Positions 1-64,000 of a DNA stretch of 64,000 nt are shown here, piece after piece. This DNA comes from Pantoea deleyi. Lineage in GTDB: Bacteria > Pseudomonadota > Gammaproteobacteria > Enterobacterales > Enterobacteriaceae. The stretch spans positions 1,240,001-1,304,000 of the forward strand of contig NZ_CP071405.1 of NCBI RefSeq assembly GCF_022647325.1, given 5' to 3'. The translations under genes and the position numbers were made by a program. The notes under the pieces were generated by a model that had not been told where the DNA came from, did no database searches, and was given only the letters and a program-made list of their open reading frames with translations. Each line of letters starts with the position of its first letter. Position 1 is the stretch's first letter.

Positions 1-328
1 CTCGCGGCTGGCGGCCCTGCCGAAACGCGGCAATGTGCACGCCGTCGTGGGTATGCTGCATGATAAAGATATCGCCGGAACGCTGGCGGCGCTGGCACCG
101 GTCGTCGATGCCTGGTACTGCGCGCCGCTGGAGGGGCCACGCGGCGCCACGGCTGAGCAGCTGCTGGACGCGCTGCCGCAGGGCGAGGCGTTTGGCTCGG
201 TTGAGCTTGCCTGGCAGCAGGCGCGCCAGCGCGCCGTGCCGCAGGATATTGTGCTGGTCTGTGGCTCATTCCACACCGTGGCACAGGTCATGGAATCGAT
301 TGAAACGGAGAAAGGACGTGGCAAGTAA
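1..328 (+). CDS. folC: Dihydrofolate synthase/folylpolyglutamate synthase, C-terminal part
   Basis: Partial gene entering from the left edge; reading frame starts at base 2 and ends with TAA at 326-328. About 108 C-terminal residues are visible, including the closing GSFHTVAQVME stretch typical of the FolC/Mur-ligase C-terminal domain. FolC adds glutamate to dihydropteroate and then to folates in the cytosol. It overlaps the following dedD start by 11 bases, the usual folC-dedD coupling in enterobacteria. The ATP-binding N-terminal domain lies outside the window, so activity cannot be judged. Assignment rests on the tail sequence plus neighbourhood. Confidence 0.9.
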   Translation, partial: SRLAALPKRGNVHAVVGMLHDKDIAGTLAALAPVVDAWYCAPLEGPRGATAEQLLDALPQGEAFGSVELAWQQARQRAVPQDIVLVCGSFHTVAQVMESIETEKGRGK

Positions 329-1097
329 GTTTCAGAACCGTTTAGTCGGTACCGTTATTCTGGTTGCCGTGGGCGTGATTGTGCTGCCCGGGCTGCTGGA
401 TGGTCAGAAGAAGCATTACAAAGAGGAGTTCGCCGCCATTCCGCTGGTGCCGAAACCCGACGATCAGCAGGACAGCGAGATGGTGCCGCCGGTCACGCAG
501 TCCCTGCCGGCTCAGCCGCCGGAAGGCGCGGGCAGTGCCGTCAGCAGCAGCAACGGCGGCATGGCCAGCGCCACGGCGGAGCAGGGACGGACGCAGCCTG
601 AGGAAGAGAGCGAGCCGGCCGTTGTGTCGCCGCCGCCGGTGCATCAGTCTGTGCCTGCCCAGACGGTAACGAAGCCGAAAACGGAAGAGACGCGCAAGCC
701 GAAAGTGACCGAGCAGACGAAACCGAAAACGGTTGAGCAGCAGAAGCCAAAAACGGTGGAGCAGCCTAAACCGAAGCCGGTCGAGCAGCCGAAAGTGGTG
801 GAACAGCCGAAGCAGGAAGAGCCGCCGAAAGCCGCCGAGAGCACCGCCCCGGCAGGGCAGGCTTACGTTGTACAGCTGGGGGCGCTGAAGAACGCGAGCA
901 AAGTCAATGAGATCGTTGCGCAGCTGCGGCTGTCGGGCTACCGCGCCTTTACCGTGCCTTCCACGCCGGTACAGGGTCAGATCACCCGCATTTATGTGGG
1001 ACCGGATGCCTCGAAAGCCAAAATGCAGAGTGCGGTGGGCGAGCTGAAAAGCATCTCAGGGCTGGGCGGCGTCGTGAAGCCTTACAGCGCTCGTTAA
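318..1097 (+). CDS. dedD: Cell division protein DedD, SPOR domain
   Basis: 259 aa, longer than the roughly 220 aa E. coli protein. The GTG at 318 is chosen because it gives the conserved start ASKFQNRLVGT; the open frame extends further left only because it overlaps folC. One membrane segment lies at about residues 9-26. A Lys/Pro/Glu-rich periplasmic linker with KPKTVEQ-like repeats spans about 115-173. A C-terminal SPOR domain starts near residue 182 (AYVVQLGALKNA) and would bind denuded glycan strands at the septum. The extra length relative to E. coli sits in the linker repeats, which look expandable. Translationally coupled to folC by overlap. Confidence 0.93.
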   Translation: MASKFQNRLVGTVILVAVGVIVLPGLLDGQKKHYKEEFAAIPLVPKPDDQQDSEMVPPVTQSLPAQPPEGAGSAVSSSNGGMASATAEQGRTQPEEESEPAVVSPPPVHQSVPAQTVTKPKTEETRKPKVTEQTKPKTVEQQKPKTVEQPKPKPVEQPKVVEQPKQEEPPKAAESTAPAGQAYVVQLGALKNASKVNEIVAQLRLSGYRAFTVPSTPVQGQITRIYVGPDASKAKMQSAVGELKSISGLGGVVKPYSAR

Positions 1098-1224
1098 CGC
1101 GTTCATCGACGCTGCCGATAGCAATAACAGGCCGCGTCTTTGCGCCGCCAGATTCACCGGTTAAGCCGGTCTCTGGTCTGAAAATATGAAGATTTTCAAC
1201 GGACTGTCTGGCTGAAAATCAACC

Positions 1225-1257
1225 GGGCGATGGTCTTTTTTTTCATCGCCCTTTTTA
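1225..1257 (+). terminator. Intrinsic terminator after dedD
   Basis: Arms GGGCGATG (1225-1232) and CATCGCCC (1244-1251) form an 8-bp stem followed by TTTTT. It separates folC-dedD from the purine-regulated cvpA-purF unit. Confidence 0.75.
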
Positions 1258-1281
1258 TGGATGCAGAAAAAGAAAACCGCT

Positions 1282-1310
1282 ACGCAAACGTTTTCTTTTT
1301 CTGTTAGAAT
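1282..1310 (+). promoter_or_regulatory. cvpA-purF promoter with PurR operator
   Basis: ACGCAAACGTTTTCTT at 1282-1297 matches the PurR box (consensus ACGCAAACGTTTGCGT), with the left half perfect. A -10-like TAGAAT lies at 1305-1310, so a bound repressor would cover the -35 region. This is the arrangement known for E. coli cvpA-purF, repressed by PurR with hypoxanthine or guanine. Confidence 0.85.
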
Positions 1311-1361
1311 GCGCCCCGAACTGGATGCAGGGGTGCAATTGCACTGGCGCTGGAAAAGTTC

Positions 1362-1847
1362 ATGATCTGGATTGATTACGTCATTATTGCGGTAGTTGGT
1401 TTTTCGGCTCTGGTCAGCCTCGTTCGCGGGTTTGTCCGGGAAGCCTTATCTCTCGTTACCTGGGGATGCGCGTTTTTTGTCGCCAGTCATTACTACGCCT
1501 ACCTTGCAGTCTGGTTTACAGGTTTTGACGACGAACTGGTTCGTAACGGTATCGCCATCGGTGTGCTGTTTGTGGCGACCCTGATTGTGGGAGCCATCGT
1601 GAACTACGTTATCGGCTCGCTGGTGGAAAAAACCGGCCTGTCGGGAACCGACCGGGTGTTGGGCGTCTGTTTCGGGGCGTTGCGGGGTGTGCTGATCGTA
1701 GCCGCTTTGCTGTTCTTCCTTGATACATTCACTGGCTTTTCCAGAAGTCCGGACTGGCAGCAGTCCCAACTCATTCCCGAGTTCAGTTATATCATCAGGT
1801 GGTTTTTTGATTACCTGAAAAGCACGTCGAGTTTTTTACCCCGGTGA
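1362..1847 (+). CDS. cvpA: Colicin V production/inner membrane protein CvpA
   Basis: 161 aa, similar in length to E. coli CvpA. About four hydrophobic segments can be seen, at roughly residues 5-22, 30-50, 64-85 and 103-123. The start MIWIDYVII is conserved. CvpA is an inner-membrane protein needed for colicin V production and implicated in envelope and bile tolerance; its biochemical role is unsettled. It is first gene of the purine-regulated cvpA-purF unit, 37 bases ahead of purF. Confidence 0.92.
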
Positions 1848-1884
1848 TGTGACCGGGAGTGCGGCTTAATGAGGAAATGACAAC

Positions 1885-3402
1885 ATGTGCGGTATTGTCG
1901 GTATCACCGGTTTCATGCCGGTCAACCAGTCGATCTATGACGCGTTAACGGTGCTCCAGCACCGCGGGCAGGATGCCGCAGGCATTTGTACTATCGATGC
2001 GCTGAAATGTTTTCGCCTGCGAAAGGCAAACGGCCTCGTCAGCGACGTTTTCGAAGCACGCCACATGCAGCGTCTGCAGGGCAACATGGGGATTGGTCAC
2101 GCGCGGTATCCCACAGCGGGAAGCTCCAGTGCCTCTGAAGCGCAACCTTTCTACGTAAACTCGCCGTATGGTATTACCCTGGCGCACAACGGTAACCTGA
2201 CTAACGCCCATGTGCTGCGTAAGCACCTGTTCGAAAAGGGCCGTCGTCACGTTAACACCACATCAGATTCTGAAATCCTGCTGAATATCTTTGCGCAGGA
2301 GTTAGACCGTTTCCAGAACGACCCGCTGGAAGCCGACAACATTTTTGCGGCGGTCGCCGCCCTGCATCAGCAGGTGCGTGGCGCCTACGCCGTCGTCGCA
2401 ATGATTATCGGTCACGGTATGGTCGCCTTCCGCGATCCGAACGGCATCCGTCCGCTGGTGCTGGGTAAGCGCGTCATCGCGGATGGCCGCACCGAATATA
2501 TGGTCGCCTCCGAGAGCGTGGCGCTGGATACGCTGGGCTTTGAGTTCATTCGTGACGTGGCACCCGGCGAAGCGGTCTATGTCACCGAGCAGGGCCAGCT
2601 CTCGACCCGCCAGTGTGCGGAAAACCCGAAGAGCAATCCGTGCCTGTTCGAATATGTCTATTTTGCCCGTCCAGACTCCTTCCTGGACAAAATCTCGGTC
2701 TACAGCGCCCGTGTCCGCATGGGGACCAAGCTGGGCGAGAAGATTGCCCGCGAATGGGAAGATCTTGATATCGATGTGGTGATCCCGATTCCGGAGACCT
2801 CAACCGATATCGCGCTGGAAATTGCCCGTATCCTCGACAAACCCTATCGTCAGGGCTTTGTGAAGAACCGCTACGTGGGCCGGACCTTTATCATGCCAGG
2901 CCAGCAGTTACGCCGCAGCGCGGTGCGCCGCAAGCTCAACGCGAACCGCGCCGAATTCCGTGATAAAAACGTGCTGCTGGTGGATGACTCGATCGTACGC
3001 GGCACCACCTCCGAGCAGATTATCGAGATGGCGCGTGAAGCGGGCGCGAAACGGGTCTATCTGGCCTCTGCGGCCCCGGAGATCCGTTTCCCGAACGTCT
3101 ACGGTATCGATATGCCGAGCGCCACCGAACTGATCGCACACGGTCGTGAAGTGGAAGAGATTCGTCAGCTGATCAAAGCCGATGCGCTGATTTTCCAGGA
3201 CCTGGACGATCTGATCGAGGCGGTGCGTGAAGAGAACCCGGAGATTGCACAGTTCGAGTGCTCCGTGTTTAACGGCGTCTACGTCACCAAAGATGTCGAT
3301 CAGCAGTATCTGGAGTATCTCGAATCGCTGCGTAACGATGATGCCAAAGCGCTGCAGCGTCAGAACGAGGTCGAGAACCTTGAGCTGCACAACGAAGGCT
3401 GA
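1885..3402 (+). CDS. purF: Amidophosphoribosyltransferase
   Basis: 505 aa, the same length as E. coli PurF. It makes 5-phosphoribosylamine from PRPP and glutamine, the first committed step of purine synthesis. The start MCGIVGI gives the N-terminal nucleophile Cys2 of the class II glutaminase domain (about residues 2-230). The phosphoribosyltransferase domain carries the PRPP loop [12 protein letters not shown] at about 363-374. A GAGGAA ribosome site sits just upstream. Followed by a strong terminator. Repressed through the PurR box upstream of cvpA. Confidence 0.97.
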
Positions 3403-3429
3403 TGCGGTACTGAGCCGGGTCGCATAGAG

Positions 3430-3460
3430 CAGGGCGGGAGCAATCCCGCCCTGTTTGTTT
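3430..3460 (+). terminator. Intrinsic terminator after purF
   Basis: Perfect 10-bp stem CAGGGCGGGA (3430-3439) / TCCCGCCCTG (3444-3453) with a GCAA tetraloop, then TTTGTTTT. Confidence 0.85.
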
Positions 3461-3514
3461 TCAGAATCCCGCTGGCCGCGTATGATGGCGCACTGGCAGA
3501 CATAAGGTTGGACT

Positions 3515-4084
3515 ATGAAACGACTCATCATTGGCATCTCTGGCGCAAGCGGGGTGATCTACGGCGTGCGCATGCTGCAGGTGCTGCAGCAGGTGGAAGG
3601 GGTGGAAACGCATCTGGTCATGAGCAACGCGGCGCGTCAGACCCTGGGGCTGGAGAGCGACTATTCGGTGCGCGATGTGCAGGCACTGGCCGATGTGGTG
3701 CATGACGTGCGCGATATTGCAGCAAACATCTCGTCCGGCTCGTTTAAAACCCTGGGCATGGCGATCTTACCCTGCTCGATGAAAACGCTGTCGGGCATCG
3801 TACACAGCTACAGCGATTCGCTGCTGACCCGCGCCGCTGATGTGGTACTGAAAGAGCAGCGCAAGCTGGTGCTGTGCGTGCGGGAAACTCCGCTGCACGT
3901 GGGACACCTGCGGATGATGACGACCGCGGCAGAGCTGGGCGCGATTATCATGCCGCCCGTGCCGGCGTTTTATCATCGCCCTGAGACCATCGACCAGCTG
4001 ATCGATCAGACCGTGAACCGGGTCATCGACCAGTTCGATATTGAATTGCCGGAAGATCTTTTCACGCGCTGGCAGGGTGCATAA
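3515..4084 (+). CDS. ubiX: Flavin prenyltransferase UbiX
   Basis: 189 aa, the family length. The N-terminal GISGASGVIYGVRML is the flavoprotein FMN-binding loop, and PCSMKTLSGI near residue 87 belongs to the prenyl and FMN site. UbiX prenylates FMN to prFMN, the cofactor of the decarboxylase UbiD in ubiquinone synthesis, in the cytosol. It sits between the purF terminator and the amino-acid transporter genes, the E. coli order. Confidence 0.95.
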   Translation: MKRLIIGISGASGVIYGVRMLQVLQQVEGVETHLVMSNAARQTLGLESDYSVRDVQALADVVHDVRDIAANISSGSFKTLGMAILPCSMKTLSGIVHSYSDSLLTRAADVVLKEQRKLVLCVRETPLHVGHLRMMTTAAELGAIIMPPVPAFYHRPETIDQLIDQTVNRVIDQFDIELPEDLFTRWQGA

Positions 4085-4096
4085 AGTTCCGCTGGC

Positions 4097-4151
4097 GCAC
4101 TTATTTAGTGCATAAGCGCGCCACGGATCACTCTTCGTGCATTTGATGCAC
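4097..4151 (+). promoter_or_regulatory. Candidate NtrC enhancer sites
   Basis: Two perfect inverted repeats: GCACT-N5-AGTGC at 4097-4111 and GTGCAT-TTG-ATGCAC at 4137-4151. The first resembles the NtrC half-site pattern. They lie about 115-180 bases upstream of the sigma-54 promoter, suitable enhancer spacing. The first is nested in a longer inverted repeat (4093-4104 with 4112-4123), which could instead be an RNA hairpin after ubiX; no T tract follows it. Confidence 0.5.
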
Positions 4152-4264
4152 CAAAAGTTAACAACGTCGCTTTTTCTCTTTTACTTCGCTGCTATATTCC
4201 CCTCACAAACACAGCGTTTTCCCCGGTCTGACGTCACGCTAACTGCGTGGATTGCTTGCAGAAC

Positions 4265-4280
4265 TGGCATGAAACATGCA
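4265..4280 (+). promoter_or_regulatory. Sigma-54 promoter of the basic amino-acid transporter
   Basis: TGGCATGAAACATGCA fits the -24/-12 pattern TGGCAY-R-N4-TTGCW with one mismatch (A for the first T of the -12 element). As I recall, argT of Salmonella and E. coli has a near-identical nitrogen-controlled promoter. Predicts RpoN/NtrC induction under nitrogen limitation. Confidence 0.65.
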
Positions 4281-4343
4281 GATTAATTTGCGCAAACACA
4301 TCACGAACCACATAACAAAAAGCACTTTACTTGAGGGTAATCT

Positions 4344-5126
4344 ATGAAAAAGCGTGTTCTGGCTCTTTCCCTGATGCTGGGCTTATCCAGTGCTGCCAGC
4401 GTTTTTGCGGCGGTGCCGGGTTCCATCCGTATCGGTACCGATCCAACTTACCCACCGTTTGAGTCGAAAAACGCGCAAGGCAAGTTAGTGGGCTTCGACA
4501 TCGACCTCGCTAACGAAATCTGTAAACGCATTCATACCCAGTGTACCTACGTGGAAAGTGACTTCGATGCGCTGATCCCGTCGCTGAAAGCGAAGAAAAT
4601 TGACGCCATCATCTCCTCACTCTCCATCACCGCCAAACGTCAGGAAGAGATCGCCTTCTCAGAGAAACTCTACGCGGCAAATGCGCGTTTAGTGGCACCG
4701 AAAGGCTCTAAGATCGAGCCGACCATCGAGTCGCTGAAAGGGAAAAATATCGGTCTGCTGCAGGGCACCACCCAGGAAACCTATGCCAACGAGAACTGGC
4801 GGCCAAAAGGCGTGACCATCACGCCTTATGCGAACCAGGATCTGGTCTATCAGGATCTGAATGCCGGGCGTATCGATGCGGCCTTCCAGGATGAAGTGCA
4901 GGCCAGTGAAGGTTTCCTGAAGCAGCCGGTCGGTAAGAACTATGCGTTCGCGGGCCCGGCGGTGAAAGATGACAAGATCTTTGGCGTCGGCACCGGCATG
5001 GGACTGCGTAAAGATGACAGCGAACTGAAAGCGGCCATCGATAAAGCGTTTACCGAGATGCGCAAAGATGGCACCTACGACAAGATTGCGAAGAAATACT
5101 TCGACTTTAATGTGTACGGCGACTAA
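4344..5126 (+). CDS. Lysine/arginine/ornithine/histidine-binding periplasmic protein (HisJ/ArgT type)
   Basis: 260 aa. The signal peptide is residues 1-22, with mature [14 protein letters not shown]. The two cysteines of the conserved disulfide fall at mature positions 38 and 45. It delivers basic amino acids or histidine to HisQMP. E. coli has two such genes here, argT and hisJ; this window has one. It mixes both types: TDPTY and FESKN are HisJ-like, while ANQDLVY, FAG and NVYGD are ArgT-like. Mature residue 52 is Phe (precursor F74), as in ArgT; HisJ has Leu. The symbol is therefore left open. It lies behind a sigma-54-type promoter. Confidence 0.93.
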
Positions 5127-5225
5127 CCATCCTGTCGCTTTATCCGCTGTGCAGTGCGCCGTTCTGCCCGCCTGAGCCGCTTCGGTCGGGGCAGAGGGTA
5201 TCTGCAACCACGAGATAGAGCTAAA

Positions 5226-5250
5226 CTGCCCGTCGAACGCTGGCGGGCAG
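5226..5250 (+). other. Stem-loop between binding protein and hisQ
   Basis: CTGCCCG (5226-5232) and CGGGCAG (5244-5250) pair across an 11-nt loop in the 158-bp spacer. The equivalent hisJ-hisQ spacer of Salmonella holds a REP element that stabilises the upstream mRNA. Here a simple stem-loop could do the same, favouring excess binding protein over permease. The T-rich stretch after it (CGTTTCGTTTT) is a poor terminator tail, consistent with read-through. Confidence 0.5.
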
Positions 5251-5284
5251 CGTTTCGTTTTCACCCCACGACAGGACCCTCTCG

Positions 5285-5974
5285 ATGCTGTATGGCTATT
5301 CTGATGTAATTCTTCGGGGCACCCTGGTGACGCTGGAGCTGGCGCTGACCTCTGTGCTGCTGGCAGTGCTGCTGGGCCTGATAGGCGCTGGCGCAAAACT
5401 GTCACGCAACCGGCCACTGGCGTTCGTCTTTGAAGGCTACACCACGCTGATTCGCGGTGTGCCGGACCTCGTACTGATGCTGCTGATCTTCTACGGTCTG
5501 CAGATTGTCCTCAACCAGGTTACCGATGCGCTGGGCATGGCGCAGTTTGATATCGACCCGATGGTCGCCGGTATCATCACGCTCGGCTTTATCTACGGTG
5601 CCTACTTTACCGAAACCTTCCGTGGAGCCTTTATGGCGGTGCCGAAAGGGCAGATCGAAGCGGCCACCGCGTTCGGCTTCACCGGCGCGCAGGTGTTCCG
5701 CCGCATTCTGTTCCCGGCCATGATGCGCTACGCGCTGCCGGGGATCGGCAACAACTGGCAGGTCATTCTGAAAGCCACCGCACTGGTCTCGCTGCTGGGG
5801 CTGGAGGATGTGGTGAAGGCGACCCAGCTGGCGGGCAAAAGCACCTGGCAGCCGTTCTACTTCGCCATTGTGGCCGGTGTGATCTATCTGGTGTTTACCA
5901 CTCTCTCCAACGGCGTGTTGTGGTGGCTGAACCGGCGCTATACCGTCGGCGTGAAGAGGGCAAGTTATGATTGA
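5285..5974 (+). CDS. hisQ: Histidine/basic amino-acid ABC permease HisQ
   Basis: 229 aa against 228 in E. coli. It is an inner-membrane permease with about five hydrophobic segments. The cytoplasmic coupling EAA loop appears as EAATAFGFTGAQVFRRILFP near residues 123-142. It forms the channel with HisM and is powered by a HisP dimer. Its 3' end overlaps hisM by 8 bases, which indicates translational coupling. Confidence 0.95.
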   Translation: MLYGYSDVILRGTLVTLELALTSVLLAVLLGLIGAGAKLSRNRPLAFVFEGYTTLIRGVPDLVLMLLIFYGLQIVLNQVTDALGMAQFDIDPMVAGIITLGFIYGAYFTETFRGAFMAVPKGQIEAATAFGFTGAQVFRRILFPAMMRYALPGIGNNWQVILKATALVSLLGLEDVVKATQLAGKSTWQPFYFAIVAGVIYLVFTTLSNGVLWWLNRRYTVGVKRASYD

Positions 5975-6683
5975 TATCATTCAGGAATACTGGAAATCGC
6001 TGCTCTGGACCGACGGCTACCGGTTTACCGGCGTCGCCATCACCCTGTGGCTGCTGATCCTGTCGGTGACGCTGGGCGGATGTCTGGCGATTCTGCTGGC
6101 GATAGCGCGGGTTTCACCTAACCGCTTTATCAGTTTTCCGGTCTGGCTGTTTACCTACGTGTTTCGCGGTACGCCGCTCTATGTGCAGCTGCTGGTCTTC
6201 TACTCCGGCATGTATACGCTGGAAATTGTCAAAGGCACGGAGCTGCTGAACGCCTTTTTCCGCAGCGGACTGAACTGCACGCTGCTCGCGTTTACGCTCA
6301 ACACCTGCGCCTACACCACGGAAATCTTTGCCGGAGCGATTCGTTCGGTGCCCCACGGCGAGATCGAAGCGGCGCGGGCCTATGGCTTCTCCACCTTTAA
6401 ACTCTATCGCTGCATTATCCTGCCCTCGGCGCTGCGGACGGCGCTGCCGGTTTACAGCAACGAAGTGATCCTGATGCTGCACTCCACGGCGCTGGCCTTT
6501 ACCGCCACGGTGCCGGATCTGCTGAAAATCGCGCGGGATATTAACTCCGCGACCTATCAGCCGTTTACCGCCTTCGGGCTGGCGGCTGTGCTCTATCTGA
6601 TTATCTCTTACGTGTTGATCAGCCTGTTCCGCCTGGCGGAGCGCCGCTGGCTGGCCCACGTGAAACCCTCTTCATCGCATTGA
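5967..6683 (+). CDS. hisM: Histidine/basic amino-acid ABC permease HisM
   Basis: 238 aa, matching E. coli HisM. It has about five membrane segments and an EAA loop ([20 protein letters not shown], about residues 134-153) for contact with HisP. Partner of HisQ in the heterodimeric permease. Starts inside the end of hisQ and ends 8 bases before the preferred hisP start. Confidence 0.95.
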
Positions 6684-6691
6684 GTAGAACT

Positions 6692-7465
6692 ATGGCTGAT
6701 AATAAATTAAGCGTCACCGAACTGCATAAGCGTTACGGTGAACATGAAGTGCTGAAAGGGGTCTCGTTGACGGCTCAGGCGGGCGATGTGATCAGTATCA
6801 TTGGCTCGTCCGGTTCAGGGAAAAGTACCTTTTTACGCTGCATCAACTTCCTCGAAAAACCGAGTGAGGGCACGATTGTGGTCAACAACCAGCAGATTAC
6901 GCTGGTTCGCGACAAAGATGGTCAGCTCAAAGTGGCTGACAAAGAGCAACTGCGGGCGCTACGCACCAGCCTGACCATGGTGTTCCAGCACTTCAATCTC
7001 TGGAGCCACATGACGGTGCTGGAGAACGTGATGGAAGCGCCGATTCAGGTGCTGGGGCTGAGCAAAGCGGACGCCCGTGAACGCGCCATTCGCTATCTGG
7101 ATAAGGTGGGCATCGATGCGCGCGCGCAGGCGAAGTATCCGGTGCACTTGTCGGGGGGGCAGCAGCAGCGTGTGTCGATTGCGCGCGCGCTGGCGATGGA
7201 GCCGGAAGTGCTCCTGTTCGACGAACCGACCTCCGCGCTGGACCCGGAACTGGTCGGAGAGGTGCTGCGCATCATGCAGAAGCTGGCAGAAGAGGGCAAA
7301 ACCATGGTGGTTGTTACCCATGAGATGGAGTTCGCCCGTCACGTCTCCAGCCATGTCATTTTCCTGCATCAGGGCAAAATCGAAGAGCAGGGACCGCCTG
7401 CGGAGGTGTTCGGTAACCCGAAAAGCCCGCGTCTGCAGCAGTTCCTGAAAGGGTCGCTGAAGTAA
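6692..7465 (+). CDS. hisP: Histidine transport ATP-binding protein HisP
   Basis: 257 aa from the ATG at 6692 (MADNKLSV), identical in length to E. coli HisP; an in-frame TTG at 6680 would add four residues and is not preferred. Walker A is GSSGSGKST (about 39-47), the signature is LSGGQQQR, and Walker B is [12 protein letters not shown] followed by the H-loop His in VVTHEM. It hydrolyses ATP on the cytoplasmic face of HisQM. Last gene of the transporter operon. Confidence 0.96.
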
Positions 7466-7493
7466 CCGCTGGCAGAGCGTGACGGTGAGGGCA

Positions 7494-7520
7494 GCAGGGC
7501 ACGGGCGTGATGTGCCCTGC
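7494..7520. terminator. Stem-loop between hisP and dalR (possible terminator)
   Basis: Perfect 9-bp stem GCAGGGCAC (7494-7502) / GTGCCCTGC (7512-7520) in the 114-bp space between convergent hisP and dalR. No U tract follows on either strand, so a role in termination is uncertain. Confidence 0.35.
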
Positions 7521-7579
7521 GCGCCGCGTCCGGGCGGTGGCAGGATTTATGCGTCCCGGGCTGCCCCGACGCCGGGCGA

Positions 7580-8527
7580 TCACGTCTGCAGCAGCTTCAG
7601 CGCCGTATCCTCATCCGTCACCAGTCCCGATATCCAGCCGCCCTGCAAAGCGGCACGGATGGCCGGATACTTACGCTCGCTGCCTGCGAAGCCGATGATT
7701 TTGCGCTGCGTCTGACTTTCCAGCTGCACGCTGGTCAGCAGCGCATCCGTTTCTCCCCACACCCGTTCACCCTGCTGATTGAAAAAGTGTCCGAGCATTT
7801 CGCCCACCACGCCGCGCCCGTTCAGCGCCGCAACCTGCGCATCGGTAATAAATCCCTCGGCGTTTAACGGACAGCCCGGCATCACTTCTCCGATACCCAC
7901 AAAGGCCACGTCCGCCTGTAAGGCGCGATCGATGACGCGCTGATAGACCTTATGCTGCACCCACATCGCTTTGTCCTGCGGCGTATCGGCGTAGAGCGGC
8001 GCAGGGATAAAGAAATACTTGCCCTGCATCTTTTCGGCCATCTTCAGCGGCACGTCATAGCGTGTGCCGGAATCATCCCGCGCGATGGCGCCAATCATGG
8101 AAACGCAATGATGCTGCGGGCGTTCAACCCAGGGCAGCGCATCGATCATGGACCTGAGGGTTTTGCCGGAGCCAATTCCAAACACCTGCGGCGTTTCCTC
8201 ATTGATGAACTGCGTCATCACGGCCGCGCCTTCGACGGCCAGCATCTGCTGGATAGCCTCATCATTCAGGCTGGCCGATGGCACGACGCGGCATAAATCC
8301 AGACCAAACTTCGCCTGCACCTCACGCGCCAGCTGAAGGCAGTGTGTGACGGGATGATCGATCTTCACGTTCACCATACCCATTTCGCGTGCGCTGGAAA
8401 CCAGACGCTGCGCGACCTGGCGCGACAGTCCCAGTGCCTGCGCGATCTCCTGCTGCGTCACGCCCGCGACGTAATACATCCATGCGGCACGTGCGGCCAG
8501 CTCCTGCTTTTTTTCTTCTCTGCTCAT
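7580..8527 (-). CDS. dalR: Sugar-binding transcriptional regulator of the arabitol cluster (SorC/DeoR type)
   Basis: 315 aa from the ATG at 8525-8527, chosen for the GGAA ribosome site 7 bases upstream and the family length; the open frame runs 50 codons further. An N-terminal helix-turn-helix (GVTQQEIAQALGLSRQVAQR, about residues 21-40) is followed by a SorC-type sugar-phosphate-sensing domain with GIGSGKTLRSMI and VGIGEVMPGCPL. It is divergent from dalDKT, so it most likely controls that operon. The name follows the Klebsiella dal system by context; the exact inducer is not visible. Confidence 0.8.
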   Translation of the reverse strand: MSREEKKQELAARAAWMYYVAGVTQQEIAQALGLSRQVAQRLVSSAREMGMVNVKIDHPVTHCLQLAREVQAKFGLDLCRVVPSASLNDEAIQQMLAVEGAAVMTQFINEETPQVFGIGSGKTLRSMIDALPWVERPQHHCVSMIGAIARDDSGTRYDVPLKMAEKMQGKYFFIPAPLYADTPQDKAMWVQHKVYQRVIDRALQADVAFVGIGEVMPGCPLNAEGFITDAQVAALNGRGVVGEMLGHFFNQQGERVWGETDALLTSVQLESQTQRKIIGFAGSERKYPAIRAALQGGWISGLVTDEDTALKLLQT

Positions 8528-8610
8528 CACGCTGTTCCGTCGAATTCGGGAGAACATCTTACCGCCACGCGGGAGGAAAAGCACCAACTGAGCAAAAGCC
8601 CTATAAAAGA

Positions 8611-8706
8611 GCAAATGTATTATTTGTGACATGGCTCGCAGATGGATCGGCGTCATGGGCACTATGCTTAACGCCATCGGGCAAATGCCCTTCGTTGTGG
8701 CAAATG
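8611..8706. promoter_or_regulatory. dalR-dalD divergent control region
   Basis: The 195-bp intergenic region holds GCAAATG three times (8611-8617, 8681-8687, 8700-8706). One lies in the palindrome CAAAT-GTATT-ATTTG (8612-8626), another in GGGC-AAAT-GCCC (8679-8690). These are candidate DalR operators. TGTGA-CATGGC-TCGCA at 8625-8640 is a reasonable CRP site (one mismatch), which would fit catabolite control of a polyol operon. Confidence 0.5.
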
Positions 8707-8722
8707 TTTAAATGAGGCGAAT

Positions 8723-10111
8723 ATGAACGACCAATCAGTGTGGATGCACATCGGCGCGGGATCTTTTCATCGGGCACATCAGGCGTGGTATCTGCACAAG
8801 CTGCGTGAGCAGGGTGACGAAAGCTGGGGCATCGCACTCGGCAATATCCGCAATGACGCGGTGCCGCTGCTTAATCAGCTCACGGCGCAGCAGGGCGAGT
8901 ATGTGCTGGAAACCGTGACGCCTGACGGCAGGCGCGACTACGAAACCATCACCTCGCTGCGCAGGATTCTGCCCTGGGACAGTGAGCTGCATGCGCTGAG
9001 TGAGCAGGGCGCGCGCGAGGAAACGCGTGTCATCAGCTTTACCGTCACCGAAGCGGGTTACTACCTGACCCCCGCCTTTACCCTGGATCTCGCACATGCG
9101 GATGTGCAGGCCGATCTGGGTGGCGATACCCGCACGCTTTACGGCGCGCTCAGCCGGATTCTGACGCAGCGCGTGGCGCAGGGCGGTGCGCCGGTGACGC
9201 TGCTGAACTGTGACAATCTGCGCCACAACGGCGAGCGCTTCCGCGAGGCTTTCCTGACGTTTCTGATGGCCAAAGGCGATAGCGGACTGGCCGACTGGGT
9301 GCGCTCCCGAACCCGCTCACCGAATACCATGGTCGATCGCATTACCCCGCGTCCGACCCCGGACGTGGCCGAACGCGTGCAGGCGGCGACCGGTAAACAG
9401 GATGGCGCCGCCGTGATGGCCGAATCCTTCATTCAGTGGGTCATTGAGGATGATTTTATTGCCGGACGTCCGGCGCTGGAGATGGTTGGAGCTGAACTAG
9501 TGGAATCGGTGCTGCCGTGGGAAGAGGCGAAAATTCGCATTCTCAACGCGACACACGCCGCAATCGCCTGGGCCGGTACGCTGATTGGTCTGAACTATAT
9601 CGATGAGAGCACACGCCATCCGGCGATTTATCAACTGGCTCACGACTATGTAACTCAGGATGTCATTCCCTGCCTGTCGCCCAGCCCGCTGGATTTAGCG
9701 GAGTATCGCGACGTGGTGCTGGCCCGCTTCAGTAATGCTTACATCAAAGACACCAATCAGCGCGTCGGTGCCGACGGCTTGTCCAAAATTCCCGGCATGG
9801 TGACGCCCACTCTGCAGGCATGCTACCAGCGTGGCACGCAGCCTGCCGCCACGGCGGTGATCCCGGCGCTGTTCTTCCTGTTTATGCAGCGATGGGCCAG
9901 TGACGATCTGCCCTATGCCTATCAGGACGGTGCGCTTCAGGCCGATACGCTGCGCAGGCAGTTCGCCAGCGCCGATCCGCTCGCTGCATTCCTGAGCGAT
10001 CGTGCGCTGTTTGCGGAGCTGGCCTCTGATAAGGCTTTCCACGCACTGGTGACCCGCACGGTTGTGCGGTTGCAGCAGTGGCTGAAACAGCCTGAACTGG
10101 CGGCGGTGTAA
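8723..10111 (+). CDS. dalD: D-arabinitol 4-dehydrogenase
   Basis: 462 aa, long-chain polyol (mannitol) dehydrogenase family. The N-terminal [16 protein letters not shown] is the NAD-binding stretch. The catalytic K-x4-N-x2-H signature is seen as KIRILNATH near residue 269. It oxidises D-arabinitol to D-xylulose with NAD in the cytosol. Substrate is inferred from operon partners (xylulose kinase, polyol MFS, SorC regulator), the dalDKT layout of Klebsiella; mannitol or another polyol cannot be excluded from sequence alone. GAGG precedes the ATG, and dalK begins 2 bases after the stop. Confidence 0.86.
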
Positions 10112-10113
10112 TC

Positions 10114-11583
10114 ATGTATCTCGGCATAGATATCGGCACCTCAGAGCTTAAAGCGCTGATGATTGATACGCAGGGTGAGATTGTCGCCTCGCAGCACGCG
10201 ACGCTGAGCGTGCAGCGTCCTCATCCTCACTGGGCAGAGCAGGATCCTGAACGCTGGTGGCAGGCGTGCAGCGAGGTTCTGGCTGCATTACGGCATCAGT
10301 TTCCTCAGGCGTGGGCTGAGATCCGTGCGATTGGGCTCTCGGGACAGATGCACGGGGCCGTGCTGCTGGATGATGCAGGGAAGGTGCTGCGCCCCTGTAT
10401 CCTCTGGAACGACACGCGCAGTGCCCCGCAGTGTGAAAGACTGCAGACGAGCCATCCCCGGATCACCGACATCAGCGGCAACATGATCATGCCCGGCTTC
10501 ACGCTGCCAAAACTGCACTGGGTCGCGGAACATGAGCCGGATATTTTCAGCCGCATTGACAAGGTTCTGCTGCCGAAAGATTACCTGCGCTGGCGGCTTA
10601 CCGGGCACTTTTTCAGTGAGCCTTCGGATGCTGCCGGCACGCTGTGGCTCGATGTCGCCCGGCGTGACTGGTCGGACGAACTACTGGCCATCAGCGGACT
10701 GACGCGCGACCGGATGCCTGAACTGGTGGAGGGCAGCGCCATCAGCGCACGGCTGGATCCGACACTGGCGAGCGAGTGGGGCCTGCCTGCTGCGGTCACC
10801 GTGGCGGGCGGCGGCGGCGACAATGCCGCCTCTGCGGTCGGCGTAGGGGCGGTGAATCCGGGTGATGCCTTTATCTCACTGGGGACCTCCGGGGTGATCT
10901 TTGTCGTCAACGATCGCCTGCAGGCCGATCCTGAACGCGGAGTGCACGCCTTTTGCCATGCGTTACCGGGCCGCTGGCATCAGATGAGCGTGATGCTCAG
11001 CGCCGCCAGTTGCCTGCGCTGGCTGTGCAACCTGCTCTCCGTCAGCGAAAGCCAGCTGATGGAGGAGATGGCGCAGCTCAGCGAGGCGCAACTGCGCAGC
11101 GCGCCGGTTTTCCTGCCCTATCTGTCGGGTGAACGCACGCCGCACAACGATCCTGACGCCGCCGGTTCTTTCTTCAATCTGCGCCATGAGACGCCGCGCG
11201 CTCTGCTGGGCTATGCGGTAGCAGAAGGCGTGGCGTTCGGCCTGGCCGATGGCCTGAAGGTGCTCGGCGATACCACGCCTCGCATTCAGCAATGCAGCCT
11301 GACCGGGGGTGGAGCACGCAGCACACTATGGGCACAGCTGATCGCCGATGTGCTGCAACTGCCGATTGTGACCCATCCGGCCAGCGCGTCGGGCGCGCTG
11401 GGTGCGGCACGTTTAGCGTGGTTGGCCGACGGCGGCGCTGAGCATGAGGTCTGCCTGAAGCCGCCTGTACAGGCCCGCTATCAGCCGGACGAGACGCGGG
11501 GCGCCTGGCTGCAACAGCGGCTGCGTCTGTTCCGGGAACTCTATATCCAGCAACAGCAGGTGCGCAGCTTGCTGCCTGTATAA
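10114..11583 (+). CDS. dalK: D-xylulose kinase
   Basis: 489 aa FGGY-family kinase. N-terminal YLGIDIGTSELKALMID is the phosphate-1 loop. GLSGQMHGAVLLD and LWNDTRS are typical of xylulokinases, and GGGGDNAASAVG and LTGGGARS are the later ATP-site motifs. It phosphorylates the D-xylulose made by DalD to xylulose 5-phosphate, which enters the pentose phosphate pathway. It starts 2 bases after dalD, so the two are co-translated. It could also serve xylose metabolism. Confidence 0.9.
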   Translation: MYLGIDIGTSELKALMIDTQGEIVASQHATLSVQRPHPHWAEQDPERWWQACSEVLAALRHQFPQAWAEIRAIGLSGQMHGAVLLDDAGKVLRPCILWNDTRSAPQCERLQTSHPRITDISGNMIMPGFTLPKLHWVAEHEPDIFSRIDKVLLPKDYLRWRLTGHFFSEPSDAAGTLWLDVARRDWSDELLAISGLTRDRMPELVEGSAISARLDPTLASEWGLPAAVTVAGGGGDNAASAVGVGAVNPGDAFISLGTSGVIFVVNDRLQADPERGVHAFCHALPGRWHQMSVMLSAASCLRWLCNLLSVSESQLMEEMAQLSEAQLRSAPVFLPYLSGERTPHNDPDAAGSFFNLRHETPRALLGYAVAEGVAFGLADGLKVLGDTTPRIQQCSLTGGGARSTLWAQLIADVLQLPIVTHPASASGALGAARLAWLADGGAEHEVCLKPPVQARYQPDETRGAWLQQRLRLFRELYIQQQQVRSLLPV

Positions 11584-11610
11584 CGACTAACCAGACAGAA
11601 GGTAATTGTG

Positions 11611-12891
11611 ATGCAATCGAACGAATACTGGTTTGGCTTACCGAAAAAGATGTTCTGGGGCTTCCTCGCTATCGCCATCTTCATGGCGGGCGACGGCTTT
11701 GAAATGGCGTTTCTGTCGCGTCATATCACCGATATGGGCTTTACGCCCGCGCAGTCGGCGGTCGTTTTCACCTTCTATGGCTTAGCGGCTGCGGTGGCGG
11801 CCTGGGCCTCGGGCGTGGTCGCCGAGCTGATCACGCCGCTGCGTGCGATGATGATTGGCTTTGTGCTCTGGATTGTGATGCACGCGCTGTTTATGTCGCT
11901 GGGGCTGGGTCTGCGTAACTATCCGCTGATGGTGCTGTTCTACGGCATTCGCGGACTGGCTTATCCGCTGTTTATCTACTCGTTTATGATGATGCTGGTG
12001 CAGGTGCTGCCGCGCGAAAAACTGGCGGCGGCGACCGGCTGGTTCTGGGCGATGTATTCTGTCGGCATCGGCGTGGTGGGCAGCTACCTGCCCAGCCTCA
12101 CCATCCCGATGCTGGGGGAAACCGGAACGCTCTGGCTGGCGATCATCTGGGTGGCCTGTGGCGGGATCCTCGCCTGGTTCAGCCTGCGCAGTGTGCCCGT
12201 GGATCGCTCCCGTGTGAATCTGCCGATGCGTGACAAGATGACAGAGATGGGGCGCGCCGTGACGATCCTGTTCACCAATCAGCATGTGTTTTATGCCTGC
12301 CTGATCCGCATCATCAATACGCTGTCGCTGTTTGGTTTCGCGATTGTCATGCCGCTGCTGTTTGTGGATCGGCTTGGCTTCTCCATTTCCGAATGGCTGC
12401 AGATCTGGGCGGTGTTCTTCTTTGTCACCATCTTCACGAATATTTTCTGGGGTCTCACGGGCGAGAAGCTGGGCTGGATCCGTCAGGTGCGCTGGTTCGG
12501 TTGCCTGGGGATGGCGATTTCCAGCCTGACCTTTTATTACCTGCCGCTCTATGCAGGGCATAACTTCTGGGTCGCGTTAATCCCTGCGGTCATGCTGGGG
12601 ATCTTTGTCGCCGCCTTTGTCCCGATGACCGCCGTGTTTCCGACGCTGGAGCCGCATCACAAGGGCGCCGCGGTCTCGATTTACAACCTTTCTGCCGGGC
12701 TGAGTAACTTTGTGGCTCCGGCTATCGCCTCGGTTATCCTGCCGTTCTTCGACATTGTCGGTGTGGTCTGGGCCTATACGGCGCTGTATGTGTTTGCGGG
12801 CGTGCTGACCTTTATCATTCGTGTGCCCCAACCGGGGCACACGCGTGACGAAAAGGCCATCAAGTCACCGGTCGCGGAGCAGCGCAGCTGA
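11611..12891 (+). CDS. dalT: MFS polyol (D-arabinitol) transporter
   Basis: 426 aa from ATG 11611 (AAGG 8 bases upstream); an adjacent GTG at 11608 is possible. It has about 12 hydrophobic segments. The early FLAIAIFMAGDGFEMAFLSRH and the internal TGWFWAMYSVGIGVVGSYLP resemble the RbtT/DalT polyol:proton symporter group. Third gene of the operon, 27 bases after dalK. Substrate is inferred from context. A 13-bp hairpin terminator follows immediately. Confidence 0.87.
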   Translation: MQSNEYWFGLPKKMFWGFLAIAIFMAGDGFEMAFLSRHITDMGFTPAQSAVVFTFYGLAAAVAAWASGVVAELITPLRAMMIGFVLWIVMHALFMSLGLGLRNYPLMVLFYGIRGLAYPLFIYSFMMMLVQVLPREKLAAATGWFWAMYSVGIGVVGSYLPSLTIPMLGETGTLWLAIIWVACGGILAWFSLRSVPVDRSRVNLPMRDKMTEMGRAVTILFTNQHVFYACLIRIINTLSLFGFAIVMPLLFVDRLGFSISEWLQIWAVFFFVTIFTNIFWGLTGEKLGWIRQVRWFGCLGMAISSLTFYYLPLYAGHNFWVALIPAVMLGIFVAAFVPMTAVFPTLEPHHKGAAVSIYNLSAGLSNFVAPAIASVILPFFDIVGVVWAYTALYVFAGVLTFIIRVPQPGHTRDEKAIKSPVAEQRS

Positions 12892-12893
12892 TG

Positions 12894-12924
12894 AAATGCG
12901 GGCGGCTCAGCGCCGCCCGCATTT
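12894..12924. terminator. Bidirectional terminator between dalT and yfcH
   Basis: Perfect 13-bp inverted repeat AAATGCGGGCGGC (12894-12906) / GCCGCCCGCATTT (12912-12924), loop TCAGC. Located between convergent genes, it can serve both. Its right arm contains the first two bases of the yfcH stop codon. Confidence 0.8.
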
Positions 12925-13819
12925 AGCCTGCGACATCCTGTAGCGCCTCCTGCAGATCGTACCAGCGGAAGCCAAAACCAGAGGCTTCCAGCCGCTTTGG
13001 CAGCACATGCTGTCCGCCCAGCACCAGAACCGACGACTCTCCCATCATCAGCTTAATGGCGCTGGCCGGCGTGCGCATAAAGGCCGGACGATGCATTACC
13101 CGGCCCAGCGTGGCGGCGAACTGCTCATTGCGCACCGCGTAGGGCGCGACCATGTTGAACGGGCCGCGCAGATCCTCATGATCCAGCAGCCAGAGAATGG
13201 CGTTGACCATGTCGTCCAGATGGATCCACGGCATATACTGCTTGCCGCTGCCGAGCGGGCCGCCGATCCCCAGCTTAAAGGGCAGTTTCATTCTGCTGAG
13301 CGCGCCGCCTTCACGGGCCAGCACCACGCCGGTGCGCAGCAGGCAGACGCGGGTGCGTTCGCTCTCCGCCGCCAGCGCAAGCTGCTCCCAGCGGGCGCAG
13401 AGCTGATGGGTAAACTCGTCGTGTCCCTGATCCTCCTCCGTCAGCACCAGATCGCCGGTATTGCCATAATAGCCGGTCGCCGATCCTGAGATCAGCACGG
13501 CGGGCGGCGTAGTGCTGGCGTTGATCAGGGAAACGATCTGCTCGGTGATCTGCCAGCGGCTCTCGCACAGCTGCTGCTTGTGCGGCTCCGTCCAGCGTTT
13601 GTCGGCGATCGGTTCGCCCGCCAGATTAATTACTGCATCGATATTATCCAGGTTCGGCTGTTGTGCCAGACCGGACCAGAGCGCGACCTGATCGCCCAGT
13701 TTCTCCCGCGCGCTGACCACATCCCGCGTCACCACGCTGATCTGATGCCCCAGCTGCTGCAGGCGCGGAATCAGGTGGCGGCCAATCAGTCCCGTGCCAC
13801 CGGTAATGAGAATGTGCAT
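12923..13819 (-). CDS. yfcH: SDR-family epimerase-like protein YfcH
   Basis: 298 aa (E. coli YfcH 297). The N-terminal [20 protein letters not shown] is the NADP-binding glycine motif of an atypical short-chain dehydrogenase (SDR39U1 group). The SATGYYG stretch carries the YxxxK-like region, with [13 protein letters not shown] before it. Substrate is unknown for the family. In E. coli yfcH adjoins hisP; here the dal cluster lies between. Confidence 0.92.
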
Positions 13820-13999
13820 GTTGCGGCTCCCTTGATGTTTTTGTTATTTGCACCTTTCAGCATAGAAGAGTCGTGCCACTCTATCGTGCGTCGCGTCGCG
13901 CTTTCTTCATTCCGGCGGCAGAGATCGGATGAGCCCGGCGTTGCCTTCCCAAAAAAAAATCGGTAAACATGATGCAACCCTGACAGCCAATTGAGGTAA

Positions 14000-14644
<645 letters not shown>

Positions 14645-14752
14645 GCGCCAGGGCTTGCTCAGGCTGGCGGAAGTGATTACCTTACGCCACATAAAAATAA
14701 CGACGTGGCAAACTGCGTACCCAGGTGTACGCCAAACTGGAAAGGGTTACTG

Positions 14753-15277
14753 ATGGTGGATGAAACGGCGGGTGACGGCATCGAGTGGGTCGATATCGTA
14801 AACGAAGAGAATGAAGTCGTTGCTCAGGCGTCACGAGCGCAGATGCGTGCTCAGTGTCTGCGTCATCGCGCCACCTATATCGTGGTTCATGACGGTATGG
14901 GCAAGATTCTGGTGCAGCGCCGCACAGAGATAAAAGATTTTATGCCGGGCAAGCTGGATGCGACCGCAGGCGGCGTGGTGCAGAGCGGTGAAGATATGCT
15001 GGAATCTGCGCGCCGTGAAGCGGAAGAGGAGCTGGGGATCGCCGCGGTGCCGTTTGCCGAGCATGGCAAATTCTACTTCGAAGATCAGCACTGCCGCGTC
15101 TGGGGCGGTCTGTTCAGCTGTGTTTCGCACGGACCTTTCGCCATGCAGGAGTCGGAAGTGGATGAGATTATCTGGATGACGCCCGATGAGATCACCGCCC
15201 GCTGTGACGAGTTCACCGACGACTCGCTGAAAGCGCTGTCACTCTGGATGAGCCGCAACGGCGAAAACCGCGCCTGA
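14753..15277 (+). CDS. yfcD: Nudix hydrolase YfcD
   Basis: 174 aa from ATG 14753, chosen for AAGGG 7 bases upstream; the frame opens earlier at a GTG without a ribosome site. E. coli YfcD is about 180 aa. The Nudix box is [27 protein letters not shown] at about residues 74-96, with the REAEEE core. It hydrolyses a nucleoside-diphosphate-linked substrate of unknown identity. Homology starts strongly at [15 protein letters not shown]. Convergent with pta, with a shared terminator. Confidence 0.92.
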
Positions 15278-15330
15278 GTGAACGCTCCCGGTCGGGTGAC
15301 CGGGCGGGTTGCAGAGTCACCTGTAAAAAA

Positions 15331-15357
15331 AAGGCATGCCCTGGGGCATGCCTTTTT
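15331..15357. terminator. Bidirectional terminator between yfcD and pta
   Basis: AAGGCATGCCC (15331-15341) and GGGCATGCCTT (15344-15354) form an 11-bp stem with an A tract before and TTTTT after, so it can end both yfcD and pta. Confidence 0.85.
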
Positions 15358-15373
15358 CGTGAGTGCCGAAGGC

Positions 15374-17518
15374 TTAGCCTTCCGCCTGCTGAGACTGGAT
15401 AGCCGTCAGGGCGATGGTGTAGACGATGTCATCCACCAGCGCGCCGCGCGACAGGTCGTTGACCGGCTTGCGCATACCCTGCAGCATCGGCCCGATCGAG
15501 ATCAGGTCGGCTGAACGCTGTACCGCTTTATAGGTGGTGTTACCGGTGTTGAGATCCGGGAAGATGAACACCGTCGCGCGACCGGCAACCTGCGAGTCTG
15601 GCGCTTTCGATTTCGCCACATCTTCCATGATCGCGGCGTCATACTGCAGCGGACCGTCAATCACCAGATCCGGACGTTTCTCCTGAGCGATGCGGGTGGC
15701 TTCGCGGACTTTCTCCACGTCGCTGCCTGCGCCGGACGTGCCGGTAGAGTAGGAGATCATCGCCACGCGCGGATCGATACCAAAGGCTTTGGCAGAATCG
15801 GCCGACTGGATCGCGATCTCAGCCAGCTGCTCAGCCGTCGGATCGGGGTTAATGGCGCAGTCGCCGTAGACCAGCACCTGCTCCGGCAGCAGCATAAAGA
15901 ACACGGAAGAGACCAGTGAGCTGTTCGGGGCGGTTTTGATCAGCTGCAGTGGCGGACGAATGGTGTTGGCGGTGGTGTGTACTGCACCGGACACCAGACC
16001 ATCGACTTCGCCGCTCTCCAGCATCATGGTGCCCAGCACCACATTATCTTCCAGCTGCTCCTGAGCGACCACTTCGGTCATGCCTTTGTTCTTACGCAGT
16101 TCGACCAGGCGCGGCACGTAGTTTTCACGCACCACTTCCGGATCGACAATCTCTACGCCTTTGCCCAGCTCCACGCCCTGCGCCGCAGCGACGCGCTGGA
16201 TCTCATCCGGGTTGCCCAGCAGGACGCAGGTCGCGATACCGCGCTCGGCACAGATGGCGGCGGCTTTCACCGTACGCGGCTCATCGCCCTCTGGCAGCAC
16301 CACGCGTTTGCCCGCTTTACGCGCCAGCTCGGTGAGCTGATAGCGGAAGGCCGGTGGTGAGAGGCGACGGCTGCGCTCGGAGGTGGCGGTCAGGGACTCA
16401 ATCCAGTCCGCGTTGATGTAACCGGCAACATACTCCTGTACTTTCTCGATGCGCTGCGTATCGTCAGCCGGGACTTCCAGGTTGAAGCTCTGCAGGCTCA
16501 GTGAGGTCTGCCAGGTATTGGTTTTCACCATAAACACCGGCAGGCCGGTCTGGAAGGCGCGGTCGCAGAGACGGGCGATGCGGTCGTCAATCTCGTAGTT
16601 ACCGGTCAGCAGGATGGCACCGATCTCAATGCCGTTCATGGCGGCCAGGCAGGCGGCGACCAGCACATCCGGGCGGTCGGCTGAGGTCACCAGCAGCGAG
16701 CCGGGACGGAAATGCTCCAGCATGTGCGGGATGCTGCGCGCACAGAAGGTGACCGATTTCACGCGGCGGGTCTGAATCTCCCCTTCGTTGATGATGCGGG
16801 CATCCAGATGGCGGCACATATCGATCGCACGGGTCGCGATCAGATCGAAACTCCACGGCACGCAGCCCAGCACCGGCAGCGGGCTGTCGGAGAAGAGCTG
16901 TTTAGGATCGATATTGGCGATGCTGGCTTTGGACGAATCATCGAAAATCTCTGACAGGTCAGGGCGGGTACGGCCCTGATCGTCGACCGGCGCGTTGAGT
17001 TTGTTGATGATGACGCCGGTGATATTTTTGTTCTTCTGGCCGCCGAAGCTGCTCTGGGTCAGCTCGATACGCTCTTTGAGCTGTGCCGGCGAGTCATTGC
17101 CCAGCGCCATCACGAAGACGATTTCCGCGTTCAGGGTTTTGGCGATTTCATAGTTCAGCGCGTTGGCGAACTGATGCTTACGGGTCGGCACCAGACCTTC
17201 CACCAGCACCACCTCCGCATTCTGGCTGCTGGCATGGTAACGGGAGATGATCTCTTCCATCAGCGCATCCTGCTGGTTTGACCCCAGCAGCGACTCGACG
17301 CGTGACATCAGCAGCGGTTCGGCAGCAGGAATGGAGGAGTTTTTACGGATGATGGTGGTGGTCTGATCCGGGTTGTCGCCTCCGGAGCGTGGCTGGGCAA
17401 TCGGCTTGAACACGCTGAGGCGGACGCCTTTGCGCTCCATCGCGCGGATCACACCGAGACTGACGCTGGTCAGGCCGACGCTGGTGCCGGTCGGAATGAG
17501 CATAATTGTACGTGACAC
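15374..17518 (-). CDS. pta: Phosphate acetyltransferase
   Basis: 714 aa, exactly E. coli Pta length. It interconverts acetyl-CoA and acetyl phosphate. The N-terminal BioD-like P-loop region begins [18 protein letters not shown], a DRTGG domain follows, and the catalytic PTA/PTB domain covers about the last 320 residues ([33 protein letters not shown]). It works with AckA in acetate overflow and sets the acetyl-phosphate pool, a phosphodonor for response regulators such as RcsB. It lies 70 bases downstream of ackA in one operon. Confidence 0.97.
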
Positions 17519-17556
17519 GTTTGAACCTCTCAGTCATGGCAGGGTGTCAAAAACAA

Positions 17557-17580
17557 CTCCGTCAGCCTGGGCTGACGGAG
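17557..17580 (-). other. Stem-loop in the ackA-pta spacer
   Basis: CTCCGTCAGCC (17557-17567) and GGCTGACGGAG (17570-17580) form a perfect 11-bp stem. On the minus strand it is followed by TTGTTTTTGAC, so it could be a partial terminator or 3'-end stabiliser that sets the ackA:pta ratio. Confidence 0.6.
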
Positions 17581-17588
17581 AAAAGGAC

Positions 17589-18791
17589 TCAGGCGGTCAG
17601 ACGCGCGGCGTCCTGGGCGATGACCAGCTCTTCGTTGGTCGGGATCACCAGTGCCGGGCGGGTGCCTTCTTTATTGATGTAGCCTGACTTGCCGAAACGG
17701 GCTGCCAGGTTGCGATCGTGGTCGACGTCAAAGCCAAGCAGCGCGAGCTTTTTCAGGGAAAGTTCACGCACCATCGCGGCGTTCTCGCCGATGCCGCCGG
17801 TGAAGACCACGGCGTCAAGACGGCCATCCATCAGCGCTGTGTAGCTGCCGATATATTTCGCCAGGCGATGGCAGAAGACATCCATCGCACGCTTCGCATC
17901 TTCTTTGGTGGCGTAGTTGTCTTCCACGTAACGGCAGTCGCTGGTGACTTCGGTCAGGCCCAGCAGGCCAGACTCTTTGGTCAGCAGTTTATTGATGGCG
18001 TCGACGCTCATGCCCAGGGTGTCGTGCAGGAAGAAGACGATGGCCGGGTCGATGTCACCGCTGCGCGTGCCCATGACCAGACCTTCCAGCGGGGTCAGAC
18101 CCATAGAGGTGTCGACGCACTCGCCGTTGCGAATCGCCGAGACGGAACCGCCGTTACCGAGGTGGCAGGTAATGATGTTCAGCGACGCCAGCGGCTTGTT
18201 CAGCATTCTGGCGGCTTCGTGGGTCACATAGAAGTGGCTGGTGCCATGCGCACCATAGCGACGGACGCCATGCTCTTTATACAGTTTGTACGGCAGCGCG
18301 TAGAGATAGGACTCTTCCGGCATTGTCTGATGGAAAGCGGTGTCGAATACCGCCACATTCTTATCTGACAGATGAGGGAAGTTTTTCATGGCTTCATCAA
18401 TCCCGATCAGGTGCGCCGGGTTATGCAGCGGTGCAAAAGAGGCGGCGTCTTTAATGCCCTGAACCACCTCTTCGGTAATGATGACGGATTGCGTCAGCTT
18501 CTCGCCGCCGTGAACGATGCGATGACCGATTGCAGCAATTTGTGCCGAAAGCTCAGGTTTTTGTGCCAGAATGGTTTTAACGATAAAGTTCAGCGCTTCG
18601 CTATGCGCTGCGCCAGCACCCAGAGGCGCTTCCTGTTTTTCGCCTTCCAGCTTCCATTTGATGCGGGCTTCAGGAAGGTGGAAACATTCTGCCAGGCCCG
18701 ACAGGAATTCTTCACCGCTTGCAGGGTTGAGGATGGCAAACTTAAGGGAAGAGCTGCCACAGTTCAGGACCAGAACTAACTTACTCGACAT
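17589..18791 (-). CDS. ackA: Acetate kinase
   Basis: 400 aa, as in E. coli. It makes ATP and acetate from acetyl phosphate. Family motifs are visible: [14 protein letters not shown] at the start, then [36 protein letters not shown] and the C-terminal [13 protein letters not shown]. First gene of ackA-pta. The 337-bp gap to divergent yfbV should hold its promoters. Confidence 0.97.
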
Positions 18792-19128
18792 GGAAGTACC
18801 TATTTTTTGAGAGTGGCTAAATAAAACGCAATCAGACTAACAGCGTAGCCCATGAAAGCTGGTAGATTAATGACAAACATCATGCGGTAGACAGAATTCT
18901 GCATTCCCGCAAAAAATTTCGTTAATCTTACGTGAAAATTTGAAAATTGCCTTGTCGAAAATAGGGCTCAGGCCTCTTCCCAAAGGCGCATTCCGCTTCC
19001 GAAGGGTATCGGTGCGGCGTCAGGATAGCCGGAGTCCACTTTAAAGACAAAAATAATTGAAGGATGTCACGTAAAGTTGTGTAGTTGTAACTATTTTTTA
19101 ATCTTTGCAGTATTAGTTGAGGTAAGCC
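18792..19128. promoter_or_regulatory. ackA/yfbV divergent intergenic region
   Basis: 337 bp without a supported gene. It is AT-rich toward both gene starts and must hold the divergent promoters of ackA (minus) and yfbV (plus). I could not place confident -35/-10 pairs or FNR/ArcA sites. Confidence 0.5.
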
Positions 19129-19581
19129 ATGGCGAATGAATCTGGCAGTACCAGTTGGTTTCGGATGTTTCAGCGCGGCCAGCACTATATGAAAACCTGG
19201 CCTGCTGATAAGCGCCTGGCACCCGTGTTTCCGGAAAATCGCGTTTCAACGGCGACCCGTTTTGCCATTCGTTTTATGCCCCCTCTGGCGATCTTCACGC
19301 TGACCTGGCAGGTTGCGATGGGCGGGCAGTTAGGCCCGGCCGTGGCGACAGCGCTGTTTGCCTGCAGCCTGCCGATGCAGGGGTTATGGTGGCTGGGTAA
19401 ACGCTCTATCACGCCACTGCCGCCGACGCTGCTGAACTGGTTTCATGAAGTGCGTGCCCGTCTGGAAGACGCGGGGCAGGCTATCGCACCGGTAGAGGGC
19501 AAGCCAACCTATCAGGCGCTGGCCGATCTGTTAAAGCGCGCGTTTAAACAGCTCGACCGCACTTTCCTCGACGATCTCTGA
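19129..19581 (+). CDS. yfbV: UPF0208 inner membrane protein YfbV
   Basis: 150 aa (E. coli 151). Two adjacent hydrophobic segments occur at about residues 42-64 and 67-88, followed by the conserved [13 protein letters not shown] and a cytoplasmic tail ending [11 protein letters not shown]. The family is conserved beside ackA; it is implicated in limiting the MatP effect outside the Ter domain in E. coli, and its mechanism is unclear. Confidence 0.94.
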
Positions 19582-19595
19582 TCTTTCCCGGGCTG

Positions 19596-19614
19596 GCGGT
19601 AAAATATTTACCGC
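19596..19614. other. Palindrome after yfbV
   Basis: GCGGTAAA (19596-19603) and TTTACCGC (19607-19614) form an 8-bp stem with a 3-nt loop, 14 bases after the yfbV stop. There is no T tract; a processing signal or weak terminator is possible. Confidence 0.35.
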
Positions 19615-19726
19615 TGACCTGCGGCCAAATCAATGAAAGGCGATACGGCGATTTCCGTGCCGCTGACGCTGTGCAATCATCACGCTATTGCCGATTAACT
19701 GCGCGGTCTCTGACCGGGAGCGAATG

Positions 19727-20221
19727 ATGGAAATGACCCATGCACAGCGTCTGATACTCACCAACCAGTATAAAATCATGGCCATGCTTGAGCCGGAGAA
19801 TGCCGAGCGCTTTCGGCGCTACCAGACCATTATCGAACGCGGTTACGCGCTGCAGATGCGGGAGCTGGACAAGGAGTTTGGCGAACTCAGCGAGGCGGTC
19901 TGCCGGACGGTTATCGACATTATGGAGATGCATCACGCGCTTCACGTCTCCTGGTCAAATCTCAAAGCGCGCCCGCAGCTGGATGAACGGCGGCTCGCTT
20001 TCCTGGGCTTCGATGCCGCTACGGAAGCCCGCCTGCTGGGTTATGTGCGCTTTATGGTCAACACAGAAGGGCGTTACACCCACTTCGACTCCGGCACGCA
20101 CGGGTTTAATGCCCAGACCCCGATGTGGGAAAAGTATCAACGCATGCTGGCTTTATGGCAGACTTGTCCGCGTCAGTACCATTTGAGTGCAAATGAAATT
20201 GCGCAAGTGATTAATGCCTGA
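19727..20221 (+). CDS. yfbU: UPF0304 family protein YfbU
   Basis: 164 aa from ATG 19727 ([18 protein letters not shown]), the E. coli length; GGGAG lies 6-7 bases upstream. A soluble, mainly helical protein with well-conserved central [17 protein letters not shown] and C-terminal [18 protein letters not shown]. Linked to cell death phenotypes in E. coli, molecular function unknown. hxpA follows after 10 bases, so they are probably co-transcribed. Confidence 0.93.
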
Positions 20222-20231
20222 GGAGGAGCGC

Positions 20232-20891
20232 GTGACCTACAGAGGTTTTCTTTTTGATTTAGACGGCACGCTGGTGGATTCCCTGCCAGCCGTTGAACGA
20301 GCCTGGAGCCAGTGGGGTGCCCGTCATGGCATCGCGGCGGATGAGATCCTGGATTTCATTCATGGCAAACAGGCGATTACCTCTTTGCGTCATTTTATGG
20401 CAGGCCAGCCGGAAGCCGCGATTCAGGCTGAATTTGTCGCGCTGGAACAGGCGGAAGCGGCGGATACCGAGGGTGTACAGGCGCTGCCGGGCGCAGTGTC
20501 GCTGCTCAACCGGCTCAATGCGCTGCAGATCCCCTGGGCGATCGTCACCTCCGGATCGATGCCGGTGGCGCAGGCACGTCATCGGGCGGCGGGCTTACCG
20601 ATGCCTGAGGTGTTCATTACGGCGGAGCAGGTGGCAAAAGGGAAACCCGAGCCCGATCCCTATCTGCTGGGCGCGGAAAAGCTCGGCCTGGCGGCAGCAT
20701 CCTGTGTGGTGGCCGAAGATGCTCCTGCAGGCATCGTCTCCGGCCTGAGCGCCGGCTGTGCGGTGGTCGCGATCAAGCCCTCCGCGCACACGCCACGCCT
20801 GAATGAGGTCGCGCTTCAGCTCGACTCGCTGGCGCAGCTGGCGATAACCCGCGAGTCTGACGGCAGCTTCAGCTTCGCGCCGATCCCATAA
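20232..20891 (+). CDS. hxpA: HAD sugar phosphatase HxpA (YfbT)
   Basis: 219 aa from the GTG at 20232, which has a perfect AGGAGG six bases upstream; upstream in-frame starts lack one. HAD motif I is FDLDGTLVDS (about 8-17), motif II is VTSGS, motif III Lys is in KGKPEPDPY, and motif IV is EDAPAGI. It dephosphorylates sugar phosphates in the cytosol. The E. coli neighbour yfbS (a membrane transporter) is missing here, so hxpA meets yfbR directly. Confidence 0.92.
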   Translation: MTYRGFLFDLDGTLVDSLPAVERAWSQWGARHGIAADEILDFIHGKQAITSLRHFMAGQPEAAIQAEFVALEQAEAADTEGVQALPGAVSLLNRLNALQIPWAIVTSGSMPVAQARHRAAGLPMPEVFITAEQVAKGKPEPDPYLLGAEKLGLAAASCVVAEDAPAGIVSGLSAGCAVVAIKPSAHTPRLNEVALQLDSLAQLAITRESDGSFSFAPIP

Positions 20892-20911
20892 GCCTGGCCC
20901 GGCGGCCAGGC
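20892..20911. terminator. Stem-loop between convergent hxpA and yfbR
   Basis: Perfect 8-bp stem GCCTGGCC (20892-20899) / GGCCAGGC (20904-20911), loop CGGC, in the 27-bp gap. No T tract follows, so efficiency is doubtful. Confidence 0.4.
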
Positions 20912-20918
20912 CGTCGGG

Positions 20919-21518
20919 TTACAGCGGCGTGTCCTGCGAGATCTCATCCAGCGACAGGCTGAAACTCGGAATAAAGACCTCAACGAAGTAATCCATCTCC
21001 GGTGAGCGGCGCTGCGCCAGCGTCTTTTCCAGCCGCGCTTTGGCCAGCAAGAACTCGTTGTTGCCGGCAGAGAGCTCCTCAAGGCACTTTACATAGGCAC
21101 AGAGCGCATCCGCCTGTTTCACCACGGCCTGCTCCTCTTCGCTGTGCAGATGCTCATCAATGAGCGGCGCATAGACCGCCTGAAATTCGTCGGGCAGCAT
21201 CGCAATCAGCTTCTGCTGGGCAATCTTCTCGATCTTCTTATATTCGTGGGCGATCTGCGCGTTGTAATACTTCACCGGCGTCGGTAAATCCCCGGTGAGC
21301 ACCTCACTGGCGTCGTGATAGAGCGCCAGCATCGCGATGCGGTCGGCATTAAGCGCTCCGCTGAATTTGAGGTTTTTGATCACGGCCAGCGCGTGCGCCA
21401 CCATGGCGACCTGCAGGCTGTGCTCAGACACGTTTTCGGTGCGCACGTTGCGCATCAGGGGCCAGCGGTTGATCAGCTTAAGACGGGAGAGGTGAGCGAA
21501 GAAATGGCTTTGAGTCAT
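20919..21518 (-). CDS. yfbR: 5'-deoxynucleotidase YfbR
   Basis: 199 aa from ATG 21516-21518 ([15 protein letters not shown]), exactly the E. coli length, with AGGA 7 bases upstream. It is an HD-domain metal phosphohydrolase: metal ligands are in [14 protein letters not shown] (His33-type) and [14 protein letters not shown]. It removes phosphate from deoxynucleoside 5'-monophosphates. It lies 69 bases downstream of alaA on the same strand. Confidence 0.95.
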
Positions 21519-21587
21519 GCGCGTTCCTGTTGGCCGGCAGGGGAGAGACAAGCCCTCCCCAAATAGCCTCAGTATACGCGGGCGCAA

Positions 21588-22805
21588 TTACTGACGATAG
21601 CCTTGCAGAAAACGGCCAAATTTATTGATCGCCATCTCCAGATCGTCCACGCGCGGCAGCGTCACGATGCGCAGATGGTCGGGCCATGGCCAGTTAAAGG
21701 CACTGCCCTGAACCAGCAGCACCTTCTCCTGTAACAGGAAATCCAGCACCATCTTCTGATCGTCGAAGATATTGAATTTTTTAGCATCAATTTTCGGGAA
21801 CATATAGAGCGCACCCTGCGGCTTCACGCAGCTGACACCCGGGATATCGTTGATCAGTTCCCACGCGCGCTGGCGCTGCTCATAGAGACGCCCGCCGGGC
21901 ATGATAAATTCGCTGATGCTCTGGTAGCCGCCCAGTGCCGTCTGAATGGCATGCTGCGCCGGTACGTTGGCGCAGAGTCGCATAGAGGCGAGCATCTCAA
22001 GCCCTTCAATGTATCCTCTGGCATGTTTTTTCGGTCCGTTCAGCACCATCCAGCCCTGACGGAAACCGGCAACGCGGTAGGTTTTGGAAAGGCCATTAAA
22101 CGTCACCGTCAGCAGATCGGGGGCCAGCGCCGCGATGGAGTGATGCTGGGCCTCGTCATAGAGGATCTTGTCGTAGATCTCATCGGCGAAGATGATCAGG
22201 TTATGCTGACGCGCAATCTCCACCACCTCTGACAGCAACTCTTTGCTGTAGACCGCGCCGGTCGGGTTGTTGGGGTTGATGATGACGATCCCGCGCGTGC
22301 GGGGAGTGATTTTGCTGCGGATATCATCCAGGTCCGGGAACCAGCCTGCTGACTCGTCACACAGATAGTGCACCGCTTTACCGCTGGAGAGCGAAACGGC
22401 GGCGGTCCATAGCGGATAGTCCGGGGCGGGCACCAGCATTTCATCGCCGCTGTTCAGCAGCGCCTGCATCGCCTGCACGATCAGCTCTGAAACGCCGTTG
22501 CCAATGTAGATATCTTCTACCGTGACATCGCGCATCTCGCGCGCCTGGTAGTGCTGCATGATCGCTTTACGGGCGGAATAGAGCCCCTTGGAGTCGCAAT
22601 AGCCCTGTGCGCTGGGCAGGTTACGAATCACATCCACCAGAATCTCGTCGGGCGCTTCGAAACCAAACGGCGCGGGGTTACCGATGTTCAGCTTAAGAAC
22701 CTTGTTGCCTTCTTCTTCGAGACGCTTAGCCTCTTTCAGTACCGGACCACGGATGTCATAGCAGACGTTATCCAGTTTTCCGGATTTATCAATTTGAAAA
22801 GTCAT
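21588..22805 (-). CDS. alaA: Glutamate-pyruvate aminotransferase AlaA
   Basis: 405 aa from ATG 22803-22805 (MTFQIDKSGKLDNVCYDIRG), the E. coli length; the frame is open for 26 codons further. A class I/II PLP aminotransferase: the pyridoxal Lys is in NGLSKTYRVAGFRQGW, the Asp in IIFADEIYDKI, and NPNNPTGAVY is the substrate loop. A main route of L-alanine synthesis. Transcribed away from lrhA across a long intergenic region. Confidence 0.96.
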   Translation of the reverse strand: MTFQIDKSGKLDNVCYDIRGPVLKEAKRLEEEGNKVLKLNIGNPAPFGFEAPDEILVDVIRNLPSAQGYCDSKGLYSARKAIMQHYQAREMRDVTVEDIYIGNGVSELIVQAMQALLNSGDEMLVPAPDYPLWTAAVSLSSGKAVHYLCDESAGWFPDLDDIRSKITPRTRGIVIINPNNPTGAVYSKELLSEVVEIARQHNLIIFADEIYDKILYDEAQHHSIAALAPDLLTVTFNGLSKTYRVAGFRQGWMVLNGPKKHARGYIEGLEMLASMRLCANVPAQHAIQTALGGYQSISEFIMPGGRLYEQRQRAWELINDIPGVSCVKPQGALYMFPKIDAKKFNIFDDQKMVLDFLLQEKVLLVQGSAFNWPWPDHLRIVTLPRVDDLEMAINKFGRFLQGYRQ

Positions 22806-23768
22806 TGTTACCGCCTTAACGGGCAGCATCCTTTCGGCTGCCACAGAAATCGAACCAGCACAATGTACTCTCCTCACGGACACAAAAGAAGGGTGCTTCC
22901 CCGTTTTGGCGGGTTCGACACCTTTTCACCCGGTGCGCAGCGTAAAAATGAGGGAGTAAGAAGCTCACTGGTTAATAAGCCTACTATTCATTACAACTTC
23001 GATATTTTAATCTGGATAAAGTGGGGGGCAGCCCACATATTGCCTTGCGAGCGGAGGCGCTGCAGAGAGGGAATCATCACGCACGTTTAGCCACTGGCGG
23101 AAATACCCACTTAGTGAAATAGTTAAACGATATTTTATAAATGAACAATTTTCAGGCGATTTCTGGCTTCCCGTCAGGACGACGCCTTAATACGGCTTAA
23201 GAGTCGCCATTTTAAGGCCACGGAAGCGCGGAAAAAGTGCCTTAAGAAGAGGTTCATATGAGACCTGGCTCGCAGCATTGTGAGCCGCACTTAACACTTC
23301 CTCACTAAATTTCAGAATGCAGAAGGGTTAAAAAGTGTTCAATTATGTGGCATAAGGGTCAGTAAATGCCTTTGGCACAAAATTTACAGCGCTTTTCACA
23401 AAATCATTTCCATTTTGAAGTCAAAAATGATTAAGTATAATTTATTATTTAATGCACTTTGCCGCGTCGCCCAGCCAGCGAGCAAAGCGCTAATTTTCTC
23501 CCGCCCGGTATGTCCGGCGGGAATTGAGACAATTACGCAGCTTCCTGTATTTCCGCACCCAGTGCCATCGGTTCAGAAGTTGTCTCTGTCTTGAGGCGCA
23601 TTGTGACTCCGTCAGGGGCGTCATCAGTGCGGGTTCCACCATGAAAATTTCTTTGTGTCAGTCTTCACACAGGACTGTCATTGAGCACCATTACGGCTTA
23701 TCACTTTGATAAACCTGTAATAACACCAGGGTAGTAGTTCGTAAAAAACTTATAAGTGAAGAAAAAAC
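22806..23768. promoter_or_regulatory. Long alaA-lrhA intergenic region and lrhA leader
   Basis: 963 bp between divergent alaA and lrhA, with no gene of normal size. It holds a short open frame with a good ribosome site (23258-23308) and a GC-rich hairpin, CCCGCC (23500-23505) with GGCGGG (23516-23521). The 23640-23700 stretch contains CAGTC/GACTG arms. The AT-rich block at 23420-23455 is a plausible lrhA promoter zone. E. coli lrhA also has a long untranslated leader, so a structured, post-transcriptionally controlled leader is likely. Confidence 0.5.
23258..23308 (+). CDS. Possible 16-aa small protein upstream of lrhA
   Basis: Short frame MRPGSQHCEPHLTLPH with AGAAGAGG at 23245-23252, five bases ahead of its ATG. 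No homology is recognised. The ribosome site is the only support; a chance match is quite possible. Confidence 0.2.
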   Translation: MRPGSQHCEPHLTLPH

Positions 23769-24692
23769 ATGACTAATGCAAATCGTCCGATACTGAATCT
23801 CGACCTCGATCTGCTGAGAACTTTCGTTGCCGTTGCGGATTTGAATACCTTTGCAGCTGCCGCTGCAGCGGTCTGCAGAACGCAGTCAGCAGTCAGTCAG
23901 CAGATGCAGCGTCTGGAACAATTGGTAGGTAAAGAGCTGTTTGCCAGACATGGACGTAATAAGCTGCTAACAGAGCACGGGATCCAGCTTTTAGGCTATG
24001 CCAGAAAAATTCTTCGTTTCAACGACGAAGCCTGTACCTCTCTGATGTACAGCAACATTCAGGGCGTTCTGACCATCGGTGCCTCTGATGACACCTCAGA
24101 CACGATTCTGCCGTTCCTGCTGAACCGGGTGACCTCGGTTTATCCGAAGCTGGCAATCGATGTGCGGGTCAAGCGCAACCCCTTCATGATGGAGATGCTG
24201 AATCAGGGTGAAGTGGACCTGGTTGTGACCACCTCCAGCCCGGGTAACTTTACCTATCAGGTACTGCGTACTTCACCCACACTGTGGTACTGCGCGGCCG
24301 ACTATATCTTCCAGCGCGGCGAAGCCATTCCACTGGTGCTGCTGGATGAGCCAAGCCCTTATCGCGATATGGCGATTGACCACCTCAACGAGGCGGGCAT
24401 CCCATGGCGTATCTCCTATGTGGCTTCAACCCTGGCGGCTGTGCGCGCGGCGGTGAAGGCCGGCCTGGGCGTTACCGCACGTCCGGTTGAGATGATGAGC
24501 CCGGAACTGCGTGTGATGGGTGCGGCTGAAGGTCTGCCGGTTCTGCCGGATACGCAGTATCTGCTGTGCCGCAATCCTGACAGCGACAATGAGCTGGCGC
24601 TGGCTATCTTCAATGCCATGCAGTCCACCAACGATCCCTACAATCTGAGCAACAATCCGGACGGTGCTCTGCTGCTGGATGACGAAGAGTAA
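23769..24692 (+). CDS. lrhA: LysR-family regulator LrhA (HexA/PecT type)
   Basis: 307 aa (E. coli 312). The N-terminal winged HTH (about residues 13-72) reads [20 protein letters not shown], then [18 protein letters not shown]. The effector domain follows from about residue 95. LrhA represses flhDC and, in plant-associated relatives (HexA, PecT), controls motility, exopolysaccharide and virulence. It sits upstream of nuo as in E. coli. The tail ending GALLLDDEE is acidic. Confidence 0.94.
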
Positions 24693-24750
24693 TTTCGTTA
24701 ACGTGTTCTCCTCACCATCAGCCAGACTGTCTTAATAAACGCTTATAAAT

Positions 24751-24789
24751 AAGCCTCTCATTCCCTGAACAGAACGAGAGGCTTTTTTT
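24751..24789 (+). terminator. Intrinsic terminator after lrhA
   Basis: AAGCCTCTC (24751-24759) pairs with GAGAGGCTT (24776-24784), followed by a run of seven T. Confidence 0.8.
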
Positions 24790-25155
24790 ATGCCTGAATC
24801 TCTCTGTTTCTCCCTTTACCGTTAACGCCCCCGCGCTCAGCGCGTCTATAAATTCCACCTAAGCCCGAAGTGAAACTTATCAGCCGGAAAAATGAACGCC
24901 TTGTTTCGTATCGTCATTTGAGGTGGAGAATTTTCACGCAAAAAGGGCAAAACTGTGTTCTGGATCAAGAAAATACCCCTGGTAAGGGGAAGGAAAACAG
25001 AGTGATACCTGTCAAAATATGATTGTTAAATGCACGATCCATGCATACGAATACCCGCTACACTAAAATTAACCCTACAGACTGAAGCGATTTAGCTGGA
25101 AAGCGGGGCATCATTTGTTAATAATATGATGCAGGTGTGAAATAATGTTTGGATA

Positions 25156-25177
25156 CTTTTGTCAAAGTTGACAAAAG
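25156..25177. repeat. 22-bp perfect palindrome upstream of nuoA
   Basis: CTTTTGTCAA (25156-25165), AG, TTGACAAAAG (25168-25177): a perfect 10-bp inverted repeat with a 2-bp spacer. Its tight spacing looks more like a dimeric regulator site than a terminator, and no T tract follows. Confidence 0.6.
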
Positions 25178-25190
25178 GTTATAGAAAGGA

Positions 25191-25253
25191 GTAAAAAACC
25201 CCATAAAATTGCTGTTTATTAAAGAATAACAGCAACCTTTAAAAGGTTTTTAC
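25191..25253 (+). other. Nested stem structure in the nuo leader
   Basis: Outer arms GTAAAAAACC (25191-25200) and GGTTTTTAC (25245-25253) enclose a perfect 8-bp hairpin TTGCTGTT (25209-25216) / AACAGCAA (25228-25235). CCTTTAAAAGG (25236-25246) is a competing palindrome, so two alternative folds are possible. It starts about 140 bases before nuoA. Confidence 0.45.
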
Positions 25254-25332
25254 CCCTTCCCTTGAATCGATGTGGTCAGTTTGCTGCGGGAAACGCGTGC
25301 AGGATGCCAGCGCCACTTTTGATGAGTAAGCA

Positions 25333-25776
25333 ATGAGTATGTCAACTACCACCGAAATCATCGCTCAGCACTGGGCGTTTATCGTCTTTATCGTTATTGC
25401 CTTTGGCCTGTGTGCTTTCATGCTGACCGGAGGATGGCTGCTTGGCGGCAGAGCGCGCGCTCGCTACAAGGAGACGCCATTCGAATCGGGCATCGAATCC
25501 GTTGGTGATACCCATATCCGCCTGTCGGCGAAATTTTATCTGGTTGCGATGTTTTTCGTCATTTTCGACGTCGAAGCCCTCTTTTTATACGCATGGGCGA
25601 CCTCGATCCGTGAAAGCGGATGGGTCGGCTTTGTGGAAGCCGCAATTTTCATTTTGGTGCTCCTGGCAGGTCTGGTCTATCTGGTACGCATCGGCGCACT
25701 GGACTGGGCGCCAGCTCGCCGTCGCGTAGTGGTGAAAACGACTACGGTCAGCCACACCAATCCTCATAAGCAGTAA
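25333..25776 (+). CDS. nuoA: NADH:quinone oxidoreductase subunit A
   Basis: 147 aa, the E. coli length. Three membrane segments (about residues 15-35, 67-87, 97-118) surround the conserved loop [10 protein letters not shown] and [21 protein letters not shown] small membrane-arm subunit near the quinone site. First gene of the thirteen-gene nuo operon. Confidence 0.97.
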
Positions 25777-25791
25777 AAGAGAGGCAATAAG

Positions 25792-26469
25792 ATGGACTAT
25801 ACGCTCACCCGCATAGACCCGAACGGTGGTGAGAACGACCGTTATCCTCTGCAAAAGCAGGAAATCGTCAGCGATCCGCTGGAGCAGCACGTTCATCGCA
25901 GCGTTTACATGGGCAAACTCGAAAATGCCCTGCATGACATGGTGAACTGGGGACGTAAAAACTCCCTCTGGCCTTATAACTTCGGCCTGTCCTGTTGTTA
26001 CGTGGAAATGACGACCTCGTTCACCGCGGTTCACGACGTCGCCCGTTTCGGTGCGGAAGTTATGCGTGCCTCGCCACGTCAGGCTGACTTTATGGTCATC
26101 GCCGGTACGCCATTCACCAAAATGGCACCGGTGATTCAGCGTCTCTACGATCAGATGCTGGAACCCAAATGGGTCATCTCTATGGGGGCCTGTGCGAACT
26201 CAGGCGGCATGTATGACATCTATTCGGTTGTGCAGGGCGTCGATAAATTCCTGCCGGTTGATGTGTATATTCCCGGCTGCCCGCCACGTCCGGAAGCGTA
26301 CATGCAGGCGCTGCTGCTGCTGCAGGAGTCGATCGGCAAAGAGCGCCGTCCGCTCTCGTGGGTGGTAGGCGATCAGGGCGTGTATCGCGCCAATATGCAA
26401 TCGGAGCGTGAGAGAAAACGCGGCGAGCGCATCGCGGTCACAAACCTGCGCAGCCCGGACGAAGTTTAA
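25792..26469 (+). CDS. nuoB: NADH:quinone oxidoreductase subunit B
   Basis: 225 aa (E. coli 220). It carries the terminal [4Fe-4S] cluster N2, with ligands in LSCCYVEM (adjacent cysteines), [10 protein letters not shown] and PGCPPRPE. N2 passes electrons to quinone at the junction with NuoCD and NuoH. Followed by a 113-bp spacer before nuoC. Confidence 0.97.
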
Positions 26470-26582
26470 CACCGTATGGATGGACAATCGCGCCTGCAGC
26501 AGAACATCACAATTTAATGCATGGCCCCATCCTGACGCCTTCATTTGAGTGCCTGAGACCAGGCCGGAATGGTGAGTAACGT

Positions 26583-28382
26583 ATGACAGATTTGACCACG
26601 CAAGATCTCGCTCAGCCATCATGGCAAACCCGTGATCACCTCGATGACCCGGTGATCGGCGAGTTGCGTAACCGTTTTGGGCCGGATGCCTTTACCGTTC
26701 AGCCAACCCGTACCGGTATTCCGGTGGTGTGGGTAAAGCGTGAACAGATACTGGAAATCACCGAATTCCTGCGTAAATTACCCAAGCCTTACGTCATGCT
26801 GTATGACCTGCATGGCGTCGATGAGCGTTTACGTACCCACCGCGCAGGCCTGCCTGCTGCGGATTTTTCCGTTTTCTATCACCTGCTGTCGATTGAACGC
26901 AATCGCGACATCATGCTCAAGGTGGCGCTGTCTGAAAATGACATGCACCTGCCAACTCTTACCCGCCTGTTCCCGAATGCCAACTGGTATGAGCGTGAAA
27001 CCTGGGAGATGTTCGGGATTACCTTCGACGGTCACCCGCACCTGACGCGCATCATGATGCCGTCGACGTGGGAAGGGCATCCGCTGCGTAAAGATTACCC
27101 GGCGCGCGCCACCGAATTCGATCCCTTTACGCTCACGAAGCAGAAAGAAGATTTAGAGATGGAGGCGCTGACCTTCAAGCCTGAAGACTGGGGCATGAAG
27201 CGCAGCACCACCAACGAAGACTTCATGTTCCTGAACCTGGGGCCTAACCACCCGTCAGCGCACGGTGCGTTCCGCATCATTCTGCAGCTGGATGGCGAAG
27301 AGATCGTCGACTGCGTTCCCGACATCGGTTATCACCACCGTGGTGCCGAGAAGATGGGCGAGCGCCAGTCCTGGCACAGCTACATTCCTTACACCGACCG
27401 TATCGAATACCTCGGTGGCTGCGTCAACGAGATGCCTTACGTTCTGGCGGTGGAAAAGCTGGCCGGTATCGTGGTGCCCGATCGCGTTAACGTGATCCGC
27501 GTGATGCTCTCTGAGCTGTTCCGCATCAACAGCCATCTGCTCTATATCTCCACCTTTATTCAGGACGTCGGCGCCATGACGCCGGTGTTCTTTGCCTTTA
27601 CCGACCGTCAGAAAATCTACGACGTGGTCGAAGCCATTACCGGTTTCCGTATGCACCCGGCCTGGTTCCGTATCGGTGGCGTGGCGCACGACCTGCCGCG
27701 CGGCTGGGAACGTCTGCTGCGTGACTTCCTGGACTGGATGCCGAAGCGCCTGAAAGAGTATGACAAGGCCGCACTGCGTAACTCGGTGCTGATTGGCCGT
27801 TCCAGAGGTGTTGCCGCTTACAATATGGAAGAGGCGCTGGCGTGGGGGACCACCGGAGCCGGTCTGCGCGCCACCGGTCTGGACTTCGACGTGCGTAAAT
27901 GGCGTCCTTATTCAGGCTACGAAAACTTCGATTTTGAAATCCCGGTCGGATCGGGCGTCAGCGATGCCTATAGCCGTGTTCAGCTGAAAATGGAAGAGAT
28001 GTGGCAGTCGCTGCGTATTCTTGAGCAGTGCCTGAACAACATGCCAGAAGGGCCGTTCAAGGCGGACCACCCACTGACCACGCCGCCGCCGAAAGAGCGC
28101 ACGCTGCAGCACATCGAAACCCTGATCACGCACTTCCTGCAGGTTTCGTGGGGACCGGTCATGCCCGCCAATGAATCCTTCCAGATGATTGAGGCGACCA
28201 AAGGGATCAACAGCTACTACCTGACCAGCGACGGCAGCACCATGAGCTACCGCACCCGCGTGCGTACGCCGAGCTTCCCGCATCTGCAGCAGATTCCATC
28301 GGTAATCCGTGGCAGCCTGGTATCCGACCTGATCGTATATCTGGGTAGTATCGATTTTGTTATGTCAGACGTGGACCGCTAA
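26583..28382 (+). CDS. nuoC: NADH:quinone oxidoreductase fused subunits C/D
   Basis: 599 aa fusion, as in E. coli NuoCD. The NuoC (30-kDa) part is about residues 1-175, with [18 protein letters not shown]. The NuoD (49-kDa) part is about 205-599, with [15 protein letters not shown] and the C-terminal DVGAMTP and [11 protein letters not shown] stretches. It forms the quinone pocket with NuoB in the peripheral arm. Stop is 2 bases before nuoE. Confidence 0.97.
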
Positions 28383-28384
28383 TT

Positions 28385-28900
28385 ATGCACGATCAACACA
28401 TTGCCATTAAAACGATCGACCCTAACGAGGTCTTCGTGCTGAGCGCGGAAGAACATCACGCCATTGAGCACGAAAAACACCACTACGAAGATGCGCGTGC
28501 AGCCTCCATCGAAGCGCTGAAGATCGTGCAGAAGCAGCGCGGCTGGGTGCCGGATGGCGCCATCAACGCGATTGCCGAGGTGCTGGGCATTCCGGCGAGT
28601 GACGTGGAAGGCGTGGCGACATTTTACAGCCAGATCTTCCGTCAGCCGGTTGGCCGTCATGTGATTCGCTACTGTGACAGCGTGGTCTGTCATATCACGG
28701 GTTATCAGGGCATTCAGGCGGCGCTGGAGCAGCAGCTTAACATTAAACCGGGCCAGACCACGGCCGATGGCCGCTTTACACTGCTGCCAACCTGCTGTCT
28801 GGGCAACTGTGACAAGGGGCCAACGATGATGGTGGATGAAGATACCCATGTTCATCTGACGCCGGAAGGCATCCCGACTTTGCTGGAGCAGTATCAATGA
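28385..28900 (+). CDS. nuoE: NADH:quinone oxidoreductase subunit E
   Basis: 171 aa (E. coli 166). A thioredoxin-like protein holding the [2Fe-2S] cluster N1a, with cysteines in YCDSVVCH and [10 protein letters not shown]. The helical N-terminal half includes [18 protein letters not shown]. Part of the NADH dehydrogenase module with NuoF and NuoG. Overlaps nuoF by 4 bases. Confidence 0.96.
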
Positions 28901-30243
28901 CAATCAAAACGATCATTCGTACTGCTGAAACCCATCCGCTGACCTGGCGGATGCGTGACGACAAACAACCTGTCTGGTTTGACGAATACCGCAGCAAGAA
29001 CGGCTATGCCGGTGCGGATAAAGCGCTGAAGACCATGTCGCAGGATGAAATCGTCGCAGCCGTTAAAGATTCCGGCCTGAAAGGGCGTGGCGGTGCAGGC
29101 TTCTCTACCGGACTCAAGTGGAGCCTGATGCCGAAAGATGAGTCGATGAACATCCGTTACCTGCTGTGTAACGCGGATGAGATGGAGCCGGGCACCTATA
29201 AAGACCGTCTGCTGATGGAACAGATGCCGCACCAGCTGGTGGAAGGCATGCTGATCAGCGCCTTTGCCCTGAAAGCGTATCGCGGCTACATCTTCCTGCG
29301 CGGTGAATATATCGAAGCTGCGGTGCATCTGCGTCGTGCGATTGCCGAAGCGACCGAAGCGGGCTATCTGGGTAAAAATATTCTCGGCACCGGTTTCGAC
29401 TTTGAGCTGATCGTCCACACCGGCGCAGGCCGTTATATCTGCGGCGAAGAGACGGCGCTGATTAACTCGCTGGAAGGCCGTCGTGCGAACCCACGTTCCA
29501 AGCCGCCATTCCCGGCGAGTGCGGGCGCGTGGGGCAAACCGACCTGCGTGAACAACGTCGAAACCCTCTCTAACGTCCCGGCGATCCTGGCTAACGGCGT
29601 GGAGTGGTACAAAGGTATCTCGAAAAGCGAAGATGCCGGCACCAAGATGATGGGCTTCTCCGGACGGGTGAAAAATCCCGGCGTCTGGGAACTGCCGTTT
29701 GGCATCACCGCGCGCGAGATCCTCGAGGATTACGCCGGTGGCATGCGCGATGGACTGAAGTTTAAAGCCTGGCAGCCCGGTGGCGCCGGTACCGACTTCC
29801 TGACCGATCAGCATCTGGATCTGCCGATGGAGTTCGCCAGCATCGGTAAAGCCGGAAGCCGTCTGGGCACCGCGCTGGCGATGGCGGTGGACCACGAGAT
29901 CAACATGGTTTCGCTGGTGCGCAATCTGGAAGAGTTCTTTGCGCGTGAATCGTGCGGCTGGTGTACGCCGTGCCGTGACGGCCTGCCGTGGAGCGTGAAA
30001 ATCCTGCGTGCGCTGGAGCAGAAGCAGGGTCAGCCCGGGGATATCGAAACCCTGCTGCAACTCTGCCGTCAGCTCGGCCCGGGTAAAACCTTCTGTGCGC
30101 ATGCGCCGGGTGCGGTTGAGCCGCTGCAGAGTGCCATCAAATATTTCCGTGAAGAGTTTGAAGCCGGCATGGCACCGCAGGTGTTTGGTAACACCCGCGC
30201 GATTGGCGGTATTCAGCCTAACCTGCTGAAAGCCCGCTGGTAA
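28897..30243 (+). CDS. nuoF: NADH:quinone oxidoreductase subunit F
   Basis: 448 aa (E. coli 445). It binds NADH and FMN through [13 protein letters not shown] (about 62-74) and [19 protein letters not shown]. The [4Fe-4S] cluster N3 ligands are [10 protein letters not shown] near residue 353 and the later Cys in FCAHAPGAV. It takes hydride from NADH at the tip of the peripheral arm. Confidence 0.97.
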
Positions 30244-30278
30244 TCCGCCGCAGAACACGGAACAGGCCTGGTGCCGCC

Positions 30279-30304
30279 GCCCCGACAATGTCGTGTGTCG
30301 GGGC
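30279..30304 (+). other. Stem-loop in the nuoF-nuoG spacer
   Basis: Perfect 9-bp stem GCCCCGACA (30279-30287) / TGTCGGGGC (30296-30304) in a 112-bp spacer. No T tract follows, so it is probably an mRNA stability or processing element inside the operon. Confidence 0.55.
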
Positions 30305-30355
30305 AAGAATATGATTAACGCTCGTCTCTGACGAGCCTGACGGAAGCATGTCACT

Positions 30356-33079
30356 ATGGCTACAATTCATGTAGACGGTAAAGAGTATGATGTGAACGGA
30401 GCGGACAACCTGCTACAGGCATGTCTCTCTCTGGGCCTTGATATTCCTTACTTTTGCTGGCATCCGGCGCTGGGAAGCGTTGGGGCCTGCCGCCAGTGTG
30501 CGGTAAAGCAATTCCAGAATGCCGAAGATACCCGTGGTCGTCTCGTCATGTCCTGCATGACGCCGGCCTCTGACGGCACATTCATCTCCATCGATGATGG
30601 CGAAGCGAAAGAGTTCCGCGAAAGCGTGGTGGAGTGGCTGATGACCAACCACCCACACGACTGCCCGGTGTGCGAAGAGGGCGGTAACTGTCACCTGCAG
30701 GATATGACAGTGATGACCGGCCACAGCTTCCGCCGCTATCGCTTCACCAAACGTACCCACCGCAATCAGGATCTCGGTCCGTTTATCTCCCATGAGATGA
30801 ACCGCTGTATCGCCTGTTACCGCTGCGTGCGTTACTACAAAGACTATGCCGATGGCAAAGATCTGGGTGTCTACGGCGCGCACGACAACGTCTACTTCGG
30901 TCGCCCGGAAGATGGCACGCTGGAGAGCGAATTCTCTGGCAACCTGGTTGAGATCTGCCCGACCGGGGTCTTCACCGACAAGACCCACTCCGAACGCTAT
31001 AACCGTAAATGGGACATGCAGTTTGCGCCGAGCATCTGCCAGCAGTGCAGCGTTGGCTGTAACACCAGCCCGGGTGAGCGCTATGGCGAACTGCGCCGTA
31101 TCGAAAACCGTTACAACGGCAGCGTCAACCACTACTTCCTCTGCGACCGTGGCCGCTTCGGCTATGGCTACGTGAACCGCAAAGATCGTCCGCGTCAGCC
31201 GATGCTGCTGCGTGGCAACGACTGGGTTACGCTGAACGCCGAACAGGCGGTCAACGCCGGTGCCGATTTGCTGCGTCAGGCGAAAAAAGTGATTGGTATC
31301 GGCTCGCCGCGCGCCAGCATCGAAAGCAACTTCGCGCTGCGTGAGCTGGTCGGTGCAGAAAACTTCTCTACCGGGATGCCCGCCGATGAGCAGGCACGTC
31401 TGGAACTGATGCTGAAAGTGCTGCGTGAAGGCGGGATTTATACGCCATCGCTGCGCGAAATCGAAAGCTACGATGCGGTGCTGGTGCTGGGTGAAGATCT
31501 GACGCAGGTCGGCGCTCGTGTCGCGCTCTCGGTGCGTCAGGCGGTGAAAGGCAAAGCCCGCGATATGGCGGCGGCGCAGAAAGTTGCCGACTGGCAGATC
31601 GCCGCGATCCTGAACATCGGTCAGAACGCGAAGCATCCGCTGTTTGTCACGCACGTCGATGAAACCCGTCTGGATGATATTGCCGCGTGGAGCTATCGCG
31701 CGCCGGTTGAAGATCAGGCGCGTCTCGGCTTCGCAATCGCCAGCGCGCTGGATGAATCTGCGCCTGCGGTTGCCGATTTCGACCGCGCGCTCAGCGGAAA
31801 AATGGATGTGGTCGTTCAGGCGCTGGCCGGAGCGAAAAAACCGTTAATCATCTCCGGCACCCACGCGGGCAGCACGGCGGTAATTGAAGCCGCGGCGAAC
31901 GTGGCCAGAGCGCTGAAAGCACGCGGCGCGGATGTCGGCATTACCCTGCTGGCCGACCACGCCAACAGCATGGGCCTGGGCATGATCGGCGGTAACCCGC
32001 TGGAGCAGGCGCTGGCGCAGCTGAGCAACGGTGAAGCCGATGCGCTGGTGGTGCTGGAGAACGATCTCTATCGTCATGCACCGAAAGCACTGGTGGACGC
32101 CGCACTGGCCCAGACCACTAACGTTATCGTGGTTGACCATCAGCGCACGGCGACGCTGGAAAAAGCCGGTCTGGTGTTATCAACCGCCAGCTTCGCGGAG
32201 AGCGATGGCACCTCGATCAACCACGAAGGCCGCGCTCAGCGTTTCTTCCAGGTTTACGATCCGGCGTACTACGACAACAGCGTGGTGATGCTGGAGAGCT
32301 GGCGCTGGCTGCATTCGCTGCACAGCACCCTGGAAAGCCGCCATGTGGACTGGACTCAGCTCGATCACGTCATCGATGCCGTGGTCGCACGTCTGCCGCA
32401 GCTGGCCGGGATCAAAGAGGCGGCACCGGATGCCAGCTTCCGTATTCGCGGTCAGAAACTGTCGCGTTCGCCTATCCGTAACAGCGGACGCACGGCGGCT
32501 CGCGCCAATATCAGCGTGCATGAACCGCGTCAGCCGCAGGATCAGGACACCATGTTTGCCTTCTCAATGGAAGGGAACAACCAGCCTTCAGCACCGCGTT
32601 CGCAGATTCCGTTCGCCTGGGCGCCAGGCTGGAACTCACCGCAGGCGTGGAACAAGTTTCAGGCCGAAGTGGGCGGTAAACTGCGTCATGGCGATCCGGG
32701 CGTACGCCTGTTTGACGCCAGCAGCGCTCAGCTGCCGTGGTTCACCACCGTTCCGTCAGCCTTCAGCCGCGATGCACAGTGGCGCGTGGCTCCTCTTCAT
32801 CGCCTGTTCGGCAGCGAAGAGATGTCACAGCGCTCACCGGTGTTCCAGCAGCGTATGGCCGAGCCTGCGCTGGTGATTAACCCGGAAGATGCGGCGAAAC
32901 TGGGCCTGAACCAGGGCGCGGCGGCAGAGTTCAGTTGTGCCGGTGAAACCGTGCGTCTGCCGGTCCGCTTCTCGGCGTCACTGCAGGCGGGACAGATTGG
33001 TCTGCCACTGGGCATGCCGGGCGTTCCGCCATTCCTGGCGAACGGTAAAATTGACACTCTGCAGGAGGCGGCGCAATGA
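30356..33079 (+). CDS. nuoG: NADH:quinone oxidoreductase subunit G
   Basis: 907 aa (E. coli 908). N-terminal [2Fe-2S] N1b ([16 protein letters not shown]), then the C-rich linker ([14 protein letters not shown]), N4 and N5 ligands ([21 protein letters not shown]) and the extra cluster N7 (CQQCSVGC) found in E. coli-type enzymes. A molybdopterin-oxidoreductase-like domain without known catalytic role fills the rest. Overlaps nuoH by 4 bases. Confidence 0.97.
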
Positions 33080-34053
33080 GCTGGTTAACACCGGACGTTA
33101 TCGACATTCTGCTGGCCATTGTAAAAGCCATCGTTATTCTGCTGGTGGTGGTGGCCTGTGGCGCGTTCATGAGCTTCGCCGAGCGTCGTCTGCTCGGCCT
33201 GTTCCAGAACCGTTACGGGCCTAACCGCGTAGGCTGGGGCGGCTCGCTGCAGCTGGTTGCGGACATGATCAAAATGTTCTTTAAAGAGGACTGGGTCCCG
33301 CCGTTTACCGATCGCTTTATCTTTACCCTGGCACCGGTTATCGCCTTTGTTTCGCTGCTGCTGGCCTTTGCTATCGTGCCGGTGTCGCCGACCTGGATGG
33401 TGACAGACCTGAACATCGGTCTGCTCTTCTTCCTGATGATGGCGGGCCTGGCCGTCTATGCCGTGCTGTTTGCGGGCTGGTCGAGTAACAACAAATACTC
33501 GCTGCTGGGTGCTATGCGCGCCTCGGCGCAGACCCTGAGCTACGAAGTGTTCCTGGGTCTGTCGCTGATGGGGGTGGTGGCGCAGGCGGGCTCGTTCAAC
33601 ATGAACGATATCGTCAACAGCCAGACGCATCTGTGGAACATCATCCCGCAGTTCTTTGGTTTTGTGACCTTCTGTATTGCGGGCGTGGCGGTGTGTCACC
33701 GTCACCCGTTTGACCAGCCGGAAGCGGAACAGGAGCTGGCAGATGGTTATCACATCGAATATGCCGGTATGAAATTCGGTCTGTTCTTTGTCGGCGAATA
33801 TGTGGCGATTACCACCGTTTCAGCGCTGATCGTCACGCTGTTCTTCGGTGGCTGGCACGGCCCATTCCTGCCGCCGTTCATCTGGTTCGCCCTGAAAACG
33901 GCGTTCTTTATGATGATGTTCATCCTGATCCGTGCTGCGCTTCCGCGTCCGCGTTACGACCAGGTGCTGTCATTCGGCTGGAAAGTGTGTCTGCCGTTGA
34001 CGCTGCTGAACCTGCTGGCTACGGCCGCAGTGATTCTCTACACAGCGTCGTAA
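33076..34053 (+). CDS. nuoH: NADH:quinone oxidoreductase subunit H
   Basis: 325 aa, the E. coli length. About eight membrane segments. The conserved [21 protein letters not shown] and SFNMNDIV loops plus [19 protein letters not shown] line the quinone tunnel. It connects the peripheral and membrane arms. Confidence 0.97.
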
Positions 34054-34064
34054 GGGGTTAACAA

Positions 34065-34607
34065 ATGACTTTGAAAGATATTGTCGTAGGCTTTGGCACG
34101 ACAGTTCGCAGTATCTGGCTGATCGGCCTGCACGCCTTCGCCAAACGTGAAACTCAGATGTACCCGGAAGAGCCGGTCTATCTGCCGCCACGCTACCGTG
34201 GTCGTATCGTGTTAACCCGCGACCCGGATGGCGCAGAGCGCTGCGTCGCCTGTAACCTCTGTGCGGTAGCCTGCCCGGTTGGCTGTATCTCGCTGCAGAA
34301 AGCAGAAACCAAAGATGGCCGCTGGTATCCGGAGTTCTTCCGCATCAACTTCTCACGCTGCATCTTCTGCGGTATGTGTGAAGAGGCCTGTCCGACCACG
34401 GCGATTCAGCTGACCCCCGATTTCGAACTGGGTGAGTTCAAGCGTCAGGATCTGGTTTACGAGAAGGACGATCTGCTGATTTCGGGACCGGGTAAATATC
34501 CGGAGTACAACTTCTACCGCATGGCGGGTATGGCGATTGACGGTAAAGATAAGGGCGACGCGGAAAACGAAGCGAAGCCTGTCGACGTCAAAGGCTTATT
34601 ACCTTAA
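34065..34607 (+). CDS. nuoI: NADH:quinone oxidoreductase subunit I
   Basis: 180 aa, as in E. coli. Two [4Fe-4S] ferredoxin motifs, [15 protein letters not shown] and [15 protein letters not shown], carry clusters N6a and N6b on the way to N2. Starts 11 bases after nuoH. Confidence 0.97.
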
Positions 34608-34617
34608 GGAGCAAGGC

Positions 34618-35169
34618 ATGGAATTTGCGTTTTATCTTTGCGGACTGGTGGCGGTGCTGACGACGTTGCGCGTCATCACCCACACTAATCCGGTACATGC
34701 GTTGCTGTACCTGATCGTGTCGCTGTTATCGATCGCGGGTGTCTTCTTCTCGATGGGCGCCTACTTTGCCGGTGCGCTGGAGATCATCGTTTACGCCGGG
34801 GCCATCATGGTGCTGTTCGTCTTCGTGGTCATGATGCTGAACCTGGGCAAACAGACCGAGAAGCAGGAGCGCGAGTGGCTCAGCCCGTCACTGTGGATTG
34901 GTCCGGGTCTGGTGTCATTGCTGCTGCTGGTGGTGATGGTCTATGCCATTCTGACGGCCAACGATCAGGGCATCGATGGCACCGTTATCGACGCGAAAGC
35001 GGTCGGTATCAGCCTGTTTGGTCCTTATGTTCTGGCGGTTGAGCTGGCTTCAATGCTGCTGCTGGCGGGTCTGGTCGTGGCGTTCCACATTGGTCGTGAA
35101 GAGCGTCAGGGTGAAGTCCTGAGCAACCGTCCTGCTGACGCCGCCCAGGTGAAAAAGGAGAGCGCATGA
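34618..35169 (+). CDS. nuoJ: NADH:quinone oxidoreductase subunit J
   Basis: 183 aa from ATG 34618 ([20 protein letters not shown] upstream), against 184 in E. coli. The open frame extends left across the end of nuoI and is rejected. Five membrane segments, with the conserved [20 protein letters not shown] that includes the pi-bulge helix of proton-coupling models. Overlaps nuoK by 4 bases. Confidence 0.96.
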
Positions 35170-35468
35170 TCCCGTTACAACATGGATTGATTCTTGCCGC
35201 CGTGCTGTTTGTCCTCGGACTGACATCGCTGGTGATACGCCGCAATCTGCTGTTTATGCTGATCGGCCTTGAAATCATGATCAACGCCGCCGCTTTAGCT
35301 CTGGTGGTTGCCGGAAGCTACTGGGGTCAGGCCGATGGACAGGTGATGTATATCCTGGCGATCAGCCTGGCGGCAGCGGAAGCCAGTATCGGTCTGGCAC
35401 TGCTGCTTCAGCTCTATCGTCGTCGTCAGACGCTGAACATTGATACTGTGAGCGAGATGCGCGGATGA
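35166..35468 (+). CDS. nuoK: NADH:quinone oxidoreductase subunit K
   Basis: 100 aa, the family length. Three membrane segments with the conserved membrane Glu in [14 protein letters not shown] and a second in [11 protein letters not shown]. An MrpC-like proton-channel subunit. Overlaps nuoL by 4 bases. Confidence 0.97.
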
Positions 35469-37300
35469 ATCTTCTCTATTTAACTGTCTTGTTTCCGCTA
35501 ATCGGCTTTCTGCTGTTAGCGTTTTCGCGCGGTCGCTGGTCTGAGAACCTGTCGGCCACGGTGGGTATGGGATCGGTGGGGCTGGCGGCCCTGACCACGG
35601 CGATGATCGGTTTCGACTTCTTCGCTAACGGCCAGCAGGCTTACACCCAGTCACTCTGGACCTGGATGCATGTCGGCAACTTTGACATGAAGGTCAACCT
35701 GACGCTGGATGGCCTGTCGCTGACCATGCTGTCGGTCGTGACCGGCGTCGGCTTCTTTATTCACATGTTCGCCTCCTGGTATATGCGTGGAGAAGAGGGC
35801 TATTCCCGCTTCTTCGCCTACACCAACCTGTTTATCGCCAGCATGGTGGTTCTGGTGCTGGCCGATAACCTGATGCTGATGTATCTGGGCTGGGAAGGGG
35901 TAGGGCTCTGCTCCTATCTGCTGATCGGCTTCTACTACAGCAATCCGGAAAATGGCAAAGCGGCGATGAAAGCGTTCATCATCACCCGCGTCGGCGACGT
36001 CTTCCTGGCTTTCGGCCTGTTCATCCTCTACAACGAACTGGGCACGCTGAACTTCCGCGAGATGATGGAACTGGCGCCGGCGCATTTCGCCGCCGACAAC
36101 CATATGCTGCAGTGGGCGACACTGATGCTGCTGGGTGGCGCGGTCGGTAAATCGGCGCAGCTGCCATTACAGACCTGGCTGGCGGATGCGATGGCCGGTC
36201 CGACACCGGTTTCGGCGCTGATCCACGCCGCGACCATGGTGACGGCGGGCGTCTATCTGATCGCCCGCAGCCACGGCCTCTTCCTGCTGACGCCGGAAGT
36301 GCTGCATCTGGTGGGGATTATCGGGGCCATTACGCTGGTGCTGGCCGGTTTCGCGGCGCTGGTGCAGACCGACATCAAACGTGTTCTCGCGTACTCCACC
36401 ATGAGTCAGATCGGCTACATGTTCCTGGCGCTGGGTGTTCAGGCCTGGGACGCGGCGATTTTCCATCTGATGACGCACGCCTTCTTCAAAGCGCTGCTGT
36501 TCCTCTCGTCGGGTTCCGTGATTCTGGCCTGCCATCACGAGCAGAACATTTTCAAAATGGGTGGCCTGCGTAAGAGCATTCCGCTGGTCTACACCTGCTT
36601 CCTGGTCGGTGGCGCGGCGCTGGCGGCCCTGCCGCTGATTACGGCGGGCTTCTACAGTAAAGATGAGATCCTGTTTGGCGCACTGGCTAACGGGCACATC
36701 AATCTGATGGTGGCGGGTCTGGTCGGGGCGTTCCTGACCTCTATCTACACCTTCCGCATGATCTTTATCGTGTTCCACGGTGAAGAGAAAATCCACGCGC
36801 ATGCTGGCAAAGGCATCACTCACCATCTGCCGCTGATCGTGCTGCTGCTGCTCTCCACCTTCATTGGTGCGCTGATCACGCCACCGCTGGCGGGCGTTCT
36901 GCCAGCCAATGAATTTGGTGAAGCGGGCAAAGTGGGACTGGAAATCACCTCAGGCGTTGTCGCAATCGTCGGCATTCTGATTGCAGCGGCGCTGTGGCTG
37001 GGCAAACGTGAGCTGGTTACCCGTATCGCAAACAGCGCACCGGGCCGTTTCTTCGGCACCTGGTGGTTTGCGGCCTGGGGCTTCGACTGGCTCTACGACA
37101 AAGTGTTCATCAAACCCTATCTGGGCATTGCGTGGCTGCTGAAGCGCGACCCACTGAATGGCGTGATGAACCTGCCTGCACTGCTGTCACGTGTAGCTAA
37201 CAAAGGCCTCGTCGTCAGTGAAAACGGCTACCTGCGCTGGTACGTGGCGTCAATGAGCGTCGGTGCCGTGCTGGTGCTGGCTCTGCTGCTGGTGATTTAA
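35465..37300 (+). CDS. nuoL: NADH:quinone oxidoreductase subunit L
   Basis: 611 aa (E. coli 613). An antiporter-like subunit with about 16 membrane helices and the long lateral helix at the C-terminus. Key motifs are [43 protein letters not shown] and [15 protein letters not shown]. It pumps protons at the far end of the membrane arm. Followed by an unusual 205-bp spacer. Confidence 0.97.
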
Positions 37301-37312
37301 AGATTGATGAGC

Positions 37313-37332
37313 GGGGTGAGTTCGCTCACCCC
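37313..37332 (+). other. Hairpin directly after nuoL
   Basis: Perfect 8-bp stem GGGGTGAG (37313-37320) / CTCACCCC (37325-37332) with a TTCG loop, 12 bases after the nuoL stop. No U tract; a transcript-stabilising or processing hairpin is likely. Confidence 0.6.
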
Positions 37333-37353
37333 AATGAAGAATGTCAAAATAAC

Positions 37354-37479
37354 CTGAGTAATGAGCGTTATCGACGCAGCCAGTTTCATCACCGCCAGCG
37401 CACAGCGACCGGAGCATACCGAGGTATGTGAGGGTTGCCAGCACAGCCGGGGGTGAAAATGGCGAGTAGGATAGCTCAG
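37354..37479. repeat. ERIC-like palindromic element in the nuoL-nuoM spacer
   Basis: 126 bp bounded by CTGAG (37354-37358) and its complement CTCAG (37475-37479). At the centre is GGAGCATACCGAGGTATGTGA (hairpin CATAC/GTATG at 37415-37428), the same design as the ERIC core as I recall it (GGAGC-WTAC-N4-GTAWGTGA). Further imperfect pairing joins TTTCATCACC (37384-37393) with GGTGAAA (37452-37458). The length equals that of ERIC elements. Identification is from memory and needs genome-wide comparison. Confidence 0.5.
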
Positions 37480-37505
37480 AAAAGGAAATATAAGGGAAGT
37501 GTGCC

Positions 37506-39026
37506 GTGTTATTACCTTGGCTAATTATCATACCCTTCGTCGGCGGTCTGATCTGCTGGCTCACTGAGCGCCTCGGCGCGAAGGTGCCACGCTGGATCGC
37601 GCTGATCACCATGGGGCTGACGTTGGCGCTTTCGCTGCAACTCTGGTTGCAGGGAGGCTATTCACTGACGCAGGCAGCGGGCATTCCGCAGTGGCAGTCA
37701 AGTTTCTCCGTTCCCTGGATCCCACGCTTCGGCATCAGCTTCCATTTAGCCATTGATGGGCTGTCGCTGCTGATGGTGGTGCTGACCGGCCTGCTGGGTC
37801 TGATGGCGGTGCTCTGTTCCTGGAACGAGATCTCGAAGTATCAGGGCTTTTTCCACCTGAACCTGATGTGGATCCTGGGCGGCGTGATCGGTGTGTTCCT
37901 CTCCATCGACCTGTTCCTGTTCTTCTTCTTCTGGGAAATGATGCTGGTGCCGATGTACTTCCTCATCGCGCTCTGGGGTCATAAAGCGTCAGACGGTAAA
38001 ACCCGTATCTCCGCGGCGACCAAATTCTTCATCTATACCCAGGCGTCGGGCCTGGTGATGCTGATTGCGATTCTGGGCCTGGTGTTTGTTCACTACAACG
38101 CAACCGGCGTCTGGACATTCAGCTATGAGCAGCTGCTGCAGACCCCGATGTCGAGCGGCGTGGAATACCTGCTGATGCTGGGCTTCTTCATCGCCTTTGC
38201 CGTGAAGATGCCGGTCGTGCCTTTACACGGCTGGCTGCCGGATGCGCACAGTCAGGCACCGACCGCAGGCTCCGTCGACCTGGCCGGTATTCTGCTGAAA
38301 ACCGCAGCATACGGTTTACTGCGCTTCAGTCTGCCGCTGTTCCCGAACGCCTCCGCCGAGTTTGCGCCGATTGCCAACTGGTTAGGCATCATCGGTATCT
38401 TCTACGGCGCCTGGATGGCCTTCTCGCAGACCGATATCAAACGCCTGATCGCTTACACCTCGATTTCGCACATGGGCTTTGTGCTGATTGCCATCTACAC
38501 CGGCAGCCAGCTGGCGCTGCAGGGTGCGGTGATTCAGATGATTGCGCACGGTCTCTCCGCTGCGGCACTCTTCATCCTGTGTGGTCAGCTCTATGAGCGT
38601 CTGCATACCCGTGATATGCGTCAGATGGGGGGCCTCTGGTCGCGCATCAAATGGATCCCGGGCCTGTCGCTGTTCTTCGCGGTCGCCAACCTCGGTATGC
38701 CGGGCACCGGTAACTTCGTCGGCGAATTTATGATCCTGACAGGCAGTTTCCAGGTGGTGCCGACGATTATCGTCATCGCGACCTTTGGTCTGGTGTTCGC
38801 CTCGGTTTACTCGCTGGTGATGATGCAGCGCGCTTACTACGGCGAAGCGAAATCGAAAGATCCGCTGCCGGGCATGTCCCCGCGTGAGTTTATGACCATC
38901 GGTGTTCTGGTGGTGCTGCTGGTGCTGCTGGGCGTCTATCCACAGCCGATTCTGGATACTTCGCACGCTGCCATGAGCAATATTCAGCAGTGGTTTACCG
39001 CTTCAATTTCAACTACAAGGCCGTAA
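37506..39026 (+). CDS. nuoM: NADH:quinone oxidoreductase subunit M
   Basis: 506 aa (E. coli 509), from a GTG at 37506 followed by LLPWLIIIPFVGG, which matches the family start. About 14 helices. Conserved FFFFWEMMLVPMYFLIALWG, KMPVVPLHGWLPDAHSQAPT and KRLIAYTSISHMGFV contain the proton-channel Glu and Lys residues. The spacer before it holds the palindromic element; AAGGGAAG just upstream is the ribosome site. Confidence 0.96.
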   Translation: MLLPWLIIIPFVGGLICWLTERLGAKVPRWIALITMGLTLALSLQLWLQGGYSLTQAAGIPQWQSSFSVPWIPRFGISFHLAIDGLSLLMVVLTGLLGLMAVLCSWNEISKYQGFFHLNLMWILGGVIGVFLSIDLFLFFFFWEMMLVPMYFLIALWGHKASDGKTRISAATKFFIYTQASGLVMLIAILGLVFVHYNATGVWTFSYEQLLQTPMSSGVEYLLMLGFFIAFAVKMPVVPLHGWLPDAHSQAPTAGSVDLAGILLKTAAYGLLRFSLPLFPNASAEFAPIANWLGIIGIFYGAWMAFSQTDIKRLIAYTSISHMGFVLIAIYTGSQLALQGAVIQMIAHGLSAAALFILCGQLYERLHTRDMRQMGGLWSRIKWIPGLSLFFAVANLGMPGTGNFVGEFMILTGSFQVVPTIIVIATFGLVFASVYSLVMMQRAYYGEAKSKDPLPGMSPREFMTIGVLVVLLVLLGVYPQPILDTSHAAMSNIQQWFTASISTTRP

Positions 39027-39032
39027 TTCGCC

Positions 39033-40490
39033 ATGACAATAACTCCTCAACAATTGATTGCGTTGCTGCCGCTGTTAATCGTCGGATTGACGGTGGTGGT
39101 TGTGATGCTGTCCATTGCCTGGCGACGCAACCACTTCGTTAACGCCACGCTAACGGTGGTTGGCCTGAACCTGGCGCTGCTCTCGCTCTACTTTGTCGGG
39201 CAGGTTGGCGCGATGGATGTGACGCCGCTGCTGCGTATCGATGGCTACGCGATGTTCTATACCGCGCTGGTGATGCTGGCCAGCCTGGCGACCTGTACCT
39301 TTGCCTATCCGTGGCTGGCCGGTTTCCCGGACAACAAAGATGAGTTCTATCTGCTGGTCCTGATTGCGGCCCTGGGCGGCATCGTGCTGGCCAGCGCTAA
39401 CCATCTGGCCGCGCTGTTCATCGGGATTGAACTGCTGTCACTGCCGCTGTTTGGTCTGATTGGCTACGCCTTCCGCCAGAAACGTTCGCTGGAAGCGGCG
39501 CTGAAATACACCATTCTGTCGGCGGCGGCCTCTTCATTCCTGCTGTTTGGCATCGCGCTGATCTACGCAGATTCGGGCAACCTGAGCTTCGTGGCGCTGG
39601 GCAAGAGTCTGACGGACAGCATGATCCACGAACCGCTGCTGCTGGTGGGGCTGGGTATGATGATCATCGGCCTGGGCTTTAAGCTCTCGCTGGTGCCATT
39701 CCACCTCTGGACGCCGGATGTCTATCAGGGTGCGCCTGCGCCGGTCTCCACCTTCCTGGCTACCGCTAGTAAGATTGCGATCTTCGGTGTCATCATGCGC
39801 CTGTTCATGTATGCGCCGGTGACCGACAGCGAAGCCGTCCGCACCGTGCTGGCGGTGATCGCCTTCGTATCGATTCTGTTCGGTAACCTGATGGCGATTT
39901 CGCAGAGCAACATCAAGCGTCTGCTGGGTTACTCCTCGATCGCGCACCTCGGCTATCTGCTGGTGGCGCTGATTGCGGTGAAAGATCATCAGCTGTCGCT
40001 GGAAACCTCCGGCGTCTATCTGGCGGGTTATCTCTTCAGCAGCCTGGGCGCCTTTGGCGTGGTGAGCCTGATGTCCAGCCCGTATCGTGGCCCGGATGCC
40101 GACTCGCTCTACTCTTACCGTGGTCTGTTCTGGCATCGTCCAATCCTGTCTGCGGTCATGACCGTGATGATGCTGTCGCTGGCCGGTATCCCGATGACGC
40201 TGGGCTTTATCGGTAAGTTCTACGTGATCGCGTCAGGCGTCAGCGCCCACCTCTGGTGGCTGACCGGTGCCGTGGTAGCGGGCAGTGCGATTGGCCTCTA
40301 CTACTACCTGCGCGTGACCGTGAGCCTCTACCTCAGCCCGCCGGAACTGCATACCCGCGATACCCCGGCGAACTGGGCGTTTACGGCCGGTGGTGTGGTG
40401 GTACTGATCTCCGCCATTCTGGTGTTGCTGTTAGGGGTTTACCCGCAGCCGCTCATCAGGCTGGTGCAGATGGCGCAGCCACTGATGTAA
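39033..40490 (+). CDS. nuoN: NADH:quinone oxidoreductase subunit N
   Basis: 485 aa, the E. coli length. About 14 helices, with [40 protein letters not shown] and [19 protein letters not shown]. The third antiporter-like proton pump subunit and last gene of nuo, six bases after nuoM and ahead of a strong terminator. Confidence 0.97.
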
Positions 40491-40511
40491 ACCGCGCTCT
40501 GCGACGAATCA

Positions 40512-40538
40512 ATCAGGCCTCCGGGCCTGATTTTTTTT
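40512..40538 (+). terminator. Intrinsic terminator of the nuo operon
   Basis: ATCAGGCC (40512-40519) and GGCCTGAT (40524-40531) form a perfect 8-bp stem, followed by eight T. Confidence 0.9.
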
Positions 40539-40618
40539 GTCTGAAGATCGGCTAACCGGCAGATGCGGGCCGGCGCGCGCTGAGGTAATGTATCCCTTTC
40601 ATTCCGCAGGGAGAGACG

Positions 40619-41077
40619 ATGAATATTGACTGGCAGGACAGACATCACAGTGAACTCACGCCGCATGAGCTCTATGCGCTGCTGGCGTTACGCAGCGCCG
40701 TGTTCGTGGTGGAGCAGCAGTGCGCCTATCTGGATGTGGATGGCAACGATCTGCGGGCGGACAACCGCCATCTGCTGGGCATGGCCGCGGGGCAGCTGGT
40801 GGCCTATGCGCGCCTTCTCTCGCCGGAGGATGAGAGCAGCCCGGTGAAGATCGGACGGGTCATCGTTTCAGATCGGGTGCGGGGCGCGCGGCTGGGTAAC
40901 CGGCTGATGGAGCAGGCTATCGGCCGCTGTCAGCAGCACTGGCCGGGGCGTGACCTCTTTCTTTCCGCGCAGGCCCATCTGGAAAATTTCTATCAGCGGC
41001 ACGGGTTCATCGCGGTGGGGGAGCGCTATCTGGAGGATGGTATCCCGCACGTCGATATGCGGAAGAACGCACCATAA
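40619..41077 (+). CDS. elaA: GNAT acetyltransferase ElaA
   Basis: 152 aa (E. coli 153). GNAT fold with the acetyl-CoA loop in VRGARLGNRLMEQAI (about residues 82-96), preceded by KIGRVIVSDRV, and the closing FYQRHGFIAVGERYLEDGIPHVDM. Substrate unknown. A GGGAGA site precedes the ATG. Ends at a bidirectional terminator shared with opgD. Confidence 0.93.
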   Translation: MNIDWQDRHHSELTPHELYALLALRSAVFVVEQQCAYLDVDGNDLRADNRHLLGMAAGQLVAYARLLSPEDESSPVKIGRVIVSDRVRGARLGNRLMEQAIGRCQQHWPGRDLFLSAQAHLENFYQRHGFIAVGERYLEDGIPHVDMRKNAP

Positions 41078-41078
41078 G

Positions 41079-41108
41079 AAAAGGCGAGACCGGAGTCTCG
41101 CCTTTTTT
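41079..41108. terminator. Bidirectional terminator between elaA and opgD
   Basis: AAAAGGCGAGAC (41079-41090) and GTCTCGCCTTTT (41095-41106) form a 12-bp stem, loop CGGA, flanked by A and T tracts. Confidence 0.9.
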
Positions 41109-41110
41109 CA

Positions 41111-42769
41111 TCAACCTACCGTCATCTGGCGGTCGTCGACATATTTACGCTGATCCGGCGCGGGCGGGTGGTACTGATAGAGCCAGGTTTCGCTCAGCGT
41201 CTCCTCTTTGCTGCGCAGGAACAGGCGCATCTCCACCGGCTGCGTGGAGTCGCTGTCTGGATACCAGTCAAACAGGATGCGGTAGCCTTTCAGCGGATCG
41301 ACATAGAGGATCTCAACCTGCTTCACGCTGCCGGATGAGACGGTGATCACCGGCTCGATACCTTTCGGCGCGGCGGCCTGCAGGTCACCACCAATAAAAT
41401 CGATGGCGAAGCGGCGGCACCAGGTGTCCGGGAAGTGTTCGCCTGGCGCCCAGCCTTCCGGGAAGCCACCGATACCGGTACGGGTGGCGTCAACGCGCGC
41501 CAGACCGCTGCGCACCGGCGGCAGACCACTCCAGTAGAGTTTATAGGCGAAGCTCAGCTCGCTGCCCGCTTTAACCGGCTCAGACGGCTGCCAGAAGCAG
41601 ACGATGTTATCCAGGGTCTCACCGGTGGTCGGGATCTCCATCAGGTTGATCGCCCCTTTGCCCCACTTGCCGACCGGCTCCACCCACAGGCTCGGCCGTT
41701 TGTCATACCAGCCGATCACATCCTGATAATCTTTGAAGTCGTGATTGAGCTGCAGCAGGCCAAAGCCACGGGGATTCTCATCTTCGTAGGCGTTGAACTG
41801 CAGGCGCTGCGGATTGTTCAGCGGACGGGCAATCCATTCACCTTTCCCCGTCCACATCGCCAGGCGATCGGAGTCGTGGATCTGCGGATGATAGGTGTTG
41901 CACATGCGGCGCTCGTTGGTGCCGCAGCTGAACATACTGGTCATCGGCGAGATACCAATCTGGCGGATCTCTTTACGGGCGAACAGGTGGTTTTCCACCT
42001 CCATCACCACGCGCTTCTCTTCGCAGTGGATAATGAACTTGTAGGCGCCGGTGAGGCTGGCACCATCCAGCAGGGCGTAACAGGTGAAGGTGGTGTCCTC
42101 CGCTTTTGGCGTTTCAAACCAGAAGGCGGTGAAATCGGGGAACTCTTCCTGTCCGTTGCTGAAGGTATTGATGGCAACGCCGCGTGCGGAGAGGCCGTAC
42201 TGGAAGGTTTCGTCAACCGCGCGGAAATAGCTGGCACCGAGGAAGGAGACGATATCGCGTCGTGCCAGCTCTGGCTTTTTAAAGGCGCGGAAACCGGCGA
42301 AGCCGAGGTCAGTTTTGCCCTCCAACTGCTTCGTGTCGACGCTGGCGTTGTTGTAGTTGAACAGCTCCGGGCGGAAGTGAATTTCCCGCGCCTCACGGCT
42401 CTCGCCATCCACAGAGAACATGCGGATGCGCCGCTTAAAGCCCATTCCCACATGGAAGAACTGCACATCCAGCTGACGATCCGGCAGGTTGTTCCACAGC
42501 GAGTGATTCGCATCATACTGAATTTCGTTGTACGCCTGCGGTGTCAGCGTAGCCAGGGTCTCCGGCAGTGCGCCAGGCGCGCCGCCCCAGGGCTTTTTCG
42601 CCAGTGCTGCCGCGTTTTTCTTCAGTACGTCGAAATCGAAGCGCACGGCGTTTCCGTCAGCAATGCCATCTTCTGCCCATGCGGATTGCGCAAACAGCGT
42701 GGAGAGGCCGGTCATGCCGCTGACGGCCGAGAAGGCCATTGACGCTTTCATAAACATTCTTCGATTCAT
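41111..42769 (-). CDS. opgD: Periplasmic glucan biosynthesis protein OpgD (MdoD)
   Basis: 552 aa from ATG 42767-42769 ([18 protein letters not shown]); an in-frame ATG four codons earlier is possible. The twin-arginine motif NRRMFMK and following hydrophobic stretch give Tat export, with cleavage near SAWA. The OpgG-type domain follows, ending [22 protein letters not shown] as in E. coli (551 aa). It shapes the backbone of osmoregulated periplasmic glucans. OPG defects activate the Rcs system in relatives, which ties it loosely to rcsCDB here. Confidence 0.95.
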
Positions 42770-42781
42770 GCCAGAGATCAT

Positions 42782-43104
42782 TCCTTAGCTGTTCGAGTGT
42801 GTCGTGACTGTCGTGCAGAGTGCACTTTCATGGCCCGATAATCACAGGCAACAGAGGGGTACGACAGCAGGGTTACTGGAAAATTCAGTCACGCTAAAAT
42901 TTATCAGATTAATCAAAGAAGCGAAGCGAAATTCAGGGGCCGCCGCTGCGTCTTACACTTCTTTGCGCAGCGAAGCGGCAGGCCACCGGGATCCTCTGTT
43001 TTTAGCAGATGAAAAATCAGGGGATTCCTGGCGCAGGAAAACGGCAGTTCGCCAGATTGTGACTATAGTTAATGAACTGCTTTGCAATTCACACGGAGGA
43101 AACG
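42782..43104 (+). promoter_or_regulatory. opgD-elaB intergenic region with sigma-S-like promoter
   Basis: Between divergent opgD and elaB. CTATAGT at 43063-43069, preceded by a G/T-rich stretch, resembles the extended -10 of sigma-S promoters (CTATACT), fitting the stationary-phase expression of elaB homologues. Nothing else is clear. An open frame across 42804-43145 is rejected. Confidence 0.45.
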
Positions 43105-43416
43105 ATGGTAAATCAGACAAATCAATTCGAAACGGGCCTCGATGACGATATTGCGTTACTGACTGAAACGCTGGAAGAAGTGCTTAAATCATCAGGCGAC
43201 CCGGCTGACCAGAAGTACATTGAGCTTAAAAGCAAAGCCGAACAGGCGCTGAACGACGTGAAATCCCGCGTCAGCCAGGCGTCCGACAGCTACTACTATC
43301 GCGCGAAACAGGCTGCCTACCGTGCTGACGACTATGTGCACGAAAAACCGTGGCAGGGCGTCGGTATCGGCGCAACGGCTGGCCTGGTGCTGGGTCTGCT
43401 GCTGGCAAGTCGCTAA
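43105..43416 (+). CDS. elaB: Tail-anchored ribosome-associated protein ElaB
   Basis: 103 aa from ATG 43105, with GGAGGA eight bases upstream. DUF883 family (ElaB/YgaM/YqjD). The N-terminal part is acidic and helical (DDDIALLTETLEEVLKSSGD), the middle has SDSYYYRAKQAAYRADDYVHEKPW, and a C-terminal membrane anchor (GIGATAGLVLGLLLASR) ends the protein. Homologues bind ribosomes and tether them to the inner membrane in stationary phase. Confidence 0.94.
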   Translation: MVNQTNQFETGLDDDIALLTETLEEVLKSSGDPADQKYIELKSKAEQALNDVKSRVSQASDSYYYRAKQAAYRADDYVHEKPWQGVGIGATAGLVLGLLLASR

Positions 43417-43444
43417 TCGCAACTGGCTGACACTCACCTGAATA

Positions 43445-43470
43445 AACGGCGGGCCAGTCCCGCCGTTTTT
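43445..43470 (+). terminator. Intrinsic terminator after elaB
   Basis: AACGGCGGG (43445-43453) and CCCGCCGTT (43459-43467) form a 9-bp stem followed by TTTTG. Confidence 0.85.
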
Positions 43471-43610
43471 GTTTCTTTCTCCTGCGCCATCCCCTTCGCT
43501 TATACGCCACGTGCGGCTCCGCACGTCACCGTCACATTCGCTGACATGACCAATTGTGTTTCGCTGGCGGACTTCCTACAGTTAAGCAAACGTGAAAAGG
43601 AGAACCCGAC

Positions 43611-44807
43611 GTGATGAGAGTAGAGATGCTATCGACCGGGGATGAGGTGCTGCATGGCCAAATCGTCGATACCAACGCCGCCTGGCTGGCGGATGTGTTG
43701 TTTCAGCAGGGTCTGCCTATGACCAGCCGCACCACGGTGGGCGACTCCCTTGAGTCGCTGATTGCCACGCTGCAGGCGCGCAGCCATGAGGCGGATGTGC
43801 TGATTGTGAATGGCGGCCTGGGGCCGACCAGCGACGATCTCAGCGCGCTGGCCGCCGCCAGAGCCTGCGGGGTAGAGCTGGAGATGCAGCACGCGTGGCT
43901 GGCGCAGATGGAAGCGTGGTTCGCCAGCCGGGGACGCGTCATGGCGGCCAGCAACCGCAAGCAGGCTGAGATCCCGGCCGGCGCAGAATTGATCGATAAT
44001 CCGGTCGGCACCGCCTGCGGCTTTGCCCTGCAACTGAATCGCTGCTGGATCTTCTTTACGCCCGGCGTACCGTCGGAGTTTAAAGTGATGGTGGAGCAGC
44101 AGATCATCCCGCGGCTGAAAGCGAAATTTTCACCGCCTGAGCCGCCGATCTGCCTGCGGCTGACGACCTTTGGGCGCGGTGAAAGCGATATCGCCGCCGG
44201 GCTGGAGCCGCTGCCGCTGCCGGAAGGGGTGGTGATGGGCTATCGCTCCTCTATGCCGATCATCGAGATCAAGCTTACCGGCCCGGCGAGCCAGCGGGTG
44301 GCGATGGAGCAGGCGTGGCAGCAGGTTCGTCTGCAACTGGCAGAATGCACGATCTTCGAAGGCACGGAAGGGTTACCGGCGCTGCTGGCCCGCGAGCTGG
44401 AGCAGCGGGGTGCGCAGCTGGCGGTCAGCGAGCAATACACCGCCGGGCTGCTCTACTGGCAGCTGGCGTCTGCCAGCGTACCGCTGCGCGGTGCGGATAT
44501 TCTGACGCCGCAGCCGGAGACGCTGGAGCATCAGGTCGCCCGCACCCGTCAGCTTGCGGCGCAGCAGCAGGCGGCCCTGGCGCTCTCGGTCGGTAGTCTG
44601 GATCAGGAGGCGATTTCGATCGCGCTGCATACGCCGGACGGCAGCGTGGGGCAGCGCGTAAAGTTCAGCACCGGTCGCCATAATCTGGAGACGCGGCAGA
44701 AGGTGGTGGCGATGATGGCGATGAACATGCTGCGCCGCTGGCTTCATGGCAGTGAGGTGAGTACCGGTCACGGCTGGATTGAGGTGGTGGAAACTGTCCG
44801 GCAGTAA
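43611..44807 (+). CDS. yfaY: CinA-like protein YfaY
   Basis: 398 aa (E. coli 400). The GTG at 43611 is used, 8 bases after AAGGAG; the ATG at 43614 is the alternative. The N-terminal MoaB/CinA domain has EMLSTGDEVLHGQIVDTNAAWLA, NGGLGPTSDDLSALA and FFTPGVPSEFKVMVE. The C-terminal half is a degenerate NMN-deamidase-like domain (SEQYTAGLL replaces the active motif). Function in E. coli is unknown; deamidase activity is unlikely. Confidence 0.9.
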   Translation: MMRVEMLSTGDEVLHGQIVDTNAAWLADVLFQQGLPMTSRTTVGDSLESLIATLQARSHEADVLIVNGGLGPTSDDLSALAAARACGVELEMQHAWLAQMEAWFASRGRVMAASNRKQAEIPAGAELIDNPVGTACGFALQLNRCWIFFTPGVPSEFKVMVEQQIIPRLKAKFSPPEPPICLRLTTFGRGESDIAAGLEPLPLPEGVVMGYRSSMPIIEIKLTGPASQRVAMEQAWQQVRLQLAECTIFEGTEGLPALLARELEQRGAQLAVSEQYTAGLLYWQLASASVPLRGADILTPQPETLEHQVARTRQLAAQQQAALALSVGSLDQEAISIALHTPDGSVGQRVKFSTGRHNLETRQKVVAMMAMNMLRRWLHGSEVSTGHGWIEVVETVRQ

Positions 44808-44819
44808 TCTCCGCAAAAG

Positions 44820-44846
44820 AGAACGGGCGCCTGAGGCGCCCGTTCT
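44820..44846. terminator. Stem-loop between convergent yfaY and yfaE
   Basis: GAACGGGCGCC (44821-44831) and GGCGCCCGTTC (44835-44845) form a perfect 11-bp stem with a TGA loop. The downstream T content is modest on the plus strand. Confidence 0.65.
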
Positions 44847-44906
44847 GCTTCTGACCTTTTCCTGATCTGACGTCACATCACGCAGAGCCAGGCCTGATGG
44901 CCAGCC

Positions 44907-45167
44907 TTATAACTCAAGCTCAATCTCGCCTTTGGCTTTGCAGCAGCAGGGCAGGATCTCATCCTGCTGCACAAAGGCCAGTGGCTGCTGTGGGTAGTGG
45001 ACTTCCCCTTTCAGCAGCCGCATCCGGCAGGAGCCGCAGTAGCCTTCGCGGCACTGAAACTCGACGCAGAGGTTGTTCGCCTCCAGCAGCGTCAGCAGAT
45101 TGGTGTGCTCGTCCGTGCATTCCAGCCGGGTGCCGGAACTGCGCAGAATAACAACGTCGCGGCTCAT
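44907..45167 (-). CDS. yfaE: Diferric-tyrosyl radical maintenance ferredoxin YfaE
   Basis: 86 aa (E. coli 84). A [2Fe-2S] plant-type ferredoxin with cysteines in CREGYCGSC and the distal CCC of ILPCCCKAKG. It reduces the NrdB diiron centre to regenerate the tyrosyl radical. It sits 2 bases after nrdB in the nrdAB-yfaE operon. Confidence 0.94.
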   Translation of the reverse strand: MSRDVVILRSSGTRLECTDEHTNLLTLLEANNLCVEFQCREGYCGSCRMRLLKGEVHYPQQPLAFVQQDEILPCCCKAKGEIELEL

Positions 45168-45169
45168 GA

Positions 45170-46300
45170 TTACAGCTGGAAGTCGTCGAAGTCGTTAGCG
45201 CCCACTTCAGAATCGATCTGACCCACCAGATAGGAGCTCACTTCCACTTCCTGCGGAGCAACCTGCACGTTGTCAGAGACCAGCCAGGAGTTGATCCACG
45301 GGATCGGGTTTGAGCGGGTCTGGAACGGCAGATCCAGGCCCACCGCCTGCATACGGATGTTGGTGATGTACTCGATGTACTGGCAGAGAATATCTTTGTT
45401 CAGGCCGATCATTGAGCCGCCACTGAACAGATAGTCCGCCCACTCTTTCTCCTGCAGCGCGGCTTTCTTAAACAGCTCGAAGCACTCTTCCCGGCACTCG
45501 GCGGCGATCTCTTTCATCTCCGGATCGTCTTCACCGCTGCGCAGCAGGTTCAGCATGTGCTGCGTACCGGTCAGGTGCAGGGCTTCGTCGCGGGCGATCA
45601 GTTTGATGATTTTGGCATTGCCTTCCATCAGCTCACGCTCAGCGAAAGCGAACGAGCAGGCGAAGCTGACGTAGAAGCGGATCGCCTCCAGCGCATTGAC
45701 GCTCATCAGGCAGATGTAGAGCTGCTTCTTCAGCGCGCGCAGGCTGACGACAACCTGTTTGCCGTTGACCTGATGCGTGCCTTCGCCCAGCTGATGCCAG
45801 TAGTTGGTCATCTCGATCAGATCGTCGTAATAGCGGGAGATATCCTGCGCACGCGCCAGGATCTGCTCGTTGGTGACGATATCGTCGAACACCAGCGCCG
45901 GATCGTTGACGATGTTACGGATGATATGGGTGTAAGAACGGGAGTGGATCGTCTCGGAGAACGCCCAGGTTTCGATCCAGGTTTCCAGTTCAGGAATCGA
46001 GATCAGCGGCAGCAGTGCCACGTTCGGGCTGCGGCCCTGGATCGAATCCAGCAGCGTCTGATATTTCAGGTTGCTGATGAAAATATGCTTTTCATGCTCA
46101 GGCAGCGCCTGATAATCGATGCGGTCGCGGGAAACGTCCACTTCTTCCGGACGCCAGAAGAAGGAGAGCTGCTTTTCGATCAGCTTTTCAAAGATGTCAT
46201 ATTTTTGCTGGTCGAAGCGCGCCACGTTTACCGACTGACCGAAAAACATCGGCTCTTTCAGCTGATCATTTTTGTTCTGTGAGAAAGTGGAGTAAGCCAT
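45170..46300 (-). CDS. nrdB: Ribonucleoside-diphosphate reductase class Ia, beta subunit
   Basis: 376 aa from ATG 46298-46300 ([14 protein letters not shown]), the E. coli length. It carries the diferric centre and the radical Tyr in [17 protein letters not shown] (Y122 type). The C-terminal [20 protein letters not shown] binds NrdA. An upstream frame extension of 25 codons is rejected. Confidence 0.97.
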
Positions 46301-46347
46301 AAATGTTGTCCAAAAAGTAGACGAAGCCAGGCCTCGTGAAATGAATG

Positions 46348-46369
46348 AGGCGGGAGCGATCTCCCGCCT
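46348..46369 (-). other. Stem-loop in the nrdA-nrdB spacer
   Basis: Perfect 9-bp stem AGGCGGGAG (46348-46356) / CTCCCGCCT (46361-46369) in the 74-bp spacer. No T tract; probably an mRNA stability element. Confidence 0.5.
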
Positions 46370-46374
46370 GACCA

Positions 46375-48660
46375 TTAGATCTTACAGGCGCCGCTCTCGC
46401 AGCCATCATCCTGGATAGAAGGTGCCAGGTCATCCTGCGCATCTTCCGCACCGTCACGGGTGTTCTGATAGTAGAGCGTTTTCACGCCGAACTTATACGC
46501 GGTCAGCAGATCTTTCAGCAGCTGCTTCATCGGCACCTTGCCGTTGGCAAAGCGTGAAGGATCGTAGTTGGTGTTGGAGGAGATCGCCTGGTCGATGAAT
46601 TTCTGCATCAGACCCACCAGCTGCAGGTAGCCGTCGTTGTTTGGCATTTCCCACAGCAGCTCATACTGATCCTTCAGACGGTCATACTCCGGCACCACCT
46701 GGCGCAGGATGCCATCTTTGGAAGCTTTGATGCTGATATGGCCGCGTGGCGGCTCAATGCCGTTGGTGGCATTGGAGATCTGCGACGAGGTTTCAGACGG
46801 CATCAGCGCCGACAGCGTGGAGTTACGCAGGCCGTGCGTTTTGATCGCTTCACGCAGCGCTTCCCAGTCGAGATGCAGCGGTTCGTTGCTGATTGCATCC
46901 AGGTCTTTCTTGTAGGTGTCGATTGGCAGAATGCCCTGCGCATAGGTGGTTTCGTTGAACCACGGGCAGGCACCTTGCTCTTTCGCCAGTTCGTTTGAGG
47001 CTTTCAGCAGGTAGTACTGAATGGCTTCAAAGGTTTTGTGCGTCAGGCCATTTGCGCTGCCGTCGGAGTAGCGCACGCCATGTTTCGCCAGGTAGTAGGC
47101 GTAGTTGATGACGCCGATACCCAAGGTACGACGACCCATCGCCCCACGCTGAGCGGCCGGGATCGGGTAATCCTGATAATCGAGCAGGGCATCAAGGGCG
47201 CGGACGGCCAGGGTCGCCAGCTCTTCCAGGTCATCGAGGCTTTCGATCGCGCCAAGGTTGAACGCGGAGAGCGTACAGAGGGCGATCTCACCGTTTTCGT
47301 CGTTCACGTCTTCCAGCGGTTTGGTCGGCAGGGCGATTTCCAGGCAGAGGTTAGACTGGCGAACCGGCGCGATGCTCGGATCAAACGGGCTGTGCGTGTT
47401 GCAGTGGTCAACGTTCTGGATGTAGATACGGCCGGTTGAGGCGCGTTCCTGCATCATCAGCGAGAAGAGATCGACCGCTTTGACGCGCTGCTTACGGATG
47501 CTCTGATCCTGCTCATATTTGGTGTAGAGGCGCTCAAATTCATCCTGATCGGCGAAGAAGGCGTCATACAGGCCAGGCACGTCAGACGGGCTGAACAGCG
47601 TGATATCTTCGCCTTTCAGCAGGCGCTGATACATCATCTTGTTGAGCTGGACGCCATAGTCCATGTGACGCACGCGGTTGCCTTCAACACCACGATTGTT
47701 TTTCAGCACCAGCAGGCTTTCAATTTCCAGATGCCACATCGGGTAGAACAGCGTAGCCGCACCGCCACGCACGCCGCCCTGAGAACAGGACTTCACCGCG
47801 GTCTGGAAATGTTTGTAGAACGGGATACAGCCGGTGTGGAACGCTTCACCGCCCCGGATCGGGCTGCCCAGCGCACGGATACGACCCGCGTTGATGCCGA
47901 TACCGGCACGCTGAGAAACATATTTCACGATGGCGCTGGAGGTGGCGTTGATGGAGTCGAGGCTGTCGCCGCACTCGATCAGCACGCAGGAGCTGAACTG
48001 ACGCGTCGGGGTACGTACGCCGGACATGATCGGGGTCGGCAGCGAGATTTTAAACGTCGAGATCGCATCATAGAAACGCTTGATGTAATCCATACGGGTA
48101 TCGCGCGGATAGCCGGAGAAGAGGCAGGCCGCGACCAGAATGTAGAGGAACTGCGCGCTCTCGTAGATTTCGCCGGAGACGCGGTTCTGCACCAGATATT
48201 TGCCTTCCAGCTGCTTCACGGCGGCATAGGAGAAGTTCATGTCGCGCCAGTGGTCGAGGAACTCGTCCATCTGTGCAAACTCTTCCTTGCTGTAATCTTC
48301 CAGCAGGTGGCGATCGTATTTGCCCAGATCAACCATTTTAACCACCTGGTCGTAGAGCTTCGGCGGCTCAAACTGACCATACGCTTTTTTGCGCAGGTGG
48401 AAGATGGCCAGGCGGGCAGCCAGGTACTGATAGTCAGGGGCATCGCGAGAGATAAGGTCTGCTGCGGCCTTGATGATGGTCTCATGAATGTCAGAGGTCC
48501 TGATGCCATCATAGAACTGAATGTGAGAGCGCAGTTCCACCTGTGAGACAGAGACGTTGTTCAGCCCTTCGGCAGCCCAGTCCAGCACACGGTGAATTTT
48601 GTCGAGGTCAATGCGCTCCTGGCGGCCATCGCGTTTAGTAACGAGCAGACTCTGGTTCAT
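46375..48660 (-). CDS. nrdA: Ribonucleoside-diphosphate reductase class Ia, alpha subunit
   Basis: 761 aa, exactly E. coli NrdA. An N-terminal ATP-cone ([22 protein letters not shown]) gives activity control by ATP/dATP. The catalytic barrel includes [12 protein letters not shown] with the first active-site Cys and [10 protein letters not shown] with the catalytic Cys. The redox-shuttle pair is in the tail GCESGACKI. It reduces NDPs to dNDPs. Transcribed with nrdB and yfaE from a region with DnaA and NrdR sites. Confidence 0.97.
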
Positions 48661-48711
48661 GTCGCGTTTTTACCTTTGCGTGAGTATCCAAAAATTAAAA
48701 GAAATCCCGGT

Positions 48712-48798
48712 TTATACACAGCCTATTCATTGTGAATAATATGTGGATAAACACTACATCTAGGGGGTGATGGGAAAAGCCATAACTACATGGGGGCA
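48712..48798 (-). promoter_or_regulatory. nrdA control region: three DnaA boxes and two NrdR boxes
   Basis: DnaA boxes match TTATNCACA exactly: TTATACACA (48712-48720, plus strand), TGTGAATAA (48731-48739) and TGTGGATAA (48742-48750), the last two on the minus strand. Two NrdR-like boxes share CTACAT and run into G tracts: 48751-48766 and 48783-48798, with CTACAT starts 32 bp apart, near three helical turns. Predicts cell-cycle control by DnaA and nucleotide-sensing repression by NrdR, as known for E. coli nrdAB. Confidence 0.75.
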
Positions 48799-49152
48799 TA
48801 TTTTAGTATTTTGCGGCGGGTTAACAAGAGCAAAAAATGATGGCTGGAGGGGTTGTATTTCTGCCGAAAATTCTTAGGCCACGCCTTGTAAGGCCTGCCA
48901 TCATGTCAACCAGATCACACTTTTTTTTCTAACTTTGATCGGGCGCGTATTTCTTATTCAATCCTTCCGATTCTTCACCAAAAGGGAGGAAAAATAGTCA
49001 AAAGCCGCTAGCAGGGTCGATGGCAGCCTGAAATCCGGCGGTCGTAACGGCGGCCTCATCGCCGTAACCTGCTGGTAACGCTGGGAATAGTGCGGGACGA
49101 AAAGCGGGGCGGGAGAGGATGAGGCCCGCCCGGATTCGGACGGGCAGTTCGC
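48799..49152. other. nrdA-ubiG spacer
   Basis: 354 bp without a supported gene. Near ubiG, GCCCGCCCG (49124-49132) and CGGACGGGC (49137-49145) form a 9-bp stem with one wobble pair, a possible 3' end for ubiG transcripts on the minus strand; no U tract follows. An eight-T run at about 48925 is not attached to a clear stem. Confidence 0.4.
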
Positions 49153-49878
49153 TTACACGGCGCGGTGGGTATGGACCATGTAATTGACGTCGGTGCCGGG
49201 TGCCAGTTTAAAACGGTTGGTCACCGGGTTGTAGTGCAGGCCTATGATGTGGCGTTCACGCAGCGCGGTTTCATCGACCCAGCCCAGCAGCTCGGAAGGG
49301 CGGATAAACTTTTTCACGTCATGCGTTCCGCACGGCACCATGCGCAGCACATATTCGGCGCCAAATACCGCCAGCAGCCAGGCTTTCGGGTTGCGGTTCA
49401 GCGTAGAGAAAAAGACTTCGCCGCCCGGTTTGACCAGCTTCGCACAGGCGTGTACCACCGAGCGCGGGTCCGGGACATGCTCCAGCATCTCCATGCAGGT
49501 CACCACATCATATTTTCCGGCATGCTCTTCCGCGTGCGCTTCCACGGTCTGCTGCACGTAGTCCAGCGTCACGCCGCTCTCCTGCGCATGCAGGCGCGCC
49601 ACGGCCAGCGGTTCCGCGCCCATGTCCAGGCCGGTGACGACCGCGCCTTCACGCGCCATGCTTTCGGCTAAAATGCCGCCGCCGCAGCCGACGTCGAGCA
49701 CGGTTTTACCAAACAGGCCGTTGCTGTGCTCGGCGATATAGCCCAGGCGCAGGGGGTTGATACGGTGCAACGGTTTAAATTCACCCTCCAGATCCCACCA
49801 GCGCGAGGCAACGGCCTCAAACTTGGCAATTTCCTGCGCATCGACGTTCTGCTGATGATTCTGCGGTTGTGCATTCAT
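49153..49878 (-). CDS. ubiG: Ubiquinone biosynthesis O-methyltransferase UbiG
   Basis: 241 aa (E. coli 240). SAM-dependent methyltransferase with motif [21 protein letters not shown] (about residues 60-79) and post-[28 protein letters not shown] is the conserved N-terminal stretch. It performs both O-methylations of ubiquinone synthesis at the membrane. Divergent from gyrA, as in E. coli. Confidence 0.96.
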
Positions 49879-49981
49879 TGAATCGTAACTCCTGACAAAA
49901 TGTGCCCACAGTATAAACGCTTAACCGCAGATGGCACACCTTTCAGGCGGAAGGAAAAGCGGGCGATATCGGTGGTTAACG

Positions 49982-50010
49982 TTCACCAGAGGATTGCAGT
50001 GTGATATACT
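49982..50010 (+). promoter_or_regulatory. gyrA promoter
   Basis: TTCACC (49982-49987) and TATACT (50005-50010) with 17-bp spacing; TG one base before the -10 makes it an extended -10. The ATG follows 46 bases later. Confidence 0.65.
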
Positions 50011-50055
50011 TTCGCACCTTTAAAATCCGGGATTAAGTAGAGGGATAGCGGCTCC

Positions 50056-52728
50056 ATGAGCGACCTTGCGAGAGAAATTACACCGGTCAACATCGAAGAA
50101 GAATTAAAAAATTCTTACCTCGGTTACGCCATGTCGGTCATCGTTGGCCGAGCTTTACCCGATGTGCGTGATGGCCTGAAGCCGGTTCACCGTCGCGTGC
50201 TTTATGCGATGAGCGTACTGGGTAACGACTGGAACAAACCCTATAAAAAATCTGCCCGCGTCGTCGGTGACGTTATCGGTAAATATCACCCGCATGGTGA
50301 TTCCGCCGTGTACGACACCATCGTACGTATGGCCCAGCCTTTCTCCCTGCGTTACATGCTGGTGGACGGACAAGGCAACTTCGGTTCCATCGACGGCGAC
50401 TCCGCCGCGGCGATGCGTTATACCGAAATTCGCATGTCGAAAATCGCCCACGACCTGTTAGCTGACCTGGAAAAAGAGACCGTCGATTTCGTGCCGAACT
50501 ACGACGGCACTGAGCAGATCCCTGATGTTCTGCCGACTAAAATCCCGAACCTGCTGGTGAACGGCGCTTCCGGTATCGCCGTCGGTATGGCAACCAATAT
50601 TCCGCCGCACAACCTGCGTGAAGTGATTAACGGCTGCCTGGCTTACATTGAAGATGAGAACATCAGCGTTGAAGCGCTGATGGAGCACATTCCGGGGCCT
50701 GATTTCCCGACCGCCGCCATCATCAATGGACGCCGTGGTATCGAAGAGGCGTACCGCACCGGACGCGGTAAAATTTATATTCGTGCGCGTGGCGAAGTCG
50801 AGGCCGATGCAAAAACCGGCCGCGAAACCATCATCATTCACGAGCTGCCCTATCAGGTGAACAAAGCCCGCCTGATTGAGAAGATTGCGGAGCTGGTGAA
50901 AGAGAAGCGTGTCGAAGGCATCAGCGCACTGCGCGATGAGTCTGACAAAGACGGCATGCGCATCGTGATTGAGATCAAGCGTGATGCAGTCGGCGAAGTG
51001 GTGCTGAATAATCTCTACTCGCTGACGCAGCTGCAGACGTCGTTTGGCATCAACATGGTTGCCCTGCATCAGGGTCAGCCAAAGATCATGGCGCTGAAGG
51101 AGATTCTGGACGCCTTCGTTCGCCATCGTCGTGAAGTGGTGACGCGTCGTACTATTTATGAACTGCGCAAAGCCCGTGACCGTGCCCATATCCTGGAAGG
51201 TCTGGCAATTGCGCTGGCGAATATCGATCCGATCATCGAGCTGATTCGTCGTGCGCCGACGCCGGCCGAAGCGAAAGCGGGTCTGATCGCGCAGGCGTGG
51301 GATCTCGGTAATGTGTCCGCGATGCTGGAGCGTGCAGGCGATGACGCGGCGCGTCCGGAGTGGCTTGATGCGCAGTTCGGTATTCGCGACGGTCGCTACT
51401 ATCTGACCGAGCAGCAGGCTCAGGCGATTCTGGATCTGCGTCTGCAGAAACTGACCGGCCTTGAGCATGAGAAGCTGCTGGACGAGTACAAAGCGCTGCT
51501 GGAGCAGATTGCTGAGCTGCTGCACATTCTGTCGAGCGCCGAGCGTCTGATGGAAGTGATCCGCGAAGAGCTGGAGCTGATGCGCGACCAGTTTGGCGAC
51601 GATCGTCGTACCGAGATCACCGCGAACTCCGCCGATATCAATATCGAAGACCTGATCAATCAGGAAGACGTGGTCGTGACGCTGTCGCATCAGGGCTACG
51701 TGAAGTATCAGCCGCTGAGCGACTATGAAGCGCAGCGTCGTGGTGGTAAAGGCAAGTCGGCCGCACGTATCAAAGAAGAGGACTTCATTGATCGTCTGCT
51801 GGTGGCCAATACCCACGATACGATTCTGTGCTTCTCCAGTCGTGGCCGTCTCTACTGGATGAAGGTGTATCAGTTGCCGGAAGCCAGCCGTGGCGCGCGT
51901 GGACGTCCTATCGTCAACCTGCTGCCGCTGGAAGCCAACGAGCGTATTACGGCGATTCTGCCGGTACGTGAGTACACCGAAGGCTTCAATATCTTTATGG
52001 CGACCGCGCTGGGTACCGTGAAGAAGACCGCGCTGAAAGAGTTCAGCCGTCCACGCAGCGCGGGCATTATTGCCGTGAACCTGCGTGACGACGATGAGCT
52101 GATCGGCGTGTCGCTGACCAACGGTAACGATGAAGCGATGCTGTTCTCTGCAGCCGGTAAAGTGGTGCGCTTTGCTGAAACTGCCGTCCGTGCGATGGGG
52201 CGTACCGCTTCGGGCGTGCGTGGTATCAAGCTGGCGGAAGGCGATCGCGTCGTGTCGTTGATTGTGCCGCGTGAAGAGGGTGCCATCATGACCGTAACGC
52301 AGAATGGTTACGGTAAGCGTACGGCCAACAGCGAATACCCGACCAAGTCGCGTGCGACTCAGGGTGTTATTTCCATCAAAGTGACCGAGCGTAACGGTCC
52401 GGTGATTGGCGCGGTTCAGGTTGTCGATAGCGATCAGATTATGATGATCACCGATGCCGGTACGCTGGTGCGTACCCGCGTGTCAGAAGTGAGCGTTGTA
52501 GGTCGTAATACCCAGGGCGTGATTCTGATTCGTACGGCAGAGGATGAGAATGTCGTGGGTCTGCAGCGTGTTGCTGAGCCGGTTGAAGAAGAAGAGCTGG
52601 ATTCCATCGACGGCAGCGTAGCGGAAGGCGAAGATGATATTGCGCCGGAAGCTGAGATCGATGATGAAGAGATTGCACCGGAAGAGGATGCGGACGGTGA
52701 AGACGACGCGGCGGAAGACGAAGAGTAA
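50056..52728 (+). CDS. gyrA: DNA gyrase subunit A
   Basis: 890 aa (E. coli 875). The winged-helix domain has the catalytic Tyr122 in [12 protein letters not shown]. The quinolone-resistance region is GDSAVYDT with Ser83 and Asp87 intact, so of susceptible type. The C-terminal beta-pinwheel has the GyrA box QRRGGKG near residue 559. The acidic tail after [11 protein letters not shown] is about 15 residues longer than in E. coli, explaining the size. Residue 23 is Gly in [10 protein letters not shown], where I recall Asp in E. coli. It cuts and passes DNA with GyrB to add negative supercoils. Confidence 0.97.
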
Positions 52729-52760
52729 TTTGTCTGGAATAAGCTAAGGTCGTTGCAGAA

Positions 52761-52798
52761 ACGGCAGGTCAGGGGAAACCCGGCCTGCCGTTTTTTTT
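52761..52798 (+). terminator. Intrinsic terminator of gyrA
   Basis: ACGGCAGG (52761-52768) pairs with CCTGCCGT (52784-52791), with an inner GGG/CCC extension, then eight T. The tandem array starts about 14 bases after it, so it lies outside the gyrA transcript. Confidence 0.9.
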
Positions 52799-52811
52799 GC
52801 CTGAACGTTGG

Positions 52812-53702
52812 GGGACGGGGTGATCGCTTTGAGCCGGGTGCTGCCGAAAGGCCCGCCATGCCCGATCGCAAAGGAGGCCCGCATCCCTGCGGATCGGCCA
52901 CGCCCTCCCTGGCGTGGACGCTTTGCTCTTCGGGCACGGCGGGTCTTTCTTGCTGAGGCTCTGGTGTTGCTTCAGGGGGGATTTGGGGGGCAGTGAGCCG
53001 GGCGCTTTGAGTGGGGTGCTGCCGAAAGGCCCGCCACGCCCGATCGCAAAGGAGGCCCGCATCCCTGCGGATCGGCCACGCCCTCCCTGGCGTGGACGCT
53101 TTGCTCTTCGGGCAGGCCGGGTCTTTCTTGCTGAGGCTCTGGTGTTGCTTCAGGGGGGATTTGGGGGGCAGTGAGCCGGACGCTTTGAGTGGGGTGCTGC
53201 CGAAAGGCACGCGATGCCCGATCGCAAAGGAGGCCCGCATCCCTGCGGATCGGCCACGCCCTCCCTGGCGTGGACGCTTTGCTCTTCGGGCACAGCGGGT
53301 CTTTCTCGTTGAGGCTCTGGTGTTGCTTCAGGGGGGATTTGGGGGGCAGTGAGCCGGGCGCTTTGAGCCGGGTGCTGCCGAAAGGCCCGCCATGCCCGAT
53401 CGCAAAGGAGGTCCGCATCCCTGCGGATCGGCCACGCCCTCCCTGGCGTGGACGCTTTGCTCTTCGGGCATGGCGGGTCTTTCTCGTTGGGGCTCTGGTG
53501 TTGCTTCAGGGGGGATTTGGGGAGCAGTGAGCCGGGCGCTTTGAGTGGGGTGCTGCCGAAAGGCCCGCCATGCCCGATCGCAAAGAAAGCCCGCATCCCT
53601 GCGGATCGGCCACGCCCTCCCTGGCGTGGACGCTTTGCTCTTCGGGCATAGCGGGTCTTTCTCGTTGGGGCTATGGTATTGCTTCGGGAGGGCTGGTGCA
53701 GT
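52812..53702. repeat. Tandem array of five 178-bp units downstream of gyrA
   Basis: The landmark CTGCCGAAAG recurs at 52841, 53019, 53197, 53375 and 53553, exactly 178 bp apart; GTGTTGCTTCAGG recurs with the same period. A 58-nt core (52879-52936 in unit 1) is unchanged in all five. Each core holds hairpins CCGCA-TCCC-TGCGG and CCACGCC-CTCCCT-GGCGTGG inside outer arms near CCCGCCATGCCCGA and TCGGGCAYGGCGGG. Because 178 is not a multiple of three, reading frame shifts every unit, so the open frames through it on both strands are not credible genes. It is not CRISPR: there are no unique spacers. Confidence 0.95.
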
Positions 53703-53815
53703 GAAGAGGTCGGTAGACAGATGTTCGGGACGCGGTGAGCCGGGTCTTTCCCGCTGGGCTTCTGTGTTGCTTCAGGGGGGCTGGGTTGGGGAGCAGGGCG
53801 GGTGTTTCTCGATGA
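53703..53815. repeat. Decayed partial copy at the end of the 178-bp array
   Basis: From about 53729 the sequence again shows GGTGAGCCGGGTCTTTC, GTGTTGCTTCAGGGGGG and GGGGAGCAG in unit order, but the hairpin core is missing and spacing differs. It looks like an eroded sixth copy. Confidence 0.65.
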
Positions 53816-54031
53816 AATGCGGTGCCGCTTAATCTTGTTGTGAACGCGTGTTTGTTCAGGGGGCAGGAGCGACGCTCTGATGCAGGCGTTAACGACCTTG
53901 TTACGCTGTCCTAAAAGCGTCTCAAACCACCCGCTAAGCCTGCGGCTGGCTGGCTTTTTACGCCCGATAAAGCTAGTGTATGAGCATTAAAAATCGACGA
54001 TGCGACTAACCTTGCCAACTGCGAGTTACCT
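53816..54031 (+). promoter_or_regulatory. Region upstream of rcsC
   Basis: 216 bp with no gene, between the repeat array and rcsC. It presumably holds the rcsC promoter; I see no confident -35/-10 pair. Confidence 0.4.
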
Positions 54032-56884
54032 TTGAAATATCCTGTCTCTTTCCGCACCACGCTTCGCATCTCGCGTTATCTTTTCCGCGCGCTGGCGCTG
54101 CTAATCTGGACGCTGGGCGCCGTTCTGACGGCGTTTTACATCATCAGCGTGCTGCACAATAAAGAGACGCAGGTTCGTCAGGAGTTTGCCAGCAACTACG
54201 GCACGATCCAGTGGTATGTGCGCCATTCGGCGGACATGATGCGTGAGCTGAAATATATCACCGAGAATCGCCTGACCAACGCCAGCAGCGGGCTGGATGT
54301 CCTGACGGGCATGATGCCGGGCAAGACCACCCAGCCGCAGTTTACGCCGCTGTTTTCCGATGGCGACTGTACCGCGATGAGCAACACCTGGCGCAATTCG
54401 CTCGATTCCCTGAGTTACTACATCAATTACTGGAAAAGCAATTTCGCCTCGTCCTATGAGCTGAACCGGGTGTTCTTTATCGGTGGCGAGAGCCAGTGTC
54501 TGGCCGAGTTCACCATCGGCAGCAGCAATGCTGACCGGGAGCGCAGTCTTAAATCGCTGCGTGAAAATGTGCTGCGCTACCGCAACAGCAGCGAGGAAGA
54601 GCGTCGTAATCCGATGTACTGGATTAACAGCAGCGCGCAGCCAGGCGTAGGCACCTTCTACATGGTGGTGCCGGTGTATGTCGCGAATAAGCTGCAGGCG
54701 CTGCTGGGCGTGGAGCAGAATATCCGGCTGGATGAGTTTATCCAGCCGGGCAGCCTGCCGATTATCGCCTCCATTACCGATGAAAATTATCGTCCGCTGC
54801 TGAACTCGCGGCGCGGCGGGCTGGGCTTCTCGCTCGATAATCTGCCCGACGATAAAACCTGGTTCGGCTACCTGAATGGCTATCGCCAGCTGGTGCTGAA
54901 AAAGCCGCTGCCGCCTTCAGATCTCAATGTGGTCTGGTCGATACCGACCGACGTGATGGTGGATCAGCTTAAGCTGATGATTATCAACGCGCTGCTGCTC
55001 AATATTTTCAGCGCCGTGATCCTGATTACGCTCGCCTGGATATTTGAGCGCCGGATGTTCCTGCCGGCGGAAGAGAATGCCCATCGGCTGGAGGAGCACG
55101 AGCAGTTTAACCGCAAGATTGTCGCCTCGGCGCCGGTCGGGATCTGTATCTTACGCACCAGCGACGGCACCAATATTCTGAGTAACGAGCTGGCGCACAA
55201 CTATCTGACGCTGCTGACCCAGGAAGACCGCCTGCGGCTGAATGAGATTATCGGCGGGCAGCAGGTTAACTTTGTCGATGTGCTGACCGGCAGCAATACC
55301 AACCTGCAAATCAGTTTTGTGCATTCGCGCTATCGTAACGAGAACGTGGCGATCTGCGTGCTGGTCGATGTCTCGGCGCGTGTGCGGATGGAGCAGTCTC
55401 TGCAGGAGATGGCCCACGCGGCAGAGCAGGCCAGCCAGTCAAAATCGATGTTCCTTGCCACGGTCAGTCATGAGCTGCGCACGCCGCTCTACGGCATTAT
55501 CGGTAACCTCGATCTGCTGCAGACCAAAGAGCTGCCCAGCGGGATCGATTCGCTGGTGACGGCGATGAACAACTCCTCCAGCCTGCTGCTGAAGATCATC
55601 AGCGACATTCTCGACTTCTCGAAAATTGAGTCGGAGCAGCTGAAGATTGAGCCACGTCCGTTCGCCCCGCGCGAAATTGTCACCCACATCGTTGGCAACT
55701 ACCTGTCGCTGGTGGTGAAGAAGCGGCTGACGCTCTACTGCTTTATTGAACATGATGTTCCGCAGGTGCTGGATGGCGATCCGCTGCGTCTGCAGCAGGT
55801 GATTTCGAACCTGCTGAACAACGCCATCAAGTTCACCCACACCGGCTGTATTATCCTGCACGCCTATGTGCAGGAGGGCTATCTGGCGTTTCGCGTACGT
55901 GACACCGGCGTGGGGATCCCGGCCAAAGAGCTGCCGCGCCTGTTTGACCCCTTCTTCCAGGTGGGAAATGGCGTGCAGCGCAATTTCCAGGGCACCGGGC
56001 TGGGGCTGGCGATCTGTGAAAAACTGATCAACATGATGGATGGCGATATCGAGGTTGACTCCGAGCCGGGCATGGGCAGCCAGTTCATCGTGCGTATTCC
56101 GATCTACAAAGGGCAGAAGCCGTCACTGCTGCTGCTGGAAGATTTGCAGGATAAGAAGATCTGGCTGGCCATGCGCAACGACTATCTTGCCGCGTTTATC
56201 ACGCGGCAGATCCAGCAGCAGGGCATCCAGGTGGCGGAGTACAACGGTAAGCCCGGCCCCGACGATGTGGTGATGACCGACTACGATTTCGAAACCGACC
56301 TGCCGCTGCGTGCGCTGGTGACCTTCGACGGATCGCATGTGGATATGCCGCGTGAACGTCAGCCCGGACACTGGGTTCACTCTACCGCCACGCTGCATGA
56401 GGTTCCGGCGCTGCTGGCGCGCATTTACCGGATCGCGCTGGGGCAGGATGCGGCGGATGCACTGCTGCTGGCCGCGCCGGTCGAAGAGAAGGTGCACAAC
56501 GATGACATCATGGTGCTGATTGTCGATGACCATCCGATTAACCGTATGCTGCTGTCGGAGCAGCTTGGCACGCTGGGCTACCAGGTGAAGACCGCCCAGG
56601 ATGGCGTCGATGCGCTGAATGTCCTGAGCCGCAATGAGATCGACATCGTGCTCACCGACGTCAACATGCCAAACATGGATGGCTATCGTCTGACACAGCG
56701 GTTACGTCAGCTGGGCCATCTCTTCCCGGTGATCGGTGTCACGGCGAATGCGCTGGCGGAAGAGAAACAGCGTTGTATGGATGCGGGGATGGATAACTGC
56801 CTGTCGAAACCGGTGACGCTGGATGTGCTGAAGGGAACGCTGGCGATCTATGCGGAGCGGGTTCGTAAAACGCGGGCAGGATAG
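54032..56884 (+). CDS. rcsC: Hybrid sensor histidine kinase RcsC
   Basis: 950 aa (E. coli 949), from a TTG at 54032 (KYPVSFRTTLRISRYLFRAL). Two membrane segments, about 22-42 and 314-335, flank a periplasmic domain. Then come a linker domain (NRKIVASAPVGICILRT), the kinase with His480 in VSHELRTPLYG, the ATPase boxes DTGVGIP and GTGLGLAICEK, an atypical receiver, and a C-terminal receiver with Asp876 in LTDVNMPNMDG. It phosphorylates RcsD and then RcsB under envelope stress. It is convergent with rcsDB, the conserved layout. Confidence 0.96.
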   Translation: MKYPVSFRTTLRISRYLFRALALLIWTLGAVLTAFYIISVLHNKETQVRQEFASNYGTIQWYVRHSADMMRELKYITENRLTNASSGLDVLTGMMPGKTTQPQFTPLFSDGDCTAMSNTWRNSLDSLSYYINYWKSNFASSYELNRVFFIGGESQCLAEFTIGSSNADRERSLKSLRENVLRYRNSSEEERRNPMYWINSSAQPGVGTFYMVVPVYVANKLQALLGVEQNIRLDEFIQPGSLPIIASITDENYRPLLNSRRGGLGFSLDNLPDDKTWFGYLNGYRQLVLKKPLPPSDLNVVWSIPTDVMVDQLKLMIINALLLNIFSAVILITLAWIFERRMFLPAEENAHRLEEHEQFNRKIVASAPVGICILRTSDGTNILSNELAHNYLTLLTQEDRLRLNEIIGGQQVNFVDVLTGSNTNLQISFVHSRYRNENVAICVLVDVSARVRMEQSLQEMAHAAEQASQSKSMFLATVSHELRTPLYGIIGNLDLLQTKELPSGIDSLVTAMNNSSSLLLKIISDILDFSKIESEQLKIEPRPFAPREIVTHIVGNYLSLVVKKRLTLYCFIEHDVPQVLDGDPLRLQQVISNLLNNAIKFTHTGCIILHAYVQEGYLAFRVRDTGVGIPAKELPRLFDPFFQVGNGVQRNFQGTGLGLAICEKLINMMDGDIEVDSEPGMGSQFIVRIPIYKGQKPSLLLLEDLQDKKIWLAMRNDYLAAFITRQIQQQGIQVAEYNGKPGPDDVVMTDYDFETDLPLRALVTFDGSHVDMPRERQPGHWVHSTATLHEVPALLARIYRIALGQDAADALLLAAPVEEKVHNDDIMVLIVDDHPINRMLLSEQLGTLGYQVKTAQDGVDALNVLSRNEIDIVLTDVNMPNMDGYRLTQRLRQLGHLFPVIGVTANALAEEKQRCMDAGMDNCLSKPVTLDVLKGTLAIYAERVRKTRAG

Positions 56885-56929
56885 GGCAGGAGAGGGAGGC
56901 GGTACGGGCTGTACCGCCTCAGAAACACG

Positions 56930-57580
56930 TTAGTCTCTTTCGACCTGCGTCTGGCTGACAGACGACAGGTAGTTGAGCAGTGCGATATCGTTATCCACAC
57001 CCAGCTTCATCATCGCTGATTTCTTCTGGCTACTGATGGTTTTGATACTGCGGTTCAGTTTCTTGGCGATTTCGGTCACCAGGAAGCCTTCGGCAAACAG
57101 ACGCAGTACTTCGCTCTCTTTCGGTGACAGGCGTTTGTCGCCATAACCGCCCGCGCTGATCTTCTCCAGCAGTTTTGCCACGCTTTCCGGCGTATATTTC
57201 TTGCCTTTCTGCAGGGCAGCCAGCGCTTTTGGCAGATCCGTCGGCGCGCCCTGCTTCAGCACGATCCCTTCGATATCGAGATCCAGCACGGAGCTGAGGA
57301 TCGCCGGGTTATTGTTCATGGTCAGAACGATAATCGAGAGATCAGGGTAGTGACGTTTGATGTATTTGATCAGCGTGATGCCATCGCCATACTTCTCACC
57401 TGGCATAGAGAGGTCGGTGATCAGGACGTTGGCGTCAAGCTTGGACAGATTGTTGATCAGTGCTGTTGAGTCTTCGAACTCACCTACAACGTTGACCCAC
57501 TCAATTTGTTCCAGAGATTTTCGGATACCGAAAAGGACAATTGGATGGTCATCGGCAATAATTACGTTTAAGTTATTCAT
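56930..57580 (-). CDS. rcsB: Response regulator RcsB
   Basis: 216 aa from ATG 57578-57580 (MNNLNVIIADDHPIVLFGIR), identical in length to E. coli RcsB. The receiver Asp56 is in LITDLSMPGEKYGDG. The LuxR-type HTH is RLSPKESEVLRLFAEGFLVTEIAKK then SIKTISSQKKSAMMKLG. It controls capsule, flagella and stress genes alone or with RcsA. It starts one base after the rcsD stop, so they are co-expressed. Confidence 0.97.
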   Translation of the reverse strand: MNNLNVIIADDHPIVLFGIRKSLEQIEWVNVVGEFEDSTALINNLSKLDANVLITDLSMPGEKYGDGITLIKYIKRHYPDLSIIVLTMNNNPAILSSVLDLDIEGIVLKQGAPTDLPKALAALQKGKKYTPESVAKLLEKISAGGYGDKRLSPKESEVLRLFAEGFLVTEIAKKLNRSIKTISSQKKSAMMKLGVDNDIALLNYLSSVSQTQVERD

Positions 57581-57581
57581 C

Positions 57582-60239
57582 TTATTGGTTACCTTGCTGC
57601 AGCAGTTGATTGACGTAAGCGTCAATATCACTGGTGGTATTTGTAATGTTTGAATCGTCACACGCTTTAATGTGGTGTTCTAACTCTTCACAAAGCTGTT
57701 TGCCGGGAGTCAGATTGAGCATGGCAAACACGCCCTTCAGGCGATGCGCTGTCTGAGCAAGCGAAGCGTAGTCCTTTTCCGCCGACTCAGTATACAGTCT
57801 CTTCACATCATCCGGTACTGTCTCCGTAAACAGCTGGAAATAGCCGCCGCTCATCAATGGCGTGGCTGCGTCGTCTTCCGTGTCGTTATCCATCACATCA
57901 TGCGACAGTTGCTTCTCAATCAGGGCCAGTAATGCATCAAGCAGCGCATTGCTGAGATTGAAATTCACCCGATACTGCTGGTCGTTCAGGGCGTGATGAC
58001 CCAGCTCATCCTCGGCCAGCAGCAGTGCCCAGCCGCTGAGCTTCGCGGGATCGTCGGTAACCAGCACATCGTGATCCTGACCGGAGATACGCTCGTCGGG
58101 CGTCAGACAGCGCGCTCCCCAGTTTTCCAGATGGCGGCAGACGATCTTATGCACGTCCTCCACGGTGATCTCCACCAGCGCGGTCACGCCATCCAGAATT
58201 TTTTCCTCTTCTTCTTCCTGCTTCTGCTCCCGGGCCAGCGGCAGCTGCATGTTGTAGCGCGTGCCGATATCCGCTTTTGCCACGATATCAAGGCTGCCAC
58301 CCATCTGTTTGCAGAGCTGCTTACACAGGAAGAACGCCATGCCCGACGCCTGCCCGTAGCGATCCTGACTGGTGTCGCCCAGGAACGGGAAGTCAACGTT
58401 AGCCAGCTCATCCACCGTCAGTCCGGCACCGGTATCGACCAGTTCGATGATCAGTCGGTCGGGCTGCTTTTCTGTCGTCTTCACTTCCAGGGTGATTTTT
58501 CCCCAGCGGGTGGTTGTCAGAGCATAGTGCATCAGCGTGGTAAGCACCTTACGCAGGGCGCGACGATCGCCGAAGCGTATCTCATCGTTCGCCAGATGGT
58601 TATTCACCACCAGCGACAGCCCTTTGCGGCGCATCAGCGGCAGGCTCTCCAGCGCGATCTCATCCAGCAGATCCTGCAGGTTGAAGAGGGTCGCATCCGG
58701 TGACCAGTCGTGCGCCTCCAGCCGGTTGAGCAGGACGATATCATCCACCAGCCGCGCCAGCCCCTGACTCTCATCGAGCAGGTCCAGCACGGTTTCATCG
58801 GCGTCGCGCTGACTCAGCTGCACCAGCTGCGCCACGATCTTATCCAGCGGCTGATTCAGCGCATGGCCCAGATTGTGCAGCAGCTGCTGCCGCATCTGAT
58901 GGTTGCGATCCAGCACCTGCTGCGCCTTCTGCAGTTTTTTGTTCACCAGCAGCTCGCGATCCTGATCGCGCATCATAAACAGCTGCGTATGTGGCGACAG
59001 CACGCTGCGGGCGTGACGGATCTCATACACTTCGTTGTTGATGGTGGCCTGGAGCACGCCCTGATGCTGGTCGGACATATTAATAATCTTCTGCAGGTTG
59101 AGATGCGGCAGAAGATGTTCGGCAATTTTGTTGCTCAGCAGGGTACGGTTGCTGGCGAAGTCATAGACCAGCAGGCCGACCGGCAGGCTGGCCACGATCT
59201 CTTCATTCAGCACCCGCAGCGAATCGAGTTCCGCGCTCTGGTTTTCGCTGGGGCGCAGCGACTGCTGACGCAGCAGCACGATCCCGGCCAGTGACAGCAG
59301 GAACAGCAGCAGATTGATCAGGAGCGGCCAGAGCAGATTATAGAGGCTGTCCAGAATCAGGCGGATAATCGGCACCTGATAGACCAGCTGCAGCGAGGTG
59401 CTGGGCAGGGTGGCTGTGATTTCGATGTTCGGGTTAACCAGCGAGATGCGGGTATTCTCCACTTCCTGCTGATCGCTGCTGCTGGCAGGCAGGCTGCTGT
59501 CCTGGCGCAGCTGGAAATTCTCCAGCGGCATGTTCTGCGGAATCAGGTCGTTGACCGGCAGATCGAAAGCGACCACCGTCGCCAGGTGACCCGGCTGGTT
59601 AAAGGTCGTGCGCAGCGTGAAGTAGTGGTCGTTCTGGAAGGCGAGATGGCGCAGCGGCGAGAAGCTTTCCCGCTCATCCAGCGCGTTGGCCTGCTGCAGC
59701 ATCTCCGCGCGGCGTCCGTCGACCATGGAGCTGATGGCGCTCTCTTTGTAGCGCGTTGCCATATCTTTCAGCGGCAGGGTCGAGATCATGATCAGGCTGT
59801 TATCCTGACCGTTGAGAAAGTACATCGACCAGGTGGGGTTTTCTGCGCCCCACAGGGTGTCGAGATAGTTCGACATGCGCATCGTCATATCCAGCGTGCT
59901 GCTGTCATGCGAGCCGAAAATCAGCGCTTCGGTTTTACGCCGGGTTTTTTCCAGGTAGTAGACATCAGGACGCAGCCGCGTCTCCTGCAGATTGCTGCCG
60001 GGTGTGGCGCCCGCCGCGCTGGTGGAGAGATTTTCATAGATCTGCCACGTCGCAAAGCGATAGGCGTCGATGCGCTTCTGCACGTCACGCGCCAGATCGT
60101 CCATGGCATACCGTTTCCCGGTCAGCCAGGCATTCACCGAGTTATGCACCATAAAGCCCAGCGCCAGCAGGAGCACCAGATTGAAAACCACAAAAAAGCG
60201 GGTGACGTTGCCGGAGGTCAGTGGAAACTTATACAACAT
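57582..60239 (-). CDS. rcsD: Phosphotransfer protein RcsD
   Basis: 885 aa (E. coli 890). Membrane segments at about 14-32 and 306-327 flank a periplasmic domain. A kinase-like region lacks the phosphoacceptor His (MRQQLLHNLGHALNQPLDK). The C-terminal HPt domain carries His832 in LAQTAHRLKGVFAML. It relays phosphate from the RcsC receiver to RcsB. First gene of rcsDB. E. coli has micF-ompC upstream of rcsD; here an MFS gene follows instead. Confidence 0.95.
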   Translation of the reverse strand: MLYKFPLTSGNVTRFFVVFNLVLLLALGFMVHNSVNAWLTGKRYAMDDLARDVQKRIDAYRFATWQIYENLSTSAAGATPGSNLQETRLRPDVYYLEKTRRKTEALIFGSHDSSTLDMTMRMSNYLDTLWGAENPTWSMYFLNGQDNSLIMISTLPLKDMATRYKESAISSMVDGRRAEMLQQANALDERESFSPLRHLAFQNDHYFTLRTTFNQPGHLATVVAFDLPVNDLIPQNMPLENFQLRQDSSLPASSSDQQEVENTRISLVNPNIEITATLPSTSLQLVYQVPIIRLILDSLYNLLWPLLINLLLFLLSLAGIVLLRQQSLRPSENQSAELDSLRVLNEEIVASLPVGLLVYDFASNRTLLSNKIAEHLLPHLNLQKIINMSDQHQGVLQATINNEVYEIRHARSVLSPHTQLFMMRDQDRELLVNKKLQKAQQVLDRNHQMRQQLLHNLGHALNQPLDKIVAQLVQLSQRDADETVLDLLDESQGLARLVDDIVLLNRLEAHDWSPDATLFNLQDLLDEIALESLPLMRRKGLSLVVNNHLANDEIRFGDRRALRKVLTTLMHYALTTTRWGKITLEVKTTEKQPDRLIIELVDTGAGLTVDELANVDFPFLGDTSQDRYGQASGMAFFLCKQLCKQMGGSLDIVAKADIGTRYNMQLPLAREQKQEEEEEKILDGVTALVEITVEDVHKIVCRHLENWGARCLTPDERISGQDHDVLVTDDPAKLSGWALLLAEDELGHHALNDQQYRVNFNLSNALLDALLALIEKQLSHDVMDNDTEDDAATPLMSGGYFQLFTETVPDDVKRLYTESAEKDYASLAQTAHRLKGVFAMLNLTPGKQLCEELEHHIKACDDSNITNTTSDIDAYVNQLLQQGNQ

Positions 60240-60258
60240 AGCGTGTCAGGTACCTGAA

Positions 60259-61413
60259 TTATCGCGCAACTTTTCGCGCACTGGCGGCTACCGCTAACAG
60301 CAACAGGGCGATAACTAAAAATGCACCACTGAGGCTGATCCATTGCGAAATGAATCCGATTAAAGCCGGACCTGAGAGAATACCCGCATATCCCAGCGTT
60401 GTCATGGCAGAAATCGCCAGGTTTGCAGGCATATCCTGTTGATTCCCGGCAGCATTGAACAACATCGGCACCGTATTAGACAAACCAAAGCCGACCAGCA
60501 GGAAGGCGAGAAGGGCGATCTCCGGCCACGGCAGCCAGACGGCCAGGGTCATGCCCGCCGCGGCGGTCAGCGCACCCGTCAGCATCACCGGATAGCGGCC
60601 AAAGCGTGCGATGACCTTATCGCCGCTGAAACGACCCAGCGTCATCGCCACCGAGAAGATCGCATAGCCCAGTCCGGCGTAAGCCGGCGTCATCGCCGGA
60701 TTCTGCAGCAGCAGCAGTGCGCCCCAGTCCAGTACGGCGCCCTCCGCCAGAAACAGGATAAAGCAGAGCAGGCCAAGAAACGCGACCCAGCCGCGCGGGA
60801 CCACCAGCCAGGGCTGATCGGGCTGGTGCAGGCGCTCGTTCATTAATACCGGCAGTCGCCACAGCAGCAGGATCAGCATGACCGCCATCACCACCAGCGT
60901 AGCGGCCAGCGGGGTAAAGGACTGGCTCAGCAGCAGGCTGACCGTGCCCGCGCCCAGAATGCCGCCCAGGCTAAAGAAGCCGTGAAAGCCGGACATCATC
61001 GGCTTTTCCGCCGCCTGTTCGACCTGCACCGCCTGATAGTTCATCGCCACATCCAGCATGCCCAGCCCGGCACCAAACAGCATCAGCGCCGCCGCCATCA
61101 CCAGATGCGAGTCAGCGGTTGCCAGCAGCGGCATCATCAGCAGCACTAACAGCGTCGAAAAGGCCATCACCCGGCGGCAGCCGAACCGTGCCACCAGCGT
61201 GCCGGTGACGGGCATGGCGGCCAGGGATCCGATCCCCAGACAGAGCAGCAATGCCCCCAGAGACGCGCCGCTGAGCTGCAGGCGATCGCGGGCAAACGGA
61301 ACCAGCGGTGCCCAGGCGGACATCCCTAAACCGTTGATCAAAAAGATGGTGCGCGTGCCCCAGTTCAGGCGGCTCTGCTGTTTATGTTGTTGTGCAGCGT
61401 CCAGTGCGGTCAT
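60259..61413 (-). CDS. MFS transporter (YbjJ-like)
   Basis: 384 aa with about 12 hydrophobic segments. GTLVARFGCRRVMAF is the loop 2-3 MFS motif. MMSGFHGFFSLGGILGAG and FAEGAVLDWGALLL resemble E. coli YbjJ and the fucose-permease-like branch. Substrate unknown. The stop lies 19 bases upstream of the rcsD start, on the same strand, so read-through from it into rcsDB is possible. Divergent from the adhesin gene. Confidence 0.8.
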   Translation of the reverse strand: MTALDAAQQHKQQSRLNWGTRTIFLINGLGMSAWAPLVPFARDRLQLSGASLGALLLCLGIGSLAAMPVTGTLVARFGCRRVMAFSTLLVLLMMPLLATADSHLVMAAALMLFGAGLGMLDVAMNYQAVQVEQAAEKPMMSGFHGFFSLGGILGAGTVSLLLSQSFTPLAATLVVMAVMLILLLWRLPVLMNERLHQPDQPWLVVPRGWVAFLGLLCFILFLAEGAVLDWGALLLLQNPAMTPAYAGLGYAIFSVAMTLGRFSGDKVIARFGRYPVMLTGALTAAAGMTLAVWLPWPEIALLAFLLVGFGLSNTVPMLFNAAGNQQDMPANLAISAMTTLGYAGILSGPALIGFISQWISLSGAFLVIALLLLAVAASARKVAR

Positions 61414-62150
61414 AGGTCAGATTCATCAAAGGTAAAGCGGAAAAGTGTAGCACTGGCCGTGAGTGAGCGGCCCTTGCACCTCTTATCAGAAGTCGTGCAG
61501 CAACATCGTATAAATCATAAAGCCGGGAGTTTACCGACTTTTATTGCGCCGCGAATTTTTTCCAGAACTTTCCTGGCATCAGTCGGCGGTGCGCCTGTCG
61601 ACTTAACGCAAATTTCCTGCTCGCTTTGAACGGGTTAACGGCGGCCAGCGAAAAAAGGGCCACCAATAAATGCTGGCCGACTCGCATATTTAACAAATTT
61701 TTTAACGCGCTATAAAGTTTCTGAAACGCGGGTTTGTTCACCTTTTTACATCATTTATGGAAACAGTCAGCAATAAATTGACATGAAAAAACAAGAGGGA
61801 AGCGCATTTTCAGAAAACGTTTTTCCACATTTCGCTTATGTAAAAAGTATTAAATCATAATGAAATCTGCACATTGAAATTGATTTTTCATCGGGCTACG
61901 CTAAAAATCAATCAGTCAGAACCGTTACGTTACCCGCGAGTCTGTACGAAAACTCCAACAAAAAAATAGCGACACTTCCCGTAATGATTCGGGTCTTTGC
62001 CGTAGTTTTGCTGCGCCGTTTCTCCGGCCACCAGGTGGATATGCCTTCCGTTTCCGGGAGGACAACCTACATGTGAATTTCATAAGCATAAAAATAATTT
62101 ATGTTTATGGATTCAGTATATTAGCCAGTCTGGTGGAATAGAGGTTAAAA
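61414..62150. promoter_or_regulatory. AT-rich region and structured leader upstream of the adhesin gene
   Basis: 737 bp with no supported gene. The 61690-61920 stretch is strongly AT-rich, as in H-NS-silenced promoters. Near the gene three hairpins follow each other: CCCG/CGGG (61978-61993), CCACC/GGTGG (62028-62038) and CCTTCC/GGGAGG (62044-62061). They could form a translation-controlling leader. No match to a known riboswitch was recognised. Confidence 0.5.
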
Positions 62151-64000
62151 ATGGCAGAACTCACGCAAGGCCGTGTAGACATTATCTCGCGCGAAAATGG
62201 CACGCTCATCTCGCAATCTGTTGGCGGTTCATCCCAATCCATTAACCTCACCGAGCCCAGCGTCGTGCGTATCAACGGCACGCGCGCTCTGGTCACCCAG
62301 TATGAGCGGCAGGGCAACGACCTGGTGCTGCACATGCGCGATGGCAGCACCGTTCGCTATCAGAAATTCTTTCTGGACGACGCTGATGGCCAGCACAGCG
62401 AGCTGGTGTTCGACGATGGCGTCAATCCGCCGGAACATGCGCTTTTTCCGCAGACCGCCGAGAGCGCTGAACTGGCCTCCAGTTCGGTTACGCCAACCTA
62501 TGAATCCCTGGACAGCGTAGAGCCGCTGCTGCTGGCCGATAACACCAACACTTCGATGGGCGTGATCACGGCGGGCGGTCTGGGTGTGCTGGGCTTAGCC
62601 GGACTGGCCGTGGGCTTAGGCGGTGGTGGTGGCGGCGGTGGCGGGGGGAACGGTGGCGGCAGCGATCCCGGAACCCCGGTCACGCCAGGCACCCCCGCCA
62701 TCACCCTGAACGCCTTTGCCGGCGATGGCGTACTGGATAACGCCGAAAAAACCAGCGATCAGGTGGTGAGCGGAACCACCAGCAATGTCGAAGCGGGCCA
62801 GATTGTCACCGTGACGCTGGGCGGCCAGACCTACACCACTCCCGTCGGCGCGGACGGCAGCTGGAGCGTCACTATTCCGGCCGCCGCGCTGGCGGCCCTC
62901 CCGGCGGGCTCCACCACCATCGATGTCAGCGTCACCAACGGCGCAGGCACGACGGCGAACGGCAGCCTGCCCGTCACCGTGGCCGCACCGGATCCCGGCA
63001 CGCCCGCCACACCCGCTATCAGCCTCAATCCGTTTGCCGGCGACAATCTGCTGGATAACAACGAGAAAACCTCACCGCAGACCCTCTCCGGCAGCACCAG
63101 TAACGTCGAGGCCGGGCAGATCGTGACGGTCACCCTGGGCGGTCAGACCTATAACGCCACCGTGGGCGCAGATGGCAGCTGGAGTGTCTCCATTCCGGCC
63201 GCCGCCCTCTCCGCGCTGGCCGCAGGCAGCAGCACCATCAACGTCAGCGTCACCAGCGCCGCCGGCACCACGGCATCCGCCAGCCTGGGCATTCAGGTGC
63301 AGGCCCCTGATACCACGCCTGGTGTGCCAGCCCTGACCATCGCACCGTTTACCGGCGATGACGTGCTGAGCAACGCCGAAAAAACTACGCCGCAGACGCT
63401 CTCCGGCAGCACCAGCAACGTCGAGGCCGGCCAGGTCGTGACGGTCACTCTGGGCGGGCAGAGCTACAGCGGCAGCGTCGCGGCCGACGGCAGCTGGAGC
63501 ATCACCGTGCCTGCCGATGCGCTGGCGGCACTCGCCTCCGGCACCACCACCGCCACGGCCACCGTCACCAGCCAGGCGGGCAGCGTCGCCAGCGGCAGCC
63601 TGACCTTTACCGTCGAGGCACCGGTGACGCAGCCGGGCACGCCGGTTATCACCATCGATCAGTTTGCGGGGGATGACATCCTCAGCAACAGCGAGAAAAA
63701 CAGCGACCAGCTGCTGAGCGGCAGCACCGCCAATGTGGAGGCGGGGCAGGTTGTGACCATCACGCTGGGCGATCAGACCTACAGCGCGGTGGTGGATGCG
63801 CAGGGCAACTGGAGCGTCACGCTCTCGTCTGCGGCGCTGAATACCCTGGCCGCCGGATCGATCGCAATCTCCGCCGTCGTGACTAACCAGGCGGGCACCG
63901 AGGCCAGCGAAAACCGCACCATCAGCGTCGATACGCCGGTAGTGACCGGCCCGCCAGCGATCACGCTGGATGACTTTACCGGCGATAACCAGCTGAGCAA
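62151..64000 (+). CDS. BapA-like giant repetitive adhesin, N-terminal part
   Basis: Open from ATG 62151 (GAGG upstream) to the window edge, 616 residues and no stop. N-terminal about 125 residues resemble the BapA prefix domain (QGNDLVLHMRDGSTVRYQKFFLDD). Then comes a hydrophobic stretch (MGVITAGGLGVLGLAGLAVGLGG, about 136-158), a run of ten glycines, and a PGTP linker. From about residue 184, Ig-like repeats of 104-106 residues follow. Known relatives are type I-secreted biofilm adhesins held at the outer membrane; here the C-terminal secretion signal and transporter lie beyond the window. Repeats are rich in Gly, Ser, Thr and Val and contain no Cys. Confidence 0.85.
   Translation, partial: MAELTQGRVDIISRENGTLISQSVGGSSQSINLTEPSVVRINGTRALVTQYERQGNDLVLHMRDGSTVRYQKFFLDDADGQHSELVFDDGVNPPEHALFPQTAESAELASSSVTPTYESLDSVEPLLLADNTNTSMGVITAGGLGVLGLAGLAVGLGGGGGGGGGGNGGGSDPGTPVTPGTPAITLNAFAGDGVLDNAEKTSDQVVSGTTSNVEAGQIVTVTLGGQTYTTPVGADGSWSVTIPAAALAALPAGSTTIDVSVTNGAGTTANGSLPVTVAAPDPGTPATPAISLNPFAGDNLLDNNEKTSPQTLSGSTSNVEAGQIVTVTLGGQTYNATVGADGSWSVSIPAAALSALAAGSSTINVSVTSAAGTTASASLGIQVQAPDTTPGVPALTIAPFTGDDVLSNAEKTTPQTLSGSTSNVEAGQVVTVTLGGQSYSGSVAADGSWSITVPADALAALASGTTTATATVTSQAGSVASGSLTFTVEAPVTQPGTPVITIDQFAGDDILSNSEKNSDQLLSGSTANVEAGQVVTITLGDQTYSAVVDAQGNWSVTLSSAALNTLAAGSIAISAVVTNQAGTEASENRTISVDTPVVTGPPAITLDDFTGDNQLS
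62700..64000 (+). repeat. Tandem Ig-like repeats in the adhesin (about 315 bp each)
   Basis: Repeat starts at 62700, 63018, 63333, 63648 and 63960 (106, 105, 105 and 104 codons). Each begins with a version of ITLxxFAGDxxLxNxEK and contains SGxTxNVEAGQxVTVTLGGQxY and GSWSV. Four are complete and the fifth is cut by the window edge. Confidence 0.9.

Follow-up and report, generated by a model that had tools for sequence, protein, structure and literature searches.

The question raised by the region between gyrA and rcsC of Pantoea deleyi is to which family its conspicuous, unannotated tandem array belongs, how the array came to be there and whether it acts on its neighbours. The analysed stretch of 64,000 nucleotides (the window) was part of a 3.99-Mb contig in a genome of 4.68 Mb. 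An earlier note had described five noncoding units of 178 bp between the two genes, and both Tandem Repeats Finder and the pairwise comparison of the units confirmed them. The placement right after the gyrA terminator also stood; the start was corrected from 52812 to 52825, and a sixth unit without a core was added. The features of the region are as follows:

50056..52728, plus strand: gyrA, the upstream neighbour (NCBIfam equivalog TIGR01063, 1293 bits, above cut-off)
~52760..52798, plus strand: hairpin and T-run, taken by eye as the gyrA terminator and kept in related intergenic regions
52825..53704, plus strand: tandem array of five 178-bp units starting at 52825, 53003, 53181, 53359 and 53537, the last diverging at its 3' end
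52845..52949, plus strand: core palindrome of unit 1 (model R1, 115.5 bits)
52882..53623, minus strand: ten CANGGANG hairpin loops found by motif scan, two per unit and about 22 nt apart inside a unit
53023..53127, plus strand: core palindrome of unit 2 (model R1, 107.5 bits)
53201..53305, plus strand: core palindrome of unit 3 (model R1, 106.5 bits)
53379..53483, plus strand: core palindrome of unit 4 (model R1, 117.9 bits), folded on both strands
53557..53661, plus strand: core palindrome of unit 5 (model R1, 115.3 bits)
53739..53796, plus strand: remnant of a sixth unit, with 3' arm and spacer and no core (81% to unit positions 114–169)
54032..56884, plus strand: rcsC, the downstream neighbour (NCBIfam equivalog NF008099, 1613 bits, above cut-off)

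For positions 52825–53692, Tandem Repeats Finder reported a period of 178 with 4.9 copies, 95% matches and 0% indels, the units being arranged head-to-tail. Units 1–4 shared 167–172 of 178 bases pairwise, and unit 5 had 151–154 bases in common with the others, a lower identity due to its divergent 3' end. In units 1–4 the cores varied in 1 of 72 columns and the rest of the unit in 13 of 106, a low variation of the cores that could indicate selection instead of passivity. The array is indeed noncoding, as had been proposed: a period of 178 is not divisible by 3, and what is conserved is palindromic. It is crossed by chance ORFs. The exclusion of a CRISPR was upheld because the unit and the spacer both repeat. 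A GTAG REP/BIME, which PMC3733652 defines as a 20–40 bp palindrome with a GTAG tag, was likewise rejected: when the five units were read, units 1–4 held neither GTAG nor CTAC, and GTAG occurred only beyond 53704, where unit 5 loses homology. The window also contains a coding tandem repeat at 62777–63787 (315 bp, about 3.2 copies), which reads as an adhesin-like repeat protein, and a 24/48-bp repeat at 669–794, one frame of which is a Pro-Lys-rich stretch of the PKTVEQ type.

Judged by homology, the array repeats in tandem a variant of YPAL/RU-2, a mobile palindromic repeat already known. YPAL was reportedly first described in Yersinia, by De Gregorio in 2006. The RU-2/YPAL sequence as printed in PMC2759123 contains the array core, in reverse. 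Against the units, it gave a local score of 61 for a shuffle maximum of 30 (n = 300), and BLAST matched it to all five (E 2.6e-5 each), with 79% identity over 52 nt per unit, covering RU-2 positions 54–105. The same sequence was 97.6% identical over 168 nt to a Yersinia similis copy (L150) marked both by Rfam and by our model R1, which had been built from 26 copies from genomes of the same genus only. A pattern scan for the core listed at least 80 loci in Pantoea, Erwinia, Pectobacterium, Yersinia, Samsonia, Brenneria and Rahnella; R1 found the element in 71 of 80, including those of Yersinia and Pectobacterium, and missed nine, among them the only listed Brenneria and Rahnella loci. With the own genome included each time, matches were obtained by DNA similarity in 28 of 60 relatives; with R1, the genomes with a match numbered 48 of 60 within the genus and 17 of 247 within the order. 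R1 also matched weakly in other families of the order (L111, L112, L114–L122 and L126–L130), where the two hairpins were kept with CANGGATG-type loops and on different stems. The core pattern was matched by one viral contig, and the whole intergenic region had no match in E. coli genomes, plasmids or phages.

The earlier idea of an undescribed element of no known family is thus abandoned, the core being a homologue of YPAL/RU-2, held in Rfam as RF02770 (Ysr224). A match to a catalogued Rfam entry had been considered in that note: nothing was found in the array at the gathering threshold, but the core is homologous to the repeat of RF02770. The Ysr224 model gave 17.9–20.4 bits (E 0.09–0.5) on the window units, below its cut-off of 70, and 35.3 bits on the best copy of the own genome; the Yersinia and Pectobacterium loci tried were all marked (5/5), with 89–134 bits. 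At a loose threshold it also matched 9 of 14 control genomes, so that the Ysr224 model alone proves nothing. The sole Rfam match above gathering in the window was the nuoG RNA (RF01748) at 30307–30346. Two Yersinia loci (L135 and L138) showed sub-threshold matches to V_AS5 (RF02818), possibly another repeat family. A search of the open-access literature found no paper on a tandem repeat at the Pantoea gyrA–rcsC locus.

The core of about 105 bp folds as a three-way junction with a long outer arm, the inner stem GCAAAG/CTTTGC and a pair of hairpins. The units had been suspected to be structured, and this proved to be strongly so: folded alone, the 105-nt core of unit 4 was more stable than all of its 200 shuffles, whichever strand was taken and whether it was folded as RNA or DNA (plus strand, z of -9.0; minus strand, z of -7.6). 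On the minus strand, the core of unit 5 likewise exceeded all 200 shuffles, and that of unit 2 was equalled by 1 in 200. Folding the complete 178-bp unit produced no signal (z of -0.06 and -1.11). Among 26 aligned copies, two-sided changes affected 26 of 38 base pairs, versus 13.2 in shuffles, and none of 500 shuffles reached 26. Covariation was present in 18 of 20 outer pairs, and four of six inner pairs were invariant. Thus the arms differ between loci with their complementarity kept, by either selection on the stem or a self-templated correction of the palindrome.

Gene context was read for 70 of 108 rows, after manual removal of those that lay on the window or at the gyrA locus, came from an array already represented, or repeated the same palindrome on the opposite strand; a simple ORF rule served to call the genes. 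Convergent genes flanked 31 of the 70 elements, one of these being inside a called ORF, and divergent genes flanked a single element. Co-directional pairs numbered 17 (four inside a called ORF) versus 12, and nine elements had one neighbour off the locus. The family is located behind genes, with a bias to 3' ends; the baseline comparison with gene pairs subtracts element gaps by assumption and is indicative only. No replication-strand bias was seen in the two genomes examined (14 leading, 17 lagging).

Tandem organisation was unevenly distributed. Of the 28 R1 matches listed for the own genome (E ≤ 1), 22 were in tandem groups at six loci, so that arrays similar to the one described here exist at five other loci. 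None of 16 matches in a genome of the genus Pectobacterium (G184) and none of 15 in Yersinia aleksiciae (G304) was tandem (E ≤ 0.001, again among the matches listed); these per-genome totals are lower bounds (at least 28, 16 and 15). On the chromosome of G000, arrays of six, four and three elements of the same family lie at about 2704385–2705499, 3069143–3069798 and 2112891–2113476, the array of three following an apparent araA gene. In locus L033 (genome G023, about 373–2256), four of six array elements carry an extra hairpin-bearing insertion inside one core hairpin loop, evidently amplified together with its element.

The number of units, which the earlier note had proposed to compare between strains, does vary between genomes. 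The rcsC gene was located in 57 of 60 genomes; in five of these the stretch taken missed rcsC, which left 52 measured intergenic regions. Of these, 16 were filled (1–5 elements, 423–1303 bp) and, by an anchor test, 36 were free of elements (123–359 bp). Ten of the fifteen other filled regions held at least two elements, and the spacing ranged from 170 to 253 bp, varying between genomes. Since 15 other genomes have at least one element at the same locus, the assembly artefact that had been envisaged is unlikely. The sister genomes G068 and G062 each had a single damaged copy, and what was seen by eye in G003 may be a decayed remnant.

Taken together, the reading that we consider quite probable is that of a tandemly amplified subtype of YPAL/RU-2, which are small non-autonomous mobile palindromes, with an old insertion followed by unstable duplication, and passive at this place. 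Core homology, fold, location at 3' ends, differing copy number and short element-free regions in relatives are what is observed; the history would be as follows. In the ancestor of one Pantoea clade, an element would have inserted just behind the gyrA terminator. Slippage or unequal recombination, which the long palindrome probably favoured, would then have produced head-to-tail copies of the element with its flank, and units would still be gained, lost and trimmed. Between the two genes, the array would most likely contribute nothing essential beyond strong hairpins.

Another reading would give the array a function at this locus, its hairpins insulating rcsC from gyrA read-through, or the array acting on local supercoiling or binding gyrase. 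The position directly behind the gyrA terminator, the bias of the family to 3' ends and the very stable folds on both strands are all consistent with such a role. It is nevertheless very unlikely, as 36 of the 52 measured relatives have no recognisable element here, the copies are decaying in sister genomes, and the other five loci of the genome have similar arrays. The array is real and lineage-specific, and locally it is most likely passive.

The loops of the core point in a different direction. They carry CANGGANG, which we take to be the CsrA/RsmA consensus, on both inner hairpins of one strand. It can be imagined that the minus strand is transcribed and that ten putative CANGGANG sites titrate CsrA, the whole family being dispersed CsrA-binding elements. 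Outside the ten loops of the array, the window has no CANGGANG hairpin whose stem reaches 4 pairs (a background sample of 1.44 Mb of strand gave 11), and the genome encodes both CsrA and CsrB, all in agreement with such a sponge; the strand with the loops, however, is antisense to gyrA and rcsC, and a strict promoter scan found no promoter for it. Among 128 non-identical elements, 108 had at least two loops, 19 had one and 1 had none, counts that are biased for the pattern-fetched loci because the search pattern holds one loop. The other loci were counted apart, and in 111 distinct cores (anchored outside the loops, with no loop-containing pattern) 76 had at least two loops, 31 one and 4 none, which favours the sponge; yet many cores are related copies, so that these counts are not independent. 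When 186 cores were folded, 172 had NGGA in one hairpin loop or in two, against 0 for the other strand and 132 of 930 shuffles. The most variable loop position was the N before GGA, followed by the position after GGA. These two results also speak for CsrA binding, but do not account for what is invariant in the core beyond the loops. Further points against it are that Ysr224 models the opposite strand, that the co-directional pairs (17 versus 12) are slightly against the GGA strand as sense, and that the single copy of G068 has lost one loop. In addition, the CsrB of this genome has two CANGGANG among 21 GGA, indicating that its sites are mostly of another form. On balance, titration of CsrA by the array is unlikely. 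That YPAL-type elements spread putative CsrA/RsmA-binding hairpin pairs in enterobacterial and other gamma-proteobacterial genomes, the Pantoea arrays being local multi-site sponges, is equally doubtful; a search of the open-access literature found no paper joining YPAL with CsrA. If CsrA did bind at the loop motif, this family of mobile elements would be feeding a global post-transcriptional regulator.

With the amplified YPAL/RU-2 subtype as the preferred reading, the array can be compared with known systems. The likeness to the CsrB/CsrC sponge RNAs is one of possible working only, since a transcript of the minus strand would carry many GGA in its hairpin loops. No homology is claimed, and the array differs in having no known transcript or promoter and a site form unlike that of the CsrB of this genome. 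The CGTC-tagged REP, as described in PMC3733652, have stems of 8–9 bp and loops of 4–5. The minus strand of the array similarly has CGTC directly before the first hairpin, but that hairpin has 7 pairs and a 6-nt loop and sits inside a larger three-way junction.

The closest relative is YPAL/RU-2 itself. For YPAL, PMC2229807 gives target duplications of 3–26 bp, the targets lying in or close to regions of dyad symmetry. Single copies of the window subtype showed no clear target-site duplication. Among non-redundant copies of the GTAAAG type, flanking repeats of at least 9 bp occurred in 23 of 86, 22 of them at the expected ends, versus 4 of 86 for mismatched flanks. In the GCAAAG (window) type, the figures were 9 of 36 versus 1 of 36, seven of the nine lying in arrays, whose spacer itself repeats, and the other two being L083 and L211. 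Perfect hairpins in the 5' flanks were not in excess over shuffles (4 of 36 versus 2, and 5 of 86 versus 5); terminator targeting is thus not confirmed by this count, which runs contrary to the account of YPAL targets in reviews. Several duplicated flank stretches, seen by eye, resemble terminator halves. Sixteen of 36 window-type copies, versus 1 of 86, had the motif YYGCTK at each side; the 178-bp period is not the distance between these motifs, and amplification through them is therefore not claimed. The window subtype and YPAL/RU-2 have homologous cores, in which both hairpins and the inner stem are the same, and share an intergenic, multicopy distribution at the 3' ends of genes. A full YPAL measures about 167–168 bp and has YPAL ends; the window subtype has neither, its flanks being of another kind, with other terminal sequences and its own end motifs. 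Its stems are GC-richer, it scores under the Rfam cut-off, and it forms arrays. The unannotated array thereby gains a family and a history, YPAL is extended to Pantoea and Erwinia in a form missed by Rfam, and one of its subtypes is seen to amplify in tandem along with its flank.
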